DNA of 64,000 bases from the NCBI GenBank assembly GCA_021650895.1, contig CP091278.1, forward strand, positions 3,749,659-3,813,658. Reading direction: 5' to 3'. The position numbers and the translations under genes were made by a program. Shown in pieces: positions 1-64,000 of the stretch. This DNA comes from Candidatus Jettenia sp. (GTDB lineage Bacteria > Planctomycetota > Brocadiia > Brocadiales > Brocadiaceae). The notes beneath the pieces were generated by a model. That model ran no database searches. It saw nothing but the letters and a program-made list of their open reading frames with translations, and had not been told where the DNA came from. Numbering within the stretch: position 1 is the first letter of the stretch; every line of letters begins with the position of its first letter.

Positions 1-50
1 TGACAGCAAAAAATCATAATTGCAATTAAAACAGGATAAAATTTATTCAT
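1..50 (-). CDS. Start of a possible secreted or lipoprotein gene (partial)
   Basis: Only the first 16 codons lie in the window. Read on the minus strand from the ATG at 50 they give MNKFYPVLIAIMIFCC, a lysine followed by a hydrophobic run ending in cysteines, which resembles a bacterial signal or lipoprotein signal peptide. No Shine-Dalgarno sequence is evident. The gene would be divergent from nth. The call rests on the signal-like N-terminus alone, so function is unknown. Confidence 0.4.
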   Translation of the reverse strand, partial: MNKFYPVLIAIMIFCC

Positions 51-99
51 AGCTGATAAAGTTATGTGAAAACACAACCCATTAGCTTAAAAAATTGAG

Positions 100-139
100 C
101 GGCAACGTGTAAGATTTACCTTACATGTTGCCGTTTTTA
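100..139 (+). terminator. Rho-independent terminator-like hairpin upstream of nth
   Basis: A 14-bp stem pairs 100-113 with 120-133 (one G-T pair) around a 6-nt loop, followed by GTTTTTAT. An A-run at 89-94 gives a weaker U-tract on the other strand. The ATG at 125 lies inside the right arm, which argues against it as the nth start. No plus-strand gene ends just before it, so it could end a short leader RNA or a transcript from outside the window. Confidence 0.6.
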
Positions 140-154
140 TTGAGAGTTCGATTT

Positions 155-802
155 ATGTTTGATATTGATACTGTGCTGAAGCTTATTGAGCGGGAAAACA
201 AAAAGTTTAACGTACCGGTTGTTACAATCATTTCTAAAGAACGAACTCCATTTCATGTCTTGATCTCATGTATTTTAAGCCTTAGAACAAAGGACAAGAC
301 TACTCATGAGGCCTCTCATCGGCTCTTTGCTGTGGTTAATACCCCTGAAGATATGGCAGAGATTTCTACGGAGAAACTAGAGAAGCTTATCTATCCCGTA
401 GGGTTCTATCGGGTAAAGGCAAAGAATATTAAAGAGATTTGCAAGGAGTTGGTAAAAACATACAGGGGTAAAGTGCCAGACGAAATTGATGAGTTATTGA
501 AATTGAGTGGAGTGGGACGTAAGACTGCGAATTTAGTAGTAACCCTTGGGTATAAAAAACCTGGTATTTGTGTGGATACCCATGTTCATCGGATTACCAA
601 CCGATGGGGGTATGTTAAAACAAAAAACCCGAAGGAAACCGAATTTGCACTTCGTGAAAAACTTCCAAAAGAATATTGGCTTATCATCAATGATCTTCTT
701 GTTACATTTGGCCAAAACATCTGCGTACCAATCTCTCCCAAATGCAACTTTTGTCCTGTTAATATATATTGCCAAAAAGTAGGTGTGACAAGGCATCGTT
801 AA
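155..802 (+). CDS. nth: Endonuclease III (DNA glycosylase/AP lyase)
   Basis: Base-excision repair enzyme that removes oxidised pyrimidines and cleaves the abasic site. The 215-residue protein matches the family length (about 211 in E. coli). Visible features are the helix-hairpin-helix LSGVGRKTA at about 117-125 with the catalytic Lys123, the catalytic Asp141 in VDTHVHR, and the C-terminal iron-sulfur cluster ligands Cys190, 197, 200 and 206 in the C-x6-C-x2-C-x5-C pattern. An in-frame ATG at 125 would add ten residues but sits within a terminator stem, so the ATG at 155 is preferred. It faces the minus-strand phosphatase gene downstream and forms no obvious operon. Confidence 0.95.
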   Translation: MFDIDTVLKLIERENKKFNVPVVTIISKERTPFHVLISCILSLRTKDKTTHEASHRLFAVVNTPEDMAEISTEKLEKLIYPVGFYRVKAKNIKEICKELVKTYRGKVPDEIDELLKLSGVGRKTANLVVTLGYKKPGICVDTHVHRITNRWGYVKTKNPKETEFALREKLPKEYWLIINDLLVTFGQNICVPISPKCNFCPVNIYCQKVGVTRHR

Positions 803-924
803 CGATTATTGTACTATTCCTGCTATGAGTATGGTCCCGGAGAATGTTTAATTCTTCAAGATATGCATCAATTCCCGTTCTTGCTGATTGTATAGTAAGG
901 GAACGATGATCTTATGAAAATGGT

Positions 925-1743
925 TTATGAATTCTCAAAGGTTTTTTGGATAATCTTTAGCATATCATCGTGAACACCTTTATTAGCGGCTATGATGTTA
1001 CCAGTTTTTAGATACTGGTTACTTCCATTAAAATCTGTAACCACGCCACCTGCCTCTTCGACTAAAAGGGCTCCTGCTGCCATGTCCCATGGTGATAAAG
1101 CACATTCGAAGAAACCACCAAAGATGCCCTCCGCTGTGTATGCAAGATCAAGACAAGCAGAACCTCCTCTTCTGATGCCAGAAGCGTGCATAAATAACTC
1201 TCTAAACGATTTAAGGTAAGCATCTATAAAATCCTTTATCCGAAAAGGAAAACCCGTTGCAATCAGGGAATTATGTAAGATTTTGGGATGGGAGATACTC
1301 ATACGTTTGTTATTTTTAAAAGCCCCCCGTCTTTTAATGGCAGAATAGATAATTTCTCTCAAGGGTTCGTAAATAAGCCCAACCGTTAATTCTCCTTCAA
1401 TTTCGAGAGCAATAGAGATGGCGAAACTCGGAAGGCCATGGATATAGTTTGAAGTGCCATCCAGTGGATCTATAATCCATAAGAAAGGGGAGGAACGGGA
1501 ATGTCCTTCTGCTGATGACTCTTCTGCAAGAAAATCGTGATTGTTAAAATGAGATTTAATAATAGTTTTAATAAGTTCTTCAGATCTCTTATCTACATCA
1601 GTTACAAAATCATTCTTGGCTTTTTCATCGATCATGGAGGGGCACAACTTCCCAAAGTGTTCCTTTAAGATAATACCCGCTTGGAGAGCAGCCCCTCTTG
1701 CAATATCGAGATAGTTATCTACATCATTTGGATTTCGTACCAT
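925..1743 (-). CDS. suhB: Inositol-1-monophosphatase family protein (SuhB-like)
   Basis: Magnesium-dependent sugar or inositol phosphate phosphatase of the IMPase/FBPase-like superfamily. The 272-residue protein carries the metal-site motifs in order: AEES at about 73-76, IDPLDGTSNYIHG from about 91, and WDMAAGALLVEEAGG near the C-terminus. Length is typical (about 267 in E. coli SuhB). It lies 27 bp after purC on the same strand, so the two are probably co-transcribed. SuhB-type proteins can also bind RNA polymerase antitermination complexes; whether that holds here cannot be seen. The true substrate may be inositol-1-phosphate or another sugar phosphate. Confidence 0.88.
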   Translation of the reverse strand: MVRNPNDVDNYLDIARGAALQAGIILKEHFGKLCPSMIDEKAKNDFVTDVDKRSEELIKTIIKSHFNNHDFLAEESSAEGHSRSSPFLWIIDPLDGTSNYIHGLPSFAISIALEIEGELTVGLIYEPLREIIYSAIKRRGAFKNNKRMSISHPKILHNSLIATGFPFRIKDFIDAYLKSFRELFMHASGIRRGGSACLDLAYTAEGIFGGFFECALSPWDMAAGALLVEEAGGVVTDFNGSNQYLKTGNIIAANKGVHDDMLKIIQKTFENS

Positions 1744-1770
1744 TTTTGCTGTTTTTATGATGAAGGTATT

Positions 1771-2670
1771 TTAAGTAAGAACTTTACCCGTAAGTGCCTT
1801 ATAAGCACTGAGATATTTTTCTGAAGTTTTTTGGATAATATCCGGAGGAAGTGTTGGCGCTGGTGGTTTCTTGTTCCATTGGAGGCTTTCGAGATAATCC
1901 CGGATAAACTGTTTATCATAGGAGGGTTGTGGTTTTCCGGGTTTATAGCCTTCTAATGGCCAGAAGCGCGAAGAATCAGGTGTGAGTACCTCATCAATAA
2001 GTATCGTTCTATTATCCTGAGTAATGCCCCATTCAAACTTGGTATCGCAGATGATAATACCTCTGCTTGTTGCATAGCGGTTTGCCTTAAGATAAACCTC
2101 CATGCTTTTATCCTTCAATTCTTCGGCTTGCTTTTTACCAATCAAATCTACAACCCTTGAAAAAGGGATATTTTCATCATGTCCTGTTGTTGCTTTGCTT
2201 GAAGGGGTAAAGATGGGTTCTGGAAGCTTATCCGACTCTTTAAGTCCCGGAGGCAATTTTATTCCACAAATTGATTGGGTGTTTTGATACTCCTTCCAGC
2301 CAGAACCTGCTAAATAGCCGCGGATTATACATTCTACCGGAAAGACCTTGACTTTCTTTACCAGCATGGAGCGACCTTGCAGAATATTTTTATATTGTGC
2401 GATGACGTCGCTGCCCATTTTCTCGATTTGAGTAGTTATAAGGTGATTCTCAATGCAATCAGAAGTATAGTTAAACCAGAATTCAGAAAGGCCTGTGAGT
2501 ACCTTTCCTTTGAATGGGATACCGTCTGAAAGAACTACATCAAAGGCCGAGATGCGATCTGTGGTGACGATTAACAAATAGTCATTAATTTCGTAAATAT
2601 CACGTACCTTACCACGGCTATGCAATTTGAGTTCTGAGATTTGAGTAGTAAGCAGAGGATGGTTATTCAT
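1771..2670 (-). CDS. purC: SAICAR synthetase, purine biosynthesis
   Basis: Joins aspartate to carboxyaminoimidazole ribotide using ATP in de novo purine synthesis. The 299-residue product has the family N-terminus [12 protein letters not shown], the segment [11 protein letters not shown] and the downstream [12 protein letters not shown] motif. The length fits the longer, yeast- or planctomycete-like form rather than the roughly 237-residue E. coli form. An upstream in-frame ATG at 2688 would add six residues and overlap the J-domain gene; the ATG at 2670 gives the usual start. It sits between the J-domain gene and suhB on the minus strand. Confidence 0.95.
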
Positions 2671-2677
2671 AAATATA

Positions 2678-3502
2678 TTAAATAGCAAAGTTTGGGTTAT
2701 GTTGTTTCAGTTTTGTTTTAAGTTTATTTGCACCTTGAAGGTTAGGTTTTAACGATAGGGCAATATTAAGGTGTTTTAAAGCATTTTCATATTCTTTTAA
2801 TTTGATATAGCATTCAGCCATTTTTTTGTAAATAAAGGCATTCTCGTTCTTGTATAGCTTGAGTTTTAGCACCTTTTCATAAATAGTCAATGCTTTTTCT
2901 GGAGGTGCACATTTTGCGAGTTTACGACAATAGATATTCCTGACTCGTTCTTTAATTTCAGCAAGTAAATGATGACGATGTGTGCTGTTTCTTCCTCGTT
3001 CAAGTATAAATTCGTAAAATTCAATACAGATTTCATATTTTCCTAATTTCTCATAAGCTTCAGCTAGTAAGAATTTGCAGTCAATATAATCCCGGTGATT
3101 TAAATGCAAAAGAAAATCAACATTGACATATTCTTCTGAGAGACATTCATATCTTTCAACTGCATTCTGCATACGGCCGTTTAAAAGGTCGACAAAGATA
3201 GTGTGCACCTGTGTCCGGATACTTGTATCAGTTTTTGAATTTTTTTCCTCTTTTTTATAGATTCGCGTTGTCTTGTAGGTTTGTAGGTGATGCTTATATA
3301 GCCTATCATATTGTTCTCGAGCCGTTGAATCAGACAGAATCTTATATGCCTGGATAATAGTCTTAGTCTTTGATTCTGCCCACAGCTTATTTTGACCATG
3401 AATATCTGGATGATATTTTTTGATAAGTGTTCGAAATGAGCGTTTAATCTCTTCTTCACTTACTTCATGATGTACTTCGAGAATATCGTAATAATTCACC
3501 AC
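2678..3502 (-). CDS. J-domain (DnaJ-like) protein with C-terminal TPR repeats
   Basis: Probable co-chaperone that would recruit a DnaK-type Hsp70 to a particular client. The J domain starts at once (VNYYDILEV) and includes the diagnostic HPD in KKYHPDIHG. There is no Gly/Phe region, zinc-finger or DnaJ C-terminal domain, so it is not DnaJ itself. The C-terminal half contains helical TPR-like units such as [20 protein letters not shown]. The open frame extends to a TTG at 3589, adding about 29 residues before the J domain; the GTG at 3502 is preferred because J domains usually sit at the N-terminus. Its end abuts purC. The client is unknown. Confidence 0.75.
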
Positions 3503-3696
3503 GGTTGTAATTCTTATAAAATAAGATAAATGTTTTGCAATAAAGATATCTGCGGGTAATAGGTAATAGCGAATTACCACATTTACCAAGGGTAATCATT
3601 GTAAGAAAATTATTTATACCTTTTCTATTTTGCAAGGCAATTTCCCACAGGTATTTCCACAAGATAAAAATGATACTGAATAAAAAAAATAATGCT

Positions 3697-3718
3697 AACA
3701 GCCATTTTGTAGGCTGTC
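3697..3718 (-). terminator. Weak terminator-like hairpin after the LolC/E-type gene
   Basis: A 6-bp stem (3698-3703 with 3712-3717) lies 32 bp past the minus-strand permease stop. On that strand it is followed, after about 7 nt, by a run of eight T (plus-strand A-run within 3681-3690). The stem is short and the gap to the U-tract is long, so it may be inefficient. Confidence 0.3.
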
Positions 3719-3749
3719 AATAGATTTCATGAAAATCGATGCTAAGGGA

Positions 3750-5018
3750 TTACTCATAGCGTAGTGTCTCCACCGGGTCAAGCCGTGCAGCTCGTAAAGC
3801 AGGATAAATACTAAATATTACACCACTCAATATAGCAATACCTGCAATAAGTACTATACTAAGGGCATTTACTTCCGTGGGTATCTGGTTAAAATAATAT
3901 ACTTCTGGTGGAAACGGTCTCCAACCAGAGATAGTATATAAGAATTTTTCTAACCAATTTATCCTAAAGATGACAAATAAGCCAATAGCAACACCAATAC
4001 AGGTACCGATACTACTAATGAGTAGTCCATTTAAAAGAAATATAGACATAATACCTTGCGTAGTTGCTCCTAAAGCTTTCAAGATACCAATATCTTTAGA
4101 TTTTTCAAGGACAATCATTGTTAGGATGGCAAGAATATTAAATCCGGCTACCACAACAATAAAAAATAAAATAAATGCCATTACACGTCTTTCCATCATT
4201 ACTGCTGTTAAAAAGGTTTTTCTTGCATCTTCCCAGGTTTGGACATAATACTCAAAACCTAATACCATTTGTAGTTTATCTCGTATTTCGTTAGCATAGC
4301 GATAATTATCTAATTTTACGCTAATTCCAGTGACGGCATTTTCTTCTTTTGAGCCTACAAGTTCTTGAGCTGAGGAGAGAGGAATGTATATATAATTTTT
4401 ATCAAAATCATACATTCCTGATTTAAATTTTCCTGTAATAATAAATGGTTTTACGCTGATTTTGTCCCATTCTTTAAGGGTAACTAATACGATTTGTTCT
4501 CCATTTTGAATAAAGCTTTGAGGGAATTTTTCGGGCTCTCCCGACCCTGTCCTTAAAAGTTCAGTACCCCCAAAGGCGCTTGCAGTATTCTTTTCTCCAT
4601 GTGTCTTTAATAAATCGCCAGGTTGATTTCCAAATGGGGCAATGTACGACTCAAAATCGCTTACATAAGCCTCTGCGTTTGGGTCTATTCCTTTGAAATA
4701 GACAAATTCCTTTCTCCCCCTCAACTTAATAAGTGCCGGACCCTCGATGTAGGGTGCACAGGCGATGACATGGTCAAAAGCTTTTATTTTTTCAACGACT
4801 TGTTTATAATTTTCAAGTCCATACATGCCACCTTTCGAGACAATAATATGTGCCAGAGTTCCTCTTATTCTATTACGGAGTTCCCGATCGAATCCATTCA
4901 TTACCGAAAGAACAACGATCAGTGTCATTACTCCTACAGCAACTCCAGCTACAGCAAAAAATGATATCTTTCTATTACGTAAATAGCGTAAACTAATAAA
5001 AAGTTTATACATAAGCAT
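3750..5018 (-). CDS. LolC/LolE-type lipoprotein-releasing ABC permease
   Basis: Inner-membrane permease of the MacB/FtsX superfamily, expected to extract lipoproteins for delivery to the outer membrane together with a LolD ATPase. The 422-residue protein opens with FISLRYLRNRK and a first membrane segment (about residues 20-42), followed by a large periplasmic domain and three C-terminal membrane segments (around 275-300, 320-350 and 385-410), ending DPVETLRYE, as in the family. No LolD ATPase gene is next to it. An ATG two codons downstream (5012) is an equal alternative start. LolC, LolE and related FtsX-like permeases are hard to tell apart, so no gene symbol is given. Confidence 0.85.
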   Translation of the reverse strand: MLMYKLFISLRYLRNRKISFFAVAGVAVGVMTLIVVLSVMNGFDRELRNRIRGTLAHIIVSKGGMYGLENYKQVVEKIKAFDHVIACAPYIEGPALIKLRGRKEFVYFKGIDPNAEAYVSDFESYIAPFGNQPGDLLKTHGEKNTASAFGGTELLRTGSGEPEKFPQSFIQNGEQIVLVTLKEWDKISVKPFIITGKFKSGMYDFDKNYIYIPLSSAQELVGSKEENAVTGISVKLDNYRYANEIRDKLQMVLGFEYYVQTWEDARKTFLTAVMMERRVMAFILFFIVVVAGFNILAILTMIVLEKSKDIGILKALGATTQGIMSIFLLNGLLISSIGTCIGVAIGLFVIFRINWLEKFLYTISGWRPFPPEVYYFNQIPTEVNALSIVLIAGIAILSGVIFSIYPALRAARLDPVETLRYE

Positions 5019-5129
5019 TCAATTTTACATTGTTATTTTACGGTGTTAAATATATAATTCCACGATTCTAGCACAACTAAATTATTTTAGGCAATTAAAT
5101 AATAAACTTGTCAATTTAGGAGATGAGGA

Positions 5130-6266
5130 ATGCTTTATTTTAAAACTGCAGGGGAATCTCATGGAAAATGTCTAATCACAATTATCGAGGGATTTCCCGC
5201 TGGTGTATTGATTGATGAAGCATTTCTAAATAAAGAAATGAAGCGAAGGCAAGGTGGATTGGGTAGAGGTGGGAGGATGCAGATAGAGGAAGACCGTGTA
5301 GAAATTCTTTCTGGTATTAGAAATAACAGATCTCTGGGAAGCCCCATTTGTTTAATGATAAAAAATAGTGATTATAAAATTGATGAGCTACCAGCCGTTA
5401 CAAAACCCCGTCCCGGCCATGCTGACCTGGCAGGCGCTATAAAATATAATCAAAAAGATGCGCGAGATATATTAGAACGAGCTAGTGCTCGGGAAACGGC
5501 CGCAAGGGTAGCAGCTGGTGCACTAATAAAGATTTTGCTTTCCCAATTCGGAATAGAAGTGTTTGGTTATGTGAAAGGAATTGGTGGTGTTAACTCAGAT
5601 AAAATTCTTAAAGATTTAGATATTGGAAAGAAAAATCGTGAAAAAAGTAAATTATATTGCATTGATCAGGATATTGAAGCAAGAATTATTGAAAAGATTA
5701 AACAAACATCAGAAAAAGGAGATTCTCTTGGGGGTATTATTGAAGTAATCGTATATGGATTACCAATAGGATTGGGTAACCATACCCAATGGGATTTAAA
5801 ATTAGATGCAAGGCTTGCTTATGCTTTAATGTCAATTCAAGCAATTAAGGGCGTTGAATTTGGTCTCGGATATAATGCGTCTAATAAATACGGCTCAGAG
5901 GTGCACGATGAGATTTTTTATAAAAAGTCTACAAAAAGGAGCCTATTAACAGGTGGATTTAAGAGGCATACAAATAATGCGGGAGGAATAGAAGGCGGTA
6001 TTAGCAATGGGGAACCGATTGTGGCAAGAGCATATATGAAACCTATTCCAACATTGAAAAAACCCTTGAGATCTGTGGATTTAATAACAAAAGAGCCTAT
6101 AGAGGCCTCATATGAAAGGTCAGATGTATGTGCAGTACCTGCTGCGTCTGTTGTTTGTGAGGGGATGGTTGCTTTTGAAATTGCAAGGGCATTCTTGGAA
6201 AAATTTGGCGGAGATAGTTTAGACGAGGTTAAGCGTAATTATGAAGGGTATCTTTTCAATATGTGA
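5130..6266 (+). CDS. aroC: Chorismate synthase
   Basis: Last step of the shikimate pathway: converts 5-enolpyruvylshikimate-3-phosphate to chorismate, using reduced FMN. The 378-residue protein shows the signatures [10 protein letters not shown] at the N-terminus, [13 protein letters not shown] in the first third, [15 protein letters not shown], and the C-terminal [15 protein letters not shown]. Length fits the family (about 360-390). A GGAG site precedes the ATG by about 9 bp. It stands alone, divergent from the LolC/E-type gene, with the tRNA cluster downstream. Confidence 0.96.
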
Positions 6267-6297
6267 CATTTAATTTACAATAGGTTACAAATTTTAC

Positions 6298-6325
6298 TTG
6301 AATAATTTTTATGTTTTGATAATAT
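6298..6325 (+). promoter_or_regulatory. Candidate sigma70-type promoter for the tRNA-Thr/Tyr/Gly group
   Basis: TTGAAT at 6298-6303 and TAATAT at 6320-6325 are separated by 16 bp, with a TGn extended -10 element directly before the -10 box. It lies 28 bp before tRNA-Thr(TGT). Found by eye; no start site is known. Confidence 0.5.
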
Positions 6326-6352
6326 AAATTTTTCTGCAATTTTTATGTTGAT

Positions 6353-6427
6353 GCTAGCGTAGCTCAATGGCGGAGCAGCGGTTTTGTAAACCGCAGGTTG
6401 TGGGTTCGAGTCCCACCGCTAGCTCCA
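6353..6427 (+). tRNA. tRNA-Thr (anticodon TGT)
   Basis: Complete cloverleaf: 7-bp acceptor stem GCTAGCG/CGCTAGC, anticodon stem GCGGT/ACCGC with loop TTTGTAA giving anticodon TGT (ACA codons), and a GGTTCGAGTCC T-arm. The discriminator T is followed by an encoded CCA at 6425-6427. First of three clustered tRNA genes. Confidence 0.97.
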
Positions 6428-6467
6428 GGAATTAGTTCGTAGGCGAAGAGATAAGTAAAAAAAATAT

Positions 6468-6552
6468 GGGTGGATTCCCGAGTGGCCAAAGGGGACAGAC
6501 TGTAAATCTGTTGGCATAGCCTTCGGAGGTTCGAATCCTCCTCCACCCACCA
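6468..6552 (+). tRNA. tRNA-Tyr (anticodon GTA)
   Basis: Class II tRNA with a long variable arm. The acceptor stem is GGGTGGA/TCCACCC, the anticodon stem ACAGA/TCTGT encloses CTGTAAA (anticodon GTA), and the discriminator A is followed by an encoded CCA at 6550-6552. Confidence 0.97.
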
Positions 6553-6595
6553 TTCATGCCTGTTTTAATTATTGAAAAATATTATTGATTTTAAT

Positions 6596-6666
6596 GCGGG
6601 CGTAGCTCAATGGTAGAGCTCTAGCCTTCCAAGCTAGCCATGTGGGTTCGATTCCCATCGCCCGCT
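6596..6666 (+). tRNA. tRNA-Gly (anticodon TCC)
   Basis: Acceptor stem GCGGGCG/CGCCCGC; anticodon stem CTAGC/GCTAG with loop CTTCCAA gives anticodon TCC (GGA codons). Unlike its neighbours, no CCA follows the discriminator base (CTT instead), so the tail must be added by a CCA-adding enzyme. Confidence 0.97.
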
Positions 6667-6698
6667 CTTGTTAAAGATAAATAAATATATATTAATAT

Positions 6699-6726
6699 TT
6701 GACATTTGTGTTTTTTGTGCTACAAT
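6699..6726 (+). promoter_or_regulatory. Strong sigma70-type promoter for tRNA-Thr(GGT)-tuf1
   Basis: Perfect TTGACA at 6699-6704, a 16-bp spacer, and TACAAT at 6721-6726 preceded by an extended -10 TGC. It lies 57 bp before tRNA-Thr(GGT) and probably drives that tRNA together with tuf1 and the genes behind it. One of the best promoter matches in the window. Confidence 0.75.
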
Positions 6727-6783
6727 AAACGGATTGGAAAAATTTAGTCAATTATCGGCATATTCTTACGATGTTATGTTTTT

Positions 6784-6858
6784 GCTGCTGTAGCTCAGTG
6801 GTGGAGCACGTCCTTGGTAAGGACGAGGTCATGGGTTCAAATCCCATCAGCAGCTCCA
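6784..6858 (+). tRNA. tRNA-Thr (anticodon GGT)
   Basis: Acceptor stem GCTGCTG/CAGCAGC; anticodon stem CGTCC/GGACG with loop TTGGTAA gives anticodon GGT (ACC/ACU codons). The discriminator T is followed by an encoded CCA at 6856-6858. It precedes tuf1 by 73 bp and probably shares its transcript, a known arrangement for tuf genes. Confidence 0.97.
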
Positions 6859-6931
6859 GAAAATTATTAAAGTTTCGAAGTATATACACGATAGCAAATG
6901 TATAAGGGTATGAATAAGAGGAGTGGGGTTA

Positions 6932-8134
6932 ATGGGGAAGGAAGTATTTAAGCGGACGAAGCCGCATGTGAATGTAGGTACGATAGGGCATGTTGATCAT
7001 GGTAAGACGACGTTGACGGCGGTAATTACGCATGTATTGGCGAAGCAGGGTTTGGCGAAGGAGAGGCCGTACGATTCGATTGATAAGGCGCCGGAGGAGC
7101 GGGAGCGTGGAATCACGATAGCGATATCGCATGTGGAGTATGAGACCCAGAAGAGGCATTATGCGCATGTGGATTGTCCTGGTCATGCCGACTATGTAAA
7201 GAACATGATAACAGGGGCGGCGCAGATGGATGGGGCGATTTTGGTGGTAAGTGCGCCTGATGGTCCTATGCCTCAGACGAGAGAGCATATCCTTTTGGCA
7301 AGGCAGGTAGGAGTGCCGAGGATAGCGGTATTTATGAATAAGGTAGATATGTTAGAGGATCCGGAGTTATTGGATCTTGTCGAGATGGAAGTTAGGGAGT
7401 TGTTGAGTAAGTATAATTTTCCTGGAGATGAAATTCCGGTAATTAGAGGGTCTGCGTTAAAGGCACAGGAGTGTGGATGTGGTTCTGCTACATGTGCGAG
7501 CTGTGGGCCTATTTTGAAGTTAATGGATGCAGTGGATACGTATATACCGGATCCGGTACGCGAGATAGATAAGCCATTTTTGATGTCAGTGGAAGATGTG
7601 TTTAGTATAAAGGGGAGAGGGACAGTAGCGACCGGGAGGGTAGAGAGGGGCAGAGTTAAGGTAGGAGATGAGATAGAGATAGTAGGGATCAAGCCTGATG
7701 TTAAGAAGTCGGTGGTGACGGGAGTTGAGATGTTTAATAAGACATTGGACGAGGGGCAGGCAGGCGATAATCTTGGTGTGTTGCTAAGGGGTGTAGAGAA
7801 GGATGATATAGAGCGAGGTCAGGTGTTAGCAAAGCCAGGGAGTATAACGCCGCATAAGAAGTATGAGGCCGAGGCATATATTTTGACGAAAGAGGAAGGT
7901 GGAAGGCATACACCATTTTTTAATGGGTATAGGCCACAGTTTTATTTTAGGACGACAGATGTGACGGGTGTGGTAAGTTTGACGGGAGGAGCTGAGATGG
8001 TAATGCCGGGGGATAATGTAAAGGTAAATGTCGAGCTTTTAACAGCCGTAGCGATGGATGAAGGATTGAGATTCGCTATCAGAGAAGGTGGAAAAACAGT
8101 CGGCGCTGGCGTCGTTACAAAAATTATTGAATAA
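6932..8134 (+). CDS. tuf: Elongation factor Tu, copy 1
   Basis: GTPase that carries aminoacyl-tRNA to the ribosome. The 400-residue protein has G1 GHVDHGKT (residues 19-26), G3 DCPGH, G4 NKVD and G5 SAL, then domains 2 and 3. Just after SAL, residues 181-191 form a cysteine-rich insertion (Cys181, 183, 188, 191) that could hold a metal. The ATG at 6932 follows a GAGGAG site; an upstream in-frame GTG at 6923 is not needed. The coding region appears base-for-base the same as copy 2 at 22700, with identity stopping at the ATG and a few bases after the stop. Codon use (AAG, AGG, GCG, GTA, ATA) is unlike the neighbours until the last 30 or so codons. Confidence 0.98.
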
Positions 8135-8156
8135 ATAAATACTTAGGAAGATTTGC

Positions 8157-8306
8157 ATGCATGAATATATAACTATGGTTTGTAAAGAGTGTTCAAATAG
8201 AAATTATAGAACACCAAAAAAAACACAGCAGACTGAGAAGCTGGAATTAAGAAAGTTCTGTAGGTTTTGTAGAAAGCATACTGAACATAAAGAATATAAA
8301 AAATAG
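8157..8306 (+). CDS. rpmG: 50S ribosomal protein L33
   Basis: A 49-residue basic protein of the large subunit. Two CxxC pairs, VCKEC (residues 8-12) and FCRFC (34-38), make it the zinc-binding (C+) form. It contains the family segment NYRTPKKTQQTEKLELRKF and ends HKEYKK. The ATG at 8157 precedes a second in-frame ATG at 8175. It lies 22 bp after tuf1 and before tRNA-Trp, the usual tuf-rpmG-tRNA-Trp-secE-nusG order. Confidence 0.95.
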   Translation: MHEYITMVCKECSNRNYRTPKKTQQTEKLELRKFCRFCRKHTEHKEYKK

Positions 8307-8339
8307 GTTTATTTTAAATTCAGATGATCGATAAAATTA

Positions 8340-8416
8340 AGGTCTGTAGCTCTAATTGGTAGAGCACCGGACTCCAAATCCGGTCGTTGGGGGTTCGAGT
8401 CCCTCCAGACCTGCCA
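8340..8416 (+). tRNA. tRNA-Trp (anticodon CCA)
   Basis: Acceptor stem AGGTCTG/CAGACCT; anticodon stem CCGGA/TCCGG with loop CTCCAAA gives anticodon CCA. The discriminator G is followed by an encoded CCA at 8414-8416. It sits between rpmG and secE, as in many bacteria. Confidence 0.97.
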
Positions 8417-8447
8417 TATACTTTATTATAGAAGAGAGATATTAAGA

Positions 8448-8909
8448 ATGTCGTTGTTTGAAACATATAGAAAAGGGCAGGGTTTATATAGCAGAATTGC
8501 CGTTGGTATAGCTTTGGGTATGCTTAGTTTGTTTGCTTCTGTTTCTTTGTATAATTTGCTTATCAACTTGCCGAATATTGCAGAAAGTGCTAAAATTCCA
8601 CTCATTGATATTAATTTAACGTGGGGTTTGATTTGTGCATTTGTGCTTTTTGTTTTTCTTGGTTTTTTCATTTGTGTTTTTATTGCTGGGCTTGAGACAG
8701 GAATTAAACCGTTAGATACCGGCAGTAAGAAAACTGTAGAGTTTTTAATTGATACTCAAGGTGAACTCCAGAAGGTCTCGTGGCCTACAAGGTATGAATT
8801 AGTCGGTTCGACCGCTGTTGTTATTGTATCAGTTATTGTCATAGGGATATTTATATTAGGTGTTGATTGGTTTGTGTCGATAGTTATGGAATATATAGGT
8901 GTGCTTTAA
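8448..8909 (+). CDS. secE: Preprotein translocase subunit SecE, extended form
   Basis: Small clamp subunit of the SecYEG channel in the inner membrane. The conserved C-terminal SecE core is present: an amphipathic helix TQGELQKVSWPTRYEL followed by a membrane segment (about residues 122-147). Before it lie two further hydrophobic segments (about residues 18-43 and 52-82), so the protein is 153 residues long rather than the 60-65 of single-span forms. Extra N-terminal spans also occur in enteric SecE (127 aa) and in planctomycetes, as far as I know. It lies before nusG in the standard order. Confidence 0.93.
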   Translation: MSLFETYRKGQGLYSRIAVGIALGMLSLFASVSLYNLLINLPNIAESAKIPLIDINLTWGLICAFVLFVFLGFFICVFIAGLETGIKPLDTGSKKTVEFLIDTQGELQKVSWPTRYELVGSTAVVIVSVIVIGIFILGVDWFVSIVMEYIGVL

Positions 8910-9091
8910 GATGTATGAGATACCAACGATTAATCTACATAATGATGCTAACGATTAAATTAAAGGAAACTCCTCAGAGCTATCAATTCTTTTAGTTCCT
9001 TCCGAGTGGTTGATTTAAATAGGCACAGAAAGATTCTGATGTATTGCAATTTATAAAGGCTTTTAAAAATTTTTTTTATTGGTTTAGTTAG

Positions 9092-9640
9092 ATGCCCAAA
9101 GAATGGTTTGTGTTGCGCGTTCAGAGCAATAAAGAAGATAAGGTTAGAAGCAGCTTGGTTGAGCGGATTAAGATCCGGGGCCTAGAGAATTTAATTTCAA
9201 AAGTACTACTTCCTAGTGAAAAAGTTTCTGAGATTAAAGGTGGTAAGAAAAAGGTAACGGAAAGGAAAATATATCCGGGTTATTTGATGGCTGAGGTTGA
9301 AGTTGATGAGAAGGGACAGATACCGAAAGAGGTTTGGTTTTTAATCAGAGAAACACCTGGTGCTGGCGATTTTATTGGTGGACAAAATAAACCTGTACCG
9401 ATGACTGGTTATGAAGTGGAAAAATTATTGTCGGATGTGGAGCATAAAGAGGAAAAACCACGTGCAAAAATAGAATTTCACGAAGGTGAGAAGGTAAGAG
9501 TTAAAGAAGGCCCGTTTGAAAACTATGATGGGATTGTTGAAGAAGTGTTACCAGCGAGTGGTCGTGTTAAAGTAATGCTTACGGTATTTGGCAGGGCAAC
9601 GCCTGTTGAGTTAGAATATTGGCAAGTAGAAGCAATTTGA
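9092..9640 (+). CDS. nusG: Transcription termination/antitermination factor NusG
   Basis: Binds RNA polymerase and couples it to Rho or to the ribosome through S10. The 182-residue protein has the N-terminal NGN domain (KEWFVLRVQSNKEDKV, then RKIYPGYLMAEVE) and a C-terminal KOW domain with EGEKVRVKEGPFENYDGIV. Length is as in E. coli (181). It is separated from secE by 182 bp in which no certain promoter was found, and it is followed 15 bp later by rplK. Confidence 0.96.
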   Translation: MPKEWFVLRVQSNKEDKVRSSLVERIKIRGLENLISKVLLPSEKVSEIKGGKKKVTERKIYPGYLMAEVEVDEKGQIPKEVWFLIRETPGAGDFIGGQNKPVPMTGYEVEKLLSDVEHKEEKPRAKIEFHEGEKVRVKEGPFENYDGIVEEVLPASGRVKVMLTVFGRATPVELEYWQVEAI

Positions 9641-9655
9641 GAGTAGGAGCGTAAA

Positions 9656-10081
9656 ATGGCGAAAGAGGTCTTAACAAAGATTAAATTACAATGCCCAGGA
9701 GGGCAAGCAACACCCGCGCCGCCGGTAGGGCCTGCATTGGGTCAGCATGGGGTTAACATAGGGCAATTTGTTAAGCAATTTAATGATAAAACGAAAGATT
9801 TGCAAGGCATTGTGACACCTGTAGAGATTACTGTTTTTAAAGATAAAACATTTACTTTTGTTATAAAATCACCTCCTGCATCTGTGCTCTTGAAACAGAT
9901 AGCTGGGGTTGTGAAAGGATCATCAGAGCCAAATAAACAGAAGGTTGGGCAGGTGGCTCGGCAACAGCTAAAAGAGATTGCAAGTAAAAAGTTAGCAGAT
10001 TTGAATGTCGATAATTTAGATGCTGCGGTTAAAATGATAGAAGGAACTGCCCGTAATATGGGAATTAAAGTGGTAGATTAA
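9656..10081 (+). CDS. rplK: 50S ribosomal protein L11
   Basis: Forms the GTPase-associated stalk base with 23S rRNA. The 141-residue protein shows the proline-rich loop [19 protein letters not shown] near the N-terminus, where thiopeptides bind, and the C-terminal RNA-binding segment [10 protein letters not shown]. It starts the rplK-rplA-rplJ-rplL group, 15 bp after nusG, with an AGGAG site. Confidence 0.97.
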
Positions 10082-10134
10082 CTTCTGTAGATATGAAAAG
10101 TATATGTTCGTGGCGTTGAAAGGAAAGTAATCAG

Positions 10135-10815
10135 ATGGCAAAAAGAGGTAAAAGATATGTAGAATCAGCAAAGCTTGTAGATTCTGAAAAAAGGTATGGA
10201 TTAAAAGAGGCTGTTGTGCTGCTTAAGTCCTTTAAGTCCGCAAAATTTGATGAGAGTGTCGAAGTATCGATGAAGCTAGGTATCGATCCAAAACAATCGG
10301 ATCAGCTTATTAGAGGGTCTATTTCATTGCCTAAGGGAATTGGTAAAAGCCTTAAAGTTGTTGTTTTTGCCAGCGGTGAAAAAGCTGAAATAGCGAAAAA
10401 AGCTGGTGCAGATGAGGTTGGTGCTGAAGAGCTTGTGAAAAAAGTAGAAGGTGGATGGACGGATTTTGATGTAGCAGTTGCTACTTCAGATATGATGAGG
10501 CTTGTAGGTAAGTTGGGTAGAGTTCTCGGACCACAAGGTAAGATGCCTTCACCAAAATCAGGTACCGTGACGGACGATGTTGAAACAGCCGTTAGAGAAT
10601 TTAAAGCAGGGAAAATCGAATATAGAACAGATGCTGGTGGCAATGTGCACGCTCTTGTTGGAAGGGTATCGTTTTCGCCTGTAGACTTAGAAGAGAACAT
10701 CAATACATTCGTTAAACATATTACTAATTCACGTCCGGCATCGGCAAAGGGTGTGTTTGTAGAAAATATATCGATATCTTCAACGATGAGTCCCGGAATA
10801 ACGTTACAAATTTAA
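10135..10815 (+). CDS. rplA: 50S ribosomal protein L1
   Basis: L1-stalk protein that helps release deacylated tRNA and, in many bacteria, represses its own rplK-rplA mRNA. The 226-residue product contains the family segment GRVLGPQGKMPSPKSGTV at about residues 126-143. It lies 53 bp after rplK. No clear mimic of the L1 rRNA site was identified upstream by eye. Confidence 0.97.
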   Translation: MAKRGKRYVESAKLVDSEKRYGLKEAVVLLKSFKSAKFDESVEVSMKLGIDPKQSDQLIRGSISLPKGIGKSLKVVVFASGEKAEIAKKAGADEVGAEELVKKVEGGWTDFDVAVATSDMMRLVGKLGRVLGPQGKMPSPKSGTVTDDVETAVREFKAGKIEYRTDAGGNVHALVGRVSFSPVDLEENINTFVKHITNSRPASAKGVFVENISISSTMSPGITLQI

Positions 10816-10849
10816 GTTATACATGATTTGAAGGGAAGTATATAAAGCA

Positions 10850-11377
10850 ATGGCAAATGAATTAAAACAACTTATCGTAAAAGAAATGATCTCTAGGTAT
10901 CGTAATTCGAATAATTACTTGGTGGTTGGTTATCAAGGAATAAAAGCGCTAGAATTCGACCAGCTAAGAAAGGATTTACACAAGAAAAAGATATTCCTGG
11001 AAATAGTTAAAAATTCGCTTATGGCTATTGCATTTAAGGAGATAGGATTTTCAGAGATTAATAGTTTATTAATTGGGCCAACAGCTATAATATCTGGAAA
11101 TGATGACCCGGTTGTTATAGCAAAAGAAACAGTCGAGTGGACAAAGAAAATACCTTCTTTGAATTTACGAGGTGGATTTGTTGATAGAACGGTGCTTTCG
11201 GCAGATCATATAAGTCAATTAGCGAAACTTCCGACAATATCGGTGCTCCATACGCAAATAATCACGAGTATTAATGCTCCAATTGCTGGAGTTGCAAGTG
11301 CTTTTGGTTCTGTTTTACGTAGTTTGGCTATTGTGTTGCAAGCAGTAAAAGACGAAAAAGAAAAAAATAGCAGATAA
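10850..11377 (+). CDS. rplJ: 50S ribosomal protein L10
   Basis: Stalk scaffold that binds 23S rRNA and carries L7/L12 dimers on its C-terminal helix. The 175-residue protein has the YQGIKALEFDQLRKDLHKK region near the N-terminus and a helical, charged C-terminus. The gene lies between rplA and rplL, and L10 is a classical autoregulator of this mRNA, which is likely but not shown here. Confidence 0.95.
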   Translation: MANELKQLIVKEMISRYRNSNNYLVVGYQGIKALEFDQLRKDLHKKKIFLEIVKNSLMAIAFKEIGFSEINSLLIGPTAIISGNDDPVVIAKETVEWTKKIPSLNLRGGFVDRTVLSADHISQLAKLPTISVLHTQIITSINAPIAGVASAFGSVLRSLAIVLQAVKDEKEKNSR

Positions 11378-11413
11378 TTTTTAGAGATTTCCTGAAAAGG
11401 TAGGAGGATTAAA

Positions 11414-11833
11414 ATGGTTGAGGTTAGTGAAGAAAAAACAGTTGAGTCTTCTGGTAAAATTAACCAGGTACTCGATTTGGTGGCAGGGATGACATTGCTT
11501 GAGGCTTCACAGCTTGTAAAGGCTTTTGAGCAGAAATTTGGTGTTTCTGCGGCTGCGGTTGCCGCAATGCCTGCGGGTATGCCAGTGGCTGGAGAGAGTA
11601 AAGCGGCCGCTGCGGAAGAAAAGACAGCTTTTGATATTATTTTGAAAGATGCCGGAGCAAATAAGATTCAGGTAATTAAAGCTGTTCGTGCAGAAACGAA
11701 TTTAGGATTAAAAGAAGCTAAGGATCTTGTCGAAGGCGCTCCTAAGAAAGTTAAAGAGGGAGTTACGAAAGAAGAAGCTGATAAGATTAAAAAATCGCTT
11801 GAAGCTGCTGGTGCAGTGGTAGAAGTAAAATAA
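11414..11833 (+). CDS. rplL: 50S ribosomal protein L7/L12
   Basis: Multi-copy stalk protein that recruits translation GTPases. The 139-residue protein has the N-terminal dimerisation helix pair, an Ala/Gly-rich hinge (about residues 45-70) and the conserved C-terminal domain starting [13 protein letters not shown] and ending GAVVEVK. The N-terminus is longer than in E. coli (121 aa). A good AGGAGG site precedes the ATG. rpoB follows 33 bp later. Confidence 0.97.
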
Positions 11834-11866
11834 TAAATTTTTTAACGTAAGAACATTAGGAAACCT

Positions 11867-14800
11867 ATGGAAATTCGTAATTATGGTAAGGTTGAGGATG
11901 TTGTAGAGGTCCGAAATCTTGTACAAATCCAAACGAAAGCATATCGTGATTTTTTACAAGCAGATATATCTGCTTCTAAAAGAAAAAATTACGGGATTGA
12001 AGCGATCTTGAGGGAAATATTCCCTATAAGTAATTATGATGGTACGATGTCGCTAGATTATATTAAATATGAACTTGGTAAACCACGATATACTCAGGAT
12101 GAATGCAGACAATTACGCTTGACTTATGGTCGCCCGTTCCGTGTTTGGTTAAGACTTAATAAAGCTGAACCAATAGAGGAAGAAGTCTATTTGGGTGAGA
12201 TACCGGTGATGATTGGCGGTGGTGAATTTATTATTAATGGCACAGAAAGAGTGATCGTGACTCAGTTACATCGCTCACCCGGTATAGATTTCATTGAAGA
12301 ATTTCATGCTGAAAAGAGATTGCATTCATGCCGGATAATTCCAGAGAGAGGGAGCTGGATTGAATTAGAAGTAGGGAAGAAGGATATTCTTACGGTGCGG
12401 ATAGATCAGAGCGGAAAGCTGCCGGCTACGTGTTTTCTTAGAGCACTTTCAGAAGAATATACAAATGATGAAGATATTATTCGGTTGTTCTATGATACGG
12501 AAGTAATCAAAATCGGTGATTATGCTTCGATTACCAAATTAAGAGGCAGGTATACTGTTGACAAGATCATTAATCCTGAAACAGGAGAAATTGTACTAGA
12601 GGCAGGCCGCCAGATCTCAGATACAACGGTAAAAGCAATCGCTGATTTTGAGATTAAGAAGATAGAAGTGATTAAAAAAGCGGATGATCTTCTGGTGTTG
12701 AATTCATTAGATTCCGATTTTACGAAATCTCATGAAGATGCGTTGTTAAAAATTTATGCTAGATTTCGTCCTGGAAATCCCCAACAAGTAGAAAAGGCTA
12801 AGCAGTTATTTTATGATAAATTTTTTGATGTAAAGAGATATAGATTGGGGTCTGTCGGCAGATTTAGGTTAAATAGAAAATTAGGACACAATATTAATGA
12901 AGCCGAGATGACGTTGCAAAAGGAAGATTATGTTGAAGCCATACGGTATATAATGAAATTACGTAAAGGTCAACCTGGTGTATCTGTAGATGACATTGAT
13001 AATTTAGGAAACCGAAGACTTCGAACGATTGACGAGTTAGCTGGAGAAGAGCTTCGTAAAGGTTTTCTTAAATTGAGAAGGACAGTCCAGGAGAGGTTAA
13101 GTGTAAAGGATTCTGATCAGTTAACCCCACGTTCTTTGGTAAACTCCAAAACTATTTTTTCTGCGATTGATTATTTTTTTAGCAGAAGTGAATTATCTCA
13201 AGTGCTGGATCAGACAAATCCTTTAGCACAATTAACCCATGAGAGAAGATTAAGTGCCTTAGGTCCTGGTGGATTAAATAGAAAAAGGGCGGGATTTGAA
13301 GTGAGGGACGTTCATGTATCTCATTATGGCAGGGTTTGTCCAATAGAAACTCCTGAAGGCACGAATATTGGTCTAATTGCATCTTTAAGTATTTATGCAA
13401 CAACTGACGAATATGGTTTTTTAATTACACCATATCGGATAATTGATAAAGGAAAAATTACCGAGAAGTTAACGTATCTTCGTGCGGATGAAGAAGAAAA
13501 TAAATTGATAGCTCCGGCAGATGTGTTAATGAAAGATAAGGTGGAAAGTGTATTATGCAGGTATAATGGTGATTTTCATCAGGTGAATTTTAAAGATGTT
13601 AATTATATGGATGTATCTCCAAAGCAATTAGTCGGAGTATCAGCCAGTTTAATACCATTTCTTGAACATAGCGATGCTAATAGGGCACTGATGGGCTCTA
13701 ATATGCAGAGACAGGCAGTTCCTCTTTTGAGAACTGAACCACCTATTGTATCTACAGGTATGGAAAAGGTTGTAGCTCAAAACTCAAGTATGACTATTCA
13801 GGCAGAAAATGCGGGAACCGTTACAAAAGTAACAGCGAGCGAAATTATTATTGATGATAGAGATGTCTATAAGCTGAGAAAGTTTGTTGGCTTGAACGAA
13901 GGTACTTGCTTAAATCAAAAGCCGATAGTTGCCGAAGGTCAAAAGGTAAAAAAGGGGGAGGTTATTACGGATGGAGCTGCAACGTGCAACGGAGAGCTAA
14001 GCCTTGGGAGAAATGTGTTGGTTGCCTTTATGACTTGGGATGGATATAATTTTGAGGATGCGATAGTTATTAGTGAAGCTTTACTTAAAGACGATCGTTT
14101 TACTTCCATTCATAGAGAAGAATTTGAAGTAGAAATAAGAGAGACGAAGTTAGGAAGAGAAGAGTTTACTCGTGATATACCTAATGTCTCAGAAAAAGCA
14201 CTGAGGAATCTTGATGAAAACGGTGTGATACGGGTAGGGACAAAGGTAAAACCAGGAGATATCCTGGTTGGTAAGGTTGCCCCTAAGAGCCGGAGTGAAT
14301 TATCGCCTGAAGAAAAATTATTACATGCTATCTTTGGTCGTGCAGGAGAAGATGTAAAAAATGAATCACTCGAAGTACCCTCTGGCATGGAGGGCATTGT
14401 TATAAACACTCAGATATTTTCTAGAAAATCTTATCTTTCTGATGATAAGAGACAAAAAATTTTACAAGAAATAAATGATATAGAAGCAAAATACGATGAG
14501 AATATTGTGAAAGAATTCGGCAAGATGTTGAAGGCAATAGATGTTGAGGTTAACGAGCCATTGGTAGATATTCAGACTGGACAGATATATACAATTGAGC
14601 GTGGTCTTCCTGCGAAATCTGTTCTCTTGTTAGAGGAACGTTTTGATATCGAGAATATTGAGTTTAGCAATAAAAAGAAAAAAGAAAAAGCTATTGAAAT
14701 TAGCAAAGAATTTCTTGAGAAAATAGAATATTTAAAAGATGAAAAAGATAGAAAGATTAATCATTTAAAACGCGGGGATGAACTACCTACGGGAGTTTTA

Positions 14801-15550
14801 GAATTGGCTAAGATTTCAATTGCAACAAAGAGAAAACTATCAGTAGGTGATAAAATGGCCGGCAGGCATGGTAATAAAGGCGTTATATCTAAAATTCTTC
14901 CTGAAGAGGATATGCCATTTTTACCTGATGGAACTCGGGTTGAAATGCTGTTGAATCCGTTGGGCGTACCATCAAGAATGAATGTAGGGCAAATTCTGGA
15001 AACTCATCTTGGATGGGCTGCAAACAAATTAGGATTCCGTTCGATAACACCGATTTTCGAGGGTGCGTCTGAAGAAGAAATAAGAGCAACTCTTAAAGAA
15101 GCTGGCTTACCAGAAGATGGGAAAACTGTTCTTTATGATGGTAGGACGGGGGAAGCTTTTGAACAAAAGGTAACGGCAGGTTATATGTATATGTTAAAGC
15201 TTCATCACTTGGTAGACGAGAAAGTACATGCACGGGCAACAGGTCCGTATTCTTTAATTACCCAACAACCATTAGGTGGAAAGGCGCGGTTTGGTGGACA
15301 GAGATTTGGTGAAATGGAAGTTTGGGCCCTTGAAGCATATGGCGCAGCTCATAACTTGCAGGAATTGCTTACAGTAAAAAGTGATGACGTAGAGGGAAGG
15401 ACAAAAATCTACGAATCGATGGTAAAAGGTGAAAATACATTAGAAGCTGGTACTCCTGCATCCTTTGAGGTGCTAGCGAATGAAATTGCCGGACTTGGGT
15501 TAAGTTTAAAATTAGAAAAGAAAAAAATGGAAGTTTTAAAAGAGTCGTAA
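11867..15550 (+). CDS. rpoB: RNA polymerase beta subunit
   Basis: Catalytic subunit of RNA polymerase, 1227 residues. The rifampicin region is readable as [20 protein letters not shown] followed by LSALGPGGL, with V and L at the positions of E. coli F514 and M515. Downstream motifs include [29 protein letters not shown], the active-site [17 protein letters not shown] and the C-terminal [18 protein letters not shown]. No large lineage insertion is evident. It lies 12 bp before rpoC in the usual rplL-rpoB-rpoC order. Confidence 0.98.
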
Positions 15551-15562
15551 AGGGGTTTATAA

Positions 15563-18500
15563 ATGACAGATATAGTGTACGATAAAATTAATGAATATAG
15601 TTCCGTAAAAATATCACTTGCATCAGCAGATGATATACGAAGTTGGTCTTACGGTGAAGTAAAAAAGCCGGAAACAATTAATTATCGTACTTACAGAGCT
15701 GAAAAAGATGGATTATTTTGCGAGCGTATATTTGGTCCTGAGCGTAATTGGGAATGCTTTTGCGGGAAATATAAAGGGATAAAACATAAAGGAATCATTT
15801 GTGACCGATGTGGTGTGAAGATCACTCATTCGCGAGTAAGAAGGAAGCGTATGGGACATATTAATTTGGCAGCACCAATCGTTCATATATGGTTCTTTAA
15901 AGCAATGCCATCACGATTAGGGACCCTCTTGGGAATGAAGACTACATCTTTAGAAAGAATTATTTATTTCCAAGATTATGTGGTAATTGACCCAGGAAGT
16001 ACACCACTTAAAGAATACCAGATGCTCAGTGAAGAAGAATATAAAGTAAATAAAGAGAAGTATGGGGAACAATCCTTTAAGGCAGGAATGGGGGCTGAGT
16101 CGATACGGACACTATTGCAAAATCTTGATTTGGTAACATTATCAAGTCAATTACGTGAGGAGCTTAACCAAACAAAATCTAAGCAACGTGCCAAAGAAAT
16201 AATTAAGAGACTAGAAATAGTAGAGGCATTTAGAGACTCTGGAAATCGACCGGAATGGATGGTACTAAGCGTTATACCTGTTATTCCACCCGATCTAAGA
16301 CCGCTCGTTTTATTGGAAAGTGGAAATTTTGCTACCTCCGATCTTAATGATCTTTACAGAAGGATTATTAATAGAAACAACCGTTTAAAAAAGTTAATTG
16401 ATTTAAATGCACCCGAAGTAATCATAAGAAACGAAAAAAGGATGCTGCAGCAAGCTGTTGATGCTTTATTTGACAATACCAGAGGCAAGCGTCCTGTGCT
16501 TGGTAGCAATAATAGGCCTTTAAAATCATTGACCGATATGATAAAGGGCAAACAAGGGCGCTTTAGAGAAAACTTACTTGGAAAAAGGGTTGACTATTCT
16601 GCACGTTCCGTGATTGTGGTAGGACCTGAACTAAAATTGCATCAATGTGGACTTCCAAAGAAGATAGCTTTGGAATTGTTTCAACCATTCATTATACGAA
16701 GATTAAAAGAACTAGGTCTTGCAGATACGATTAAAAGTGCTAAGAAGATGTTGGGCAGAAAAGATAAAGAAGTATGGGATATCTTAGAAGAAGTAGTTAA
16801 AAGGCATCCTGTATTGCTCAATAGAGCGCCAACACTGCATAGGATGGGTATTCAAGCTTTTGAACCTATCTTAGTAGAAGGGAATGCTATTAAACTGCAT
16901 CCTCTAGTTTGTCGTGGATTTAACGCTGATTTTGATGGTGATCAGATGGCAGTTCATATACCGCTTTCGATAGAAGCACAGTCTGAGGCAGTTACCTTAA
17001 TGTTATCTACGAATAATATTTTCTCGCCAGCTTCCGGTGATCCTATTATAACCCCGAGCCAGGATATCGTTTTGGGCTGTTATTATCTTACCGTAAATTT
17101 ACAGGATGAGCATGATGCAAAGTATCCAAAGTTTATTGGATTTGAAGAAGTTCTTTATGCTCTGGCTGTTAAGAAGGTACATTTACATACAAAGATTGAG
17201 ATAAGATTACATCATGAAAAAATCATTAAGGATAGGTTGGGTACTGAAGAGCCAAAAAATGGTTTGTGTAAAACTACGGTTGGGCGTGTTGTTTTCAATA
17301 AAATATTGCCACATGGGATGCCATTTTACAATTATACCTTAGACCAGAAAGGTATTAGCAGAATAATACAGGATTGCTATAAAATTTTGGGTAGAGAAAA
17401 GACGATTGGTCTATTGGATGATATAAAAGAGATAGGTTTTAAGGAATGTACAAAGGCAGGGTTGTCATTTGCAATAACTGATGTAAAAATGCCTATTAAA
17501 AAGCAGGATATCTTAGATAAAACGCAAGAGGAAATAGAGAAAATACAAAAACTATATAGGAAGGGTATAATTACAGAGGGTGAGAGGTATAACCAAATTA
17601 TCGATACATGGACTTATGCCGGTGAGAGAGTTGCCGAGGAGATGTTGAACGAACTTAAAAATGACACGAGAAACGGAAGTCCCTATTTGAACCCTGTGTA
17701 TTTAATGTCTGCGTCCGGAGCAAGAGGTAGTTCCCAGCAGTTAAGACAGCTTGCCGGTATGCGTGGTTTGATGGCGAAACCTTCAGGTAGAATTATAGAA
17801 ACACCTATAAAGGCCAATTTTAGGGAAGGATTAGGGGTATTGGAGTATTTCAGTTCTACCCATGGAGCTAGAAAAGGGTTGGCTGATACAGCACTAAAAA
17901 CAGCAGATTCTGGTTATTTAACTCGAAAGCTAGCTGATGTTGCTCAGAATGTAGTTATAACTGCTCAAGATTGTGGTACTACAAATGGTATTACCAAGAG
18001 TGTAGTCTACCGCGGTGAGAAAGTCGAGGTGCCTTTAAGTAAGGTAATTGTCGGCCGTGTAGCTAGGAATAATATTGTAGACTTGGTCAAAGATGAGGTG
18101 ATTATCAGAGAAAACGAGTTAATTACTGAAGAAAAAGCTAAAAGAATAGAATCAATGGGGTATGAGAAAATCAAAGTTAGATCACCTCTAACTTGTGAAA
18201 TGTCTTTAGGACTCTGTGCCAAATGTTATGGGATGGATTTGTCAAGAGGGCAATTTGTAGAAGAGGGAATGGCCGTAGGAATTATTGCAGCTCAGTCAAT
18301 TGGTGAACCAGGTACACAGCTTACTATGAAGACATTCCATATCGGAGGTACTGCTACACGTTCAGTAGAAGAATCTGAGGTAAGAGCGAAACGCGCTGGT
18401 GTTGTAAAATACAGTAATTTGAATGTAGTAAAAAATCCACAAGGGAAGAACGTTGCTATCAATACAAATGGAGAAATATTGCTTATAGATTCAAAGGGAA

Positions 18501-19672
18501 GGCAGATTGATAAGCATACCGTTGTATTAGGAGCAGAAGTATTGGTGAAGGAAAATGAAAGCGTTGTTGCGCATCAGGTACTAACGAGATGGGACCCCCA
18601 TATGATTCCGATATTAACAGAAATGTCTGGCAAAATACGTTTTGAAGATATCGTGATTGGCAAAACTATGAGACAAGAGTCTGATGTATCGACTGGCGTT
18701 AAGCGTAAAGTAATTATGGAACATAAGGGAGATTTGCATCCCCAAATTATCATAGAAGATGAAACAGGCAAAATATTAGGTCTATACCCGATTCCAGAAA
18801 AAGCGCATATTGAGGTTGAAGAAGGTGAATTTGTTACTGCTGGAACGTTGCTTGCAAAAACGCCAAGAGAGATTTCCAGGACGGAAGATATTACGGGTGG
18901 TTTACCTCGGGTTGCTGAAATTTTTGAAGCAAGAAAACCAAAAGATCCGGCAGTGATGAGTGAAATCGATGGTATTGTAGAGGTAGGTGAAAAACGCCGT
19001 GGAAAACGTACTATCATGGTTAGAAGTGAAGCTGCTATGGAAATAGAGCACCTCGTACCGAGAGGAAAACATTTGAAGGTGCATAGAGGGGATCGTATTA
19101 AGGCTGGTAGTCCTTTAGTGGAAGGACCTCTCATCTTACAGGACATCTTAAGAATAAGTGGCGAAGAAGAGCTGCAGACTTATATGCTAAAGGAAGTTCA
19201 AAACGTTTATCGCTCTCAAAACGTACCGATTGATGATAAGCACATTGAAATTATTATTAGTCAGATGCTGAGAAAAGTGAAAGTGGATGATGTAGGTGAT
19301 ACGATTTTCTTACCTGGACAGATTGTCGATAGGTTTAAATTTAAAAATGAGAATAAGAAAATAATCGAAAAGGGTGGAAAGCCTGCAACCGCAAAATCTT
19401 TGCTGATGGGTATAACAAAAGCCTCTTTGCAATCGGACAGTTTTATATCGGCTGCCTCTTTCCAGGAAACAACAAAGGTTTTGACACGAGCGGCACTAGA
19501 GGGTAAAACGGATGGGTTAGTTGGACTGAAAGAAAATGTTATTCTTGGGCATCTTGTGCCAGCCGGCACAGGATATAAGACCTATTTGTCGCTTTCTGCA
19601 ATACCAACGGAAACTGCTATTTCAAAAGAATTTGAAAGATCTAAAGATAAAGAATTAGTAATGTTAAGCTAA
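15563..19672 (+). CDS. rpoC: RNA polymerase beta-prime subunit
   Basis: Catalytic subunit, 1369 residues. The N-terminal zinc site is seen as [19 protein letters not shown]. The magnesium-binding [12 protein letters not shown] motif lies at about residues 452-463, the bridge-helix and trigger-loop regions follow, and the second zinc site ends [11 protein letters not shown]. The C-terminus includes the [19 protein letters not shown] segment. It is followed by rpsL after an AAGGAG site, linking the rif and str clusters in one run. Confidence 0.98.
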
Positions 19673-19690
19673 TAAGGAGTGGAAAAATAT

Positions 19691-20062
19691 ATGCCGACAA
19701 TAAATCAGTTAATTCGAAGAGGCAGAAAGATGGTTAAAAACAAAAGCAAGAGTCCTGATCTTGATAAATGTGCGCAAAAAAAGGGAGTTTGTCTTCAGGT
19801 TATGACAAGAACGCCAAAAAAGCCTAATTCTGCCTTAAGGAAAGTAGCTAGAGTAAGGTTATCTAATGGGAGAGAAATAACTGCTTATATTCCAGGAGAA
19901 GGTCATAATTTACAGGAGCATTCTATTGTTTTGGTGAGAGGGGGTCGTGTGAGAGATCTTCCTGGTATTAAATATCATATTGTTCGCGGGACGTTAGATT
20001 GTGCAGGTGTAGATGGTAGAAGACGTTCTCGCTCTAAATATGGGACAAAGGTTCCCAAATAG
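19691..20062 (+). CDS. rpsL: 30S ribosomal protein S12
   Basis: Decoding-centre protein of 123 residues. It contains the conserved [11 protein letters not shown] loop with Lys43 kept, and GGRVRDLPG, in which residue 88 is Arg (codon 19952-19954) where E. coli has Lys88. That change alone gives streptomycin resistance in several bacteria. The ATG at 19691 follows AAGGAG by about 11 bp; an in-frame GTG at 19679 adds only four atypical residues. First gene of the str group, 18 bp after rpoC. Confidence 0.97.
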
Positions 20063-20087
20063 GTTTCGTTGAAGGAGAAGGTAGTTT

Positions 20088-20570
20088 ATGGCGCTTGCAT
20101 ATAGGAGCACGGCAATATTTTTACAACCAGATATAAAATATAAAAGTAAGTTAGTCTCAAAAATTATAAATTGCCTTATGAGAAAAGGCAAAAAAAGTGT
20201 AGCAGAGAAGGTGTTTTATGATGCAATGGAAGCTATAGGAAAAAAGATGCCAGATATTGAATCTTTGGAAGTGTTTGAGGTTGCAGTGAATAATGTAAAA
20301 CCTTTGGTAGAAATTAAATCGAAACGTGTAGGCGGTGCAACATATCAGGTGCCAGTGGAGGTGCCAAAACAAAGGCAGCAATCGTTAGCATTTCGTTGGA
20401 TAATAGATGCCGCGAAAGGTAAAAAAGGACGCCCTATGTATCAACGGTTAGCTGATGAGTTGATAGATGCATATAAAAAGCAGGGTGCAGCTATAACGCA
20501 AAGAGAAAATACCCATAAGATGGCTGAGGCTAACAAGGCATTTGCACATTTTGCATGGTCGAAATTTTAA
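20088..20570 (+). CDS. rpsG: 30S ribosomal protein S7
   Basis: Primary binder of the 3' major domain of 16S rRNA, 160 residues. Recognised by KLVSKIINCLMRKGKKSVAE near the N-terminus and GGATYQVPVEVPKQRQQSLA in the middle, followed by RWIIDAAKGK. It lies 25 bp after rpsL and 39 bp before fusA. Confidence 0.97.
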   Translation: MALAYRSTAIFLQPDIKYKSKLVSKIINCLMRKGKKSVAEKVFYDAMEAIGKKMPDIESLEVFEVAVNNVKPLVEIKSKRVGGATYQVPVEVPKQRQQSLAFRWIIDAAKGKKGRPMYQRLADELIDAYKKQGAAITQRENTHKMAEANKAFAHFAWSKF

Positions 20571-20609
20571 TATTGATAGAGAAGTTTAATAATATAGGAA
20601 GTTTATAAT

Positions 20610-22664
20610 ATGAGTTTAGAAAAGATGAGAAATATTGGGATTGCAGCGCATATTGATGCCGGTAAAACAACGACTTCAGAACGCATACTGTATTATACAG
20701 GCAGATCGTATAAAATGGGTGAGGTTCATGAAGGAACTTGTGTAATGGACTGGATGGAAGAGGAACAAAAACGTGGAATTACTATAACGGCTGCTGCAAC
20801 AACATGCTTTTGGAACGATTATCAAATCAATCTTATTGATACTCCAGGTCACGTGGATTTTACTGTAGAAGTGGAACGCTCACTTCGAGTTCTTGATGGT
20901 GCCGTTTGTGTTTTTTGTGGTGTTGGTGGTGTTGAGGCACAATCAGAGACGGTGTGGCGTCAAGCTGATAGGTATCATGTGCCGAGAATCTGTTTTGTAA
21001 ATAAGATGGACCGCACAGGGGCTGATTTTTTAAAAGTTGTCAATGAGATTAATGAAAGATTAGGAATTAAGGCGATTCCTATTCAATTACCTATTGGTAA
21101 AGAACAAGGGTTTAAAGGTGTTATTGATCTTGTAAAGATGAAAGCTATGGTATATTCGGATGATGTAGATAAATTAGGGGTTAATTTTTCAATAGAAGAA
21201 ATTCCTGAAGAGTATAAGAAAGATGCCGAAATTTACCGCGAGAAGATGATTGAGGGGTTAGCTGAGCAGATTGATTGGCTGACTGAGAAGTTTCTCAATA
21301 ATGAAAAAATAACGAATGAAGAAATACAAAAAGCTATCCGTGAAGGGACTATTGATTTAAAATTCGTACCGGTAATGTGCGGTTCTGCATTTAAAAAGAA
21401 AGGGATACAGCTAGTTCTTGATGCAGTATGTGATTACTTACCTTCCCCACTTGATAAGAAAGCGGTTGTCGGTACAAATCCTGATAACAATGAAGAGGTA
21501 TCAAGAAAGCCGTTACCAACAGAACCTTTTAGTGCTCTGGCTTTTAAAATTGCATCCGATAAACATGGTGACCTTACTTTCATAAGGGTCTATTCCGGGA
21601 AAGTAACAGCAGGGTCAAGGGTTATAAATTCTGGTAAAGATAAAAAAGAGCTGATAAGTCGTATTTATAAAATGCATGCTAATACTAGAGAACAAATTGA
21701 GGAACTTTCCGCTGGTGATATAGGCGCTGTAATTGGTTTAAAGTATACGGTGACAGGAGATACTCTCTGTGATCAAGATCAACCTGTAGTACTTGAGAAA
21801 ATGGAATTTCCTGAGACTGTTATATCGATGGCAATCGAACCGAAGACGGATGCAGAGAAAGAAAAACTCGGGACAGTTTTGTCCAAATTAGCTAAAGAAG
21901 ATCCCACCTTCAGAACACATATGGATAAAGAAACTGGGCAGTTAATTATTTCTGGTATGGGCGAACTTCACTTGGAAGTAATTAAAAATAGAATGTTGAG
22001 TGAGTATAAGGTTGATGCTAATGTTGGTGCTCCAAAAGTATCTTATAGAGAAACCATAGGCAAAAAGGTTGAGGTTGAAGGTAAATTTATTCAACAAACC
22101 GGTGGTCACGGACAATACGGACATGTCTGGATTACATTAGAACCATTTAAAGGTGAAGAACCAGTAACTTTTGAAGATGCAATTGTTGGAGGTAAGATTC
22201 CCAAACAATATATAAGATCCGTAGAAAAAGGAATCAGGGAAACCGCTGCTACGGGTGTAGCAGGTGGATATTCACTCATCGATATAAAAGTTACTTTAAC
22301 GGACGGTTCAACGCATCCTGTAGACTCATCCGACTTGGCTTTTTATACTGCAGCCAGCATTGCACTGAGGAAAGGTGTTGAAATGGCAAAATCAATACTT
22401 TTGGAGCCAATAATGTCTTTTGAAATTGCTGTGCCAGAGCAGTATATGGGTGATGTAATTAGCGAAATTCATAGTCGCAGAGCTAATATCATTGAAATGG
22501 GCACGAGAGGTAACCTTAGGATAATTAAGGGTGACGTACCACTTGCTGAAATGTTTGGATACGCAACAGTATTACGATCTATTACTCAGGGAAGAGGTAC
22601 GTATACAATGGAACCGTTGGAATATAGACCTGCACCTGCAAAGGTATTCAGTAGCGTTGCATAA
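20610..22664 (+). CDS. fusA: Elongation factor G
   Basis: Translocase GTPase, 684 residues (about 700 in E. coli). G1 is AHIDAGKTT at the N-terminus, with [13 protein letters not shown] and [10 protein letters not shown] following, then domain IV with [11 protein letters not shown] and [13 protein letters not shown]. The ending is typical. It sits between rpsG and tuf2 in the str order. No second EF-G is in the window; typA at 42671 is a distinct relative. Confidence 0.98.
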
Positions 22665-22699
22665 GATAATTTAAAAATAAAAAATCGGAGGTTTCATCG

Positions 22700-23902
22700 A
22701 TGGGGAAGGAAGTATTTAAGCGGACGAAGCCGCATGTGAATGTAGGTACGATAGGGCATGTTGATCATGGTAAGACGACGTTGACGGCGGTAATTACGCA
22801 TGTATTGGCGAAGCAGGGTTTGGCGAAGGAGAGGCCGTACGATTCGATTGATAAGGCGCCGGAGGAGCGGGAGCGTGGAATCACGATAGCGATATCGCAT
22901 GTGGAGTATGAGACCCAGAAGAGGCATTATGCGCATGTGGATTGTCCTGGTCATGCCGACTATGTAAAGAACATGATAACAGGGGCGGCGCAGATGGATG
23001 GGGCGATTTTGGTGGTAAGTGCGCCTGATGGTCCTATGCCTCAGACGAGAGAGCATATCCTTTTGGCAAGGCAGGTAGGAGTGCCGAGGATAGCGGTATT
23101 TATGAATAAGGTAGATATGTTAGAGGATCCGGAGTTATTGGATCTTGTCGAGATGGAAGTTAGGGAGTTGTTGAGTAAGTATAATTTTCCTGGAGATGAA
23201 ATTCCGGTAATTAGAGGGTCTGCGTTAAAGGCACAGGAGTGTGGATGTGGTTCTGCTACATGTGCGAGCTGTGGGCCTATTTTGAAGTTAATGGATGCAG
23301 TGGATACGTATATACCGGATCCGGTACGCGAGATAGATAAGCCATTTTTGATGTCAGTGGAAGATGTGTTTAGTATAAAGGGGAGAGGGACAGTAGCGAC
23401 CGGGAGGGTAGAGAGGGGCAGAGTTAAGGTAGGAGATGAGATAGAGATAGTAGGGATCAAGCCTGATGTTAAGAAGTCGGTGGTGACGGGAGTTGAGATG
23501 TTTAATAAGACATTGGACGAGGGGCAGGCAGGCGATAATCTTGGTGTGTTGCTAAGGGGTGTAGAGAAGGATGATATAGAGCGAGGTCAGGTGTTAGCAA
23601 AGCCAGGGAGTATAACGCCGCATAAGAAGTATGAGGCCGAGGCATATATTTTGACGAAAGAGGAAGGTGGAAGGCATACACCATTTTTTAATGGGTATAG
23701 GCCACAGTTTTATTTTAGGACGACAGATGTGACGGGTGTGGTAAGTTTGACGGGAGGAGCTGAGATGGTAATGCCGGGGGATAATGTAAAGGTAAATGTC
23801 GAGCTTTTAACAGCCGTAGCGATGGATGAAGGATTGAGATTCGCTATCAGAGAAGGTGGAAAAACAGTCGGCGCTGGCGTCGTTACAAAAATTATTGAAT
23901 AA
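22700..23902 (+). CDS. tuf: Elongation factor Tu, copy 2
   Basis: Same 400-residue protein as copy 1 at 6932, with identical nucleotides wherever the two were compared. GTP-binding motifs and the Cys181/183/188/191 insertion are the same. Flanks differ completely: this copy has its own GGAGG site 12 bp before the ATG and follows fusA in the str order. Exact identity limited to the coding region, together with atypical G-ending codons, points to gene conversion between the copies. Confidence 0.98.
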
Positions 23903-23915
23903 ATTGATTTTGTTC

Positions 23916-23943
23916 TTGTTTATTTTTGAATATATGGTAAACT
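23916..23943 (+). promoter_or_regulatory. Candidate promoter of the S10 operon
   Basis: TTGTTT at 23916-23921, a 16-bp spacer and TAAACT at 23938-23943 with an extended -10 TGG. It lies in the 90-bp gap between tuf2 and rpsJ, 50 bp before the rpsJ start, where S10 operon promoters are often found. Weak -35 box; found by eye. Confidence 0.4.
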
Positions 23944-23992
23944 AAGCCCTTTTGCTATTAGAGTTTACTGGTTTCTTTATTGGAGTATTATA

Positions 23993-24301
23993 GTGCTGGA
24001 TCAAATTATAAGAATACGAATGGAGGCTTATGATCATAGAATATTAGATCAATCAGCTCTGGAAGTTGTTGAAACGGCAAAGCGTACTGGAGCAAAGGTA
24101 TTTGGCCCTGTTCCTTTGCCAACCCGCATTGAGAGATATACTGTGTTAAGGTCTCCGCATGTTGATAAAAAATCTCGGGAACAATTTGAGATTAGAACAC
24201 ATAAAAGATTGATTGATATTGTTGAGCCTACAGCAAAAACTATGGATGCACTAAATAAAATAAATATGCCTGCAGGTATAGAGATTAAGATAAAAGCATA
24301 A
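23993..24301 (+). CDS. rpsJ: 30S ribosomal protein S10
   Basis: Small-subunit protein of 102 residues that also contacts NusG/NusB complexes. Recognised by [17 protein letters not shown] at the start and [19 protein letters not shown] in the middle, followed by the [11 protein letters not shown] segment. The start is GTG at 23993 with a GGAG site before it. First gene of the S10 operon. Confidence 0.97.
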
Positions 24302-24344
24302 GTTTAGAAATATTAATATTTCTTGAGATCGAGGTGAAAGTAGG

Positions 24345-24983
24345 ATGTTAAATGGTTTTCTTGGAAAAAAAATAGGAATGACACAGGTATACTCGGAAGA
24401 TGGTGTGCTTATTCCGGTAACAGTGATTCAAGCCGGACCTTGCAATGTAATGCAAATAAAAACTATAGAAAACGACGGTTATTCTGCAGTCCAGCTGGCA
24501 TTTGATAATAAAAAAAAGAAGAATGCCAAGAAGCCAGAAATTGGTCATGCAGCGAAGGCTTCGTTGGAACCTAAAAGATTCATCAGAGAGGTGGTACCTG
24601 AAGACAATGCAGATATTAAGTTAGGCCAAATCATTTCTATTGATATGCTGAATGGAGTAAAGATGTTAGATATTGTTGGTTTAACCAAGGGAAAAGGATA
24701 TGCAGGTGTTATGAAAAGATGGAATTTTAAGGGCGGCCTTAATACTCATGGTTCAACTCGGCACAGACCACCTGGTTCTATTGGTTCCAATACAGACCCT
24801 GGGCGGGTAATTCGCGGTAAAAAGATGGCTGGAAGGCTTGGTAATGAGCGTGTGACAATAAAAAATATCAGTATCGTTAAGATAGACAGGGATAGGAATC
24901 TGTTATTAGTCAAAGGTGCCATTCCTGGACATAAAGGAAGTTACCTTATATTAAAAAAGAGTAAAACAAATAAGATAGGTTAA
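24345..24983 (+). CDS. rplC: 50S ribosomal protein L3
   Basis: Early assembly protein near the peptidyl transferase centre, 212 residues. Starts LGKKIGMTQVYSEDG and holds the long loop WNFKGGLNTHGSTRHRPPGS with the neighbouring GRVIRGKKMAGRLGNERVT. Its stop overlaps the rplD start by one base, so the two are probably translationally coupled. Confidence 0.97.
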   Translation: MLNGFLGKKIGMTQVYSEDGVLIPVTVIQAGPCNVMQIKTIENDGYSAVQLAFDNKKKKNAKKPEIGHAAKASLEPKRFIREVVPEDNADIKLGQIISIDMLNGVKMLDIVGLTKGKGYAGVMKRWNFKGGLNTHGSTRHRPPGSIGSNTDPGRVIRGKKMAGRLGNERVTIKNISIVKIDRDRNLLLVKGAIPGHKGSYLILKKSKTNKIG

Positions 24984-25603
24984 TGGAAAGTATGGAAATA
25001 CTTGTATACAATAAATTAGGCGAAAAAGTAAATAACATACAATTAAATGAAAAGAAGTATGGAGGACCTGTCCGTACTAGGCTGTTACGGGATGCTGTTA
25101 TTATGTATGAGGCAAACAAGAGGCAGGGAACAGCTTGCACAAAAACAAGAGGAGAGGTTGCTGGTGGTGGTAAAAAGCCATGGGTACAGAAACACACAGG
25201 AAGAGCTAGAGCCGGTAGCATTCGCTCACCAATTTGGAAAGGTGGAGGTGTATCGTTTGGGCCCAGACCTAGAGATTATTCATATTCGATACCAAAGAAA
25301 GCGAGAAAATTAGCTCTTTTTTCTGCATTAACAGCAAAAATTCGCGATAACGAGCTACTTGTATTAGAAAGTTTGGAATTTGATACTCCAAAGACCAAGC
25401 AAATGGTTGGAATACTTAAAGCCCTTGGTATAAATGGGGGTAGCTGCTTGATAGTTTTACCAAAGGCAGATGAAATAGTTTGGAAATCGGCCAGAAATAT
25501 TCCTTCTGTAAAAGTTATGACAAGTGCGGAGTTGAATGCGTATGATGTTCTTAAGCCGAAAAAGATTTTAATAACAAGGGAAGCTTTAAATAGTATAAAT
25601 TAG
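24983..25603 (+). CDS. rplD: 50S ribosomal protein L4
   Basis: Exit-tunnel protein of 206 residues and, in E. coli, the autoregulator of the S10 operon. Visible are KRQGTACTKTRGEVAGGGKK and PWVQKHTGRARAGSIRSP, forming the tunnel loop. The ATG at 24983 overlaps the rplC stop; an ATG three codons on (24992) is possible. No E. coli-like S10 leader was recognised. Confidence 0.96.
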   Translation: MESMEILVYNKLGEKVNNIQLNEKKYGGPVRTRLLRDAVIMYEANKRQGTACTKTRGEVAGGGKKPWVQKHTGRARAGSIRSPIWKGGGVSFGPRPRDYSYSIPKKARKLALFSALTAKIRDNELLVLESLEFDTPKTKQMVGILKALGINGGSCLIVLPKADEIVWKSARNIPSVKVMTSAELNAYDVLKPKKILITREALNSIN

Positions 25604-25617
25604 GAGCTACATACCTT

Positions 25618-25899
25618 ATGAATAGTTACCACGTAATAAAGAAACCTTTACGAACAGAAAAGAGCGTTGCTGATGGAGAAGCAACGAACTCTTATCATTT
25701 TGAAGTTGATCTAAAGGCGAATAAAATTCAAATAAAAGAAGCGATAGAGAAGTTTTTTAATGTGAAAGTTGATGGGGTCAGGACGTTAGTCAGAAAAGGC
25801 AAGACTAAAAGAGTTAGATTTAGGTTAGGTAGGACCAAGGACTGGAAAAAGGCTATTGTAACACTGAAAGAAGGAAATACAATTGATCTTGGCTATTAG
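25618..25899 (+). CDS. rplW: 50S ribosomal protein L23
   Basis: Exit-site protein of 93 residues, docking point for trigger factor and SRP. Recognised by IKKPLRTEKSVADGE, the NKIQIKEAIEKFFNVKVDGV stretch and the basic GKTKRVRFRLGRTKDWKKAI end. It lies 14 bp after rplD. Confidence 0.96.
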   Translation: MNSYHVIKKPLRTEKSVADGEATNSYHFEVDLKANKIQIKEAIEKFFNVKVDGVRTLVRKGKTKRVRFRLGRTKDWKKAIVTLKEGNTIDLGY

Positions 25900-25936
25900 T
25901 TTTAATGGATAAATCAAGAGGTATAGTATAAATATT

Positions 25937-26782
25937 ATGGGTATTAAATATTATAAGCCTGTAACTGCGGGAAGAAGATTTGCAAGTGTTTCAGATTTTT
26001 CAGAAATTACCAAAAAAAAGCCTGAAAAATCTTTGTTGAAACCATTGAAAAAAACAGGTGGTAGGAACACAGAAGGTAAAATAACTGCTGAACATATAGG
26101 TGGTGGAAGCAGAAGGCATTATAGAGTTATTGATTTCAAGAGGAACAAAGATAATATTCCGGCGAAAGTGGCTAGTATTGAATACGACCCTAATCGTTCA
26201 GCGCGTATTGCGTTATTACATTATGCTGATGGTGAAAAAAGATATATACTTGCCCCAGAAAAGCTAAATATCGGGCAAATGTTAATGTCTGGTGATAAAG
26301 TGGAGCCAGAAAAGGGAAATTGTATGCCTCTCAGAAGTATTCCTTTAGGTTTGGAAATTCATAATATTGAATTACGTGTCGGGCAGGGTGGACAGTTGGT
26401 GCGTTCTGCGGGAGGTACTGCTAAATTGTTAGCTAAAGAGGGGAATTATGCGCATATTGTGCTTCCTTCTGGAGAAGTAAGGAAAGTGTTTGATGGTTGT
26501 AGAGCAACGATAGGTACGCTTGGAAACGTTGATCACATGAATATAAGATTAGGAAAAGCAGGAAGGAAACGCTGGAAGGGAATTAGACCTCATGTAAGAG
26601 GTGTAGCTCAAAATCCTGTGGCACATCCATTGGGTGGTGGCGAAGGAAGAAGTGGTGGTGGCAGACATCCTTGTTCCAGGACAGGTTTATTGGCGAAGGG
26701 TGGCAAAACCAGGAAAAAGAAGTCGTTAAGCAATAAATTCATTCTTCGTAGAAGAAGGATCGGGCCCAGAGGTAACTTATAA
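25937..26782 (+). CDS. rplB: 50S ribosomal protein L2
   Basis: Core rRNA-binding protein needed for subunit joining and peptidyl transfer, 281 residues. Motifs include [20 protein letters not shown] and [20 protein letters not shown]. In the last, the His matching E. coli His229 is kept, but the residues matching Asp228 and His231 are Ala and Leu; similar forms occur, as I recall, in planctomycetes. It ends [11 protein letters not shown]. Typical position between rplW and rpsS. Confidence 0.97.
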
Positions 26783-26808
26783 ATGAAAAATCAGTACCAG
26801 GAGATGTT

Positions 26809-27093
26809 ATGAGTCGTTCAGTAAAAAAGGGACCATACGTTGATAGTAAATTATTAAAGAAGGTGTTGAAACAAAAAGAGGTTAAAAGTAGTGAGCCGAT
26901 ACGTACATGGTGTAGGAGTTGTACAATTGTGCCGGATTTTGTATCCCATACTTTTATGATTCATAACGGTAAAGGATTTCAAAAGCTTTTTGTTACAGAT
27001 GATATGGTAGGACACAAATTAGGGGAATTTGCTCTTACAAGAATTTTTAGAGCACATGGGGGTGTTAAAAAGAAAGAGACACCGCATGGCTAG
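26809..27093 (+). CDS. rpsS: 30S ribosomal protein S19
   Basis: Small-subunit head protein of 94 residues. Recognised by SRSVKKGPYVDSKLLKK at the start, TWCRSCTIVPDFVSHTFMIH in the middle and HKLGEFALTRIFRAHGG near the end. An AGGAG site precedes the ATG. It lies 26 bp after rplB. Confidence 0.97.
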   Translation: MSRSVKKGPYVDSKLLKKVLKQKEVKSSEPIRTWCRSCTIVPDFVSHTFMIHNGKGFQKLFVTDDMVGHKLGEFALTRIFRAHGGVKKKETPHG

Positions 27094-27141
27094 TGCACGG
27101 TAAAAGTTTTTTTAATATTGCTTTGAGAGGTTTGTTTCATC

Positions 27142-27501
27142 ATGGAATATAAATCTAGTTATAAATATGCGAGGATATCTCCAAGAAAAGCTCGATATGT
27201 GATAGATCTTGTCCGGGGCAAATCTGTTAATGATGCATTGAGAATTTTGAGGTTGACTCATAAGCGTGCATCTTACATGGTTGATAAGGTAATAAGGGCT
27301 GCAGTTGCCGCTGCAAATGAAAATATAGATGTAGACGTTGAATCATTATATGTAAAACAAGCCTTAGTGGATGCTGGGCCAACGAGAAAATGGCAACGCC
27401 CGAGACCTCGCGGTATGTCGGCGAGAATTTTAAAAAGGACAAGCCATATTTCCGTTACGTTATCTGAAAAGACAAAAAATGTTGATAATCAAAATAGGTG
27501 A
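27142..27501 (+). CDS. rplV: 50S ribosomal protein L22
   Basis: Tunnel protein of 119 residues. The N-terminal YKYARISPRKARYVIDLVRG is diagnostic, and the beta-hairpin loop appears as QRPRPRGMSARILKRTSHI, the region where macrolide-resistance changes arise in other bacteria. A 48-bp gap separates it from rpsS. Confidence 0.97.
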   Translation: MEYKSSYKYARISPRKARYVIDLVRGKSVNDALRILRLTHKRASYMVDKVIRAAVAAANENIDVDVESLYVKQALVDAGPTRKWQRPRPRGMSARILKRTSHISVTLSEKTKNVDNQNR

Positions 27502-27510
27502 GGAGATAAA

Positions 27511-28209
27511 ATGGGTCAGAAGGTTTGTCCAATTGGCTTGAGATTAGGTATTACACAAGAGTGGAAATCTTTATGGTATGCCGATAAAAAATCGTTTGGT
27601 GCTTTGCTTGTCGAAGATCAAAAAATACGGAAGGCAATAAAGAAAAATTATAGTTTTGCCGGTATTCCAATTATAGATATTGAAAGAACTCGTCAAGATG
27701 CAAAAATAACGTTACATACGGCCCGTCCTGGATTAATTATTGGGAGGAAAGGTGCTGAGGTTGATAAGCTCAAAGACGAGATACAAAAACTTATAAACCG
27801 AGATGTTGTTATTAAAATAAAAGAAATTAATAAGCCTGAGTTGTATGCACAGCTTGTTGCTGAAAATATAGCTGAGCAGCTAGTGAAACGTGCAGCTTTT
27901 AGAAGAACTATGAAAAAAGCAATGGAAGCTTCTTTTGATGCAGGTGCGAAAGGTGTGAAACTCCAAGTATCTGGTAGATTGGGTGGTGCTGAGATTGCGA
28001 GGACTGAAAAGATGACATCTGGAAGTATACCTTTACATACGTTGAGGGCTGATGTTGATTATGGTTTTGCTGAAGCCAAGACAACATATGGTGTGATTGG
28101 AGTTAAGGTATGGATTTATAAAGGATTAATTAGTTCCGAGAAGGAGAAGAAATATGCGCCTGATGCCAAAGAGGGTGAAGTACAGGAAGTCGCAAAGGCA
28201 GAAAATTAA
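27511..28209 (+). CDS. rpsC: 30S ribosomal protein S3
   Basis: mRNA-entry protein of 232 residues with a KH domain. Signatures are [20 protein letters not shown], the KH-type [18 protein letters not shown] and [19 protein letters not shown]. Its last 18 codons overlap the start of rplP by 56 bp in another frame, an unusually long overlap for this operon. Confidence 0.97.
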
Positions 28210-28573
28210 AGGAAATGCCACGAGATGTAACACTGTTGCTTTTGGTGAATTTGGTTTGCAGTCTTTAGAGCCAGGGTGGATTAGTGCTCAACAGCTTGAG
28301 GCTGGAAGGGTAGCTGCTTCACATTCGCTTCCTAGAGAAGGAAAGTTAACCATAAGGGTTTTTCCTCATAAATCTGTTACTTCCAAACCTATAGAGACCC
28401 GTATGGGTAAAGGTAAAGGAGAACCAGAATTATGGGTAGCCGTTGTTAAACCAGGGACTATTCTATACGAGCTTAGTGGTATAAATGAAGAAATAGCGAG
28501 GCAAACCTTTAATAGAATGGCTCATAAAATGCCAGTTAAAGTAAGGCTCGTGCAAAGGAGAAAAATAGTTTGA
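28154..28573 (+). CDS. rplP: 50S ribosomal protein L16
   Basis: Contacts tRNA at the A site, 139 residues. Recognised by [33 protein letters not shown] and [18 protein letters not shown]. The ATG at 28154 has an AAGGAG site 7-8 bp upstream inside rpsC; an in-frame ATG at 28163 would still overlap rpsC by 47 bp. The product lines up with E. coli L16 from either start. Its TGA overlaps the TTG start of rpmC. Confidence 0.96.
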
Positions 28574-28788
28574 AGGCTAGTGAAATTAGAAGTAAATCAA
28601 GACAGGAAATTTTGGAAGAAATTGATGCTAGCAGGCGTGAATTGTTGAATATTAAATTTCAATGGCAGGCAGGTGAGACGAGGAATCCGGCTCAAAAAAT
28701 GAGTGTTAGGAAAAACATTGCAAGGTTGTTAACTATACTAAGAGAAATGGATTCACATGCACACAGGCATCTCGATGAAAAGGAGTAG
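28570..28788 (+). CDS. rpmC: 50S ribosomal protein L29
   Basis: Exit-site helical protein of 72 residues. It starts with TTG, overlapping the rplP stop as TTGA, and gives [19 protein letters not shown], then the conserved ELLNIKFQWQAGETRNPAQ segment. Initiation is probably coupled to termination of rplP because no strong ribosome-binding site is seen. Confidence 0.95.
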   Translation: MKASEIRSKSRQEILEEIDASRRELLNIKFQWQAGETRNPAQKMSVRKNIARLLTILREMDSHAHRHLDEKE

Positions 28789-28795
28789 GTTTAAT

Positions 28796-29056
28796 ATGGA
28801 GCGCGATGATAAAAGAGGTAAGAGAAGAAAAATAATAGGAACAGTAGTTGGGGATAAGATGCAGAAGACTATAGTAGTTGAAGTAGTGAATCTTCTAAAA
28901 CACAAAAAATATGGTAAGTATATAAAAAGAGCCTCGTTCTATAAGACTCATGACGAAAATAATCAGGCAAAGATAGGTGATAAGGTAGAGATTATCGAAA
29001 CAAGACCGTTGAGTAAAACAAAAACTACAAAATTAGTCAGGATTATAGCAAAATAA
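28796..29056 (+). CDS. rpsQ: 30S ribosomal protein S17
   Basis: Early-assembly 16S rRNA binder, 86 residues, with the OB-fold core [19 protein letters not shown] and [20 protein letters not shown]. The open frame reaches 28757, but the ATG at 28796 follows an AAAGGAG site and gives the usual length, so it is preferred. That choice leaves a 7-bp gap from rpmC. Confidence 0.95.
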
Positions 29057-29093
29057 GATTACTATATTAGAGATTACAGGGGAGTTTCCTATA

Positions 29094-29462
29094 ATGATAA
29101 TGGAACAGACAAAATTAGAGATTGCAGATAACAGTGGAGCTAAGAAAGCTAAATGCATAAAAGTGTTAGGGGGAACAAGTAGAAAATACGCAACGGTTGG
29201 TGATATTATAGTTGCTGCTGTTAAAAAGGCAATACCTGATGGAGTTGTGAAAAAAGGGGATGTTGTAAAGGGAGTTGTTGTGCGTACAAGAAAAAATATA
29301 CGGAGAGATGATGGTTCGTATTTGAAATTTGATAAGAATGCGATTGTTATTATAGATAATGATGGAAATCCGAGAGGAACACGTATATTCGGTGCTGTTG
29401 CTAGAGAATTAAGACAAAAGAATTTTATGAAAATTATATCACTAGCCGCTGAGGTAGTGTAA
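29094..29462 (+). CDS. rplN: 50S ribosomal protein L14
   Basis: Interface protein of 122 residues, first gene of the classical spc operon. Starts [20 protein letters not shown] and contains [20 protein letters not shown] and [23 protein letters not shown] site precedes the ATG. It lies 37 bp after rpsQ. Confidence 0.97.
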
Positions 29463-29513
29463 ATAGTCTCATAGATAAATAAATTAAGAACACACATACC
29501 TACGGAGAATTTT

Positions 29514-29849
29514 ATGCATGTTTGTAAGAATGATTTAGTTGCTGTTATGTCTGGTAATGAAGCCGGTAAAACTGGACGAATAATAAAAGTTTTACGGGAT
29601 AAAAAACGGGTTGTAATAAAAGGGGTAAACTTGGTCTACAAACATACAAAGCCTAGCCAAAAGAACCCTCAAGGCGGTAGAATACAAAAAGAAGCTTCTA
29701 TTGCTGTATCGAATGTATTACCTGTTTGTCAAAATAAAAGCTGCGGAAAAAATGGAAAAGGTGTACGGGCAAAGAAGAAGATCTCGGAGAATAGGAATAA
29801 GCTTCGTGTTTGTGCTTATTGCGGTTCTGAAATATTATCGGCTGAATGA
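29514..29849 (+). CDS. rplX: 50S ribosomal protein L24 with zinc-ribbon-like tail
   Basis: Assembly-initiating protein of 111 residues. The N-terminal KOW motif appears as KNDLVAVMSGNEAGKTGRI, followed by GVNLVYKHTKPSQKNPQGG. The C-terminal part has two cysteine pairs, CQNKSC and CAYC, like the zinc ribbon found in many bacterial L24 proteins; the first pair has a wider C-x4-C spacing than usual. It lies between rplN and rplE. Confidence 0.95.
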   Translation: MHVCKNDLVAVMSGNEAGKTGRIIKVLRDKKRVVIKGVNLVYKHTKPSQKNPQGGRIQKEASIAVSNVLPVCQNKSCGKNGKGVRAKKKISENRNKLRVCAYCGSEILSAE

Positions 29850-29866
29850 TTTTTGGGATTTGAAAA

Positions 29867-30409
29867 ATGGTGAGATTATTACAAAAATATCAAGAAGAAG
29901 TAGTACCACAATTAATTAATAAGTTTCAATATAAAAATAGATTTTCAGTGCCTAAGATACAGAAGATTGTTATTAATATGGGTCTGGGTAAAGCAGTCGA
30001 TAATAAGAAAATTATTGAAGAAGCTGTAAAACACTTATCATTAATTACTGGTCAAAAACCACTTATTACAAAAGCGAAGAAGGCAATATCAGGTTTTAAA
30101 CTTCGTGAGGATCAACCTATTGGATGCAAGGTAACTCTCCGTAGAAAGATGATGTTTGAGTTTTTGGACCGTCTAATTAGTATTGTGTTACCAAGAATAA
30201 AAGATTTTAGAGGTCTCCCTTCAAAATCATTCGATGGTAGAGGAAATTATACACTAGGTCTTACAGAGTTAAATGTGTTTCCTGAGATTAACATTGATAC
30301 AATTGAATTTGTGCAAGGAATGGATGTTACTTTAGTTATTACCGGTAATTCCAATGAACAATCTTACGAATTATTAAAATTATTAGGTATGCCTTTAAGG
30401 TCAGAATAA
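29867..30409 (+). CDS. rplE: 50S ribosomal protein L5
   Basis: 5S rRNA-binding protein of 180 residues. Recognised by VPKIQKIVINMGLGKAVDNK, GQKPLITKAKKAISGFKLRE and SFDGRGNYTLGLTELNVFPE. Length and order (after rplX, before rpsN) are standard. Confidence 0.97.
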   Translation: MVRLLQKYQEEVVPQLINKFQYKNRFSVPKIQKIVINMGLGKAVDNKKIIEEAVKHLSLITGQKPLITKAKKAISGFKLREDQPIGCKVTLRRKMMFEFLDRLISIVLPRIKDFRGLPSKSFDGRGNYTLGLTELNVFPEINIDTIEFVQGMDVTLVITGNSNEQSYELLKLLGMPLRSE

Positions 30410-30418
30410 GGAGTATGA

Positions 30419-30604
30419 ATGGCAAGGAAATGTTTGATTGAAAAATCGAGAAAAGAGCCTAAATATAAGACTAGAAGATATAATAGATGTAATTTATGCG
30501 GGCGAAGGAGAGCTTATTATCGTAAATTTCAAATCTGTAGAATTTGTTTTAGAAACTTGGCCTCCAAGGGCGAAATTCCTGGGGTAAAGAAGGCAAGTTG
30601 GTAA
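30419..30604 (+). CDS. rpsN: 30S ribosomal protein S14, zinc type
   Basis: Small-subunit head protein, 61 residues, the short zinc-binding (type Z) form. Two pairs CNLC and CRIC supply four cysteines, and the ending [18 protein letters not shown] is diagnostic. It lies 9 bp after rplE with an AAGGAG site. Confidence 0.97.
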
Positions 30605-30650
30605 AAAATTAATTAATAATTCAGGTCGTGTTAAAGTAAGGAATAAAAGA

Positions 30651-31052
30651 ATGTCTATGACGGATCCGATTTCTGATATGCTTACTCGTATTAGAAATGC
30701 AAATAAGAATCGATATGAGACGGTTGATATACCATTTTCTAAGATAAAATTAGAAATATTAAAAGTATTAAAAAATGAAGGTTTCATCAAAGAGTTCAAA
30801 GAGGTTCCAATTAGTAGTAATAAAAATATGATTAGGGTGTATCTTAAGTATGGTCCACTAAAGCAACAACTTATCAATAAGCTTGAAAGAGTGAGTAAAT
30901 CGAGTAGGCGAGCTTATATAAAAGTAAGCAATATTGGTAGGATATTTGATGGGATCGGAACGGCTGTATATTCTACATCAAAAGGAGTTCTTAGTGATAA
31001 AGATTGTAAAAAATTAAAAGTTGGTGGTGAACTTCTTTGTGTTGTATACTAA
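30651..31052 (+). CDS. rpsH: 30S ribosomal protein S8
   Basis: Central-domain 16S rRNA binder and, in E. coli, repressor of the spc operon, 133 residues. Starts TDPISDMLTRIRNANKNRYE and ends with the typical TSKGVLSDKDCKKLKVGGEL then LCVVY. Standard position between rpsN and rplF. Confidence 0.97.
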   Translation: MSMTDPISDMLTRIRNANKNRYETVDIPFSKIKLEILKVLKNEGFIKEFKEVPISSNKNMIRVYLKYGPLKQQLINKLERVSKSSRRAYIKVSNIGRIFDGIGTAVYSTSKGVLSDKDCKKLKVGGELLCVVY

Positions 31053-31079
31053 GTAGTTTTTGTTAATAGAGGGTTTTAT

Positions 31080-31643
31080 ATGTCACGTATAGGAAAACAA
31101 CCAGTAAAAATTCCAAAAGAGGTAAAAATATCAGTCAACGATAATACCCTTAATATTGAAGGACCAAAAGGGAAGCTAAGTCAAACTTTTCATGATGATA
31201 TTACGATAACATATAATCAGGAAGCTAAGCAAATACTTGTAAATAGACCATCAGATGAAAAACGTTATAAAGCATTGCATGGTTTGACACGTGCACTTAT
31301 TGCAAATATGGTTACAGGTGTTACTGTCGGTTATTCTAAAAATCTTGAGATCGTAGGGCTTGGATATACTGCTAAGGTGCAGGGTAAAGATCTTGTATTA
31401 TCGCTTGGTTATACGCATCCTATCCAATTAGAAATACCAAAAGGATTAAAGGTAGATATTAAGAACCCGACAAATCCTGCTAAAATGACGATTTCAGGTT
31501 CTGATAAGCAATTAGTAGGGCAGTTTTCCGCTGTAATCAGAGGGATGAAACCACCCGAGCCATATAAAGGGATGGGTATTAAATATGAGGATGAAATTAT
31601 TAGAAGAAAGGCTGGAAAAGCATTAACATCAGGCGCAGCCTAG
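31080..31643 (+). CDS. rplF: 50S ribosomal protein L6
   Basis: Large-subunit protein near the sarcin-ricin loop, 187 residues with two similar domains. Recognised by SRIGKQPVKIPKEVK, GLTRALIANMVTGVTVGYSK and the C-terminal PEPYKGMGIKYEDEIIRRKA. It lies 27 bp after rpsH. Confidence 0.97.
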   Translation: MSRIGKQPVKIPKEVKISVNDNTLNIEGPKGKLSQTFHDDITITYNQEAKQILVNRPSDEKRYKALHGLTRALIANMVTGVTVGYSKNLEIVGLGYTAKVQGKDLVLSLGYTHPIQLEIPKGLKVDIKNPTNPAKMTISGSDKQLVGQFSAVIRGMKPPEPYKGMGIKYEDEIIRRKAGKALTSGAA

Positions 31644-31668
31644 GATATCTTATTTATAGGTTTTAACT

Positions 31669-32037
31669 ATGGATCGTATAAAAGAAAAATTGCATAAAAG
31701 AACAAGACGTCATTATAGAGTCAGAAGAAAGGTGTTTGGAACTAGTGAAAGGCCGCGTTTAAGTGTTTATCGTAGTTTGAAACATATTTATTGCCAGATT
31801 ATCAATGATGTCGATGGAAAAACTTTAGTATCAGTTTCTACACAAACTCCTGATGTTAAATCGCAGGTTGGGTATGGGGGAAATGTTAAAGCTGCGGAGA
31901 TTGTAGGAAAAATGATTGCTGATGAAGCGCGGAGTCAAGGTATTACAAAAGTTGTTTTTGATAAAGGTGGTTATAAATATCACGGAAGGATAAAAGCTTT
32001 AGCGGAAAGTGCTAGGAAGCATAATTTAGATTTCTAA
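31669..32037 (+). CDS. rplR: 50S ribosomal protein L18
   Basis: 5S rRNA-binding protein of 122 residues. Recognised by [20 protein letters not shown] and [20 protein letters not shown], then [11 protein letters not shown] at the end. It lies 25 bp after rplF. Confidence 0.97.
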
Positions 32038-32064
32038 ATATTTGATTCTTGCAAGGAGATTCAT

Positions 32065-32550
32065 TTGGGACGTATCGAAGAACCTGTAAAATTAGAAGAA
32101 ACGGTTGTGAGAATCAACCGATGTACTACAGTAACTAAGGGTGGAAAATCTATGAGCTTTAGCGCCCTTGTTGTTGTAGGTGATAAAAAAGGGAGTGTAG
32201 GCATTGGTTTTGGTAAGGCTCGTGAAGTGCCAAATGCTGTGAGCAAAGCAGTTAAAGAGGCAAAAAAAGAAATGGTTAAAATTCCTCTTGTTGGTGATAC
32301 AATACCTCATTTGATGTGGGGAAAATACAAAGCCGCAAGTATTTTTTTAAAGCCAGCTTTGCCGGGAACTGGTATTAAAGCTGGTGCATCTTCCCGTGCT
32401 GTACTTGAGTCGGTAGGAATTAAAAATATATTAACAAAATGTTATGGTAAAAGAAATCCTCTTAATGTAGCGAAAGCGACATTGATGGGATTAAAGGCTT
32501 TAAGGACAAAGCAGGAAGTTGAAGAATTAAGAGGAGTAAAGATAGAATGA
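32065..32550 (+). CDS. rpsE: 30S ribosomal protein S5
   Basis: Decoding-fidelity protein of 161 residues. The start is TTG at 32065, with AAGGAG 6 bp upstream. Core motifs are EETVVRINRCTTVTKGGKSM, GIGFGKAREVPNAVSKAVKE and GTGIKAGASSRAVLESVGIK. The last four bases overlap the rplO start (ATGA), so no room is left for rpmD, which usually lies between them. Confidence 0.96.
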   Translation: MGRIEEPVKLEETVVRINRCTTVTKGGKSMSFSALVVVGDKKGSVGIGFGKAREVPNAVSKAVKEAKKEMVKIPLVGDTIPHLMWGKYKAASIFLKPALPGTGIKAGASSRAVLESVGIKNILTKCYGKRNPLNVAKATLMGLKALRTKQEVEELRGVKIE

Positions 32551-32990
32551 ATCTTACTGATATAAAAGCGATACCTTTCTATAGAAAACGTAAAAAAAGA
32601 GTAGGTCGTGGTAGAGGTTCAGGCATAGGAAAAACCTCTGGCAGGGGTGGTAAGGGGGCAACAGCCAGATCTGGTAATGAAACAAAGATCCAATTTGAAG
32701 GGGGACAAACTCCTCTGTTCCGCCGTTTGCCAAAAAGAGGTTTCAATAATCCATTTAAAAAAAGATATGCAATAATCAATATAAAAGATATAGCACAGTT
32801 TGAAAAAGATACAGTTGTGGACTTCGGGAAGTTGAAAGATGCTGGGTTGATCAGGAAAGTTTTGGATGGTGTAAAGGTTTTGGGTGAGGGTGAAATAAAA
32901 AATCCTTTAACAGTTATTGCAAATAAATTTAGCAAAGTTGCTTTAGAAAAGATTAAGGCAGCAGGTGGAGAAGCAAAGATCTTATCATGA
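32547..32990 (+). CDS. rplO: 50S ribosomal protein L15
   Basis: Late-assembly protein of 147 residues. The glycine-rich N-terminus KKRVGRGRGSGIGKTSGRGG, the segment FEGGQTPLFRRLPKRGF and the C-terminal KAAGGEAKI are typical. It overlaps rpsE by 4 bp and secY by 4 bp, suggesting translational coupling along this stretch. Confidence 0.97.
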   Translation: MNLTDIKAIPFYRKRKKRVGRGRGSGIGKTSGRGGKGATARSGNETKIQFEGGQTPLFRRLPKRGFNNPFKKRYAIINIKDIAQFEKDTVVDFGKLKDAGLIRKVLDGVKVLGEGEIKNPLTVIANKFSKVALEKIKAAGGEAKILS

Positions 32991-34369
32991 TTGAACAATT
33001 TGGAAACATTTTTAGAATTCCGGAATTAAGAAAAAAAGTACTTATAACCCTCGGCTTAATAGCATTATGCCGTGTCGGTGTCTATATTCCTATACCAGGA
33101 ATTGATACGACAGTATTAAAGTCATATTTTCACCAGTTTACGCAGACAGGGGTTGGGCAGTTGTTAGGATTAGTTGATATGTTTGCAGGGGGTGCGTTGA
33201 CTTCAGGTGCCATTTTTGGCTTAGGTGTTATGCCCTATATAAGTGCATCTATTATATTCCAGTTGCTGGTTGGTGTAATACCTTATCTTGAAAAACTACA
33301 AAAAGAGGGAGAGGTAGGAAGGAAGAAAATTAATCAGTATACTCGCCTTGCAACAGTTGGGCTTTGCTTATTTCAGGCATTTGTGATGACGAGGACACTT
33401 TATACCGTAGAATTTAATGGAGTTCCGGTTATCCCTGTCTATCTGCAGGGTATCGGATTTCAAATGATGGCGGCGCTTCTTTTGACTACGGGGACAATGA
33501 CACTCATGTGGATAGGTGAGCAAATAGAAGAGCACGGAATTGGGAGTGGAATATCGATCGTAATTATGGTCGGTATTATTGAGCGTTTACCGTGGGCTTT
33601 CTCTCAAGTTATACAAAACTTTACATTCTCTGTAACTCCAGCAGAGCATCAGATTGGTATTGTGAAGTTGCTTGTCCTTTTAGGTATGTTCTTAGCGATT
33701 GTTGGTGGTGTTGTATACATCACACAAGGTCAAAGGAGAATACCTGTTCAGCAGGCAAAACATACACGGGGAAGAAAGGTGTATGGTGGGCAAAGGCATT
33801 TTTTACCGCTTAGAGTGAATCAAGCAGGTGTAATGCCTATTATATTTGCTCAATCTCTGTTGATTTTTCCGGCCGCAATTATGCAGGGCATACAAGCAAG
33901 GTTAGACCCTGGAACAGTTGGTTATTGGATGACTTCTCGTTTATCAGATATATTGCAAGGTGGCGTGATTTATGTTATACTTTACATACTTCTTATAACT
34001 TTCTTTTGTTACTTTTGGACCGCTATACAATTCAATCCTAAAGAAATGTCTAATAATATGAAAGATTATGGAAGTTTTATTCCGGGAATCAGGCCTGGAC
34101 ACAGAACAGCAGAATACTTAGAAAGTATTATGGGTAAGATTACGCTGGCTGGGGCGGCCTTTTTAGCATTAATTGCGATCTTGCCTAAACTTGTTGCCGG
34201 CGGTTTCGAGCTTAATCGTGCTATAGCTGGCTTTTACGGTGGTACAGGATTACTGATTATTGTAGGAGTGGCGCTTGATATGGTGCAAAGGATTGAATCC
34301 CATATGATTATGAGGCAATATAGTGGATTTTTAAGTGGAGGCACAAGAATTAGAGGAAGGATGGGATGA
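32987..34369 (+). CDS. secY: Preprotein translocase subunit SecY
   Basis: Channel-forming subunit of the Sec translocon, 460 residues with about ten membrane segments. Visible signatures are RVGVYIPIPGIDT, the GLGVMPYISASIIFQLL segment and the cytoplasmic loop QRRIPVQQAKHTRGRKVYGG. Ends just before adk with a 4-bp overlap. It partners with the long SecE at 8448. Confidence 0.97.
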   Translation: MIEQFGNIFRIPELRKKVLITLGLIALCRVGVYIPIPGIDTTVLKSYFHQFTQTGVGQLLGLVDMFAGGALTSGAIFGLGVMPYISASIIFQLLVGVIPYLEKLQKEGEVGRKKINQYTRLATVGLCLFQAFVMTRTLYTVEFNGVPVIPVYLQGIGFQMMAALLLTTGTMTLMWIGEQIEEHGIGSGISIVIMVGIIERLPWAFSQVIQNFTFSVTPAEHQIGIVKLLVLLGMFLAIVGGVVYITQGQRRIPVQQAKHTRGRKVYGGQRHFLPLRVNQAGVMPIIFAQSLLIFPAAIMQGIQARLDPGTVGYWMTSRLSDILQGGVIYVILYILLITFFCYFWTAIQFNPKEMSNNMKDYGSFIPGIRPGHRTAEYLESIMGKITLAGAAFLALIAILPKLVAGGFELNRAIAGFYGGTGLLIIVGVALDMVQRIESHMIMRQYSGFLSGGTRIRGRMG

Positions 34370-35040
34370 GGATCGTCTTTCTTGGACCTCCTGGAGCTGG
34401 TAAAGGGACTCAGGCGCAAAATATTTCTAAAGAGAAGAAGGTACCGCATATATCTTCCGGAAATTTGTTAAGAGAAGCTGTGGAGATAGGTACCGACACA
34501 GGTATAAAAGCACGGTATTATATTGAGAAAGGGTTGTTAGTACCTGACCAGATCGTCGTTGATATTATTAAAGATCGTATCTTGAAAAATGATTGTACAA
34601 ACGGATTTATTTTAGACGGATTCCCAAGAACTTTATCCCAAGCAAAAGTATTAGATGAAATGTTAAAAGAACTTGGAAATAAGCTAGATCTGGTTTTTCA
34701 TTTTGCCGTCTCCAAAGAAAGTATTGTCCTTCGCCTATCTGGGAGAAGAATTTGTGGTAGTTGTGGCTCAAATTATCATGTAACGTATGTTCCGTCGACA
34801 AGAGACGGATTTTGTGATAAATGCGGTGGTTTTCTCAATCAGCGAGCAGATGATAAACCTGAAACGGTGCTAGAAAGATTAAGGGTTTACCGTGAACAAA
34901 CTGAGGATTTGATAGCTTATTATAGGAAGAATGGTATCTTAAAAGAGATTCAAAGTGACGCACGTATAGAAGTAATTACAAAAAATATATTAGATACTAT
35001 TGATATTTTGTCTGAAAAAAAATCCCTGGCATTGGAGTGA
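34366..35040 (+). CDS. adk: Adenylate kinase
   Basis: Interconverts ATP, ADP and AMP. The 224-residue protein starts at once with the P-loop FLGPPGAGKGTQAQ, followed by ISSGNLLREAV and GFILDGFPRTLSQA. The LID domain is the long form with a zinc site, CGSC and CDKC. The ATG overlaps the secY stop by 4 bp. The secY-adk-map-infA order is common in bacteria. Confidence 0.97.
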   Translation: MRIVFLGPPGAGKGTQAQNISKEKKVPHISSGNLLREAVEIGTDTGIKARYYIEKGLLVPDQIVVDIIKDRILKNDCTNGFILDGFPRTLSQAKVLDEMLKELGNKLDLVFHFAVSKESIVLRLSGRRICGSCGSNYHVTYVPSTRDGFCDKCGGFLNQRADDKPETVLERLRVYREQTEDLIAYYRKNGILKEIQSDARIEVITKNILDTIDILSEKKSLALE

Positions 35041-35046
35041 ATTGAA

Positions 35047-35799
35047 TTGATAGTGAGGAAATCTCCTCGAGAAATTGAATTAATGAGGGCTGCCGGGAGA
35101 ATTACTGCGGATGCGCTGAGGTTAGTTAAAGAGATCGCAAAGCAAGATGTGACAACAGATTATTTAAATTCTGAGCTTGAAAAATATATTATAAGCCAAG
35201 GTGGTGTACCGGTTTTTAAAGGTTACCGAGGATTTCCGAAGAGCATCTGCGCTTCGATAAACGAGGAAGTTGTGCATGGTGTACCGGATCAAAGGAAATT
35301 AAGAAATGGTGATATTCTTAGCGTAGATGTAGGGGTTGGTTATCGTAAATATATTGCAGATGCGGCAATTACGATGCCTATAGGAGAGATTAGTTTAGAG
35401 GCAAAAAAGCTTCTTGATGTATGTGAAAAGTCGCTTAGTTTAGCGATTAAAATCACAAAAGCAAATGAAAAGTTATCTTTAATTTCGAGAACAATACAAG
35501 AATATGTGGAAAAGAATGGTTTCTCTGTTGTGAGGAACTATACCGGTCATGGAATTGGCAGATGTATGCATGAGGATCCACAAGTACCTAATTTTGTGAG
35601 CAAATCATTACTAGAAACAGATGAAATTTTAATGCCTGGAGTAACTATCGCTATTGAACCTATGATATGTATGGGTAAGTGTGATACCGAGGTTTTAAGT
35701 AATAAATGGACAGTAGTAACTAAGGATAGAAAGCTATCTGCCCATTTTGAACATACGATCGTTGTAACTGAAGATGGGGCGGATATTCTAACAAAATAG
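35047..35799 (+). CDS. map: Methionine aminopeptidase, type I
   Basis: Removes the initiator methionine from new proteins. The 250-residue protein contains the metal ligands in order: the two Asp in [15 protein letters not shown], His in [15 protein letters not shown], Glu in AIEPMICMG and Glu in [11 protein letters not shown]. The start is TTG at 35047, 6 bp after adk. No N-terminal zinc extension is present. Confidence 0.96.
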
Positions 35800-35828
35800 G
35801 AAAACTATTTGTAAAGTTACTTTTTAAT

Positions 35829-36047
35829 ATGGCAAAAGAAGAACCAATAAGAGTTGAGGCGACCGTAAAAGAGGCGCTTCCCAATGCAATGTTCTGGGTA
35901 GAGTTGCAGAATGGCCATAAGGTGCTCGCGCATGTCTCTGGAAAGATGAGAATGCATTTTATTAAGATATTGCCTGGTGATAAAGTAACTATTGAAATGT
36001 CTCCTTATGATCTTGATAAAGGCAGAATTATTTATAGGCAAGTCTAA
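35829..36047 (+). CDS. infA: Translation initiation factor IF-1
   Basis: OB-fold factor of 72 residues that occupies the A site during initiation. Recognised by [20 protein letters not shown] and [20 protein letters not shown]. Length and position between map and rpmJ are standard. Confidence 0.97.
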
Positions 36048-36088
36048 TATAAATTTGATAATTTTTAGTTACGTAGGAATAATAAATT

Positions 36089-36202
36089 ATGAAAGTTAGG
36101 TCTTCTGTAAAGAGAATCTGTGAAAATTGTAAAATAATAAGGCGAAAAAAGGTTGTTCGAGTAATTTGCACCAATCCCCGTCATAAGCAAAGGCAAGGAT
36201 AG
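36089..36202 (+). CDS. rpmJ: 50S ribosomal protein L36
   Basis: The smallest ribosomal protein, 37 residues: [20 protein letters not shown] at the start and [11 protein letters not shown] at the end. The Cys pair in CENC, the later Cys and the His form the zinc site (C+ form). It lies 41 bp after infA and 51 bp before rpsM, its usual place. Confidence 0.97.
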
Positions 36203-36253
36203 TTTATATATATTAAGTTTGATTTTACAATAAATTTAAGAAAGGATTGACGA

Positions 36254-36637
36254 ATGCCGAGAATTGCAGGAACGGACATTCCAGCAGATAAAAGAATAGT
36301 TATTTCACTTACCTATATTTATGGAATTGGAAAGACTTTGTCTGAAAAGATATTAAAAGATATTAATATCGATGAGAATATACGCGCAAAGGATCTTCAT
36401 GAAGATCAGTTAAGTATGATTAGCGGGTACATCGAGAAGAGTTTTGCTACAGAAGGTCAGTTACGCAGGCAGGAAATGCAGAATATTGCACGCATGAAAA
36501 GTATCAGCTGTTATCGTGGAATACGGCATAAAATCGGTTTACCAGTTAGGGGCCAAAGGACAAAAACAAATGCACGTACCAGAAAAGGTCGTAAGAAGAC
36601 AGTAGCCGGGAAGAAGAGCGTGAAAGAATTAGGTTAA
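36254..36637 (+). CDS. rpsM: 30S ribosomal protein S13
   Basis: Head protein of 127 residues bridging the subunits. Recognised by [20 protein letters not shown], the HhH-like [12 protein letters not shown] and the basic C-terminus [17 protein letters not shown]. Its TAA overlaps the ATG of the inserted methyltransferase gene by one base. In most bacteria rpsK would follow directly. Confidence 0.97.
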
Positions 36638-37488
36638 TGATATGTCCCTGGCTAAAACAAAGGATACTGAAAGAGATTTTTATGGAGGATAAAGAAGCTA
36701 TAGCGAAAGAATTGAGATCTAGTAAAGAATTTCTGAATGCTATAGCCTTGAATATTGAACAAACCGGTGATGATCGTGATGTAAAGAAATTTAATGAGGT
36801 TGTAGGTTTTTGTGAGCAAATTATACAAATCATTCAAACGTATCAATTCGATAAAGAAATTGTATTTCTTGAGTGCTCATGTGGTAAGTCCTACTTATCT
36901 TTTGCCATCAATTATATTCTCTCAAAGCGGTTTTCTATAAATACGATTTTTTATGGGGTAGATATTAATCAGACGCTTATAGAAAAATGTAATCAGACAA
37001 AAGATAACCTTGGTTATCAAAATATGCATTTTATCTGCGATAGGATTATCAATGTTCAAATTGAAAAGCCTGTTGATATTGTGATAGCGCTGCATGCGTG
37101 CGATATAGCTACAGACGAGGCGATCGCTAAGGGGATTAAATTAGGTGCTAAATATATTATCGTTGTTCCTTGCTGTCAAAATCAAATAAGAAATCGTTTA
37201 AAAATAGGTCACCCCTTAGTGAATATAACTGATTTTGGGCTTTTGAGATATCGTTTTGCTGATATTTTAACAGAGGCCTTAAGGGCGCAGTTTTTGACAG
37301 GAGCCGGTTATTATGTGAAGTTTACGGAAGTAACTTCTCCTAAGTTTACCCCAAAAAATCTCATGATCATAGCCCGTAGAAAAAAGGGTAGTAAAAAATA
37401 TAATATGGGTAAATATAAAAATTTGGATGAAATGTTTCATACTGAGTTTATTTTACAAGATTATTTTAGCGGATATGAATTAAGTTAA
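36637..37488 (+). CDS. SAM-dependent methyltransferase, Methyltransf_32 (GSTCD/METTL25-like), within the alpha operon
   Basis: Predicted Rossmann-fold methyltransferase of 283 residues. Motif I is VFLECSCGKSYLSFA (about residue 75), with a Cys-Ser-Cys-Gly replacing the usual glycine-rich loop; motif II is FYGVDIN; motif IV is VDIVIALHACDIATDEAI, followed by KYIIVVPCCQNQ. The HAC-D and PCC elements are typical of PF13679. The substrate is unknown. The start overlaps the rpsM stop by one base (an ATG at 36682 is also possible) and rpsK begins 57 bp after it, so it is embedded in ribosomal protein transcription. By position it could modify rRNA, tRNA or a ribosomal protein, but this is an inference. 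Confidence 0.82.
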   Translation: MICPWLKQRILKEIFMEDKEAIAKELRSSKEFLNAIALNIEQTGDDRDVKKFNEVVGFCEQIIQIIQTYQFDKEIVFLECSCGKSYLSFAINYILSKRFSINTIFYGVDINQTLIEKCNQTKDNLGYQNMHFICDRIINVQIEKPVDIVIALHACDIATDEAIAKGIKLGAKYIIVVPCCQNQIRNRLKIGHPLVNITDFGLLRYRFADILTEALRAQFLTGAGYYVKFTEVTSPKFTPKNLMIIARRKKGSKKYNMGKYKNLDEMFHTEFILQDYFSGYELS

Positions 37489-37544
37489 GAAATTTCTTAA
37501 TTCAATAAGTTAGAATTTTTTTATTTTGAGGAATAGAGTTAATC

Positions 37545-37925
37545 ATGTCAACTGCGGTAAAGAAAAAGGCAAGACATAATGTTACACGAGCAATTGCGAA
37601 TATTAAGGCAACATTTAATAATACCTATGTTACAATATCAGATGTTAATGGCGAAACAATATGCTGGGCAAGTGCTGGTACGGTAGGTTTTAAAGGATCG
37701 CGCAAGAGTACTCCATTTGCTGCTCAGAAGGCAGCATCGAGTGCTGCTGAAAAAGCGAAAAAATATGGGGTTCAGGAAATTGAAATTAGAGTGAAGGGAC
37801 CAGGCCCCGGCAGAGAATCTGCTATTACAGCAATTCAGTCTTCAGGATTGAATTTGAAGGCAATTGAAGATGTAACACCACTTCCCCATAATGGTTGTCG
37901 GCCAAGGAAAAAACGCAGAGTATAA
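37545..37925 (+). CDS. rpsK: 30S ribosomal protein S11
   Basis: Platform protein of 126 residues. Recognised by [20 protein letters not shown], the middle segment [20 protein letters not shown] and the end [18 protein letters not shown]. It is separated from rpsM only by the inserted methyltransferase gene. Confidence 0.97.
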
Positions 37926-37970
37926 GCATGATTTACATAAGTTTAAAATGAGGTTCGAGAAAGGAACGAT

Positions 37971-38597
37971 ATGGCAAGATATGTAGGTCCACAATGCAGA
38001 TTGTGTAGAAGAGAGGGTGAAAAATTATTCCTGAAAGGAATCAGGTGTGATACGGTAAAATGCGCAATCTCAAAACGCAAGTATCCTCCTGGTCAATTTA
38101 CCTGGGGTAGAGGTAAGTTATCAAAATACGGTATTCAGTTTAGAGAAAAGCAAAAAATAAAGCGTTTTTATGGAATTTTGGAAAGACAGTTTCAAAATTA
38201 TTATAAAAAAGCTGAAAAACAAAAGGGAAATACAGGCGAAAACCTTTTAAATATATTCGAGAGAAGATTAGATAATGTTTTATATTTGGTATCTTTTGCT
38301 ATTTCAAGAAAGCAAGGCAGGCAAATTATACAACATGGCCACATAAGCGTGAATGATAAAAAGGTAGACATAGCCTCATATCTTGTAAAGGCTGGAGATA
38401 TTATAAAACCGAAGAATGATGAATTGAGTCTAAACATTATAAAATCGAATATTGAATTTGTTAAAGGCCGAAATGCCCCTGCTTGGATAGAATTTAGAAA
38501 AGATACCTTGGAGGCTGTGGTGACACAACTCCCTACAAGGGATGATATTTCTGTTCCTATTCAAGAACAATTAATTGTCGAACTGTGTTCTAAATAA
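37971..38597 (+). CDS. rpsD: 30S ribosomal protein S4
   Basis: 16S assembly initiator and, in E. coli, repressor of the alpha operon, 208 residues. The N-terminus holds cysteines CRLC and CDTVKC that fit the zinc-binding form. The S4 RNA-binding domain is seen at RRLDNVLYLVSFAISRKQGR and QIIQHGHISVNDKKVDIASY. It is followed by a 150-bp gap before rpoA in which no clear terminator or promoter was found. Confidence 0.97.
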   Translation: MARYVGPQCRLCRREGEKLFLKGIRCDTVKCAISKRKYPPGQFTWGRGKLSKYGIQFREKQKIKRFYGILERQFQNYYKKAEKQKGNTGENLLNIFERRLDNVLYLVSFAISRKQGRQIIQHGHISVNDKKVDIASYLVKAGDIIKPKNDELSLNIIKSNIEFVKGRNAPAWIEFRKDTLEAVVTQLPTRDDISVPIQEQLIVELCSK

Positions 38598-38747
38598 ATA
38601 CGGTTAGCCGGTTCATTTCATTCCATAGTTGTAAATTCAGCAAATATTTTTATAGCCTCACAGGAGTTTATTTTCTCATTAATATTATTGAAGCCGAATG
38701 GTTTATTTTATTTTAAAATCCCTTATTAATTGGATTAGGGGGAGAAT

Positions 38748-39764
38748 ATGCGAATAAGGTGGAGAGGTCTTGAACTTCCAATCCGTATGGATGTGGAAAA
38801 AGAGACTTTGACCGATAAATATGGTAAATTTATAGCAGCTCCTTTTGAGCGCGGTTTTGGGCATACTATAGGAAATAGCTTACGTAGAATTTTACTCTCT
38901 TCGTTAGAGGGATGTGCTGTTGTATCTGTCAAAATAAATAATATAAGTCACGAGTTTACTTATATTCCAGGCATTGTTGAAGATGTGACGGATATAATAT
39001 TGAATATAAAAAATCTCGTTGTTAAGTTACATACGGATCAGCCGAAATTGATAAGAATTGAGGCAAATAAGAAGGGCGAAGTAAAAGCAAAAGATATTAT
39101 TACTGATGATAATGTAGAGGTTATAAATGAGGATCTGCATATTGCAACGCTCTCAGAAGATGTAGATTTTAGCGTAGAAATGCAGGTACAAAAAGGGCGT
39201 GGGTATGTGACTGCTGAAGAAAATGAATCTGAAGAGCAGGAAATTGGATTAATAGCTTTAGATTCTATGTTTTCTCCTGTTAGAAATGTTCGTTATGCTA
39301 TTGAAGAAACACGTGTAGGCAGAAGAACAAATTATGATAGACTTATTATGGAAATATGGACAAATGGTGTAGTTTCTCCAGAGATGGCTCTTGTTGAAGC
39401 TGCTAAGATCCTCAGAAAACATTTAAATCCATTTGTGCAGTATTTTGAAATTGGGAGAGAATTACAGCAAGTCGAGAAAAGGATGGGAATCGAATCTGTT
39501 CCCGAAATATCAGAGGAAGAACTTAATAAAAAGCTTAGTATTCCAATAACTGAATTAGATTTATCAGTAAGGGCATCAAATTGCCTTGAGACTGCAAATA
39601 TCTTAACAGTTGGTGATCTCGTTTCAAAAAAAGAAGAACAACTTCTCGAGATTAAGAATTTTGGTAAAACAACTCTGAAAGAAGTAAAGAAAAAATTAAC
39701 ACAGTTGAATTTAACAATCGGAATGCCTGTGGCAGCTAAACAAATGGAAAAGGGGAAAGGATAA
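38748..39764 (+). CDS. rpoA: RNA polymerase alpha subunit
   Basis: Assembly and regulatory subunit, 338 residues. N-terminal domain: [21 protein letters not shown]-terminal domain (about residues 260-330) with the helix-hairpin-helix [19 protein letters not shown] that contacts UP elements and activators. A strong GGGGGAG site precedes the ATG. It lies 4 bp before rplQ. Confidence 0.98.
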
Positions 39765-39768
39765 TTCC

Positions 39769-40323
39769 ATGAGACACGGAATGAGAGGAAGACACTTATC
39801 GAGGACTTCTGCTCATAGAAAGGCGTTAAGGCAGAATATTACTAATAGCCTTTTTATATATGGTAGAATCATAACAACACTTGAAAAGGCAAAAGAGACA
39901 AAATCTTTTGCTGAAAAAATTATTACTATTGTTAAGAAAGGGTTATTAAAGAAGAATACAGATAGACCTGGGTATGTTCATTGCTATCGTCAGGTTCTCT
40001 CAAAACTAGGAAATGCTGATGTAGTAGAAAAGCTTTTTGGAGAAGGACAATGGCGTGAAGCAGGAAGTATCATTCAAGGGTATATGAATCGAAATGGTGG
40101 ATATACAAGAATATTAAAGTTATCCGGTACCCGATTAGGAGTATTATCCGGTAGTAGTGTAGGTAAGGTGCCTGTGCTTGAGTATAAAATGGAAGGGAAG
40201 GATAGAAAATTACGATTATTAGGAAGAAGACTGAATGATAATGCATCCCGCGTGATTTTTGAATTAGTTGAAGGTCAGACACACGCAGATGAAGAAGTTA
40301 AGCCTGAAGTCACTACGGCTTAA
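39769..40323 (+). CDS. rplQ: 50S ribosomal protein L17 with C-terminal extension
   Basis: Exit-site protein. The conserved core is MRHGMRGRHLSRTSAHRKAL and NITNSLFIYGRIITTLEKAK, and GGYTRILKLSGTRLG closes the usual domain at about residue 126. The protein continues to 184 residues, about 60 more than E. coli L17, with a basic then acidic tail; such extensions occur in several phyla. It is the last gene of the super-cluster and is followed by a strong terminator. Confidence 0.96.
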   Translation: MRHGMRGRHLSRTSAHRKALRQNITNSLFIYGRIITTLEKAKETKSFAEKIITIVKKGLLKKNTDRPGYVHCYRQVLSKLGNADVVEKLFGEGQWREAGSIIQGYMNRNGGYTRILKLSGTRLGVLSGSSVGKVPVLEYKMEGKDRKLRLLGRRLNDNASRVIFELVEGQTHADEEVKPEVTTA

Positions 40324-40366
40324 CAAAAGGGCTACTGTATTAATTTTTAAAATAAATAATTCTCTT

Positions 40367-40403
40367 ACCCTCCTACTAAGTACTTTAGTAGGAGGGTTTT
40401 TTA
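40367..40403 (+). terminator. Rho-independent terminator of the ribosomal protein super-cluster
   Basis: A perfect 13-bp stem pairs 40367-40379 with 40385-40397 around a 5-nt loop, followed by a T-run. It lies 44 bp after the rplQ stop and only 14 bp before maf. One of the clearest terminators in the window. Confidence 0.9.
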
Positions 40404-40416
40404 TTCAAGGGAGATT

Positions 40417-41001
40417 ATGCAGAAAAAACGCTTTGTGCTTGCCTCAAATTCACCAAGACGAATTGCTTTGCTGAAATTATTAGGATATAAGTTTGATATT
40501 ATACCGCATGAAATAGAAGAAGATGTCTGCTGTGATATTTTACCATCAGATCTGGTTCAGAATCTTGCATTTCTAAAAGCAAATGATGTTGCCAAAAGAG
40601 TAGATGATGCTATTATTATTGCTGCTGATACCATTATTTCATGTAAGGGTGCTATTTTAGGTAAACCGAAAGATGTCTATGATGCTAAAAGAATGCTTTC
40701 AATGCTGAGTGGTACAGAGCATGATGTTATATCGGGTATATGCATAATAAATATGCCATTAAAAAAGAAATTATTGCGAATTGGAAGAACATATATTAAA
40801 ATTAGGCATATAACTGAAGAGGAAATTGATGCATATATTCAAACAGGTGAACCATTAGATAAGGCCGGTGCATATGCTATTCAGGGTAAAGGGAAAAAAT
40901 TTATTGAGAAAATAGATGGTAGCTATACAAATGCGGTTGGTTTGCCATTAGAAATAGTCCGAGAAATGCTTAACAATATTTTAAACGATACCGATGCCTA
41001 G
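40417..41001 (+). CDS. maf: Maf family nucleotide pyrophosphatase
   Basis: House-cleaning pyrophosphatase acting on non-canonical or modified nucleoside triphosphates. The 194-residue protein starts with FVLASNSPRRIALLKLLGY and includes IAADTIISCKGAILGKPKD, SGTEHDVISGICI and the C-terminal GAYAIQGKGKKFIEKIDGSY. The position of the QGK segment suggests the dTTP/UTP-type branch (YhdE-like), with moderate certainty. It overlaps the downstream phosphatase by 8 bp. Confidence 0.92.
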   Translation: MQKKRFVLASNSPRRIALLKLLGYKFDIIPHEIEEDVCCDILPSDLVQNLAFLKANDVAKRVDDAIIIAADTIISCKGAILGKPKDVYDAKRMLSMLSGTEHDVISGICIINMPLKKKLLRIGRTYIKIRHITEEEIDAYIQTGEPLDKAGAYAIQGKGKKFIEKIDGSYTNAVGLPLEIVREMLNNILNDTDA

Positions 41002-41455
41002 AAATTTTAGTTGGCTGATAAAAGACGAAATTGCCGGTATGGGGAGACCTATATCGATAGTAACAGACCTTGAGTTCCTGAAAGATAATGGAATTGAAGC
41101 GATAGTTTCATTAACGGAGGTACCACTTCATAAAACTTTAATAGAAGAGTTTGGGTTTGAGTATAAACATATTCCTGTGGCCGATTTTACGTCACCGACT
41201 CAGGAGCAAATCGATGAATTCTTGTATTTCGTAAATAATCTTATATCTTCTAAGAAAAAGATTGTTGTTCATTGTGATGCTGGAGCTGGTAGAACAGGGA
41301 CTATGTTAGCCTGTTACCTTGTAAATAAAGGCTGCAGTGCGAAGAAAGCTATTCTAGAAGTACGTACAAGAAGACCGGGTTCGGTTGAAACTATGGAACA
41401 AGAGGATACTGTGGTAAAGTACGAGGAAAGACTTTTGAAGAAACGTAGTGATTAG
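40994..41455 (+). CDS. Dual-specificity protein phosphatase (DUSP23-like)
   Basis: Small cysteine-based phosphatase of 153 residues. The P-loop is HCDAGAGRTGT (HCx5RT) at about residues 93-103, with the general-acid Asp probably in IPVADFTSPT. The N-terminus NFSWLIKDEIAGMGRP resembles DUSP23/VHZ-type enzymes, which are compact. Overlaps maf by 8 bp, so the two are probably co-translated. The substrate could be phosphoprotein, RNA 5'-phosphate or a phosphoinositide; nothing here decides. Confidence 0.88.
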   Translation: MPRNFSWLIKDEIAGMGRPISIVTDLEFLKDNGIEAIVSLTEVPLHKTLIEEFGFEYKHIPVADFTSPTQEQIDEFLYFVNNLISSKKKIVVHCDAGAGRTGTMLACYLVNKGCSAKKAILEVRTRRPGSVETMEQEDTVVKYEERLLKKRSD

Positions 41456-41500
41456 ATAGACTTTTTAAAGAATATCTTCTCTCTTTACAGTAGAATCCTG

Positions 41501-42295
41501 TTACTTTGATTTCCTGAGAAAATGCTCGTAAGCAATAATTGCTGCGCCTAACGCTGTAGTAATTTGTGGGTCAGATGGAATATGCAGTTTGACTCCCAAT
41601 TCTTGCTCCAATGCAATCTTCAATCCTTGATTAAAGGCAGGACCTCCATCGAAAAATACAGCTTCTCTGATACCAATTTTCTTAACCATAGCGCCTACCC
41701 TTTTAGCAATTGATTTGTGGATACCCGCAATTATATCAGGTACCTGCCTTCCTTGTGATAATAAGGAAATAACCTCAGACTCGCCAAAAACTGTGCATAA
41801 GCTATTTATGGGTGGTATATCCTCTGCCTTTTGAGATAATGTACCCAATTCATCTAATTCTACTTCAAGGATTCGGCTCATAACCTCCAGAAATCGACCT
41901 GTTCCAGCAGCACATTTATCATTCATCGCAAAATCCAACATTATGCCATTGTTATCTAATGCGATTACTTTACAATCCTGGCCACCAATATTTATAATGG
42001 TTTTTACATTTTCTTTTTCGTGCATGAGCCATTTAGCTGCTCTCGCGTTGGCCGTTATTTCGGTGACAATCTCATTGGCACAGATCATCCTGCGTCCGTA
42101 CCCTGTGGCTACAGTATATTGGACTTCTTCTTCTTTTAGATGATGTTCTTCTAACACATTACTGAGTAACTGTTTTACCGTCCTTTTGCAATTAGACCCC
42201 GTGGAGGAGATCTTTGAGCCAAGGACTGCGTTGTCCCGCATTATCACTATCTTTGTGGTAGTCGAACCGATATCAATTCCTGCGACTATTACCAT
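41501..42295 (-). CDS. 2-hydroxyacyl-CoA dehydratase-type activase (BadF/BadG/BcrA/BcrD ATPase family)
   Basis: ASKHA-fold ATPase with a single iron-sulfur cluster shared by the dimer. The 264-residue protein begins VAGIDIGSTTTKIVIM (phosphate loop), contains NIGGQDCKVIALD, and has the cluster cysteines in MNDKCAAGTGRFLEVM and NSLCTVFGESEVIS. Such proteins inject electrons, driven by ATP, into 2-hydroxyacyl-CoA dehydratases or benzoyl-CoA reductases. No dehydratase subunit gene lies beside it, so it stands alone between a convergent phosphatase gene and divergent typA. Its partner must be elsewhere or may be of another kind. Confidence 0.9.
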   Translation of the reverse strand: MVIVAGIDIGSTTTKIVIMRDNAVLGSKISSTGSNCKRTVKQLLSNVLEEHHLKEEEVQYTVATGYGRRMICANEIVTEITANARAAKWLMHEKENVKTIINIGGQDCKVIALDNNGIMLDFAMNDKCAAGTGRFLEVMSRILEVELDELGTLSQKAEDIPPINSLCTVFGESEVISLLSQGRQVPDIIAGIHKSIAKRVGAMVKKIGIREAVFFDGGPAFNQGLKIALEQELGVKLHIPSDPQITTALGAAIIAYEHFLRKSK

Positions 42296-42494
42296 AGCTA
42301 TATATTAATAATTATAGATATGCAGGGCAAGGTAAAAGGTGATTATTTTCAAGGCATTTTCAGATATTCTCACATGTTTTTTTGATTAGTGTAACGCCAT
42401 GAAAATGTATTAAGTGATGATCTGAATTCATATATATGGTAATAAGAGAATAATATACCAGAGATGTTTAATACCACAAGCTCTCTGTTTTTTA

Positions 42495-42522
42495 TTGACA
42501 AAAAAGATTTTATTTGTAATAA
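42495..42522 (+). promoter_or_regulatory. Promoter of the typA leader
   Basis: Perfect TTGACA at 42495-42500, a 16-bp spacer and TAATAA at 42517-42522. A transcript starting near 42530 would reach a terminator-like hairpin at 42581-42613 before typA starts at 42671. The remaining 42296-42494 stretch shows nothing I can name. Confidence 0.55.
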
Positions 42523-42580
42523 TTTAAACCGTTTTATATAGCGTAGTTGTAGGCTTAATAATTTACTATGATATTTATAA

Positions 42581-42615
42581 AGCCGCTACGATTTTTCGTT
42601 GCGGCTTTTTTTATT
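42581..42615 (+). terminator. Terminator or attenuator hairpin just before typA
   Basis: An 11-bp stem (42581-42591 with 42596-42606, one mismatch) with a 4-nt T loop is followed by a T-run. It lies 56 bp before the typA ATG and after a good promoter, so either a roughly 85-nt RNA ends here or read-through is controlled. Confidence 0.7.
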
Positions 42616-42670
42616 TATATGCAATTTTACGGATCAGTTGCATTATTATGTGGTATATTTGAGGAATAAC

Positions 42671-44533
42671 ATGACACAGTTAGTAAGAGATGATATACGT
42701 AATGTGGCAATTATTGCCCACGTTGACCATGGCAAGACTACCCTTGTTGATCAATTGCTTAAACAGAGCGGTACATTCCGCGCCAATCAGCAGATACAGA
42801 ATGTAGAGAGAATCATGGATTCTAATGATCTCGAACGTGAGCGGGGTATTACCATTTTAGCAAAGAATACTGCCATTAATTATAAAGGGGTAAAGATTAA
42901 CATTATTGATACTCCCGGACATGCTGATTTCGGCGGAGAAGTGGAGCGCGTTCTTAAGATGGCTGACGGTGTCTTATTGCTGGTAGATGCAGCTGAAGGA
43001 ACTATGCCTCAGACAAGGTTTGTACTTCGTAAAGCACTGAGTTATAATTTAAGGCCCCTTGTGGTGATCAATAAGATTGACAGACCCGATGCCCGTTGTG
43101 TAGAAGTGCTGAATGAGGTCTTTGACCTCTTTGTTGAGCTGAATGCAACTGATGAACAGTTGGATTTTATGGTGCTTTATGCTAGTGGGCGTGAAGGTTT
43201 TGCAAAATTATCTCTGGAAGAAGCTAATAAGGATATTACCCCATTACTTGATGCCATTTTACACTATGTTCCCAAGCCCAATGGTGACCCTAACGGATCA
43301 CTGCAAATGCAAATAACCTCATTAGATTATAATGACTATGTTGGTCGAATTGGTATTGGTAGAATATTCATGGGTAGTATTAATGCAGGTCAGCAAGTTA
43401 CGAGAATTGATAAAGATGGTAAACAAACAGTACATAAAGTGGTAGAACTATTTACCTTTACAGGGCTAGGAAGACAAACTACAAAATCGGCTAGTGCTGG
43501 CGATATCGTTGCTATAACTGGGATTGAGAATGTTGATATTAGTGATACGATTGCATCTCTTGAGAACCCGCAGGCAATGCCAAAAATTAGTATCGATGAA
43601 CCAACGCTCTCCATGATATTTTCTGTCAATAATTCTCCTTTTAGTGGTCGGGATGGTAAATATGTGACTAGCCGAAATTTGAGAGAGAGGCTTTATAGAG
43701 AACTTCGTTCGAATGTAGCTCTTAAGGTGGAAGATACGGAGACACCAGATGCATTCCGGATTTCAGGGCGCGGGCTTTTGCACCTATCTGTATTGATTGA
43801 AAATATGCGACGGGAAGGTTATGAAATGCAGGTTTCAAAGCCTAAGGTAATTTTTAAGGAACTAAAAGGGGAAAAGGCGGAACCTATAGAATATGTTGTT
43901 ATCGATGTGCCGAAAGAATATGAAGGACAAGTTATCTCCTTATTAGGTGCCCGGAAAGGAGAGATGCTTAGTATGGATACCGATAAGGATATAACCCATT
44001 TTGAGTTTAAGGTACCATCCCGTGGTTTAATTGGCCTGAGAAACCGCATCTTAAGTTCTACCCGTGGTGAAGCTGTAATGTACCATAATTTTTATGATTA
44101 CGAGTCTTATAAGGGCGATATTGCTCATCGGATACAAGGTGTGTTAATTTCTATGGCGACAGGTGAGGCAACTACTTATGCTTTAGATGGATTGTTGGAT
44201 AGGGGTATAATGTTCGTAAAGCCAAGCGATCAAGTGTACGAAGGGATGATTGTAGGTGAACATTGTGAGCAGAACGATATTACGGTGAATGTCATCAGGG
44301 CAAAAAAGGCTACTAATATCCGGTGTGCTACTGCTGAAAAAGGTATTAAACTTCCTCCACCCAGAGAATTCTCGTTGGAAATGGCTTTAGAATATATCGA
44401 GGATGATGAGCTCGTAGAGATTACTCCAAAAACCTTTCGATTAAGGAAGAAGCTTCTTACTGAAAACGAGCGTAGGGTTGTTCGCAGACAGCAGACCCTG
44501 GAACCTGTGGAGACTTCTCCAGAGAAGGCATAA
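42671..44533 (+). CDS. typA: Ribosome-associated GTPase TypA/BipA
   Basis: Translational GTPase related to EF-G that acts in ribosome assembly and stress or cold adaptation. The 620-residue protein has G1 [10 protein letters not shown]2 ERERGITI, G3 [15 protein letters not shown] and G4 NKIDRPDAR, then the TypA-type C-terminal domain ([20 protein letters not shown]). The open frame extends to 42599, but the ATG at 42671 directly follows a GAGGAA site and gives the family start ([20 protein letters not shown]). A bidirectional terminator follows. Confidence 0.96.
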
Positions 44534-44556
44534 AGAACGTTATTTCAGGCAATAAA

Positions 44557-44584
44557 AAAGCAGGCTCTAAAGCCTGCTTTTTTT
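44557..44584. terminator. Bidirectional terminator between typA and hup
   Basis: A perfect 10-bp stem (44557-44566 with 44571-44580), loop CTAA, T-run on the right and A-run on the left. It lies between the ends of convergent genes, 24 bp past typA and 27 bp past hup, and can serve both. Confidence 0.88.
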
Positions 44585-44610
44585 GTTTATATATTTTAAT
44601 AGCGAATTGA

Positions 44611-44886
44611 TTACTTATTTACGATATTTTTAAAATCCTGTCCGGGAGTGAATTTTATCGCTTTGCTTGCTTTGATATTAATTGTAGCGCCTGTTTGTGG
44701 ATTACGGCCTTTTCGCGCTTTTCTTGCTTTTATCGTGAAACTACCAAATCCAATCAGTCTGACTTCTTTATTTTTTTTAACACCAGTTTTTATACCATTT
44801 AAAACAGCATTTACTGCCTTTTCCCCGTTAGCCTTTGACATCTCACATTCCTTTGCCACCATTTCAACTAACTCCTGCTTATTCAT
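44611..44886 (-). CDS. hup: HU-family DNA-binding protein
   Basis: Nucleoid-associated DNA-bending protein, 91 residues. Shows NKQELVEMVAKECEMSKANG, the core LIGFGSFTIKARKARKGRNP and the flexible arm region QTGATINIKASKAIKFTPG. The ATG at 44886 follows AAGGAGG on the minus strand; the frame could start six codons earlier but lacks support. It could be HU or an IHF-like paralogue; the sequence fits HU best. Confidence 0.94.
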   Translation of the reverse strand: MNKQELVEMVAKECEMSKANGEKAVNAVLNGIKTGVKKNKEVRLIGFGSFTIKARKARKGRNPQTGATINIKASKAIKFTPGQDFKNIVNK

Positions 44887-44939
44887 CCAATAACCTCCTT
44901 TCAAAAATAGTTTATATAAGGTACGCTAAATTTGGGGGT

Positions 44940-44968
44940 AGAATACATTAAATGGGCTTCTGAATCAA
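44940..44968 (-). promoter_or_regulatory. Candidate promoter of hup
   Basis: On the minus strand, TTGATT (44968-44963), a 17-bp spacer and TATTCT (44945-44940). It lies about 54 bp before the hup start codon. Found by eye. Confidence 0.45.
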
Positions 44969-45102
44969 GTATTTTCTGGATTATTTTGAAAATAATGTTT
45001 TTTATAAAATAAGGATATTTATTGATGCATGTGCTAAATGTCTCATTTTAGAAATGCAACTATGGAACAAAAATTGTCCCATCTGGTGTAGTCCTTTCCA
45101 TC

Positions 45103-45822
45103 TTAACTGTATAATACAGATCTTTTAAATTCTTTTTCTAATACTCTTCCAACAATGATAAGCGCTGTCTTTTTTATAGATTCTTGTTTAACTTTTTCAG
45201 CAATATCCGATAATTTTGAACGGATAATTTTTTGATCAGGCCAGGTTGCTTTATAAACGACAGCAACTGGACAATCATTGCTATAATGGGACGACAATAT
45301 CTTTACGATTTCTTCAATTTTATCAATACTCAAAAAAATACAGAGCGTAGGAGTTGCGGCTGCTAAGGCACTCAAGTGCTCTTTTTCAGGAATAGGGGTT
45401 TTTCCCTCCATACGAGTAATTACAATGGTTTGTGTAACGCCTGGGAGGGTTAATTCCTGCCTTAAAACTGCGGCAGCAGCAACAAAGGAGCTGACTCCCG
45501 GAATAACCTCATACGAAATTCCTAGTTCATCCAGTGCATGCATTTGTTCCTGTATTGCACCATAAATCGACGGGTCTCCTGAATGTATCCTTACGACATC
45601 CGTATTTTGCTCCATTGCTTCTTTATAGAGAACCACCATATCCTCCAAGCTCATACATGAAGAATCGTATATCTTTGCATGCATCGGAAGATGTTTCAGT
45701 AATTCTGCATTTACGAGGGAGCCTGCGTAAATACAATAGCCTGCATGTTGAATAGCCTTGAGTCCCTTGATTGTGAGTAATTCAGGGTCACCTGGCCCTG
45801 CCCCTATAAAAAATACTTTCAT
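45103..45822 (-). CDS. cobM: Precorrin-4 C11-methyltransferase
   Basis: SAM-dependent methylation at C11 in corrin ring synthesis (CobM in the aerobic route, CbiF for cobalt-precorrin-4). The 239-residue protein has the tetrapyrrole methyltransferase N-terminus FFIGAGPGDPELLTIKG, then RIHSGDPSIYGAIQEQM and VIPGVSSFVAAAA. The open frame extends to 45858, but MKVFFIG at 45822 matches the family start; an ATG at 45840 overlaps the upstream stop. Other cobalamin genes (cobS, cobU, cobK) lie elsewhere in the window. The aerobic/anaerobic assignment cannot be made from this gene alone. Confidence 0.92.
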   Translation of the reverse strand: MKVFFIGAGPGDPELLTIKGLKAIQHAGYCIYAGSLVNAELLKHLPMHAKIYDSSCMSLEDMVVLYKEAMEQNTDVVRIHSGDPSIYGAIQEQMHALDELGISYEVIPGVSSFVAAAAVLRQELTLPGVTQTIVITRMEGKTPIPEKEHLSALAAATPTLCIFLSIDKIEEIVKILSSHYSNDCPVAVVYKATWPDQKIIRSKLSDIAEKVKQESIKKTALIIVGRVLEKEFKRSVLYS

Positions 45823-45829
45823 AGATGTT

Positions 45830-46195
45830 TTAGTTTCCATCTTTCCAGTGAATAGCATTGATGATAACTTTTTTTGATTCCTCTCCTACAATTTTAAATT
45901 GGCTCTCCTTTACCAGATAGGTAGAGGCCTCTTTACTGCTTGTTCGTACAGTCACTATCCAGAATCCTCCCTCTTTACCTACCGATTCAATCCTTCCTTT
46001 CTTCACACTTACACTGATATTTAACATAGATTCCTGTTCGCTATCTGATATTTGCCGGACACTTTCTACAGCAAATATGTTCGGTAGACCAGTTTTTAAC
46101 CTGATCTCAGGGGACTCGTAATCATACAATTGTCCAAATACCGGAGAAGATATGCTGCATAATACAAAAATATACAGAAATATTTTATTCTTCAT
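45830..46195 (-). CDS. Secreted protein of unknown function
   Basis: A 121-residue protein with a clear signal peptide: KNK, a hydrophobic run IFLYIFVLCSISSPV and a likely cleavage after VFG. The mature part is short, has no cysteines and contains VRTSSKEASTYLVKESQFKI; nothing is recognised. A GAGGA site precedes the ATG. It ends immediately before cobM on the same strand, so they may share a transcript, but no functional link is evident. Confidence 0.7.
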   Translation of the reverse strand: MKNKIFLYIFVLCSISSPVFGQLYDYESPEIRLKTGLPNIFAVESVRQISDSEQESMLNISVSVKKGRIESVGKEGGFWIVTVRTSSKEASTYLVKESQFKIVGEESKKVIINAIHWKDGN

Positions 46196-46495
46196 GTGAT
46201 TATCCTCTTTATGTAAAAGTAATAAAATGGGTAAGTATTTATTGTTCTCTCTGTATTTTACAGGTATAAATAAGAGTTTTCGTGAGAGCCAAGCTTTTTA
46301 GTTTGTTCAAAAGTTTATCATTAACCACGAAATTCTTTTCATATTTGATAGGTGAATTCAAAGTTCACAGGTCGTTATTCTACACAGAGAACAGATAGGT
46401 AGCAATTAATTTTTTGACTTACCTAGTATTTGAGAAAATTTTCAGTTTTTTTATAGAGTAATCCAATAATGGATTTTTAAAATAGGTATATTATA
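46196..46495. other. Intergenic stretch before the kdsA promoter
   Basis: A 387-bp gap (46196-46582) separates the minus-strand secreted-protein gene from kdsA. Apart from the kdsA promoter entered separately, I see no tRNA, riboswitch motif, strong hairpin or coding signal. It is very AT-rich. Confidence 0.5.
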
Positions 46496-46524
46496 TTGAC
46501 ACATAACAAATTGTTATTTATATT
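46496..46524 (+). promoter_or_regulatory. Promoter of kdsA
   Basis: Perfect TTGACA at 46496-46501, a 17-bp spacer and TATATT at 46519-46524, 58 bp before the kdsA start. Best-spaced promoter match in the accessory part of the window. Confidence 0.65.
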
Positions 46525-46582
46525 ACGTAATCGTTATTTTACCCTATTCTCCTATTAGTTTAATCCTGATACTTTCTGTAAA

Positions 46583-47401
46583 ATGATGCATATTAAAAAT
46601 TTATCTATAGGGCAAGGCTTGCCCCTGATTTTTATCGCAGGTCCATGCGTTATAGAAAGCTTTGAGAGTTGTTTGAAATTAGCAGAAGAATTAAAGACCT
46701 TTTTTCAAATAAAAAACATACCTTTTATTTTTAAGGCATCATATGATAAGGCAAACCGAACATCCGTTCATTCATACAGGGGGCCAGGCCTTAAAGAGGG
46801 AATAAGGATTCTAGCTGATATTAAAAAGCGATTGGATGTATTGATACTTTCTGACGTTCATTGTAAGGAAGATATACCGGTCGTATCGGAAACACTGGAT
46901 ATAATACAAATTCCTGCTTTTCTCTGCCGCCAAACCGATTTAATTCTGACAGCAGCAAAAACCGGTAAGCCCATTAATATAAAAAAGGGACAATTTTTGG
47001 CTCCCTGGGATATGAAGGCCGTTGTTGAAAAAATACGAAGTACCGGGAACGAACTGATTTTATTAACAGAACGGGGAACTTCCTTTGGTTATAATAATCT
47101 TGTGAGCGATATGCGATCGTTGGTTATTATGCGTAAATTAGGGTATCCTGTGATTTATGATGCCACACATAGTGTTCAATTACCAGGGGGAAGAGGAGAT
47201 ACTTCCGGAGGTGAAAGGGACATGATTATACCCCTTGCCAGGGCTGCTGTGGCGACAGGATGTGATGGATTGTTCCTGGAAGTACATGATAATCCTGAGA
47301 AAGCACTGTCTGACGCCTCAACCATGCTGCCGATAAAAGACCTTCCTCATCTCATTGAGCAGTTATCTGATATCCATAACATTATTAAGCCCAGGGCTTA
47401 A
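46583..47401 (+). CDS. kdsA: 3-deoxy-8-phosphooctulonate (KDO-8-P) synthase
   Basis: Condenses phosphoenolpyruvate with arabinose-5-phosphate to make the KDO precursor of lipopolysaccharide. The 272-residue protein has FIAGPCVIES near the N-terminus, FKASYDKANRTSVHSYRGPG, the LPAFL-type IQIPAFLCRQTDLI and YDATHSVQLPGG. The Cys in AGPCVIES takes the place of the Asn found in E. coli KdsA, marking the metal-dependent class (as in Aquifex). The start at 46583 or the next ATG (46586) are equivalent. It supports an outer membrane with KDO. Confidence 0.95.
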   Translation: MMHIKNLSIGQGLPLIFIAGPCVIESFESCLKLAEELKTFFQIKNIPFIFKASYDKANRTSVHSYRGPGLKEGIRILADIKKRLDVLILSDVHCKEDIPVVSETLDIIQIPAFLCRQTDLILTAAKTGKPINIKKGQFLAPWDMKAVVEKIRSTGNELILLTERGTSFGYNNLVSDMRSLVIMRKLGYPVIYDATHSVQLPGGRGDTSGGERDMIIPLARAAVATGCDGLFLEVHDNPEKALSDASTMLPIKDLPHLIEQLSDIHNIIKPRA

Positions 47402-47430
47402 ATAAGAGACATCTTAAGACAGAATAACTA

Positions 47431-47458
47431 TTGTAAATAAAAAAATTTTCCGTATAAT
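47431..47458 (+). promoter_or_regulatory. Promoter of tRNA-Thr(CGT)
   Basis: TTGTAA at 47431-47436, a 16-bp spacer and a perfect TATAAT at 47453-47458, 30 bp before the tRNA. Confidence 0.65.
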
Positions 47459-47487
47459 ACATATTTTATATTACATACATTATCTTA

Positions 47488-47560
47488 GCCCGCGTAGCTC
47501 AATTGGCGGAGCACGTCATTCGTAATGATGAGGTTGTCGGTTCGACTCCGATCGCGGGCT
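47488..47560 (+). tRNA. tRNA-Thr (anticodon CGT)
   Basis: Acceptor stem GCCCGCG/CGCGGGC; anticodon stem CGTCA/TGATG with loop TTCGTAA gives anticodon CGT (ACG codons). No CCA is encoded after the discriminator T. Third threonine isoacceptor in the window. The 200 bp after it hold nothing I recognise. Confidence 0.96.
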
Positions 47561-47761
47561 TTATGAATTATTGGATAAAATCAGAGGTTGGTCCCTCCCG
47601 ATTATTACCAGGCATATCAGATAGCATACTATAAACAGCACATTTCTCTGATTAACGGCCTATACCTGATTAACTATCTGTCTCCTTAAAAAATATCTAA
47701 AATTTGCTTTGTATCTGATAGCAAACGATAAAAAGACGGAAATCGTAGCTAAATAAATTGT

Positions 47762-49150
47762 ATGATAATTCATGAAAAAAGAGTATTTGTCTTAGGTTTA
47801 GATTCAATACCGCCTGAACTTTTTTTTGATCGGTGGTTGAATCAATTACCTAATATAAAACAACTTGTTTCTCATAGCATCTATGGTGAGATGAAAAGCA
47901 CTATTCCTGCAATTACCTGTCCGGCATGGATGTCTATGATGACAAGCGCTAACCCTGGCAGGTTAGGTTTGTATGGATTCAGAAACCGGTCGAATTATGA
48001 TTATAATGGTTTGTCCTTTGCCAATTCGAGGGCTGTTCATATCGATACTGTATGGAGTATTTTATCGAAATTAGGAAAAAAGGTTGTAATAATTGGTGTT
48101 CCCATGACCTATCCCCCTCAACCTGTCAATGGATGTATGGTTACTTGTTTTATGACGCCAGATACGACATGCGAGTACACCTATCCGCCTAACTTAAAAT
48201 TTGAGGTAGAAGACATATCGCATGGTTATATTCTCGATGTAGAAGAATTTCGGAGCGATGATAAGGAATCGATCTTAAAAACAATTTATGATATGACGGA
48301 GAAACGATTCAGACTAACCCGCCATTTTATCCGTTCAAAGGAATGGGACTTCTTTATGATGGTAGAAATGGGTCCCGATAGAATACATCATGCTTTCTGG
48401 AAATATTTTGATGAGGATCATCCCAAATATATACCTGGTTCAAAATATCAGGATGCCGTTTTGAATTACTATAAGTATCTCGATAAAGAGATTGGCAGTA
48501 TCCTGGATCTTTTACGTGAAGATACTATGGTTCTCATTGTATCTGATCATGGAGCCAAGAGGATGATCGGGGGAATTTGTATTAATGAATGGCTTATCCA
48601 AAACGGATATTTGAAATTGATACAATACCCTAGGGAATCTACATCGTTTCATAAGGCTATTGTCGATTGGGAGAATACAACGGTCTGGGGCGAAGGTGGT
48701 TATTATGGACGATTATTTATGAATGTGAAGGGTCGAGAGCCTAAAGGGATTATTGCAAGGCAGCACTATGAGCATTTTCGGAATGAGCTGATAAAAAAGC
48801 TGAAAGATCTCAGAGATGAAAACGGCCGTAATATTAATACACAAGTATATAAGCCTGAGGAAATTTACTCACAATGTAATGGTATACCACCGGATTTGAT
48901 TGTGTATTACGGTGACCTCTTCTGGCGGTCTATTGGTAATGTTGGAAACAGGACGATATGGGCTAATGAAAACGATACAGGTCCGGATGATGCAAATCAT
49001 TCCCAATATGGTATCTTTGTTATGAAGAGCGATAAAAATTATTACGGAATACGACGTAAAGGTGTTACACTTTATGATATAGCTCCTACCATACTAAGCT
49101 ATATGAATATTAAAATACCGGAGGATATGGAAGGTAAGGTAATTCAGTAA
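47762..49150 (+). CDS. Alkaline phosphatase superfamily hydrolase (type I phosphodiesterase/nucleotide pyrophosphatase-like)
   Basis: Metal-dependent phospho- or sulfo-ester hydrolase of 462 residues without a signal peptide, so probably cytoplasmic. Expected metal and active-site elements are visible: GLDSIPP near the N-terminus (Asp), the nucleophile region TIPAITCPAWMSMMT, EMGPDRIHHAFW (Asp and His) and VSDHG (Asp and His), plus a late His in ANHSQYG. Similar proteins act on nucleotides, phospholipids or sulfated metabolites. The APS kinase gene 111 bp downstream suggests a role linked to activated sulfate or nucleotide turnover, but this is an inference. Confidence 0.85.
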   Translation: MIIHEKRVFVLGLDSIPPELFFDRWLNQLPNIKQLVSHSIYGEMKSTIPAITCPAWMSMMTSANPGRLGLYGFRNRSNYDYNGLSFANSRAVHIDTVWSILSKLGKKVVIIGVPMTYPPQPVNGCMVTCFMTPDTTCEYTYPPNLKFEVEDISHGYILDVEEFRSDDKESILKTIYDMTEKRFRLTRHFIRSKEWDFFMMVEMGPDRIHHAFWKYFDEDHPKYIPGSKYQDAVLNYYKYLDKEIGSILDLLREDTMVLIVSDHGAKRMIGGICINEWLIQNGYLKLIQYPRESTSFHKAIVDWENTTVWGEGGYYGRLFMNVKGREPKGIIARQHYEHFRNELIKKLKDLRDENGRNINTQVYKPEEIYSQCNGIPPDLIVYYGDLFWRSIGNVGNRTIWANENDTGPDDANHSQYGIFVMKSDKNYYGIRRKGVTLYDIAPTILSYMNIKIPEDMEGKVIQ

Positions 49151-49260
49151 GCCCGGAGGGCTACTGGTTTAGATATTATGAAAGGATAGCATGAGAATGT
49201 AGATTGGGAAATACAAAATGATGGGAAGGAATTTGCGGTTTTCAAAGAAGGAGGGAAAAG

Positions 49261-49862
49261 ATGAATAAAGGTTTTACCGTTTGGTTTACCGGATTATCAG
49301 GGCAGGGAAGTCAACAATCTCTCATCTTCTGAAAGAAAAACTGAAAGAGTTTGGCAGAGATGTGGAAATACTCGATGGTGATGTGGTGAGAACAAATCTT
49401 TGTCAGGATTTGGGTTTTAGTGGGCAGGACAGCGATATTACTATCCAACGTATTGCATTTATCTGCAAATTATTAACGAGAAATGGTGTTGCCGTTATTT
49501 CTACCGCTATATCGCCTTACCGGGAAGCAAGAGACAAGGCCCGTAACGAAATTGGTAACTTTATTGAGGTTTACGTGAAATGCCCTTTAGAGGTATGTGT
49601 TGAGCGAGATGTTAAGGGGTTATATAAGAAGGCGTTCAAAGGTGAGATTCAAAGTTTTACGGGGGTTTCACATCCGTATGAGGAACCACGAAACCCTGAG
49701 CTTACCCTGGAAACGAATAAAGAAACTGTTGAAGAATCCACCAATAAGATAATAAAAAAATTGATAGGGTTGGGATACCTTAATACGAAAGAAGATGTAT
49801 ATTCATCTGAAGAAGAGAGCAAGATAATAAAAAGGCTATCCGGGCTGGGCTATATTAGTTAA
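49261..49862 (+). pseudogene. cysC: Adenylylsulfate (APS) kinase, frameshifted in the P-loop
   Basis: Would phosphorylate APS to PAPS. A strong AAGGAGGG site precedes the ATG at 49261, and the first codons read MNKGFTVWFTGLSG, the normal APS kinase start. The P-loop should continue GAGKST, but one G is missing at about 49300-49302, so the frame changes there. From AGKSTISHLLKEKL onward the second frame is intact to 49862, with DVEILDGDVVR, LLTRNGVAVISTAISPYREA and GLYKKAFKGEIQSFTGV. It may be a recent pseudogene or a sequencing error in a G-run. The C-terminus carries a duplicated KIIKxLxGLGYx unit. Confidence 0.85.
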
Positions 49863-49883
49863 ATGGATAGGAATTTCAATTCT

Positions 49884-49957
49884 GTGGGGCACCCTTTAAG
49901 GTTGTTATTCCCCATGCACGTTCAGACGGGGAAGGCAAGGCTAAAGCCTTGCCTTAC
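49884..49957. repeat. 74-bp structured dispersed repeat, copy A
   Basis: Same length and layout as 60219-60292, with many matching bases. It holds a GGCAAGGCTAAAGCCTTGCC hairpin, a CCCC/GGGG hairpin around a loop with GCACGTTCA, and a CACCCTTTAAGGTTG hairpin, with ends GTGGGGC and GCCTTAC that are imperfect inverted copies. It lies between convergent genes. No coding signal. Confidence 0.75.
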
Positions 49958-49963
49958 ATCAGT

Positions 49964-50566
49964 TTAATTTTTCTTATTTGCATAAGCAGTTTCTACAATA
50001 CTTTTCGTCTTCATCGAAAATTTGGTGATGAGTTTATCCAGTTTAGGAATCAAAATAGGGGTTGCCGCTTTGGCTAAAATAGCGAGGAAAGCGTTATCAA
50101 ATTTCAAATGGACGGTCGTTTTTATATTCTCATAAGGGCCTATCTCATCTTTTTGTGTTGTATAATGAACTTCAAGTACAATAGACCCTGAAAAACTGAA
50201 AAATGTTGTGGCATTACCATGTCCCATGTAGATTGCTTTCTGTGGTTGTCGTTTTACTAACTGGAACTCTCCCACAACCCGTTTTGAGGGCATACGTATG
50301 CCATACTGGCCATCTTCTTTAATTTCAAGTATCAATTCATTTCTCTTAAAATCCTTTCCCTGTTTCGTGAGCTCTTCTACATGTTCCATAAAATATTCAA
50401 GGGTCTCTTTATCGGTACGTATAGGAAGTGGCTTTTGAATTCTTGTGATCGTACTCCTATCAATAAGATGCTGTACTTTATCTATCGGTAAGGGATCTGA
50501 GTAGAGAGGTATGAGCCGTGAGCAGCAGAAAATGAAGATAAATAGTGTATAGTAAATAAAATGCAC
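49964..50566 (-). CDS. Exported protein of unknown function
   Basis: A 200-residue protein with an N-terminal hydrophobic signal (YYTLFIFIFCCSRLIPL), possibly cleaved near YSD or acylated at a Cys. The mature part has alternating strands such as SGSIVLEVHYTTQKDEIG and ENIKTTVHLKFDNAFLAIL ending in a helix, which is loosely like lipid-binding START/polyketide-cyclase folds, but I do not recognise a family. Divergent from cobS, convergent with the cysC pseudogene. Confidence 0.65.
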   Translation of the reverse strand: MHFIYYTLFIFIFCCSRLIPLYSDPLPIDKVQHLIDRSTITRIQKPLPIRTDKETLEYFMEHVEELTKQGKDFKRNELILEIKEDGQYGIRMPSKRVVGEFQLVKRQPQKAIYMGHGNATTFFSFSGSIVLEVHYTTQKDEIGPYENIKTTVHLKFDNAFLAILAKAATPILIPKLDKLITKFSMKTKSIVETAYANKKN

Positions 50567-50702
50567 AGGTATTTATAAGAGGATAATTGAAATACAATCA
50601 ATGTTCATTAAAAACAAAATTATATCACAAACATACTGTATGATAAAAGGGATTCTTGTTGATAGTTTTTATCAAAATGAATAAGCTCTTGAAGAAATAA
50701 AA

Positions 50703-51518
50703 ATGAATAATTTTTTATGGGCACTTAAATTCCTGACTATTATTCCTATTGACAGGGAAGATAGGATAAAACCGAAGAGCATGGGTTCCGTTGTCTCCTG
50801 GTTTCCAACGGTAGGTTTATGCATAGGTATCTTTTTATCCACAGCCTGCTTACTCTTCTATCTCTTTTTCCCTCCTCGTATTGCTGATGCCTTGATTATT
50901 GTTGTTTATATTGTAATAACCGGGGCATTTCATCTCGATGGATTTTCCGATACCTGTGATGGCATTTGGGGTGGCTGGAATAAAGAAAAACGATTAGAAA
51001 TAATGAAAGATAGCCGTATAGGCAGCTTTGGAGCTGTTGGACTGATTTGCCTGCTAGGATTGAAATATATTAGCCTGGTTAGTATAGCCGAAACCTGTGC
51101 AATACGTAACTCGCCTTTTGATGTCTGCACAAGGTATGTTTCCTGTTCCATTCCAACGGTCTTAATGAATACGTGTGCTGCATTGATGGTAATGCCTGTT
51201 GTAGGGAGATGGGCGCAGGTATGCGCAGCAGGGTTATCCTCATATGCCCGAAGCGAATCGGGTACGGGAAGTTTTATCCTGAATACTACAACAGTAAGGC
51301 ATATAATCTATACATCGCTTTTGCCACTACTCTTATTGTGGTTCTTTTATAACCTCAACGGGGTAATGATGTTGGCAATAATTATTGCTTTTACTCTTAT
51401 TTGGGTTTGGTATATTAAAAAGAAAATTGGCGGGATGACGGGCGATACCTTAGGAGCTACTCATGAGATCATTGAGCTAGTATTTTTATTGAGTGTTTGT
51501 TTACAATGGCTAAAATAA
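50703..51518 (+). CDS. cobS: Adenosylcobinamide-GDP ribazoletransferase (cobalamin synthase)
   Basis: Membrane enzyme that joins adenosylcobinamide-GDP and alpha-ribazole at the end of cobalamin synthesis. The 271-residue protein has several membrane segments and the signatures ALKFLTIIPID, GAFHLDGFSDTCDGIWGG and RLEIMKDSRIGSFGAVGL, and MTGDTLGATHEI near the C-terminus. It overlaps cobU by 13 bp. No cobalamin riboswitch was recognised in the 136 bp upstream. Confidence 0.95.
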   Translation: MNNFLWALKFLTIIPIDREDRIKPKSMGSVVSWFPTVGLCIGIFLSTACLLFYLFFPPRIADALIIVVYIVITGAFHLDGFSDTCDGIWGGWNKEKRLEIMKDSRIGSFGAVGLICLLGLKYISLVSIAETCAIRNSPFDVCTRYVSCSIPTVLMNTCAALMVMPVVGRWAQVCAAGLSSYARSESGTGSFILNTTTVRHIIYTSLLPLLLLWFFYNLNGVMMLAIIIAFTLIWVWYIKKKIGGMTGDTLGATHEIIELVFLLSVCLQWLK

Positions 51519-52072
51519 CCTTTGTTCTTGGCGGAGCACGTAGTGGAAAATCTGCCTTTGCAGAAGGACTGGCTAAAAAATATCATGATGTGGTTTATAT
51601 AGCTACTGCAGAGGTCAAGGATGATGATATGTGTGAAAGGATTCAAGCGCACCGTGCCAGACGGCCCTCTCATTGGAAGACCGTAGAATCTCCTTATCAT
51701 ATAGATAGGGCTATATCAGATATACAGGGGAATGCAAGTCTTGTGCTCATTGATTGTATTACGTTATACATAACGAATATGTTTTTGTGTGATGAAATAG
51801 CAAATTCTGTCAGTTATCCGGAAGCAGGCATGGAGCATTTGAAACAGAAACAGGTACAGATCCTTGATGAGATTAATAAACTTAGCAAGGCGTGTCGTAA
51901 ATCAAAGCCGGATATTATTGTGGTATCGAATGAGGTTGGACTTGGTATTGTGCCTGATAATCCTCTTTCTCGTCTGTTTCGTGATATTGCAGGCCGTGCA
52001 AATCAAATTATTGCGGACGAAGCTGATGAGGTATACTTTATGGTAGCAGGAATTCCTCAAAGGTTGAAATAA
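51506..52072 (+). CDS. cobU: Adenosylcobinamide kinase/adenosylcobinamide-phosphate guanylyltransferase
   Basis: Bifunctional kinase and guanylyltransferase preparing the CobS substrate. The 188-residue protein starts with the P-loop FVLGGARSGKSAFAEGLA, then VVYIATAE, RIQAHRARRPSHWKTVE (with the His expected to carry GMP), LIDCITLYITNM and SNEVGLGIVPDNPLSR. The ATG at 51506 gives the family start; a TTG at 51497 adds three residues. It overlaps the end of cobS, so the two are coupled. Confidence 0.95.
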   Translation: MAKITFVLGGARSGKSAFAEGLAKKYHDVVYIATAEVKDDDMCERIQAHRARRPSHWKTVESPYHIDRAISDIQGNASLVLIDCITLYITNMFLCDEIANSVSYPEAGMEHLKQKQVQILDEINKLSKACRKSKPDIIVVSNEVGLGIVPDNPLSRLFRDIAGRANQIIADEADEVYFMVAGIPQRLK

Positions 52073-52134
52073 CGAATTCTGTTATAATAACTTTCTATTC
52101 TCGGTAAATTCTGTAGATAAATCGTTCTAAAATC

Positions 52135-53112
52135 ATGGATATTCACCAGTGTAAAGATAAGATTTTTCCGATATATGTAGTTTTTGGAGATGAAGAGTTT
52201 TTTATTCGTGAGACGCTTTCGTCATTAAAAGCTCATCTGCTCAAGGATACCGATCCTACTATTTCTTTAGTTGAATTTAAAGGTGACGAAGTTGCTGGAG
52301 GGATAATATTTGATGAACTGCGGACCATGCCTTTTTTTGCAAGTAGGAATAAGGTAGTGATTGTAGAAGAGGCAGATAGTTTTGTTGAGAAAAACAAGCA
52401 GGTACTGGAAAGATATGTGCAGGCGCCTGCGAGTCATTCCCAGCTTATTCTTGTATGTGATAAATGGGATAAGAGAATAAAATTGGCAACCCTTGTTGAT
52501 AAGGCCGGGATTCTGGTCGAATGTAAAAAATTAAAGGATCATCAATTGCCAAACTGGATAATTACTCGCACGAAACAGTACAAAAAAACAGTTACTACCA
52601 AAGCGGCTCAAATGGTAGCCGAGAATGTAGGTAATAATTTAGCCATCCTGGATAAGCATATTGAGAAGTTATCTATTTATCTTGGCGATAGAACAGCGAT
52701 TGATGAAAAGGATGTGGAAGCCCTTGTTGGCATTGATAGAAACCGAACGATATTTGAGCTAACCGATGCTGTTGCACAGAGAAATGTAACATTAGCTTTG
52801 AAAACCCTTAGTCAAATGCTGATACACGGGGAAGATTCAGTAAAGATCATTAGTTTGCTGGCGTGGCAAATGAAACGGTTGTGGAGGGCTAAGCAGATGT
52901 TAAATAAGGGAGAAAATGAATCAAAAGTTACCTCAGAATTACAAGTGATCCCATTCTTCGCAAAGCGTTTTTTTGAACAGGTCAAGATTTTTACCGAGGA
53001 AGATCTCACAAAAAAGTATGCCCTCTTGTTGGAAGCTGATGTGAAGAGTAAGACAAGCTCCTTTAGTATGCAACTACTCTTAGAATTGCTGGTATATAAA
53101 TTATGTGTTTAA
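52135..53112 (+). CDS. holA: DNA polymerase III delta subunit
   Basis: Clamp-loader subunit that opens the sliding clamp. The 325-residue protein has the N-terminal AAA-like fold with IYVVFGDEEFFIRETLSSLK, the SELRTMPFF-type FDELRTMPFFASRNKVVIVE, and the C-terminal domain with MLIHGEDSVKIISLLAWQMK. Length fits (about 340). It follows cobU by 62 bp on the same strand, with no functional link. Confidence 0.9.
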   Translation: MDIHQCKDKIFPIYVVFGDEEFFIRETLSSLKAHLLKDTDPTISLVEFKGDEVAGGIIFDELRTMPFFASRNKVVIVEEADSFVEKNKQVLERYVQAPASHSQLILVCDKWDKRIKLATLVDKAGILVECKKLKDHQLPNWIITRTKQYKKTVTTKAAQMVAENVGNNLAILDKHIEKLSIYLGDRTAIDEKDVEALVGIDRNRTIFELTDAVAQRNVTLALKTLSQMLIHGEDSVKIISLLAWQMKRLWRAKQMLNKGENESKVTSELQVIPFFAKRFFEQVKIFTEEDLTKKYALLLEADVKSKTSSFSMQLLLELLVYKLCV

Positions 53113-53119
53113 AAGATAA

Positions 53120-53431
53120 AAAGACAAGCTTTCAAATATCATAAGGCTATTGAATGATAAATTCCGTACTGACTTTACCGAGGCAGATCGATTGTATTTT
53201 GAGTAAATAGCGCAGGCGCTTTATGAAAATGAAGAACTGAGGGTAAGGGCTAAAAACAATTCAATCGAAAATTTCAAATATGCGTTTGAAGAGGTTTTCA
53301 TCTAAACCCTGATTGATAGAATGGATGCAAACCAGGATATTTTTGAAAAGATTATGGAGAATTCAGAGTTTAAACAGGATGTGAAGGAATGGTTGACTAA
53401 GAAGATATACGAGCGATTTAACGAGGGTTAA
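53120..53431 (+). pseudogene. hsdR: Remnant of a type I restriction enzyme R subunit (C-terminus)
   Basis: One frame running from just after the holA stop reads KDKLSNIIRLLNDKFRTDF, then TEADRLYFE, a stop (53204-53206), then YENEELRVRAKNNSIENFKY and AFEEVFI, a second stop (53303-53305), then LIDRMDANQDIFEKIM and a tail ending YERFNEG and TAA at 53431. This matches the HsdR C-terminal helical domain (the LNDKFGTDFTEAD region onward). Two in-frame stops and no upstream remainder show decay. No hsdM or hsdS is nearby. Homology is by memory of the family, not a search. Confidence 0.78.
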
Positions 53432-53502
53432 AGAATAGCGTTATAGATAACTTTATCAGAATTATGGTATATCCTCGTTTAACGTTGAGGAATTTCAATT
53501 CC

Positions 53503-53971
53503 GTAGGACAAGGCTAAAGCCCATATGCATCAAGCTAAAATATGCAAACGGCGAAGAATAACAAACCATCCATAATCCCCCTTAATCCCCCTTTAGAAAA
53601 CTTATCCTTACCCACAAGTTAGGTAGGGAGCGAAGGTAGAAGCAAGGTAAACCACGAAGTACACGAAGAAAGAAGAACGTAGAGACGCAAGATTTTGTGC
53701 TTTTACAATTGAGGTAGGGGTGTGTTGTTTCGCCTCAAGAAGGGATCGATCATAAAAAGAATTTATTGAGATTTGAAACTCTCTTATTCTTCGTGTACTT
53801 CGTGTTCTTTGTGGTATTTAAAGATGTGGGTAAGGACAAGCTTTTTTAAAGGGGGGTTAGGGGGGATTAGAGGGGAACATGGACACACATTGCTCTTTTT
53901 CCAGGGGGATACCCCTTTTTATGGAACACTCTTCTTAGCTTGATGCATATGAGGCTAAAGCCTCGCCCTAC
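53503..53971. repeat. Long imperfect inverted repeat inside a split repeat copy
   Basis: The ends are a split copy of the 74-bp repeat (GTAGGACAAGGCTAAAGCC at 53503 and GGCTAAAGCCTCGCCCTAC to 53971). Inside lie matched arms: a perfect 17-bp pair 53522-53538 and 53935-53951; C-rich and G-rich arms around 53574-53615 and 53825-53868; and an ACCACGAAGTACACGAAGA arm near 53651 with its inverse near 53787-53815. The centre, 53680-53780, has no recognised gene. The rest of the gap (53432-53502, 53972-54150) is non-coding, and no transposase is present. Confidence 0.7.
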
Positions 53972-54150
53972 ATATGGTCTATGTAACTACAGAGTAAGAG
54001 AACAACAACCAGGAGTGTTTCTCTTTAAGGTATCTATAATTATATAAAATAATCAGGTTCTCTTGTTGCGAAATGTGTGTTGATTCGATACTATTTCATG
54101 AGATAGTCAGATTAAATTTCATAATTTAATGAGAAAGGAAATAAAACAAG

Positions 54151-54798
54151 ATGAAGTTTTTTATTGATACGGCGGATGTGAAAGAGATTCGAGAGGCACA
54201 TAGTCTGGGTATACTGGATGGGGTAACGACAAATCCCAGCTTAATAGCCAAGACAGGCCGGCCTTTTCGCGAAACGATTGAAGAGATTTGCTCTATTGTG
54301 GATGGACCGGTCAGTGCTGAGGTCGTAAGCTTCGATACAGAAGGTATGCTCAAGGAGGCGAGGGAATTGGCAAAGATTGCGGATAATGTTGTGGTAAAGA
54401 TTCCCTTAATAAAAAACGGATTAAAAGCGGTAAAAAAATTGGCGGAAGAGGGAATTAAAACGAACGTGACCCTCTGCTTTTCTGCCAATCAGGCGCTTTT
54501 AGCAGCGAAGGCCGGTGGCAGTTACATCAGTCCTTTTGTTGGAAGATTGGATGATAGGGGGCAGGTGGGCATGGAACTTATTCAGGAGATCCGTACTATA
54601 TATGATAATTATAATTTCCCTACAGAAATTATTGTTGCCAGTATCCGTAATCCTGTTCATGTACGTGATGCAGCGTTAATGGGTGCGGATATTGCCACGA
54701 TTCCTTTTCATGTATTTGATTTGCTTGTTCAACATCCGCTTACGGATGACGGCGTTAAGCGGTTCCTGGCAGATTGGGAAAAAGTGCCAAAAAAATAA
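54151..54798 (+). CDS. tal: Small transaldolase (fructose-6-phosphate aldolase-like)
   Basis: Transfers a dihydroxyacetone unit between sugar phosphates in the non-oxidative pentose phosphate pathway. The 215-residue protein is the short form: [25 protein letters not shown], the Schiff-base Lys in [35 protein letters not shown] and [20 protein letters not shown]. Short forms are either transaldolase or fructose-6-phosphate aldolase; transaldolase is likelier in this setting. An AAAGGA site precedes the ATG. Confidence 0.92.
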
Positions 54799-54860
54799 GA
54801 TAATAGTTAGCCCCAGAGGACACAGAGATTGCAGAGAAAACTATAATTAGGGAGGGAAAA

Positions 54861-56099
54861 TTGTTCAAACCCACAAAAAGTAAACTCAGTATCTTTTTCC
54901 TGGTACTGGCGTTCTTACCACTCATTGTTATGCGACTGATTGTTTACCCCATTACCTTCCAGACCTTACAAGAGGAGATTGTCAAAAATCTGGAGATTGC
55001 AGCGCATAAACAAGCTGAGTTGATTACGGCATGGATGGAAAAATGCACTGCAGATGCGCAGCGTATTGCCAGCAATCCTTTTATACCCCTTGTCATCCAA
55101 CCAGGTACGGGAAGTACTGAATACAGGGAACTGTTGAAGAGTCTGCATGCAATGAAATACTTTGATTCTCTCTGGAAGGAATACGGCCATAAAGAAATCT
55201 TTATTTCCGATCGCGATGGTGTGGTAAGAATTGCCTCAAGACAAGAGCTAGTTGGAACAAATATATCAGCAAAGGATTTTTTTCGTTCTGCAATCAGAGG
55301 GGCTTTGTTTACCTCCAATATCATACCCTCCGATATTCCTATTGAAAACGAAACAGGTATACGGGAGACCGATATGCCTACAATGCTTGTTTCTGCCCCC
55401 ATAAAGGATCCTTCGCATTCTGTTATAGGTACGGTAACACTGCGGATAGATATTTCTGAGATAAACAAGATGATGCAAAATATCCATATTGGTATAACAG
55501 GGGAAACGTATCTCATTAATGGGTATGGATACATGCTAACAGAATCAAAATTTATAGAAGATTTGAGAAGGCAGCAGAGGATTAAAAAACGGTCTGCTCT
55601 GGAATTAAAGGTTGCCAATCCAAAAACAAATATGGTAACAAAAGGCGTTACTGAATGCCTGAAAGGTTCGGAAGGATTTGATGCAGATGGTTATCCGGAC
55701 TATCGTGGTGTAAACGTTTTGGGATTCTGGCATTGGATGCCCGATTATGGTTGGGGTGTGATTGCCGAAATTGATGTAAATGAAGGTTATGGGGTACTGT
55801 ATCAATTACGCAACTATATCATGTTTATCTTTGGAATAGTATCAGTAGCAGTCATTATTGTTGCCTTTTTCCTGGGTAAGAAAATTTCTTCTCCCATTCA
55901 TTACATTTCTGACGTTGCCTGGAAAATTGCTCGAGGTAATTATAATACCAGGGTTGTTTACCAATCGGACGATGAAATCGGTAAACTCGCAAGTGCTATT
56001 AACCATATGGCAGAGACCCTGGAAACACAGGTACAAAAAACGGAAATGACGAGTCCCGGCAAGGCATTACTGGACCATGGAAATAGTAAAAGGGTATAG
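54861..56099 (+). CDS. Membrane dCache-HAMP receptor without output domain
   Basis: A 412-residue sensor-like protein starting with TTG at 54861 (GGAGG site). It has a membrane segment at about residues 9-28, an extracytoplasmic double-Cache domain (about 40-315) with FISDRDGVVRIAS and the C-terminal signature YRGVNVLGFWHWMPDYGWGV, a second membrane segment (about 317-340) and a HAMP domain (about 341-395). The frame ends about 17 residues after HAMP, so no kinase, cyclase, phosphatase or methyl-accepting domain is fused. It lies 18 bp before rarA. It may signal to a separate partner through HAMP; ligand unknown. Confidence 0.85.
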   Translation: MFKPTKSKLSIFFLVLAFLPLIVMRLIVYPITFQTLQEEIVKNLEIAAHKQAELITAWMEKCTADAQRIASNPFIPLVIQPGTGSTEYRELLKSLHAMKYFDSLWKEYGHKEIFISDRDGVVRIASRQELVGTNISAKDFFRSAIRGALFTSNIIPSDIPIENETGIRETDMPTMLVSAPIKDPSHSVIGTVTLRIDISEINKMMQNIHIGITGETYLINGYGYMLTESKFIEDLRRQQRIKKRSALELKVANPKTNMVTKGVTECLKGSEGFDADGYPDYRGVNVLGFWHWMPDYGWGVIAEIDVNEGYGVLYQLRNYIMFIFGIVSVAVIIVAFFLGKKISSPIHYISDVAWKIARGNYNTRVVYQSDDEIGKLASAINHMAETLETQVQKTEMTSPGKALLDHGNSKRV

Positions 56100-56117
56100 A
56101 CCCAAAAGGAGATTCTC

Positions 56118-57464
56118 TTGACGGTAAAAAAAACAGAAAGGGATTTATTTAGTGTAAGGGCAGATACCACAAAAAAATCTCCCCTATCCGACCGCATGAG
56201 ACCACAGAACTTGAAAGAATTTGTAGGACAAGAACACCTCGTTGGACCGAATAAGATACTCCAAAGGCTTGTTGAAAATAAGGAACTGATATCCCTGATT
56301 TTCTGGGGTCCGCCTGGCGTGGGAAAAACAACGTTAGCCTTTATCGTTGCACAGGCAATGGACGCTCATTTTATTTCTTTTTCTGCGGTATTATCGGGTG
56401 TTAAGGATATTCGTGAGGTTATTGAAGAGGCACAAAACCAAGCTCATTATTATCGTAAAAAAACGGTCCTCTTTGTAGATGAAATTCACCGGTTTAACAA
56501 AGCTCAGCAGGATGCATTTCTGCATCATGTGGAAGATGGTACTATTACCCTGATCGGCGCTACCACAGAAAATCCTTCCTTCGAGGTTAATGCGCCTCTT
56601 TTATCACGTTGTAAGGTGTTGGTGCTGGAACAACTAAATGAGGATCATCTTAGGTCAATTATGAAGAACGCTTTATGTGATAAAGAGCGCGGGCTTGGTA
56701 ATTTAAGGATTGAAATCCAGCCCGATGCTTTCAATCTTATTGCGCATCTTTCACAGGGGGATGCCCGGGTGGCTTTAAATACCTTAGAGGCATCAGTTAT
56801 GCTTGCCAGACCTGATCAGGAAGAGAAACGTATAGTAACCAGAGAAATTGTCCAGGAGTCTATGCAGCAAAAGTCGCTTCTTTATGATAAAGGAGGTGAA
56901 GAACATTACAATATCATTTCAGCTTTTATCAAATCGATGCGGGGTAGTGACCCTGACGCAGCCCTTTATTGGTTGGCGCGTATGTTAGAATCGGGAGAAG
57001 ATCCTCTTTTTATTGTACGCCGTATGATTATATTTGCTTCAGAGGATATTGGAAATGCTGATCCTCATGCACTTCAATTAGCGGTATTGACTAAGGATGC
57101 TTTTCACTTTATAGGCCTACCGGAAGGGTGGATACCTTTAGCTCAGTGTGTTACCTATCTTGCCTGTGCACCGAAAAGCAACGCTTCTTATACGGCCTAT
57201 CTTGAGGCATTGAAAGACGTCAGGGAAAAAGGAGCCTTATCGGTTCCATTCCACATCCGGAATGCACCTACGCCGTTGATGAAGGACCTTGGATATGGTA
57301 AAGGCTATAAGTATCCACATAGTTGTGGAGGCTATGTGGAACAATCGTATATGCCCGAAGAACTCCAGGGCAGAGAATATTATAAACCTACAGATAATGG
57401 CTATGATAAAGTAATGAAAGAGCGGCTTGCCTTTCGTAAAAAAGAGCACAATTCATTAAAATAA
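56118..57464 (+). CDS. rarA: Replication-associated recombination protein A (AAA ATPase)
   Basis: Clamp-loader-like AAA+ ATPase (RarA/MgsA, WRNIP1 relative) acting at stalled replication forks. The 448-residue protein has RMRPQNLKEFVGQEHLVGP, Walker A FWGPPGVGKTTLA, Walker B LFVDEIHRFNKAQQDAFL, sensor I TLIGATTENPSFEVN and the C-terminal SNASYTAYLEAL segment. The start is TTG at 56118. It closely follows the dCache-HAMP gene, though no functional link is obvious. Confidence 0.95.
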   Translation: MTVKKTERDLFSVRADTTKKSPLSDRMRPQNLKEFVGQEHLVGPNKILQRLVENKELISLIFWGPPGVGKTTLAFIVAQAMDAHFISFSAVLSGVKDIREVIEEAQNQAHYYRKKTVLFVDEIHRFNKAQQDAFLHHVEDGTITLIGATTENPSFEVNAPLLSRCKVLVLEQLNEDHLRSIMKNALCDKERGLGNLRIEIQPDAFNLIAHLSQGDARVALNTLEASVMLARPDQEEKRIVTREIVQESMQQKSLLYDKGGEEHYNIISAFIKSMRGSDPDAALYWLARMLESGEDPLFIVRRMIIFASEDIGNADPHALQLAVLTKDAFHFIGLPEGWIPLAQCVTYLACAPKSNASYTAYLEALKDVREKGALSVPFHIRNAPTPLMKDLGYGKGYKYPHSCGGYVEQSYMPEELQGREYYKPTDNGYDKVMKERLAFRKKEHNSLK

Positions 57465-57625
57465 TAATTTCCCCCTTGGTTTAGATTTCCTGTAAATTTA
57501 CCGAACATCAAATCTCTCAGCATTTTTTTCATTCAAACCTTATCAAAACTGTTTATCATAGAAACTTATGACTAATGGATTATTGAAATGAGATGAATTT
57601 ATAAATACTGAAATATTTAACAATA
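57465..57625. other. Gap after rarA
   Basis: Part of a 338-bp gap (57465-57802). Apart from the promoter entered at 57626-57653 and an untranslated stretch of about 140 bp after it, I see nothing: no tRNA, no strong hairpin, no plausible small gene. AT-rich. Confidence 0.5.
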
Positions 57626-57653
57626 TTGAATTTATCTAAAGATAGTGTATAAT
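57626..57653 (+). promoter_or_regulatory. Candidate promoter of the double-dCache gene
   Basis: TTGAAT at 57626-57631, a 16-bp spacer and a perfect TATAAT at 57648-57653. It would give a leader of about 140 nt before the ATG at 57803. Confidence 0.5.
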
Positions 57654-57802
57654 ATTTTGTAGTATCTAAGAAATAGACATGTTTCCTTTCAAATCAAACA
57701 AAAAGATTCAAATAGCATTATATCTTCACACGTAAATTATAGCTGGTTGTTATTTATCTCTAAGGCAGAGTATTTATACTCACTTCATAAGGAGGAAAAG
57801 CC

Positions 57803-59578
57803 ATGTTTAAAACAACCAAATTTGCTATAGCCGCACTTATCTTTTTCTCTTTGCTATCTATGAGCATAGCGAAAATATCTTTTTCTGATACCCTCAATAT
57901 TATCAGAGAAGGTATTGTAAGAGATTTACAGGGTATCACCCGAAAACAAGGTGAGATTATAAGAACTTGGATGGATGCAAGAAAAAAAGATGCGAGGGTT
58001 ACTGCCCATAATTTACATACATACTGTGGCACAACAATCCAGGAAAATAAGGAGCCGGATTTTTCAAAGCCCCTTGAATATCTTACTTTTATGAAAGATA
58101 TATATCATTACAAGGAAATCTTTATTACAAATCCCATGGGTATGGTTATTCTCTCAACAAATAAAAATAATATCGGACTTGATATAGCTTCTACTCAATA
58201 TTTTCAAGAAGCACTGAAAGGGAAAACGGTTTTCTCCGATATTATACCCTCAACAATACCTATTGAGAATGAATTGGGTGAGTTGGAATTGGGATTACCT
58301 ACTATGTTTGTATCAACTCCTATCGATAATGAAAAGTTAGAAATCTTGGGTGTATTAGTTTTTCGTCTGAATGTAGATGATCTCAAAAAATTGATACTAC
58401 CTATGAAAGCCACAGAGACAGGAGAGATTTATTTAATTAACAAAGATGGGCGCATGTTAACCGAATCCCGTTTTACTAATGATCTTAAGGGAAGCGGTCT
58501 TATTACAAAGAGGACATCTTTAGAATTGAGAGTGGCGAATCCCAAAACAGGAAATCTTACCCTTGCTGTTCAACAATGTTTAAAAGGACTGGAAGGATAT
58601 GATGATACAGGTTACCTTGACTATCGGGGTATCAGTGTGATGGGTTATTGGACATGGATGCAGGATTATAATTGGGGGCTTATCGCTGAAATTAATGTGG
58701 ATGAGGCATGTGATGAGGTGCGTAAATTTTTTCAAGATACAACCATTAAAAATTTGCGAGGGCTTATGCATCGTCAGGTTAACTTGGTAAAGATATACAT
58801 GGAAGGGCATAAGAATAATGTCAGGGCAATTGCCCGTAAACCCCAAACTACTCATTATACAAAAGGTGTGGTATCGGTAGATGAATTTGTAAATGCCTTA
58901 AATTATTTAGAGTTTATCAGGGATGAATATGGGTATAAGGGGATATTTATAGGTAACTCTTCTGGAATTATTAAGTTATCGACAGAGAAAAACCTGGTAG
59001 GTCTGGATATTTCAGGAGAAGATTACTTTATTGAAGCGAAAAAATATGGAGTTTTTGTGAGTGATGTGAGATCATCAAATACACCAATCGTAAATGAGTT
59101 TGGCAAGGCTGAACGCAATGTGCCTACATTTTTTGTATCCGCAATGATTCAGGATGATGCGGGAAATTTTGCAGGTATTATGGTTCTTCGGGTAGATACC
59201 ATGGAGTTAAATAAGCTCATGAAAAGTATTGAAATCGGCGAAAGCGGAGAAAGTTATCTCATTAACTCGGAAGGTGTCTTCATCACGGAATCCCGTTTTA
59301 CGATTGAACTTAAAAGGAACGGCATGATACAAGAGAGAACGGCTTTGGAACTGAAAGGGATTGATCCTAAATCGGGAAGGCTAACAAAGGGGATTACCGC
59401 ATGCCTGAGTGGAGGTGAGGGATATGATGCCACCGGTTATAAAGATTATCGGGGCATACCGGTGTTAGGTACCTGGTGCTGGATTCCGGAATATGAGTGG
59501 GGTATAATTATCGAGATCGATCTTGATGAGGCATTCCGCAAGAGTTCCGCCTTCTGGGGCATTAAACAATACTTCTAA
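57803..59578 (+). CDS. Exported protein with two tandem dCache domains
   Basis: A 591-residue protein with an N-terminal signal or anchor (residues about 5-25) and two similar double-Cache units, about 35-305 and 325-580. Each ends in the same signature, YRGISVMGYWTWMQDYNWGL in the first and YRGIPVLGTWCWIPEYEWGI in the second. Each also contains an S-TPI-NE-G block (IIPSTIPIENELGE, SSNTPIVNEFGK). No later membrane segment, HAMP or enzymatic domain follows. It is therefore probably periplasmic or anchored, binding a small ligand. It is clearly related to the dCache-HAMP receptor at 54861, so three copies of the unit lie within 5 kb. An AAGGAGG site precedes the ATG. Confidence 0.85.
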   Translation: MFKTTKFAIAALIFFSLLSMSIAKISFSDTLNIIREGIVRDLQGITRKQGEIIRTWMDARKKDARVTAHNLHTYCGTTIQENKEPDFSKPLEYLTFMKDIYHYKEIFITNPMGMVILSTNKNNIGLDIASTQYFQEALKGKTVFSDIIPSTIPIENELGELELGLPTMFVSTPIDNEKLEILGVLVFRLNVDDLKKLILPMKATETGEIYLINKDGRMLTESRFTNDLKGSGLITKRTSLELRVANPKTGNLTLAVQQCLKGLEGYDDTGYLDYRGISVMGYWTWMQDYNWGLIAEINVDEACDEVRKFFQDTTIKNLRGLMHRQVNLVKIYMEGHKNNVRAIARKPQTTHYTKGVVSVDEFVNALNYLEFIRDEYGYKGIFIGNSSGIIKLSTEKNLVGLDISGEDYFIEAKKYGVFVSDVRSSNTPIVNEFGKAERNVPTFFVSAMIQDDAGNFAGIMVLRVDTMELNKLMKSIEIGESGESYLINSEGVFITESRFTIELKRNGMIQERTALELKGIDPKSGRLTKGITACLSGGEGYDATGYKDYRGIPVLGTWCWIPEYEWGIIIEIDLDEAFRKSSAFWGIKQYF

Positions 59579-59765
59579 GAGAGTACCTGTTTCGAGCATC
59601 TTCTCAGGGCAATCTCTCTGTGAGAGGTAGGAATTATCTCAGTCGTTATTATAAGGAGATGATTCCTATCAATAACTTTATGAGAATTATGGTAACACTT
59701 TCGTTTTTTGAAAAAATACCGTGAGAAGCTCCGCTGGGAGCGACGTGAAAAGCTTCGTTGGGAGC

Positions 59766-59896
59766 GAAATGTTTATAGACAAATCATTCTGCCACAATCA
59801 AGCTCCATCGGAGCGGCATGGTATTTCTGTGTTAAGGTCACTTACCGCTCCGATGGAGCTAAGGTTCTGTATATCACATATTTCTATAAACATTTC
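59766..59896. repeat. Nested palindrome
   Basis: An outer perfect 14-bp inverted pair (59766-59779 with 59883-59896) encloses an inner perfect 16-bp pair (59801-59816 with 59845-59860). The structure resembles a folded, non-coding mobile or structural element. Short open frames here are produced by the repeats and are not considered genes. Confidence 0.7.
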
Positions 59897-59913
59897 ACCC
59901 CTATGGGGCATAA

Positions 59914-60173
59914 GCGTTACCTTAAGCAGTATTTGGGTGGCACGGACAAACTTGTTTGCCCGTGTTCAACCTGAGAGATGCGGTTATAATCACAAGATAA
60001 GATATATCTTACTTCTTAAGGTAACGCATATGTTCCTATGGGGTTATTTTTCAAAAACTTGTAGTAATCCAAAAATGAAACCGAACACAATGAGTCAGGA
60101 TTTGATTCCATGAACACGGACAAACCCTGTCCCTGTTCAAGACATACAGGGATAGGGTTTGTCCGTGCCACCC
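59914..60173. repeat. Nested inverted-repeat element with GGGTGGCACGGACAAAC ends
   Basis: A perfect 17-bp inverted pair, 59935-59951 and 60157-60173, bounds the larger element. A 13-bp pair (59914-59926 with 60015-60027) crosses its left end. A 21-bp hairpin with one G-T pair (60115-60135 with 60147-60167) sits inside the right end. No transposase or convincing coding frame is present, so this looks like a MITE-like or REP-like element or several merged ones. Confidence 0.7.
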
Positions 60174-60218
60174 TATTATGATAATATCTAGTTTCATCCT
60201 TTGAATACCATAAAGTAC

Positions 60219-60292
60219 GTAGGGCAACCCTTTAGGGCTGCTACCCCCGTGCATGTTCAGGCGGGGGAAGCAAGGCTAAAGCCTTGCCCTAC
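60219..60292. repeat. 74-bp structured dispersed repeat, copy B
   Basis: Terminal GTAGGGCAA and TTGCCCTAC are inverted copies. Internally there are three hairpins: CAACCCTTTAGGGCTG, CCCCCGTGC around TTCA to GCGGGGG, and GCAAGGCTAAAGCCTTGC. Same length and order as copy A at 49884. The remaining parts of the 59579-60430 gap show no gene. Confidence 0.78.
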
Positions 60293-60430
60293 ATCGACTC
60301 CGTTTTTTATAAACAGAGATGTAATATTTTACATCTCTCTTGTCAAAGGTATATATGATTCATGTAAATACAGAGGAACAAGACAATGACCAGGAGTGTT
60401 TCTGTTTACGTTATCTATACCAAAGTATTT

Positions 60431-60994
60431 CTAATATGAATGCGCCTCTTTTATTATTTTCTCAAAAGTCTGCAAAAAATCCATTTGCTCAAAAGATGCA
60501 TCGAAGTTCTTCAGCCAGTTTCGTATATAATCAATATCTATTTTGGAATTCTTAAGGATAACTGACCTTATATCCTCCAAATCTCTTGGTCTGCCAGCAA
60601 AAATTTTATGAATTATTAAATCCTCTGGTGAGGCAAATGAGACCGCTTGTCCCATAATTATTATCTTTCTTGCCCTTTTTATTGCTTCTATCTCATACGG
60701 GGTAAATGAAAATATAAAATCTACTCTTATTCCGCTGGTTTCCTCAATCGTAGGCAATACCATAGTATCCTTCACAAATGATTCTATATCTTTTGGGATA
60801 GGTTTTAAGGTAAGTTCTTTTACTATTGTGAGAAGTTTATGTATGTGATCGGTGGTAACGCCTAGTGTTATATCTATATCCCTGGTAAGTCGGGGTTCAC
60901 CGTAAAGGAGTACTGCCTGTCCACCTATAATCATATAGGGCAGACTATATCTCATAAGACATACACTTATTCTTGAAAGGAGTTCTTCAAACAT
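60431..60994 (-). CDS. AbiEii-like nucleotidyltransferase
   Basis: A 187-residue member of the DNA polymerase beta-like nucleotidyltransferase fold. The core is YMIIGGQAVLLYGEPRLTRD followed by IDITLG, giving the GG..., R-T-D-ID active-site pattern, with SFASPEDLIIHKIFAGRPRD later. In family terms it resembles the AbiEii/DUF6036 group, whose members act as toxins in some toxin-antitoxin or abortive infection systems. The gene overlaps the end of a small upstream gene by 28 bp. A toxin role here is inferred from gene pairing and is unproven. Confidence 0.82.
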   Translation of the reverse strand: MFEELLSRISVCLMRYSLPYMIIGGQAVLLYGEPRLTRDIDITLGVTTDHIHKLLTIVKELTLKPIPKDIESFVKDTMVLPTIEETSGIRVDFIFSFTPYEIEAIKRARKIIIMGQAVSFASPEDLIIHKIFAGRPRDLEDIRSVILKNSKIDIDYIRNWLKNFDASFEQMDFLQTFEKIIKEAHSY

Positions 60995-61218
60995 GAATTC
61001 AAAACCTTTGCAATCTTTATATCCACTTCTATTCCTTCCAAAGGGTCTTTAGAAGGTAGTACATGAAGCCTTATCCCTTCATTCCACATATCGGTGTAGA
61101 TCTTCAGGGATTGACTATAGGTAAGCTTACTTTCGTATCGGATAAAATTATCATCAAATTTTTTTAATAAAACAGGATTTTTAACCATGTGATGTAACCT
61201 TTCATGTAAAGTCAACAC
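60967..61218 (-). CDS. Small protein upstream of the nucleotidyltransferase
   Basis: An 83-residue, charged, helical protein (LTLHERLHHMVKNPVLLKKF at the start, IYTDMWNEGIRLHVLPSKDP in the middle) with no recognised domain. Its end overlaps the nucleotidyltransferase start by 28 bp on the same strand, so both are co-expressed. A partner or antitoxin role is plausible by position alone. It starts 9 bp after lhgO ends. Confidence 0.65.
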   Translation of the reverse strand: MLTLHERLHHMVKNPVLLKKFDDNFIRYESKLTYSQSLKIYTDMWNEGIRLHVLPSKDPLEGIEVDIKIAKVLNSCLKNSFQE

Positions 61219-61226
61219 AGGATCTT

Positions 61227-62435
61227 TTACTTGGCCTTATGACCCATTGCTTTTTCTACTTCATCGACAATAAATTTACTAAAGGAAAAGGCAGATGTAA
61301 ATGCCGGTGATACGGCATTGAGTATATGGGTAGAATTTTCTCCGTGCTCAATAACAAAATCCATTACTAGTTTCATTTTTTCCCTATCGAGTAGTTGCGC
61401 CCTGATTCCCGGGTTTAAATAATTACCAAATTTATTTATATCAATCTTTTTAACTAAACGTGCGGCTTGTTCTGTAAAATATTTCCTGTTGTATTTTTTA
61501 ATCTCTTCAAGGGTTAACTTCCTAAAATCAAAGGCGTTTGTACAGAAGAGTTTCGCTTCATTGAAAAAAATCTCTAAAAATTCATTTACTTTAAAGTTAG
61601 AAAAGCTCCTGTAGTTTTCTCTCCAAAAGGCAGGGATTGCTGTAGGGCCTATCTTTACTTTCCCATCTACCGTCTTCGTAAAGTGTACACCGAGGAATGG
61701 ATTTCCTAGATTTGGTACAGGATATATATGTTTTTGAATTAAATTATAATCTTTGTATTCCATGTATAACCCTTTAAAGGGAATAAGGGTATATTTGAGA
61801 CCAACTCCGAACTGATGAGCTGTTTTATCTGCGTAGAGACCTGCCGAATTGATTAAATACTTGAATTTTATCTTAAGGGTATCCGTTTTTACAGTAGAGA
61901 TATCTTCCCGTTTTATACATTGTTCATTGAGCAAAATGTCTACTTTTCCTTTTAAATTATCGGCGATATGCTGTACTATCTGTCTTGGATTTACCACTGA
62001 AGTTGCAGGTGAATATAAAGCCTTATTGAAAGTCTTCGCATTCGGTTCGAGTTCTGCTAACCTTTTTTCATCGATTAACTCTAAATCTACACCATTTTTA
62101 TCGCCTCTCCTTTTCAATTCGTGCAGGCCTTCTATTTCCTTCTCATCTTTTGCTACGACAACTTTTCCACATCTGTTTATTGCAAGATTATGCTTCAGGC
62201 AGTAATCGGTCAAAAGCTTATTCCCTTCTACTGTAAACCTTGCCTTTAAACTATCCGGGGTATAGTAAAAACCAGCGTGAAGTACTCCGCTATTCCTGCC
62301 ACTTGTGTGACACGCCAAAGAAGCCTCTTTTTCTAGTACAGTTATACGTAAGTCAGGACGCCTGTTATTAAGTTCCCTTGCAATAGAAAGGCCTACGATT
62401 CCACCTCCAACTATTACTATATCCGTTGTTATCAT
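61227..62435 (-). CDS. lhgO: FAD-dependent L-2-hydroxyglutarate oxidase-like protein
   Basis: A 402-residue DAO-family flavoprotein. The dinucleotide-binding start is TDIVIVGGGIVGLSIARELN, followed by EKEASLACHTSGRNSGVLHA, the segment typical of LhgO-like oxidases, and KFKYLINSAGLYADKTAHQF. It probably oxidises L-2-hydroxyglutarate to 2-oxoglutarate with electrons going to the quinone pool, but the substrate is inferred. It follows the DUF362 gene by 21 bp on the minus strand. Confidence 0.87.
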   Translation of the reverse strand: MITTDIVIVGGGIVGLSIARELNNRRPDLRITVLEKEASLACHTSGRNSGVLHAGFYYTPDSLKARFTVEGNKLLTDYCLKHNLAINRCGKVVVAKDEKEIEGLHELKRRGDKNGVDLELIDEKRLAELEPNAKTFNKALYSPATSVVNPRQIVQHIADNLKGKVDILLNEQCIKREDISTVKTDTLKIKFKYLINSAGLYADKTAHQFGVGLKYTLIPFKGLYMEYKDYNLIQKHIYPVPNLGNPFLGVHFTKTVDGKVKIGPTAIPAFWRENYRSFSNFKVNEFLEIFFNEAKLFCTNAFDFRKLTLEEIKKYNRKYFTEQAARLVKKIDINKFGNYLNPGIRAQLLDREKMKLVMDFVIEHGENSTHILNAVSPAFTSAFSFSKFIVDEVEKAMGHKAK

Positions 62436-62456
62436 TATTATTTTACCCTCCGATTG

Positions 62457-63527
62457 TTAATATACTGGCTCCTCTATCTTCAAATGGTAATAAATCTTTT
62501 GCATAAGTTCATCAAAACTATGTTTGTTTGTAGCGAGGCATTTAGCTATAATCTTTAACCTTGAGGGGTTGCTGATTCCAAGATTTAATTCAATAGCCCT
62601 TTTGATTTGCCGTTGTTCCCAAATATTTTTATCGCTGATTCTTTTCAGTCCGCCAAATGCCTTAATAATGCTTAATCCTACAACATCCGCAGCAATCCTA
62701 TCGCCAGTAATAATAATAAGGTTCGGTGTAGCTACGGTACCTTTTGTTGGTCCACCTCTTATAAAAATCTTTGTCCCATCGAGAATGTTGATGTGTGGTA
62801 TATAGGCTAAATTCAGTTCAGCAATGAGCTCATCCCAGGAATTCGGCGCAATAAAAAATGGACGTTGCCGGGGATGGATTGCTCCCATGAAGTTCTTTAG
62901 TGCGATTGAATAGTGGGCGTAACCATGGGTTTTAATGACAGGGATATTGACAATCCTGTCAACTTCATAGATAATTTTTGATACAAAAACCTTCTTTAAA
63001 AACCTTCCCCTTTTTATGTCTATTTCTGCCCAGCCATAGTCCTCAAAGGAGATAAATTCGATGTTCTCTTTACCGATAGCTTCCCATATACCTGACTTCA
63101 TGGCATTTTTCTTTGTGGGAAGTGCGAAAATGGCTGACATATCTCCCACGAATATTTTAGAAACTCCAGATTCATGCAGAAGTCTTATCGTGTGCTTAAC
63201 TACAATAGGATTGGTATTAGATGGATTTGCATAACGATTAACAATGTTCGGTTTTATGAGTATAGACTTGCCTTTTATTTCCAATTTTTCTAACCCACCA
63301 AGGAGTTTTATACCCTCTCTGAGCATAGTATAAATATCATCGCCTTGTACGATGGAAACGAGGGGCTTGTCTTCTTCTTTATAAACATTATAAACAGGTT
63401 TCGGTGTGATTTTTTTTACCCTCGGTCTTATAAAAAGGAGCCTGAAGGTATATCTCCATCGTGAGTTTAAAATGAGGAAGATCGATATACCTATGGAATA
63501 GAAAAGTGGATATTTTATAATCCGCAT
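62457..63527 (-). CDS. DUF362 family protein, membrane anchored
   Basis: A 356-residue protein with an N-terminal hydrophobic segment (YPLFYSIGISIFLIL), then a DUF362 domain: SILIKPNIVNRYANPSNTNP, VVKHTIRLLHESGVSKIFVG, IVNIPVIKTHGYAHYSIALK and NFMGAIHP. DUF362 proteins are common in anaerobes and often carry ferredoxin-type clusters, but no CxxCxxC motif is present here. Function unknown. It precedes lhgO on the minus strand and is divergent from cobK. Confidence 0.82.
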   Translation of the reverse strand: MRIIKYPLFYSIGISIFLILNSRWRYTFRLLFIRPRVKKITPKPVYNVYKEEDKPLVSIVQGDDIYTMLREGIKLLGGLEKLEIKGKSILIKPNIVNRYANPSNTNPIVVKHTIRLLHESGVSKIFVGDMSAIFALPTKKNAMKSGIWEAIGKENIEFISFEDYGWAEIDIKRGRFLKKVFVSKIIYEVDRIVNIPVIKTHGYAHYSIALKNFMGAIHPRQRPFFIAPNSWDELIAELNLAYIPHINILDGTKIFIRGGPTKGTVATPNLIIITGDRIAADVVGLSIIKAFGGLKRISDKNIWEQRQIKRAIELNLGISNPSRLKIIAKCLATNKHSFDELMQKIYYHLKIEEPVY

Positions 63528-63640
63528 GAAAATCCATTCGTTTTAAGGTTGACCGTATGTTGTGTTTCATGTACTATAACACAGACCTCCAGGTGGTTCA
63601 AGCTTTTAAGAATTCCTCAACGTAGATAAAGAGAAGCCAT

Positions 63641-64000
63641 ATGATTTTAGTATTATCGGGTACAGAAGAAGGTAAAGAAATTGTCAGAAGCCTATACAAA
63701 GAAGGATTCAGCCTTTTGACAACTGTTGCAACAGAGTACGGCAAGAAGGTTTTTGAGCAGATGGGTTTGGAAACTATTTGTTTACAAGGCCGCTTGGATG
63801 CAAATGGATTTGCTCAATTGATAAAAGAAAGAGAAATAGATACGGTGGTAGATGCAACTCATCCGTATGCAGTACAGGTATCTCAGAATGCAATAGATGC
63901 TTGCAAAAAAACAAATACCCGGTATCTGCGTTTCGAGAGGCAAAAGAGAGAAATCTCAGATCATCCGTTAATCCACAAAATAAAGACAATTGAAGATGCC
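63641..64000 (+). CDS. cobK: Precorrin-6A reductase (partial, runs off the window)
   Basis: NAD(P)H-dependent reduction of precorrin-6A (CobK) or its cobalt form (CbiJ). The first 120 residues are seen: ILVLSGTEEGKEIVRSLYKE, TVATEYGKKVFEQ, the signature VVDATHPYAVQVSQNAIDAC and YLRFERQKRE. The ATG at 63641 follows a GAGAAG site. The gene is divergent from the DUF362 gene, 113 bp away. The end lies outside the window. Confidence 0.9.
   Translation, partial: MILVLSGTEEGKEIVRSLYKEGFSLLTTVATEYGKKVFEQMGLETICLQGRLDANGFAQLIKEREIDTVVDATHPYAVQVSQNAIDACKKTNTRYLRFERQKREISDHPLIHKIKTIEDA

Follow-up and report, generated by a model that had tools for sequence, protein, structure and literature searches.

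A putative cis-acting transcription attenuator with alternative folds upstream of typA in Candidatus Jettenia and other Brocadiaceae

The leaders of ribosomal proteins L10 and L20 lie upstream of a translation-apparatus gene and contain a terminator, and the same is true of the candidate leader of typA described here. It is located in a window of DNA from Candidatus Jettenia (family Brocadiaceae, order Brocadiales, phylum Planctomycetota), by which we mean the whole 64,000-nucleotide stretch that was analyzed, from a genome consisting of a single 3.82-Mb contig. Protein-dependent antitermination is exemplified by the BglG/SacY RAT, a bulged hairpin that overlaps the 5′ arm of a terminator. Compared with the RAT, the loop of the corresponding hairpin in the typA leader is variable, ranging from 21 to 39 nt in 19 core sequences. 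Premature terminators that are conserved before the same gene, and that were found by synteny with the downstream gene, are presented in the text of Naville and Gautheret (2010; PMC2965389) as the rimP-, rpsL- and greA-/rnk-leaders. As these leaders are described there, the typA leader resembles them in that a gene related to ribosomes or transcription carries a conserved intrinsic terminator in its 5′ leader, and the rpsL- and greA-leaders share with it the presence of alternative antiterminators. The rimP-leader, as characterized in the same text, has a GGGc...gCCC stem and lacks a visible antiterminator in most species, whereas the typA leader combines a GCCGC/GCGGC stem with an antiterminator. 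Because the downstream gene is typA rather than rimP-nusA-infB and the stem is GCCGC...GCGGC, the typA leader falls outside the rimP-leader group.

Comparison with known RNA families gave a similar picture. At the Rfam gathering scores, the window contains six tRNAs only, with no leader or riboswitch family. A permissive Rfam scan yielded 42 matches, all below their cut-offs, and many of those on the plus strand extend through the terminator; the L10 (RF00557) leader scored 13.7 bits (cut-off 44) and the L20 (RF00558) leader 18.8 bits (cut-off 58.7). A first-pass annotation of this DNA had noticed no known riboswitch motif in the leader, and the sub-threshold Rfam matches bear this out. Among the matches listed from the open-licence PMC literature, no title names the typA leader, and among those listed for anammox and riboswitch no title names an anammox RNA of this sort. 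Given that there is no Rfam match at cut-off and that typA or bipA is mentioned nowhere in the main text of PMC2965389, the best reading is that the typA leader belongs to a known general kind, the transcription attenuator, and to none of the leader families named in these sources.

Read along the plus strand, the sequence presents a promoter, an intrinsic terminator at 42579-42612 and the ATG of typA at 42671. The gene that would be controlled, typA (bipA; 42671-44533, plus strand), encodes a translational GTPase; the match to NCBIfam TIGR01394 (E 4.8e-275) agrees with the identity assigned in the first pass, and the gene is preceded by a GAGG Shine-Dalgarno sequence at 42661-42664. The predicted promoter (42495-42523, plus strand) is of the sigma-70 type, with the -35 motif TTGACA at 42495-42500, a TG at 42515-42516 and AATAAT at 42518-42523 after 17 nt. 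This is the same place as the previously reported TAATAA after 16 nt. From the position of the promoter, transcription is predicted to start at approximately 42530. A promoter scan of the 6-kb neighborhood found 23 sites where 20.4 were expected, which is not above chance. What raises the promoter in the window above chance is its recurrence in relatives and not the scan itself: sites matching the consensus at 11 or more of 12 positions precede typA at 31 of 33 loci (32 family loci and the outgroup locus L033), or 30 of 32 when only Brocadiaceae are counted. The left neighbor of typA, an acyl-CoA dehydratase activase gene (41501-42295, minus strand; TIGR00241), is transcribed away from typA, and the terminator before typA therefore cannot be that of the activase. 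On the other side, typA is followed by a strong terminator at 44554-44583 and then by an HU/IHF-like gene in convergent orientation (44611-44904, minus strand; family scores under their cut-offs), and this terminator could serve both genes; the arrangement of typA, terminator and convergent gene is similar at some of the relatives' loci.

The terminator reads AAAGCCGC-T-ACGA-TTTT-TCGT-T-GCGGCTTT at 42579-42608, followed by T's to 42612. The hairpin and T-run reported in the first pass are present, but the stem described there as 11 bp is actually 8 plus 4 pairs around one T.T mismatch. Sequence, folding and pair counts define the 5′ arm (42579-42591, plus strand), which is common to the antiterminator described below. 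The 3′ arm, TCGTTGCGGCTTT (42596-42608, plus strand), is defined by sequence and pair counts and includes TCGTTGCGGC, with 96% mean pairwise identity; the T-run, read from the sequence, spans 42606-42612 on the same strand. A simple terminator scan of the neighborhood missed this hairpin, the T.T mismatch being the probable reason. From the positions of promoter and terminator, the leader, or terminated RNA, is predicted to extend from 42530 to 42612 on the plus strand, a length of about 83-88 nt. An 87-nt RNA folds at -22.6 kcal/mol, compared to a shuffle mean of -13.6 (z -3.04), and was equalled by 1 of 200 shuffles. Between the terminator and the ribosome-binding site, folding predicts a small 7-bp hairpin (TGCAATT/AGTTGCA; 42620-42642, plus strand), and a similar GCAA...TTGC pair was seen by eye in the same interval in several relatives.

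Upstream of the terminator we found two strands, absent from the first-pass annotation, that are complementary to its 5′ arm, AAGCC-GCTACG (42580-42590). Strand a, CGTAGT (42542-42547, plus strand), can pair with GCTACG at 42585-42590, and strand b, GGCTT (42552-42556, plus strand), can pair with AAGCC at 42580-42584. Without the terminator's 3′ arm, the MFE structure of the RNA is the antiterminator hairpin, at -13.2 kcal/mol, containing a bulge of 4 nt and a large loop, although this truncated fold is only 1.6 standard deviations better than shuffles. Since antiterminator and terminator use the same strand, they are modeled as mutually exclusive. In growing-chain folding, the antiterminator is the best fold at chain lengths of approximately 60 to 72 nt and gives way to the terminator in longer chains. 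The terminated fold was the more stable in all 17 leaders computed at 37 C, in which holding the start of the 3′ arm unpaired cost 1.2-12.6 kcal/mol relative to the best fold. The terminator is thus the calculated stable end state, and read-through would need a factor, a matter of speed or a kinetic delay. Of the features of an attenuator, the typA leader has, as sequence motifs, a promoter upstream of an intrinsic terminator and, as predicted folds, a mutually exclusive antiterminator. An antiterminator of two blocks, with 9-11 pairs, is predicted in 25 of the 30 family leaders that were folded. Against shuffled leaders, 19 of these 25 antiterminators scored at or below 0.05, and the other 6 above 0.05, up to 0.24.

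The module is widespread in Brocadiaceae. We read 32 family loci (L001-L030, L032 and L050) as well as loci of other families; of the 33 family genomes, one (G015) lies outside the 32 loci, its typA being split over two contigs, and has a CM match before the part encoding the TypA N terminus. A TypA match was obtained in 59 of 59 genomes, some of the matches being to other GTPases only. The first pass had named absence of the hairpin from relatives as one half of the grounds for abandoning its proposal, and this half does not apply: by eye, all 32 family loci show a GCCGC...GCGGC hairpin, in this or a variant form, together with a T-rich tail that is weak in L016 and L050. The rest of the module is less uniform. 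In genus g10 (L029, L030 and L032) and in L050 the hairpin is kept and the antiterminator is absent; in L009 (G017) the terminator hairpin stays while the promoter and the 5′ strands are gone; L027 has no promoter by the criterion used. In L026 (G004) the strands are related and 9 of 11 pairs are possible, with approximately 100 nt inserted in the antiterminator loop, but the best duplex is a different one and no better than shuffles (0.48). Several loci are unusual in other ways. The L026 leader, 187 nt long with the extra stretch of approximately 100 nt, has strong folds of its own. L009 has a promoter-like TTAGCA-18-CATAAT after the terminator. In L007, 223 nt separate the T-run from typA, compared to 34-95 nt at the other measured family loci; the extra stretch is inverted-repeat-like and looks inserted, and promoter, antiterminator and terminator are intact. 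The draft genome G027 carries two slightly different copies of the leader, L102 (C42) and L110 (C234), one of them at a contig end, perhaps reflecting a strain mixture.

With a CM of the core, 28 of the 33 family genomes gave a strong match (E<=2.8e-5), in every case at typA, and there was one further strong match at a contig end (G027:C42). Weaker matches at typA (E 0.015-0.35) were obtained in G008, G011, G016 and G019. All 33 family genomes have some match at E<=1, the only one in G009 being away from typA; matches away from typA above approximately 0.01 look like chance. In the genome of the window itself, a pattern search found no copy besides the typA site, and the next best CM match beyond that site had an E of 1.6. 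Among 392 genomes of the phylum, the CM matched 19, all of them in Brocadiaceae, and the module was not seen by eye at the loci read from families f2, f4 and f5. The outgroup locus L033 (G034, family f3 of the same order) has a promoter and a differently built terminator 19 nt before typA, and a GTGGC strand there has the potential to pair with the GCCGC arm of this terminator (0.21 against shuffles). This arrangement is possibly an older or parallel form.

The strands that would compete for pairing are conserved, and the sequence between them is not. We calculated mean pairwise identity for 30 family leaders with promoter and terminator that were not chosen for their antiterminator strands; L009 and L027, with no promoter by the criterion used, and the outgroup L033 were left out. 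Identity was 68% for strand a, 80% for strand b, 84% for the 5′ arm and 96% for the 3′ arm, compared to 32% ahead of strand a, 47% in each of the bulge and the loop (a gap against a letter was counted as a difference, which lowers the loop figure somewhat) and 43% at 4-fold sites of typA. This contrast suggests that the competing strands are held while the intervening parts drift like silent sites. Because strands a and b lie outside the terminator, their conservation needs an antiterminator or another sequence-specific role. A second alignment, A2, comprised 24 sequences, 19 of which were picked for carrying the strands, and its pairwise identities (90-98% in the strands) were set aside as biased by that selection. 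In A2, 97.0% of antiterminator cells are paired, compared to 26.5-62.7% when slid. Covariation analysis, proposed in the first pass as a check, found the pairing conserved but strict covariation of the antiterminator weak, with one two-sided change in 11 pairs, a level that 71 of 500 shuffles reach. The terminator is 97.6% paired, with two two-sided changes, which 4 of 500 shuffles reach. In these rows, with the selection just described, the same T occupies the terminator mismatch in 24 of 24, and in 23 it pairs with A in the antiterminator. The clearest case of compensation is found in genus g4. In L025 the arm is GCTCTA and its complement TAGAGC occurs upstream, so that a total of 11 pairs can form, interrupted by a 19-nt bulge where 4-6 nt is usual; TAGAGC arose by chance in 106 of 5000 shuffles of the L025 stretch (about 2%). 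In L024 the arm is GCTGTAAC, and an interrupted 10-pair duplex remains. The whole duplexes of L025 and L024 scored 0.05 and 0.07 against shuffles, which is no more than suggestive.

An alternative interpretation is that the region is an independent gene for a trans-acting sRNA, about 70-115 nt in most relatives, and that typA has a promoter of its own. The near-consensus promoter and the terminator, as sequence motifs, would suit such a gene, and 9 of 33 loci (8 from genus g11) have a promoter-like match of at least 9 of 12 positions after the terminator. At the other 24, the window included, no promoter of that quality lies between terminator and ATG, and the gaps of 34 nt in L004 and 19 nt in L033 leave little room for one. 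The linkage to typA also argues against an sRNA gene: the strong CM matches are at typA, bar the one for which a contig end leaves the gene out of view, and the exact terminator pattern, which occurs in 14 stretches of the species-genome collection, precedes typA in 12, the remainder being one at a contig end and one in Pedobacter cryoconitis. The Pedobacter stretch comes just after a different reading frame has ended and resembles a usual 3′ terminator. The upstream neighbors vary, so that the module appears to stay with typA; when the two nearest mechanical ORFs of at least 90 codons within 1.5 kb were compared, some of which may not be genes, 11 loci grouped with the activase of the window and the remainder fell into small or single groups. 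The loop and bulge, where a seed could be placed, are near the silent-site level of identity. On this evidence an independent sRNA is unlikely. The absence of a conserved sensor domain, with bulge and loop unconserved, and the reduction to promoter and terminator only in genus g10 would suit a constitutive damper, in which a strong promoter and a leaky terminator fix the level of typA and the strands merely tune leakiness without responding to a signal. Conservation of the three exclusive strands well above silent sites fits a switch better, as does the relocated complement in L025, even if each would allow a fixed leak, and we regard a damper as rather improbable.

Translation-coupled attenuation by a leader peptide would require an ORF in the leader, and in the window one of 33 codons (ATG at 42568) covers the terminator and stops shortly before typA; ORFs also run through the terminator in some other leaders, such as L006 and L007 (with a Shine-Dalgarno-like sequence) and L020. 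The ORF in the window, however, has no Shine-Dalgarno sequence, the starts and ends of these ORFs vary, the part they have in common is only what the conserved terminator encodes, and 6 of 31 scanned leaders lack any ATG or Shine-Dalgarno-preceded start. We rejected this mechanism, which we judge extremely improbable, since no ORF is conserved across the family in the 31 leaders scanned; the first pass had likewise seen no leader peptide. A small-molecule riboswitch would need the bulged antiterminator hairpin to serve as a very small aptamer. Competition between a conserved bulged hairpin and a terminator does resemble the layout of an expression platform, but the bulge and loop, at 47% identity each, are not conserved, and with no Rfam match at gathering score such a riboswitch is very unlikely.

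We therefore favor a cis-acting, Rho-independent transcription attenuator of typA with alternative folds, which we consider the probable nature of the region on the basis of sequence comparison; promoter use, termination and regulation are what we infer from the same comparison. The first pass had offered a leader with controlled read-through into typA as one of two alternatives, and conservation, the exclusive antiterminator and the linkage to typA lend comparative support to it. The other, an RNA of roughly 85 nt, would be compatible as the terminated product of the attenuator. In the mechanism we propose, RNA polymerase would initiate near 42530, and in the first approximately 60 nt to emerge, CGTAGT and GGCTT would pair with GCTACG and AAGCC to form the antiterminator, with its short bulge and variable loop. 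If the antiterminator persisted, the terminator would be blocked and typA transcribed. If it opened, the 5′ arm would pair with TCGTTGCGGCTTT, transcription would stop at the T-run and an RNA of approximately 83-88 nt would be released. Formation of both folds, a regulated balance between them and an effect on the level of TypA would all be expected under this scheme.

Candidate helpers of read-through would include NusA, a cold-shock protein, and polymerase speed or temperature. Seven matches to cold-shock domain proteins are encoded, which makes these proteins possible players, their presence being no evidence in itself. Deletion of bipA in E. coli is reported in PMC7682190 to cause cold-sensitive growth and altered ribosome assembly, and BipA/TypA is described there as widely conserved. 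Given the cold-sensitive deletion and the encoded cold-shock proteins, temperature is a fair candidate, nothing more. The calculated energies move with temperature as they would for any helices and point to no thermosensor in particular. A search for ANTAR antiterminator proteins gave no match, and nothing follows from this because the control also matched nowhere.

We speculate, tentatively, that the leader could represent an undescribed class of RNA switch, specific to the anammox bacteria of the Brocadiaceae, in which the three competing strands would adjust the amount of the ribosome-assembly GTPase TypA by sensing the state of ribosome assembly, temperature or a dedicated RNA-binding protein. 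A conserved attenuator would count as a regulatory RNA of anammox bacteria, and would give a directly testable handle on how the level of TypA is set.
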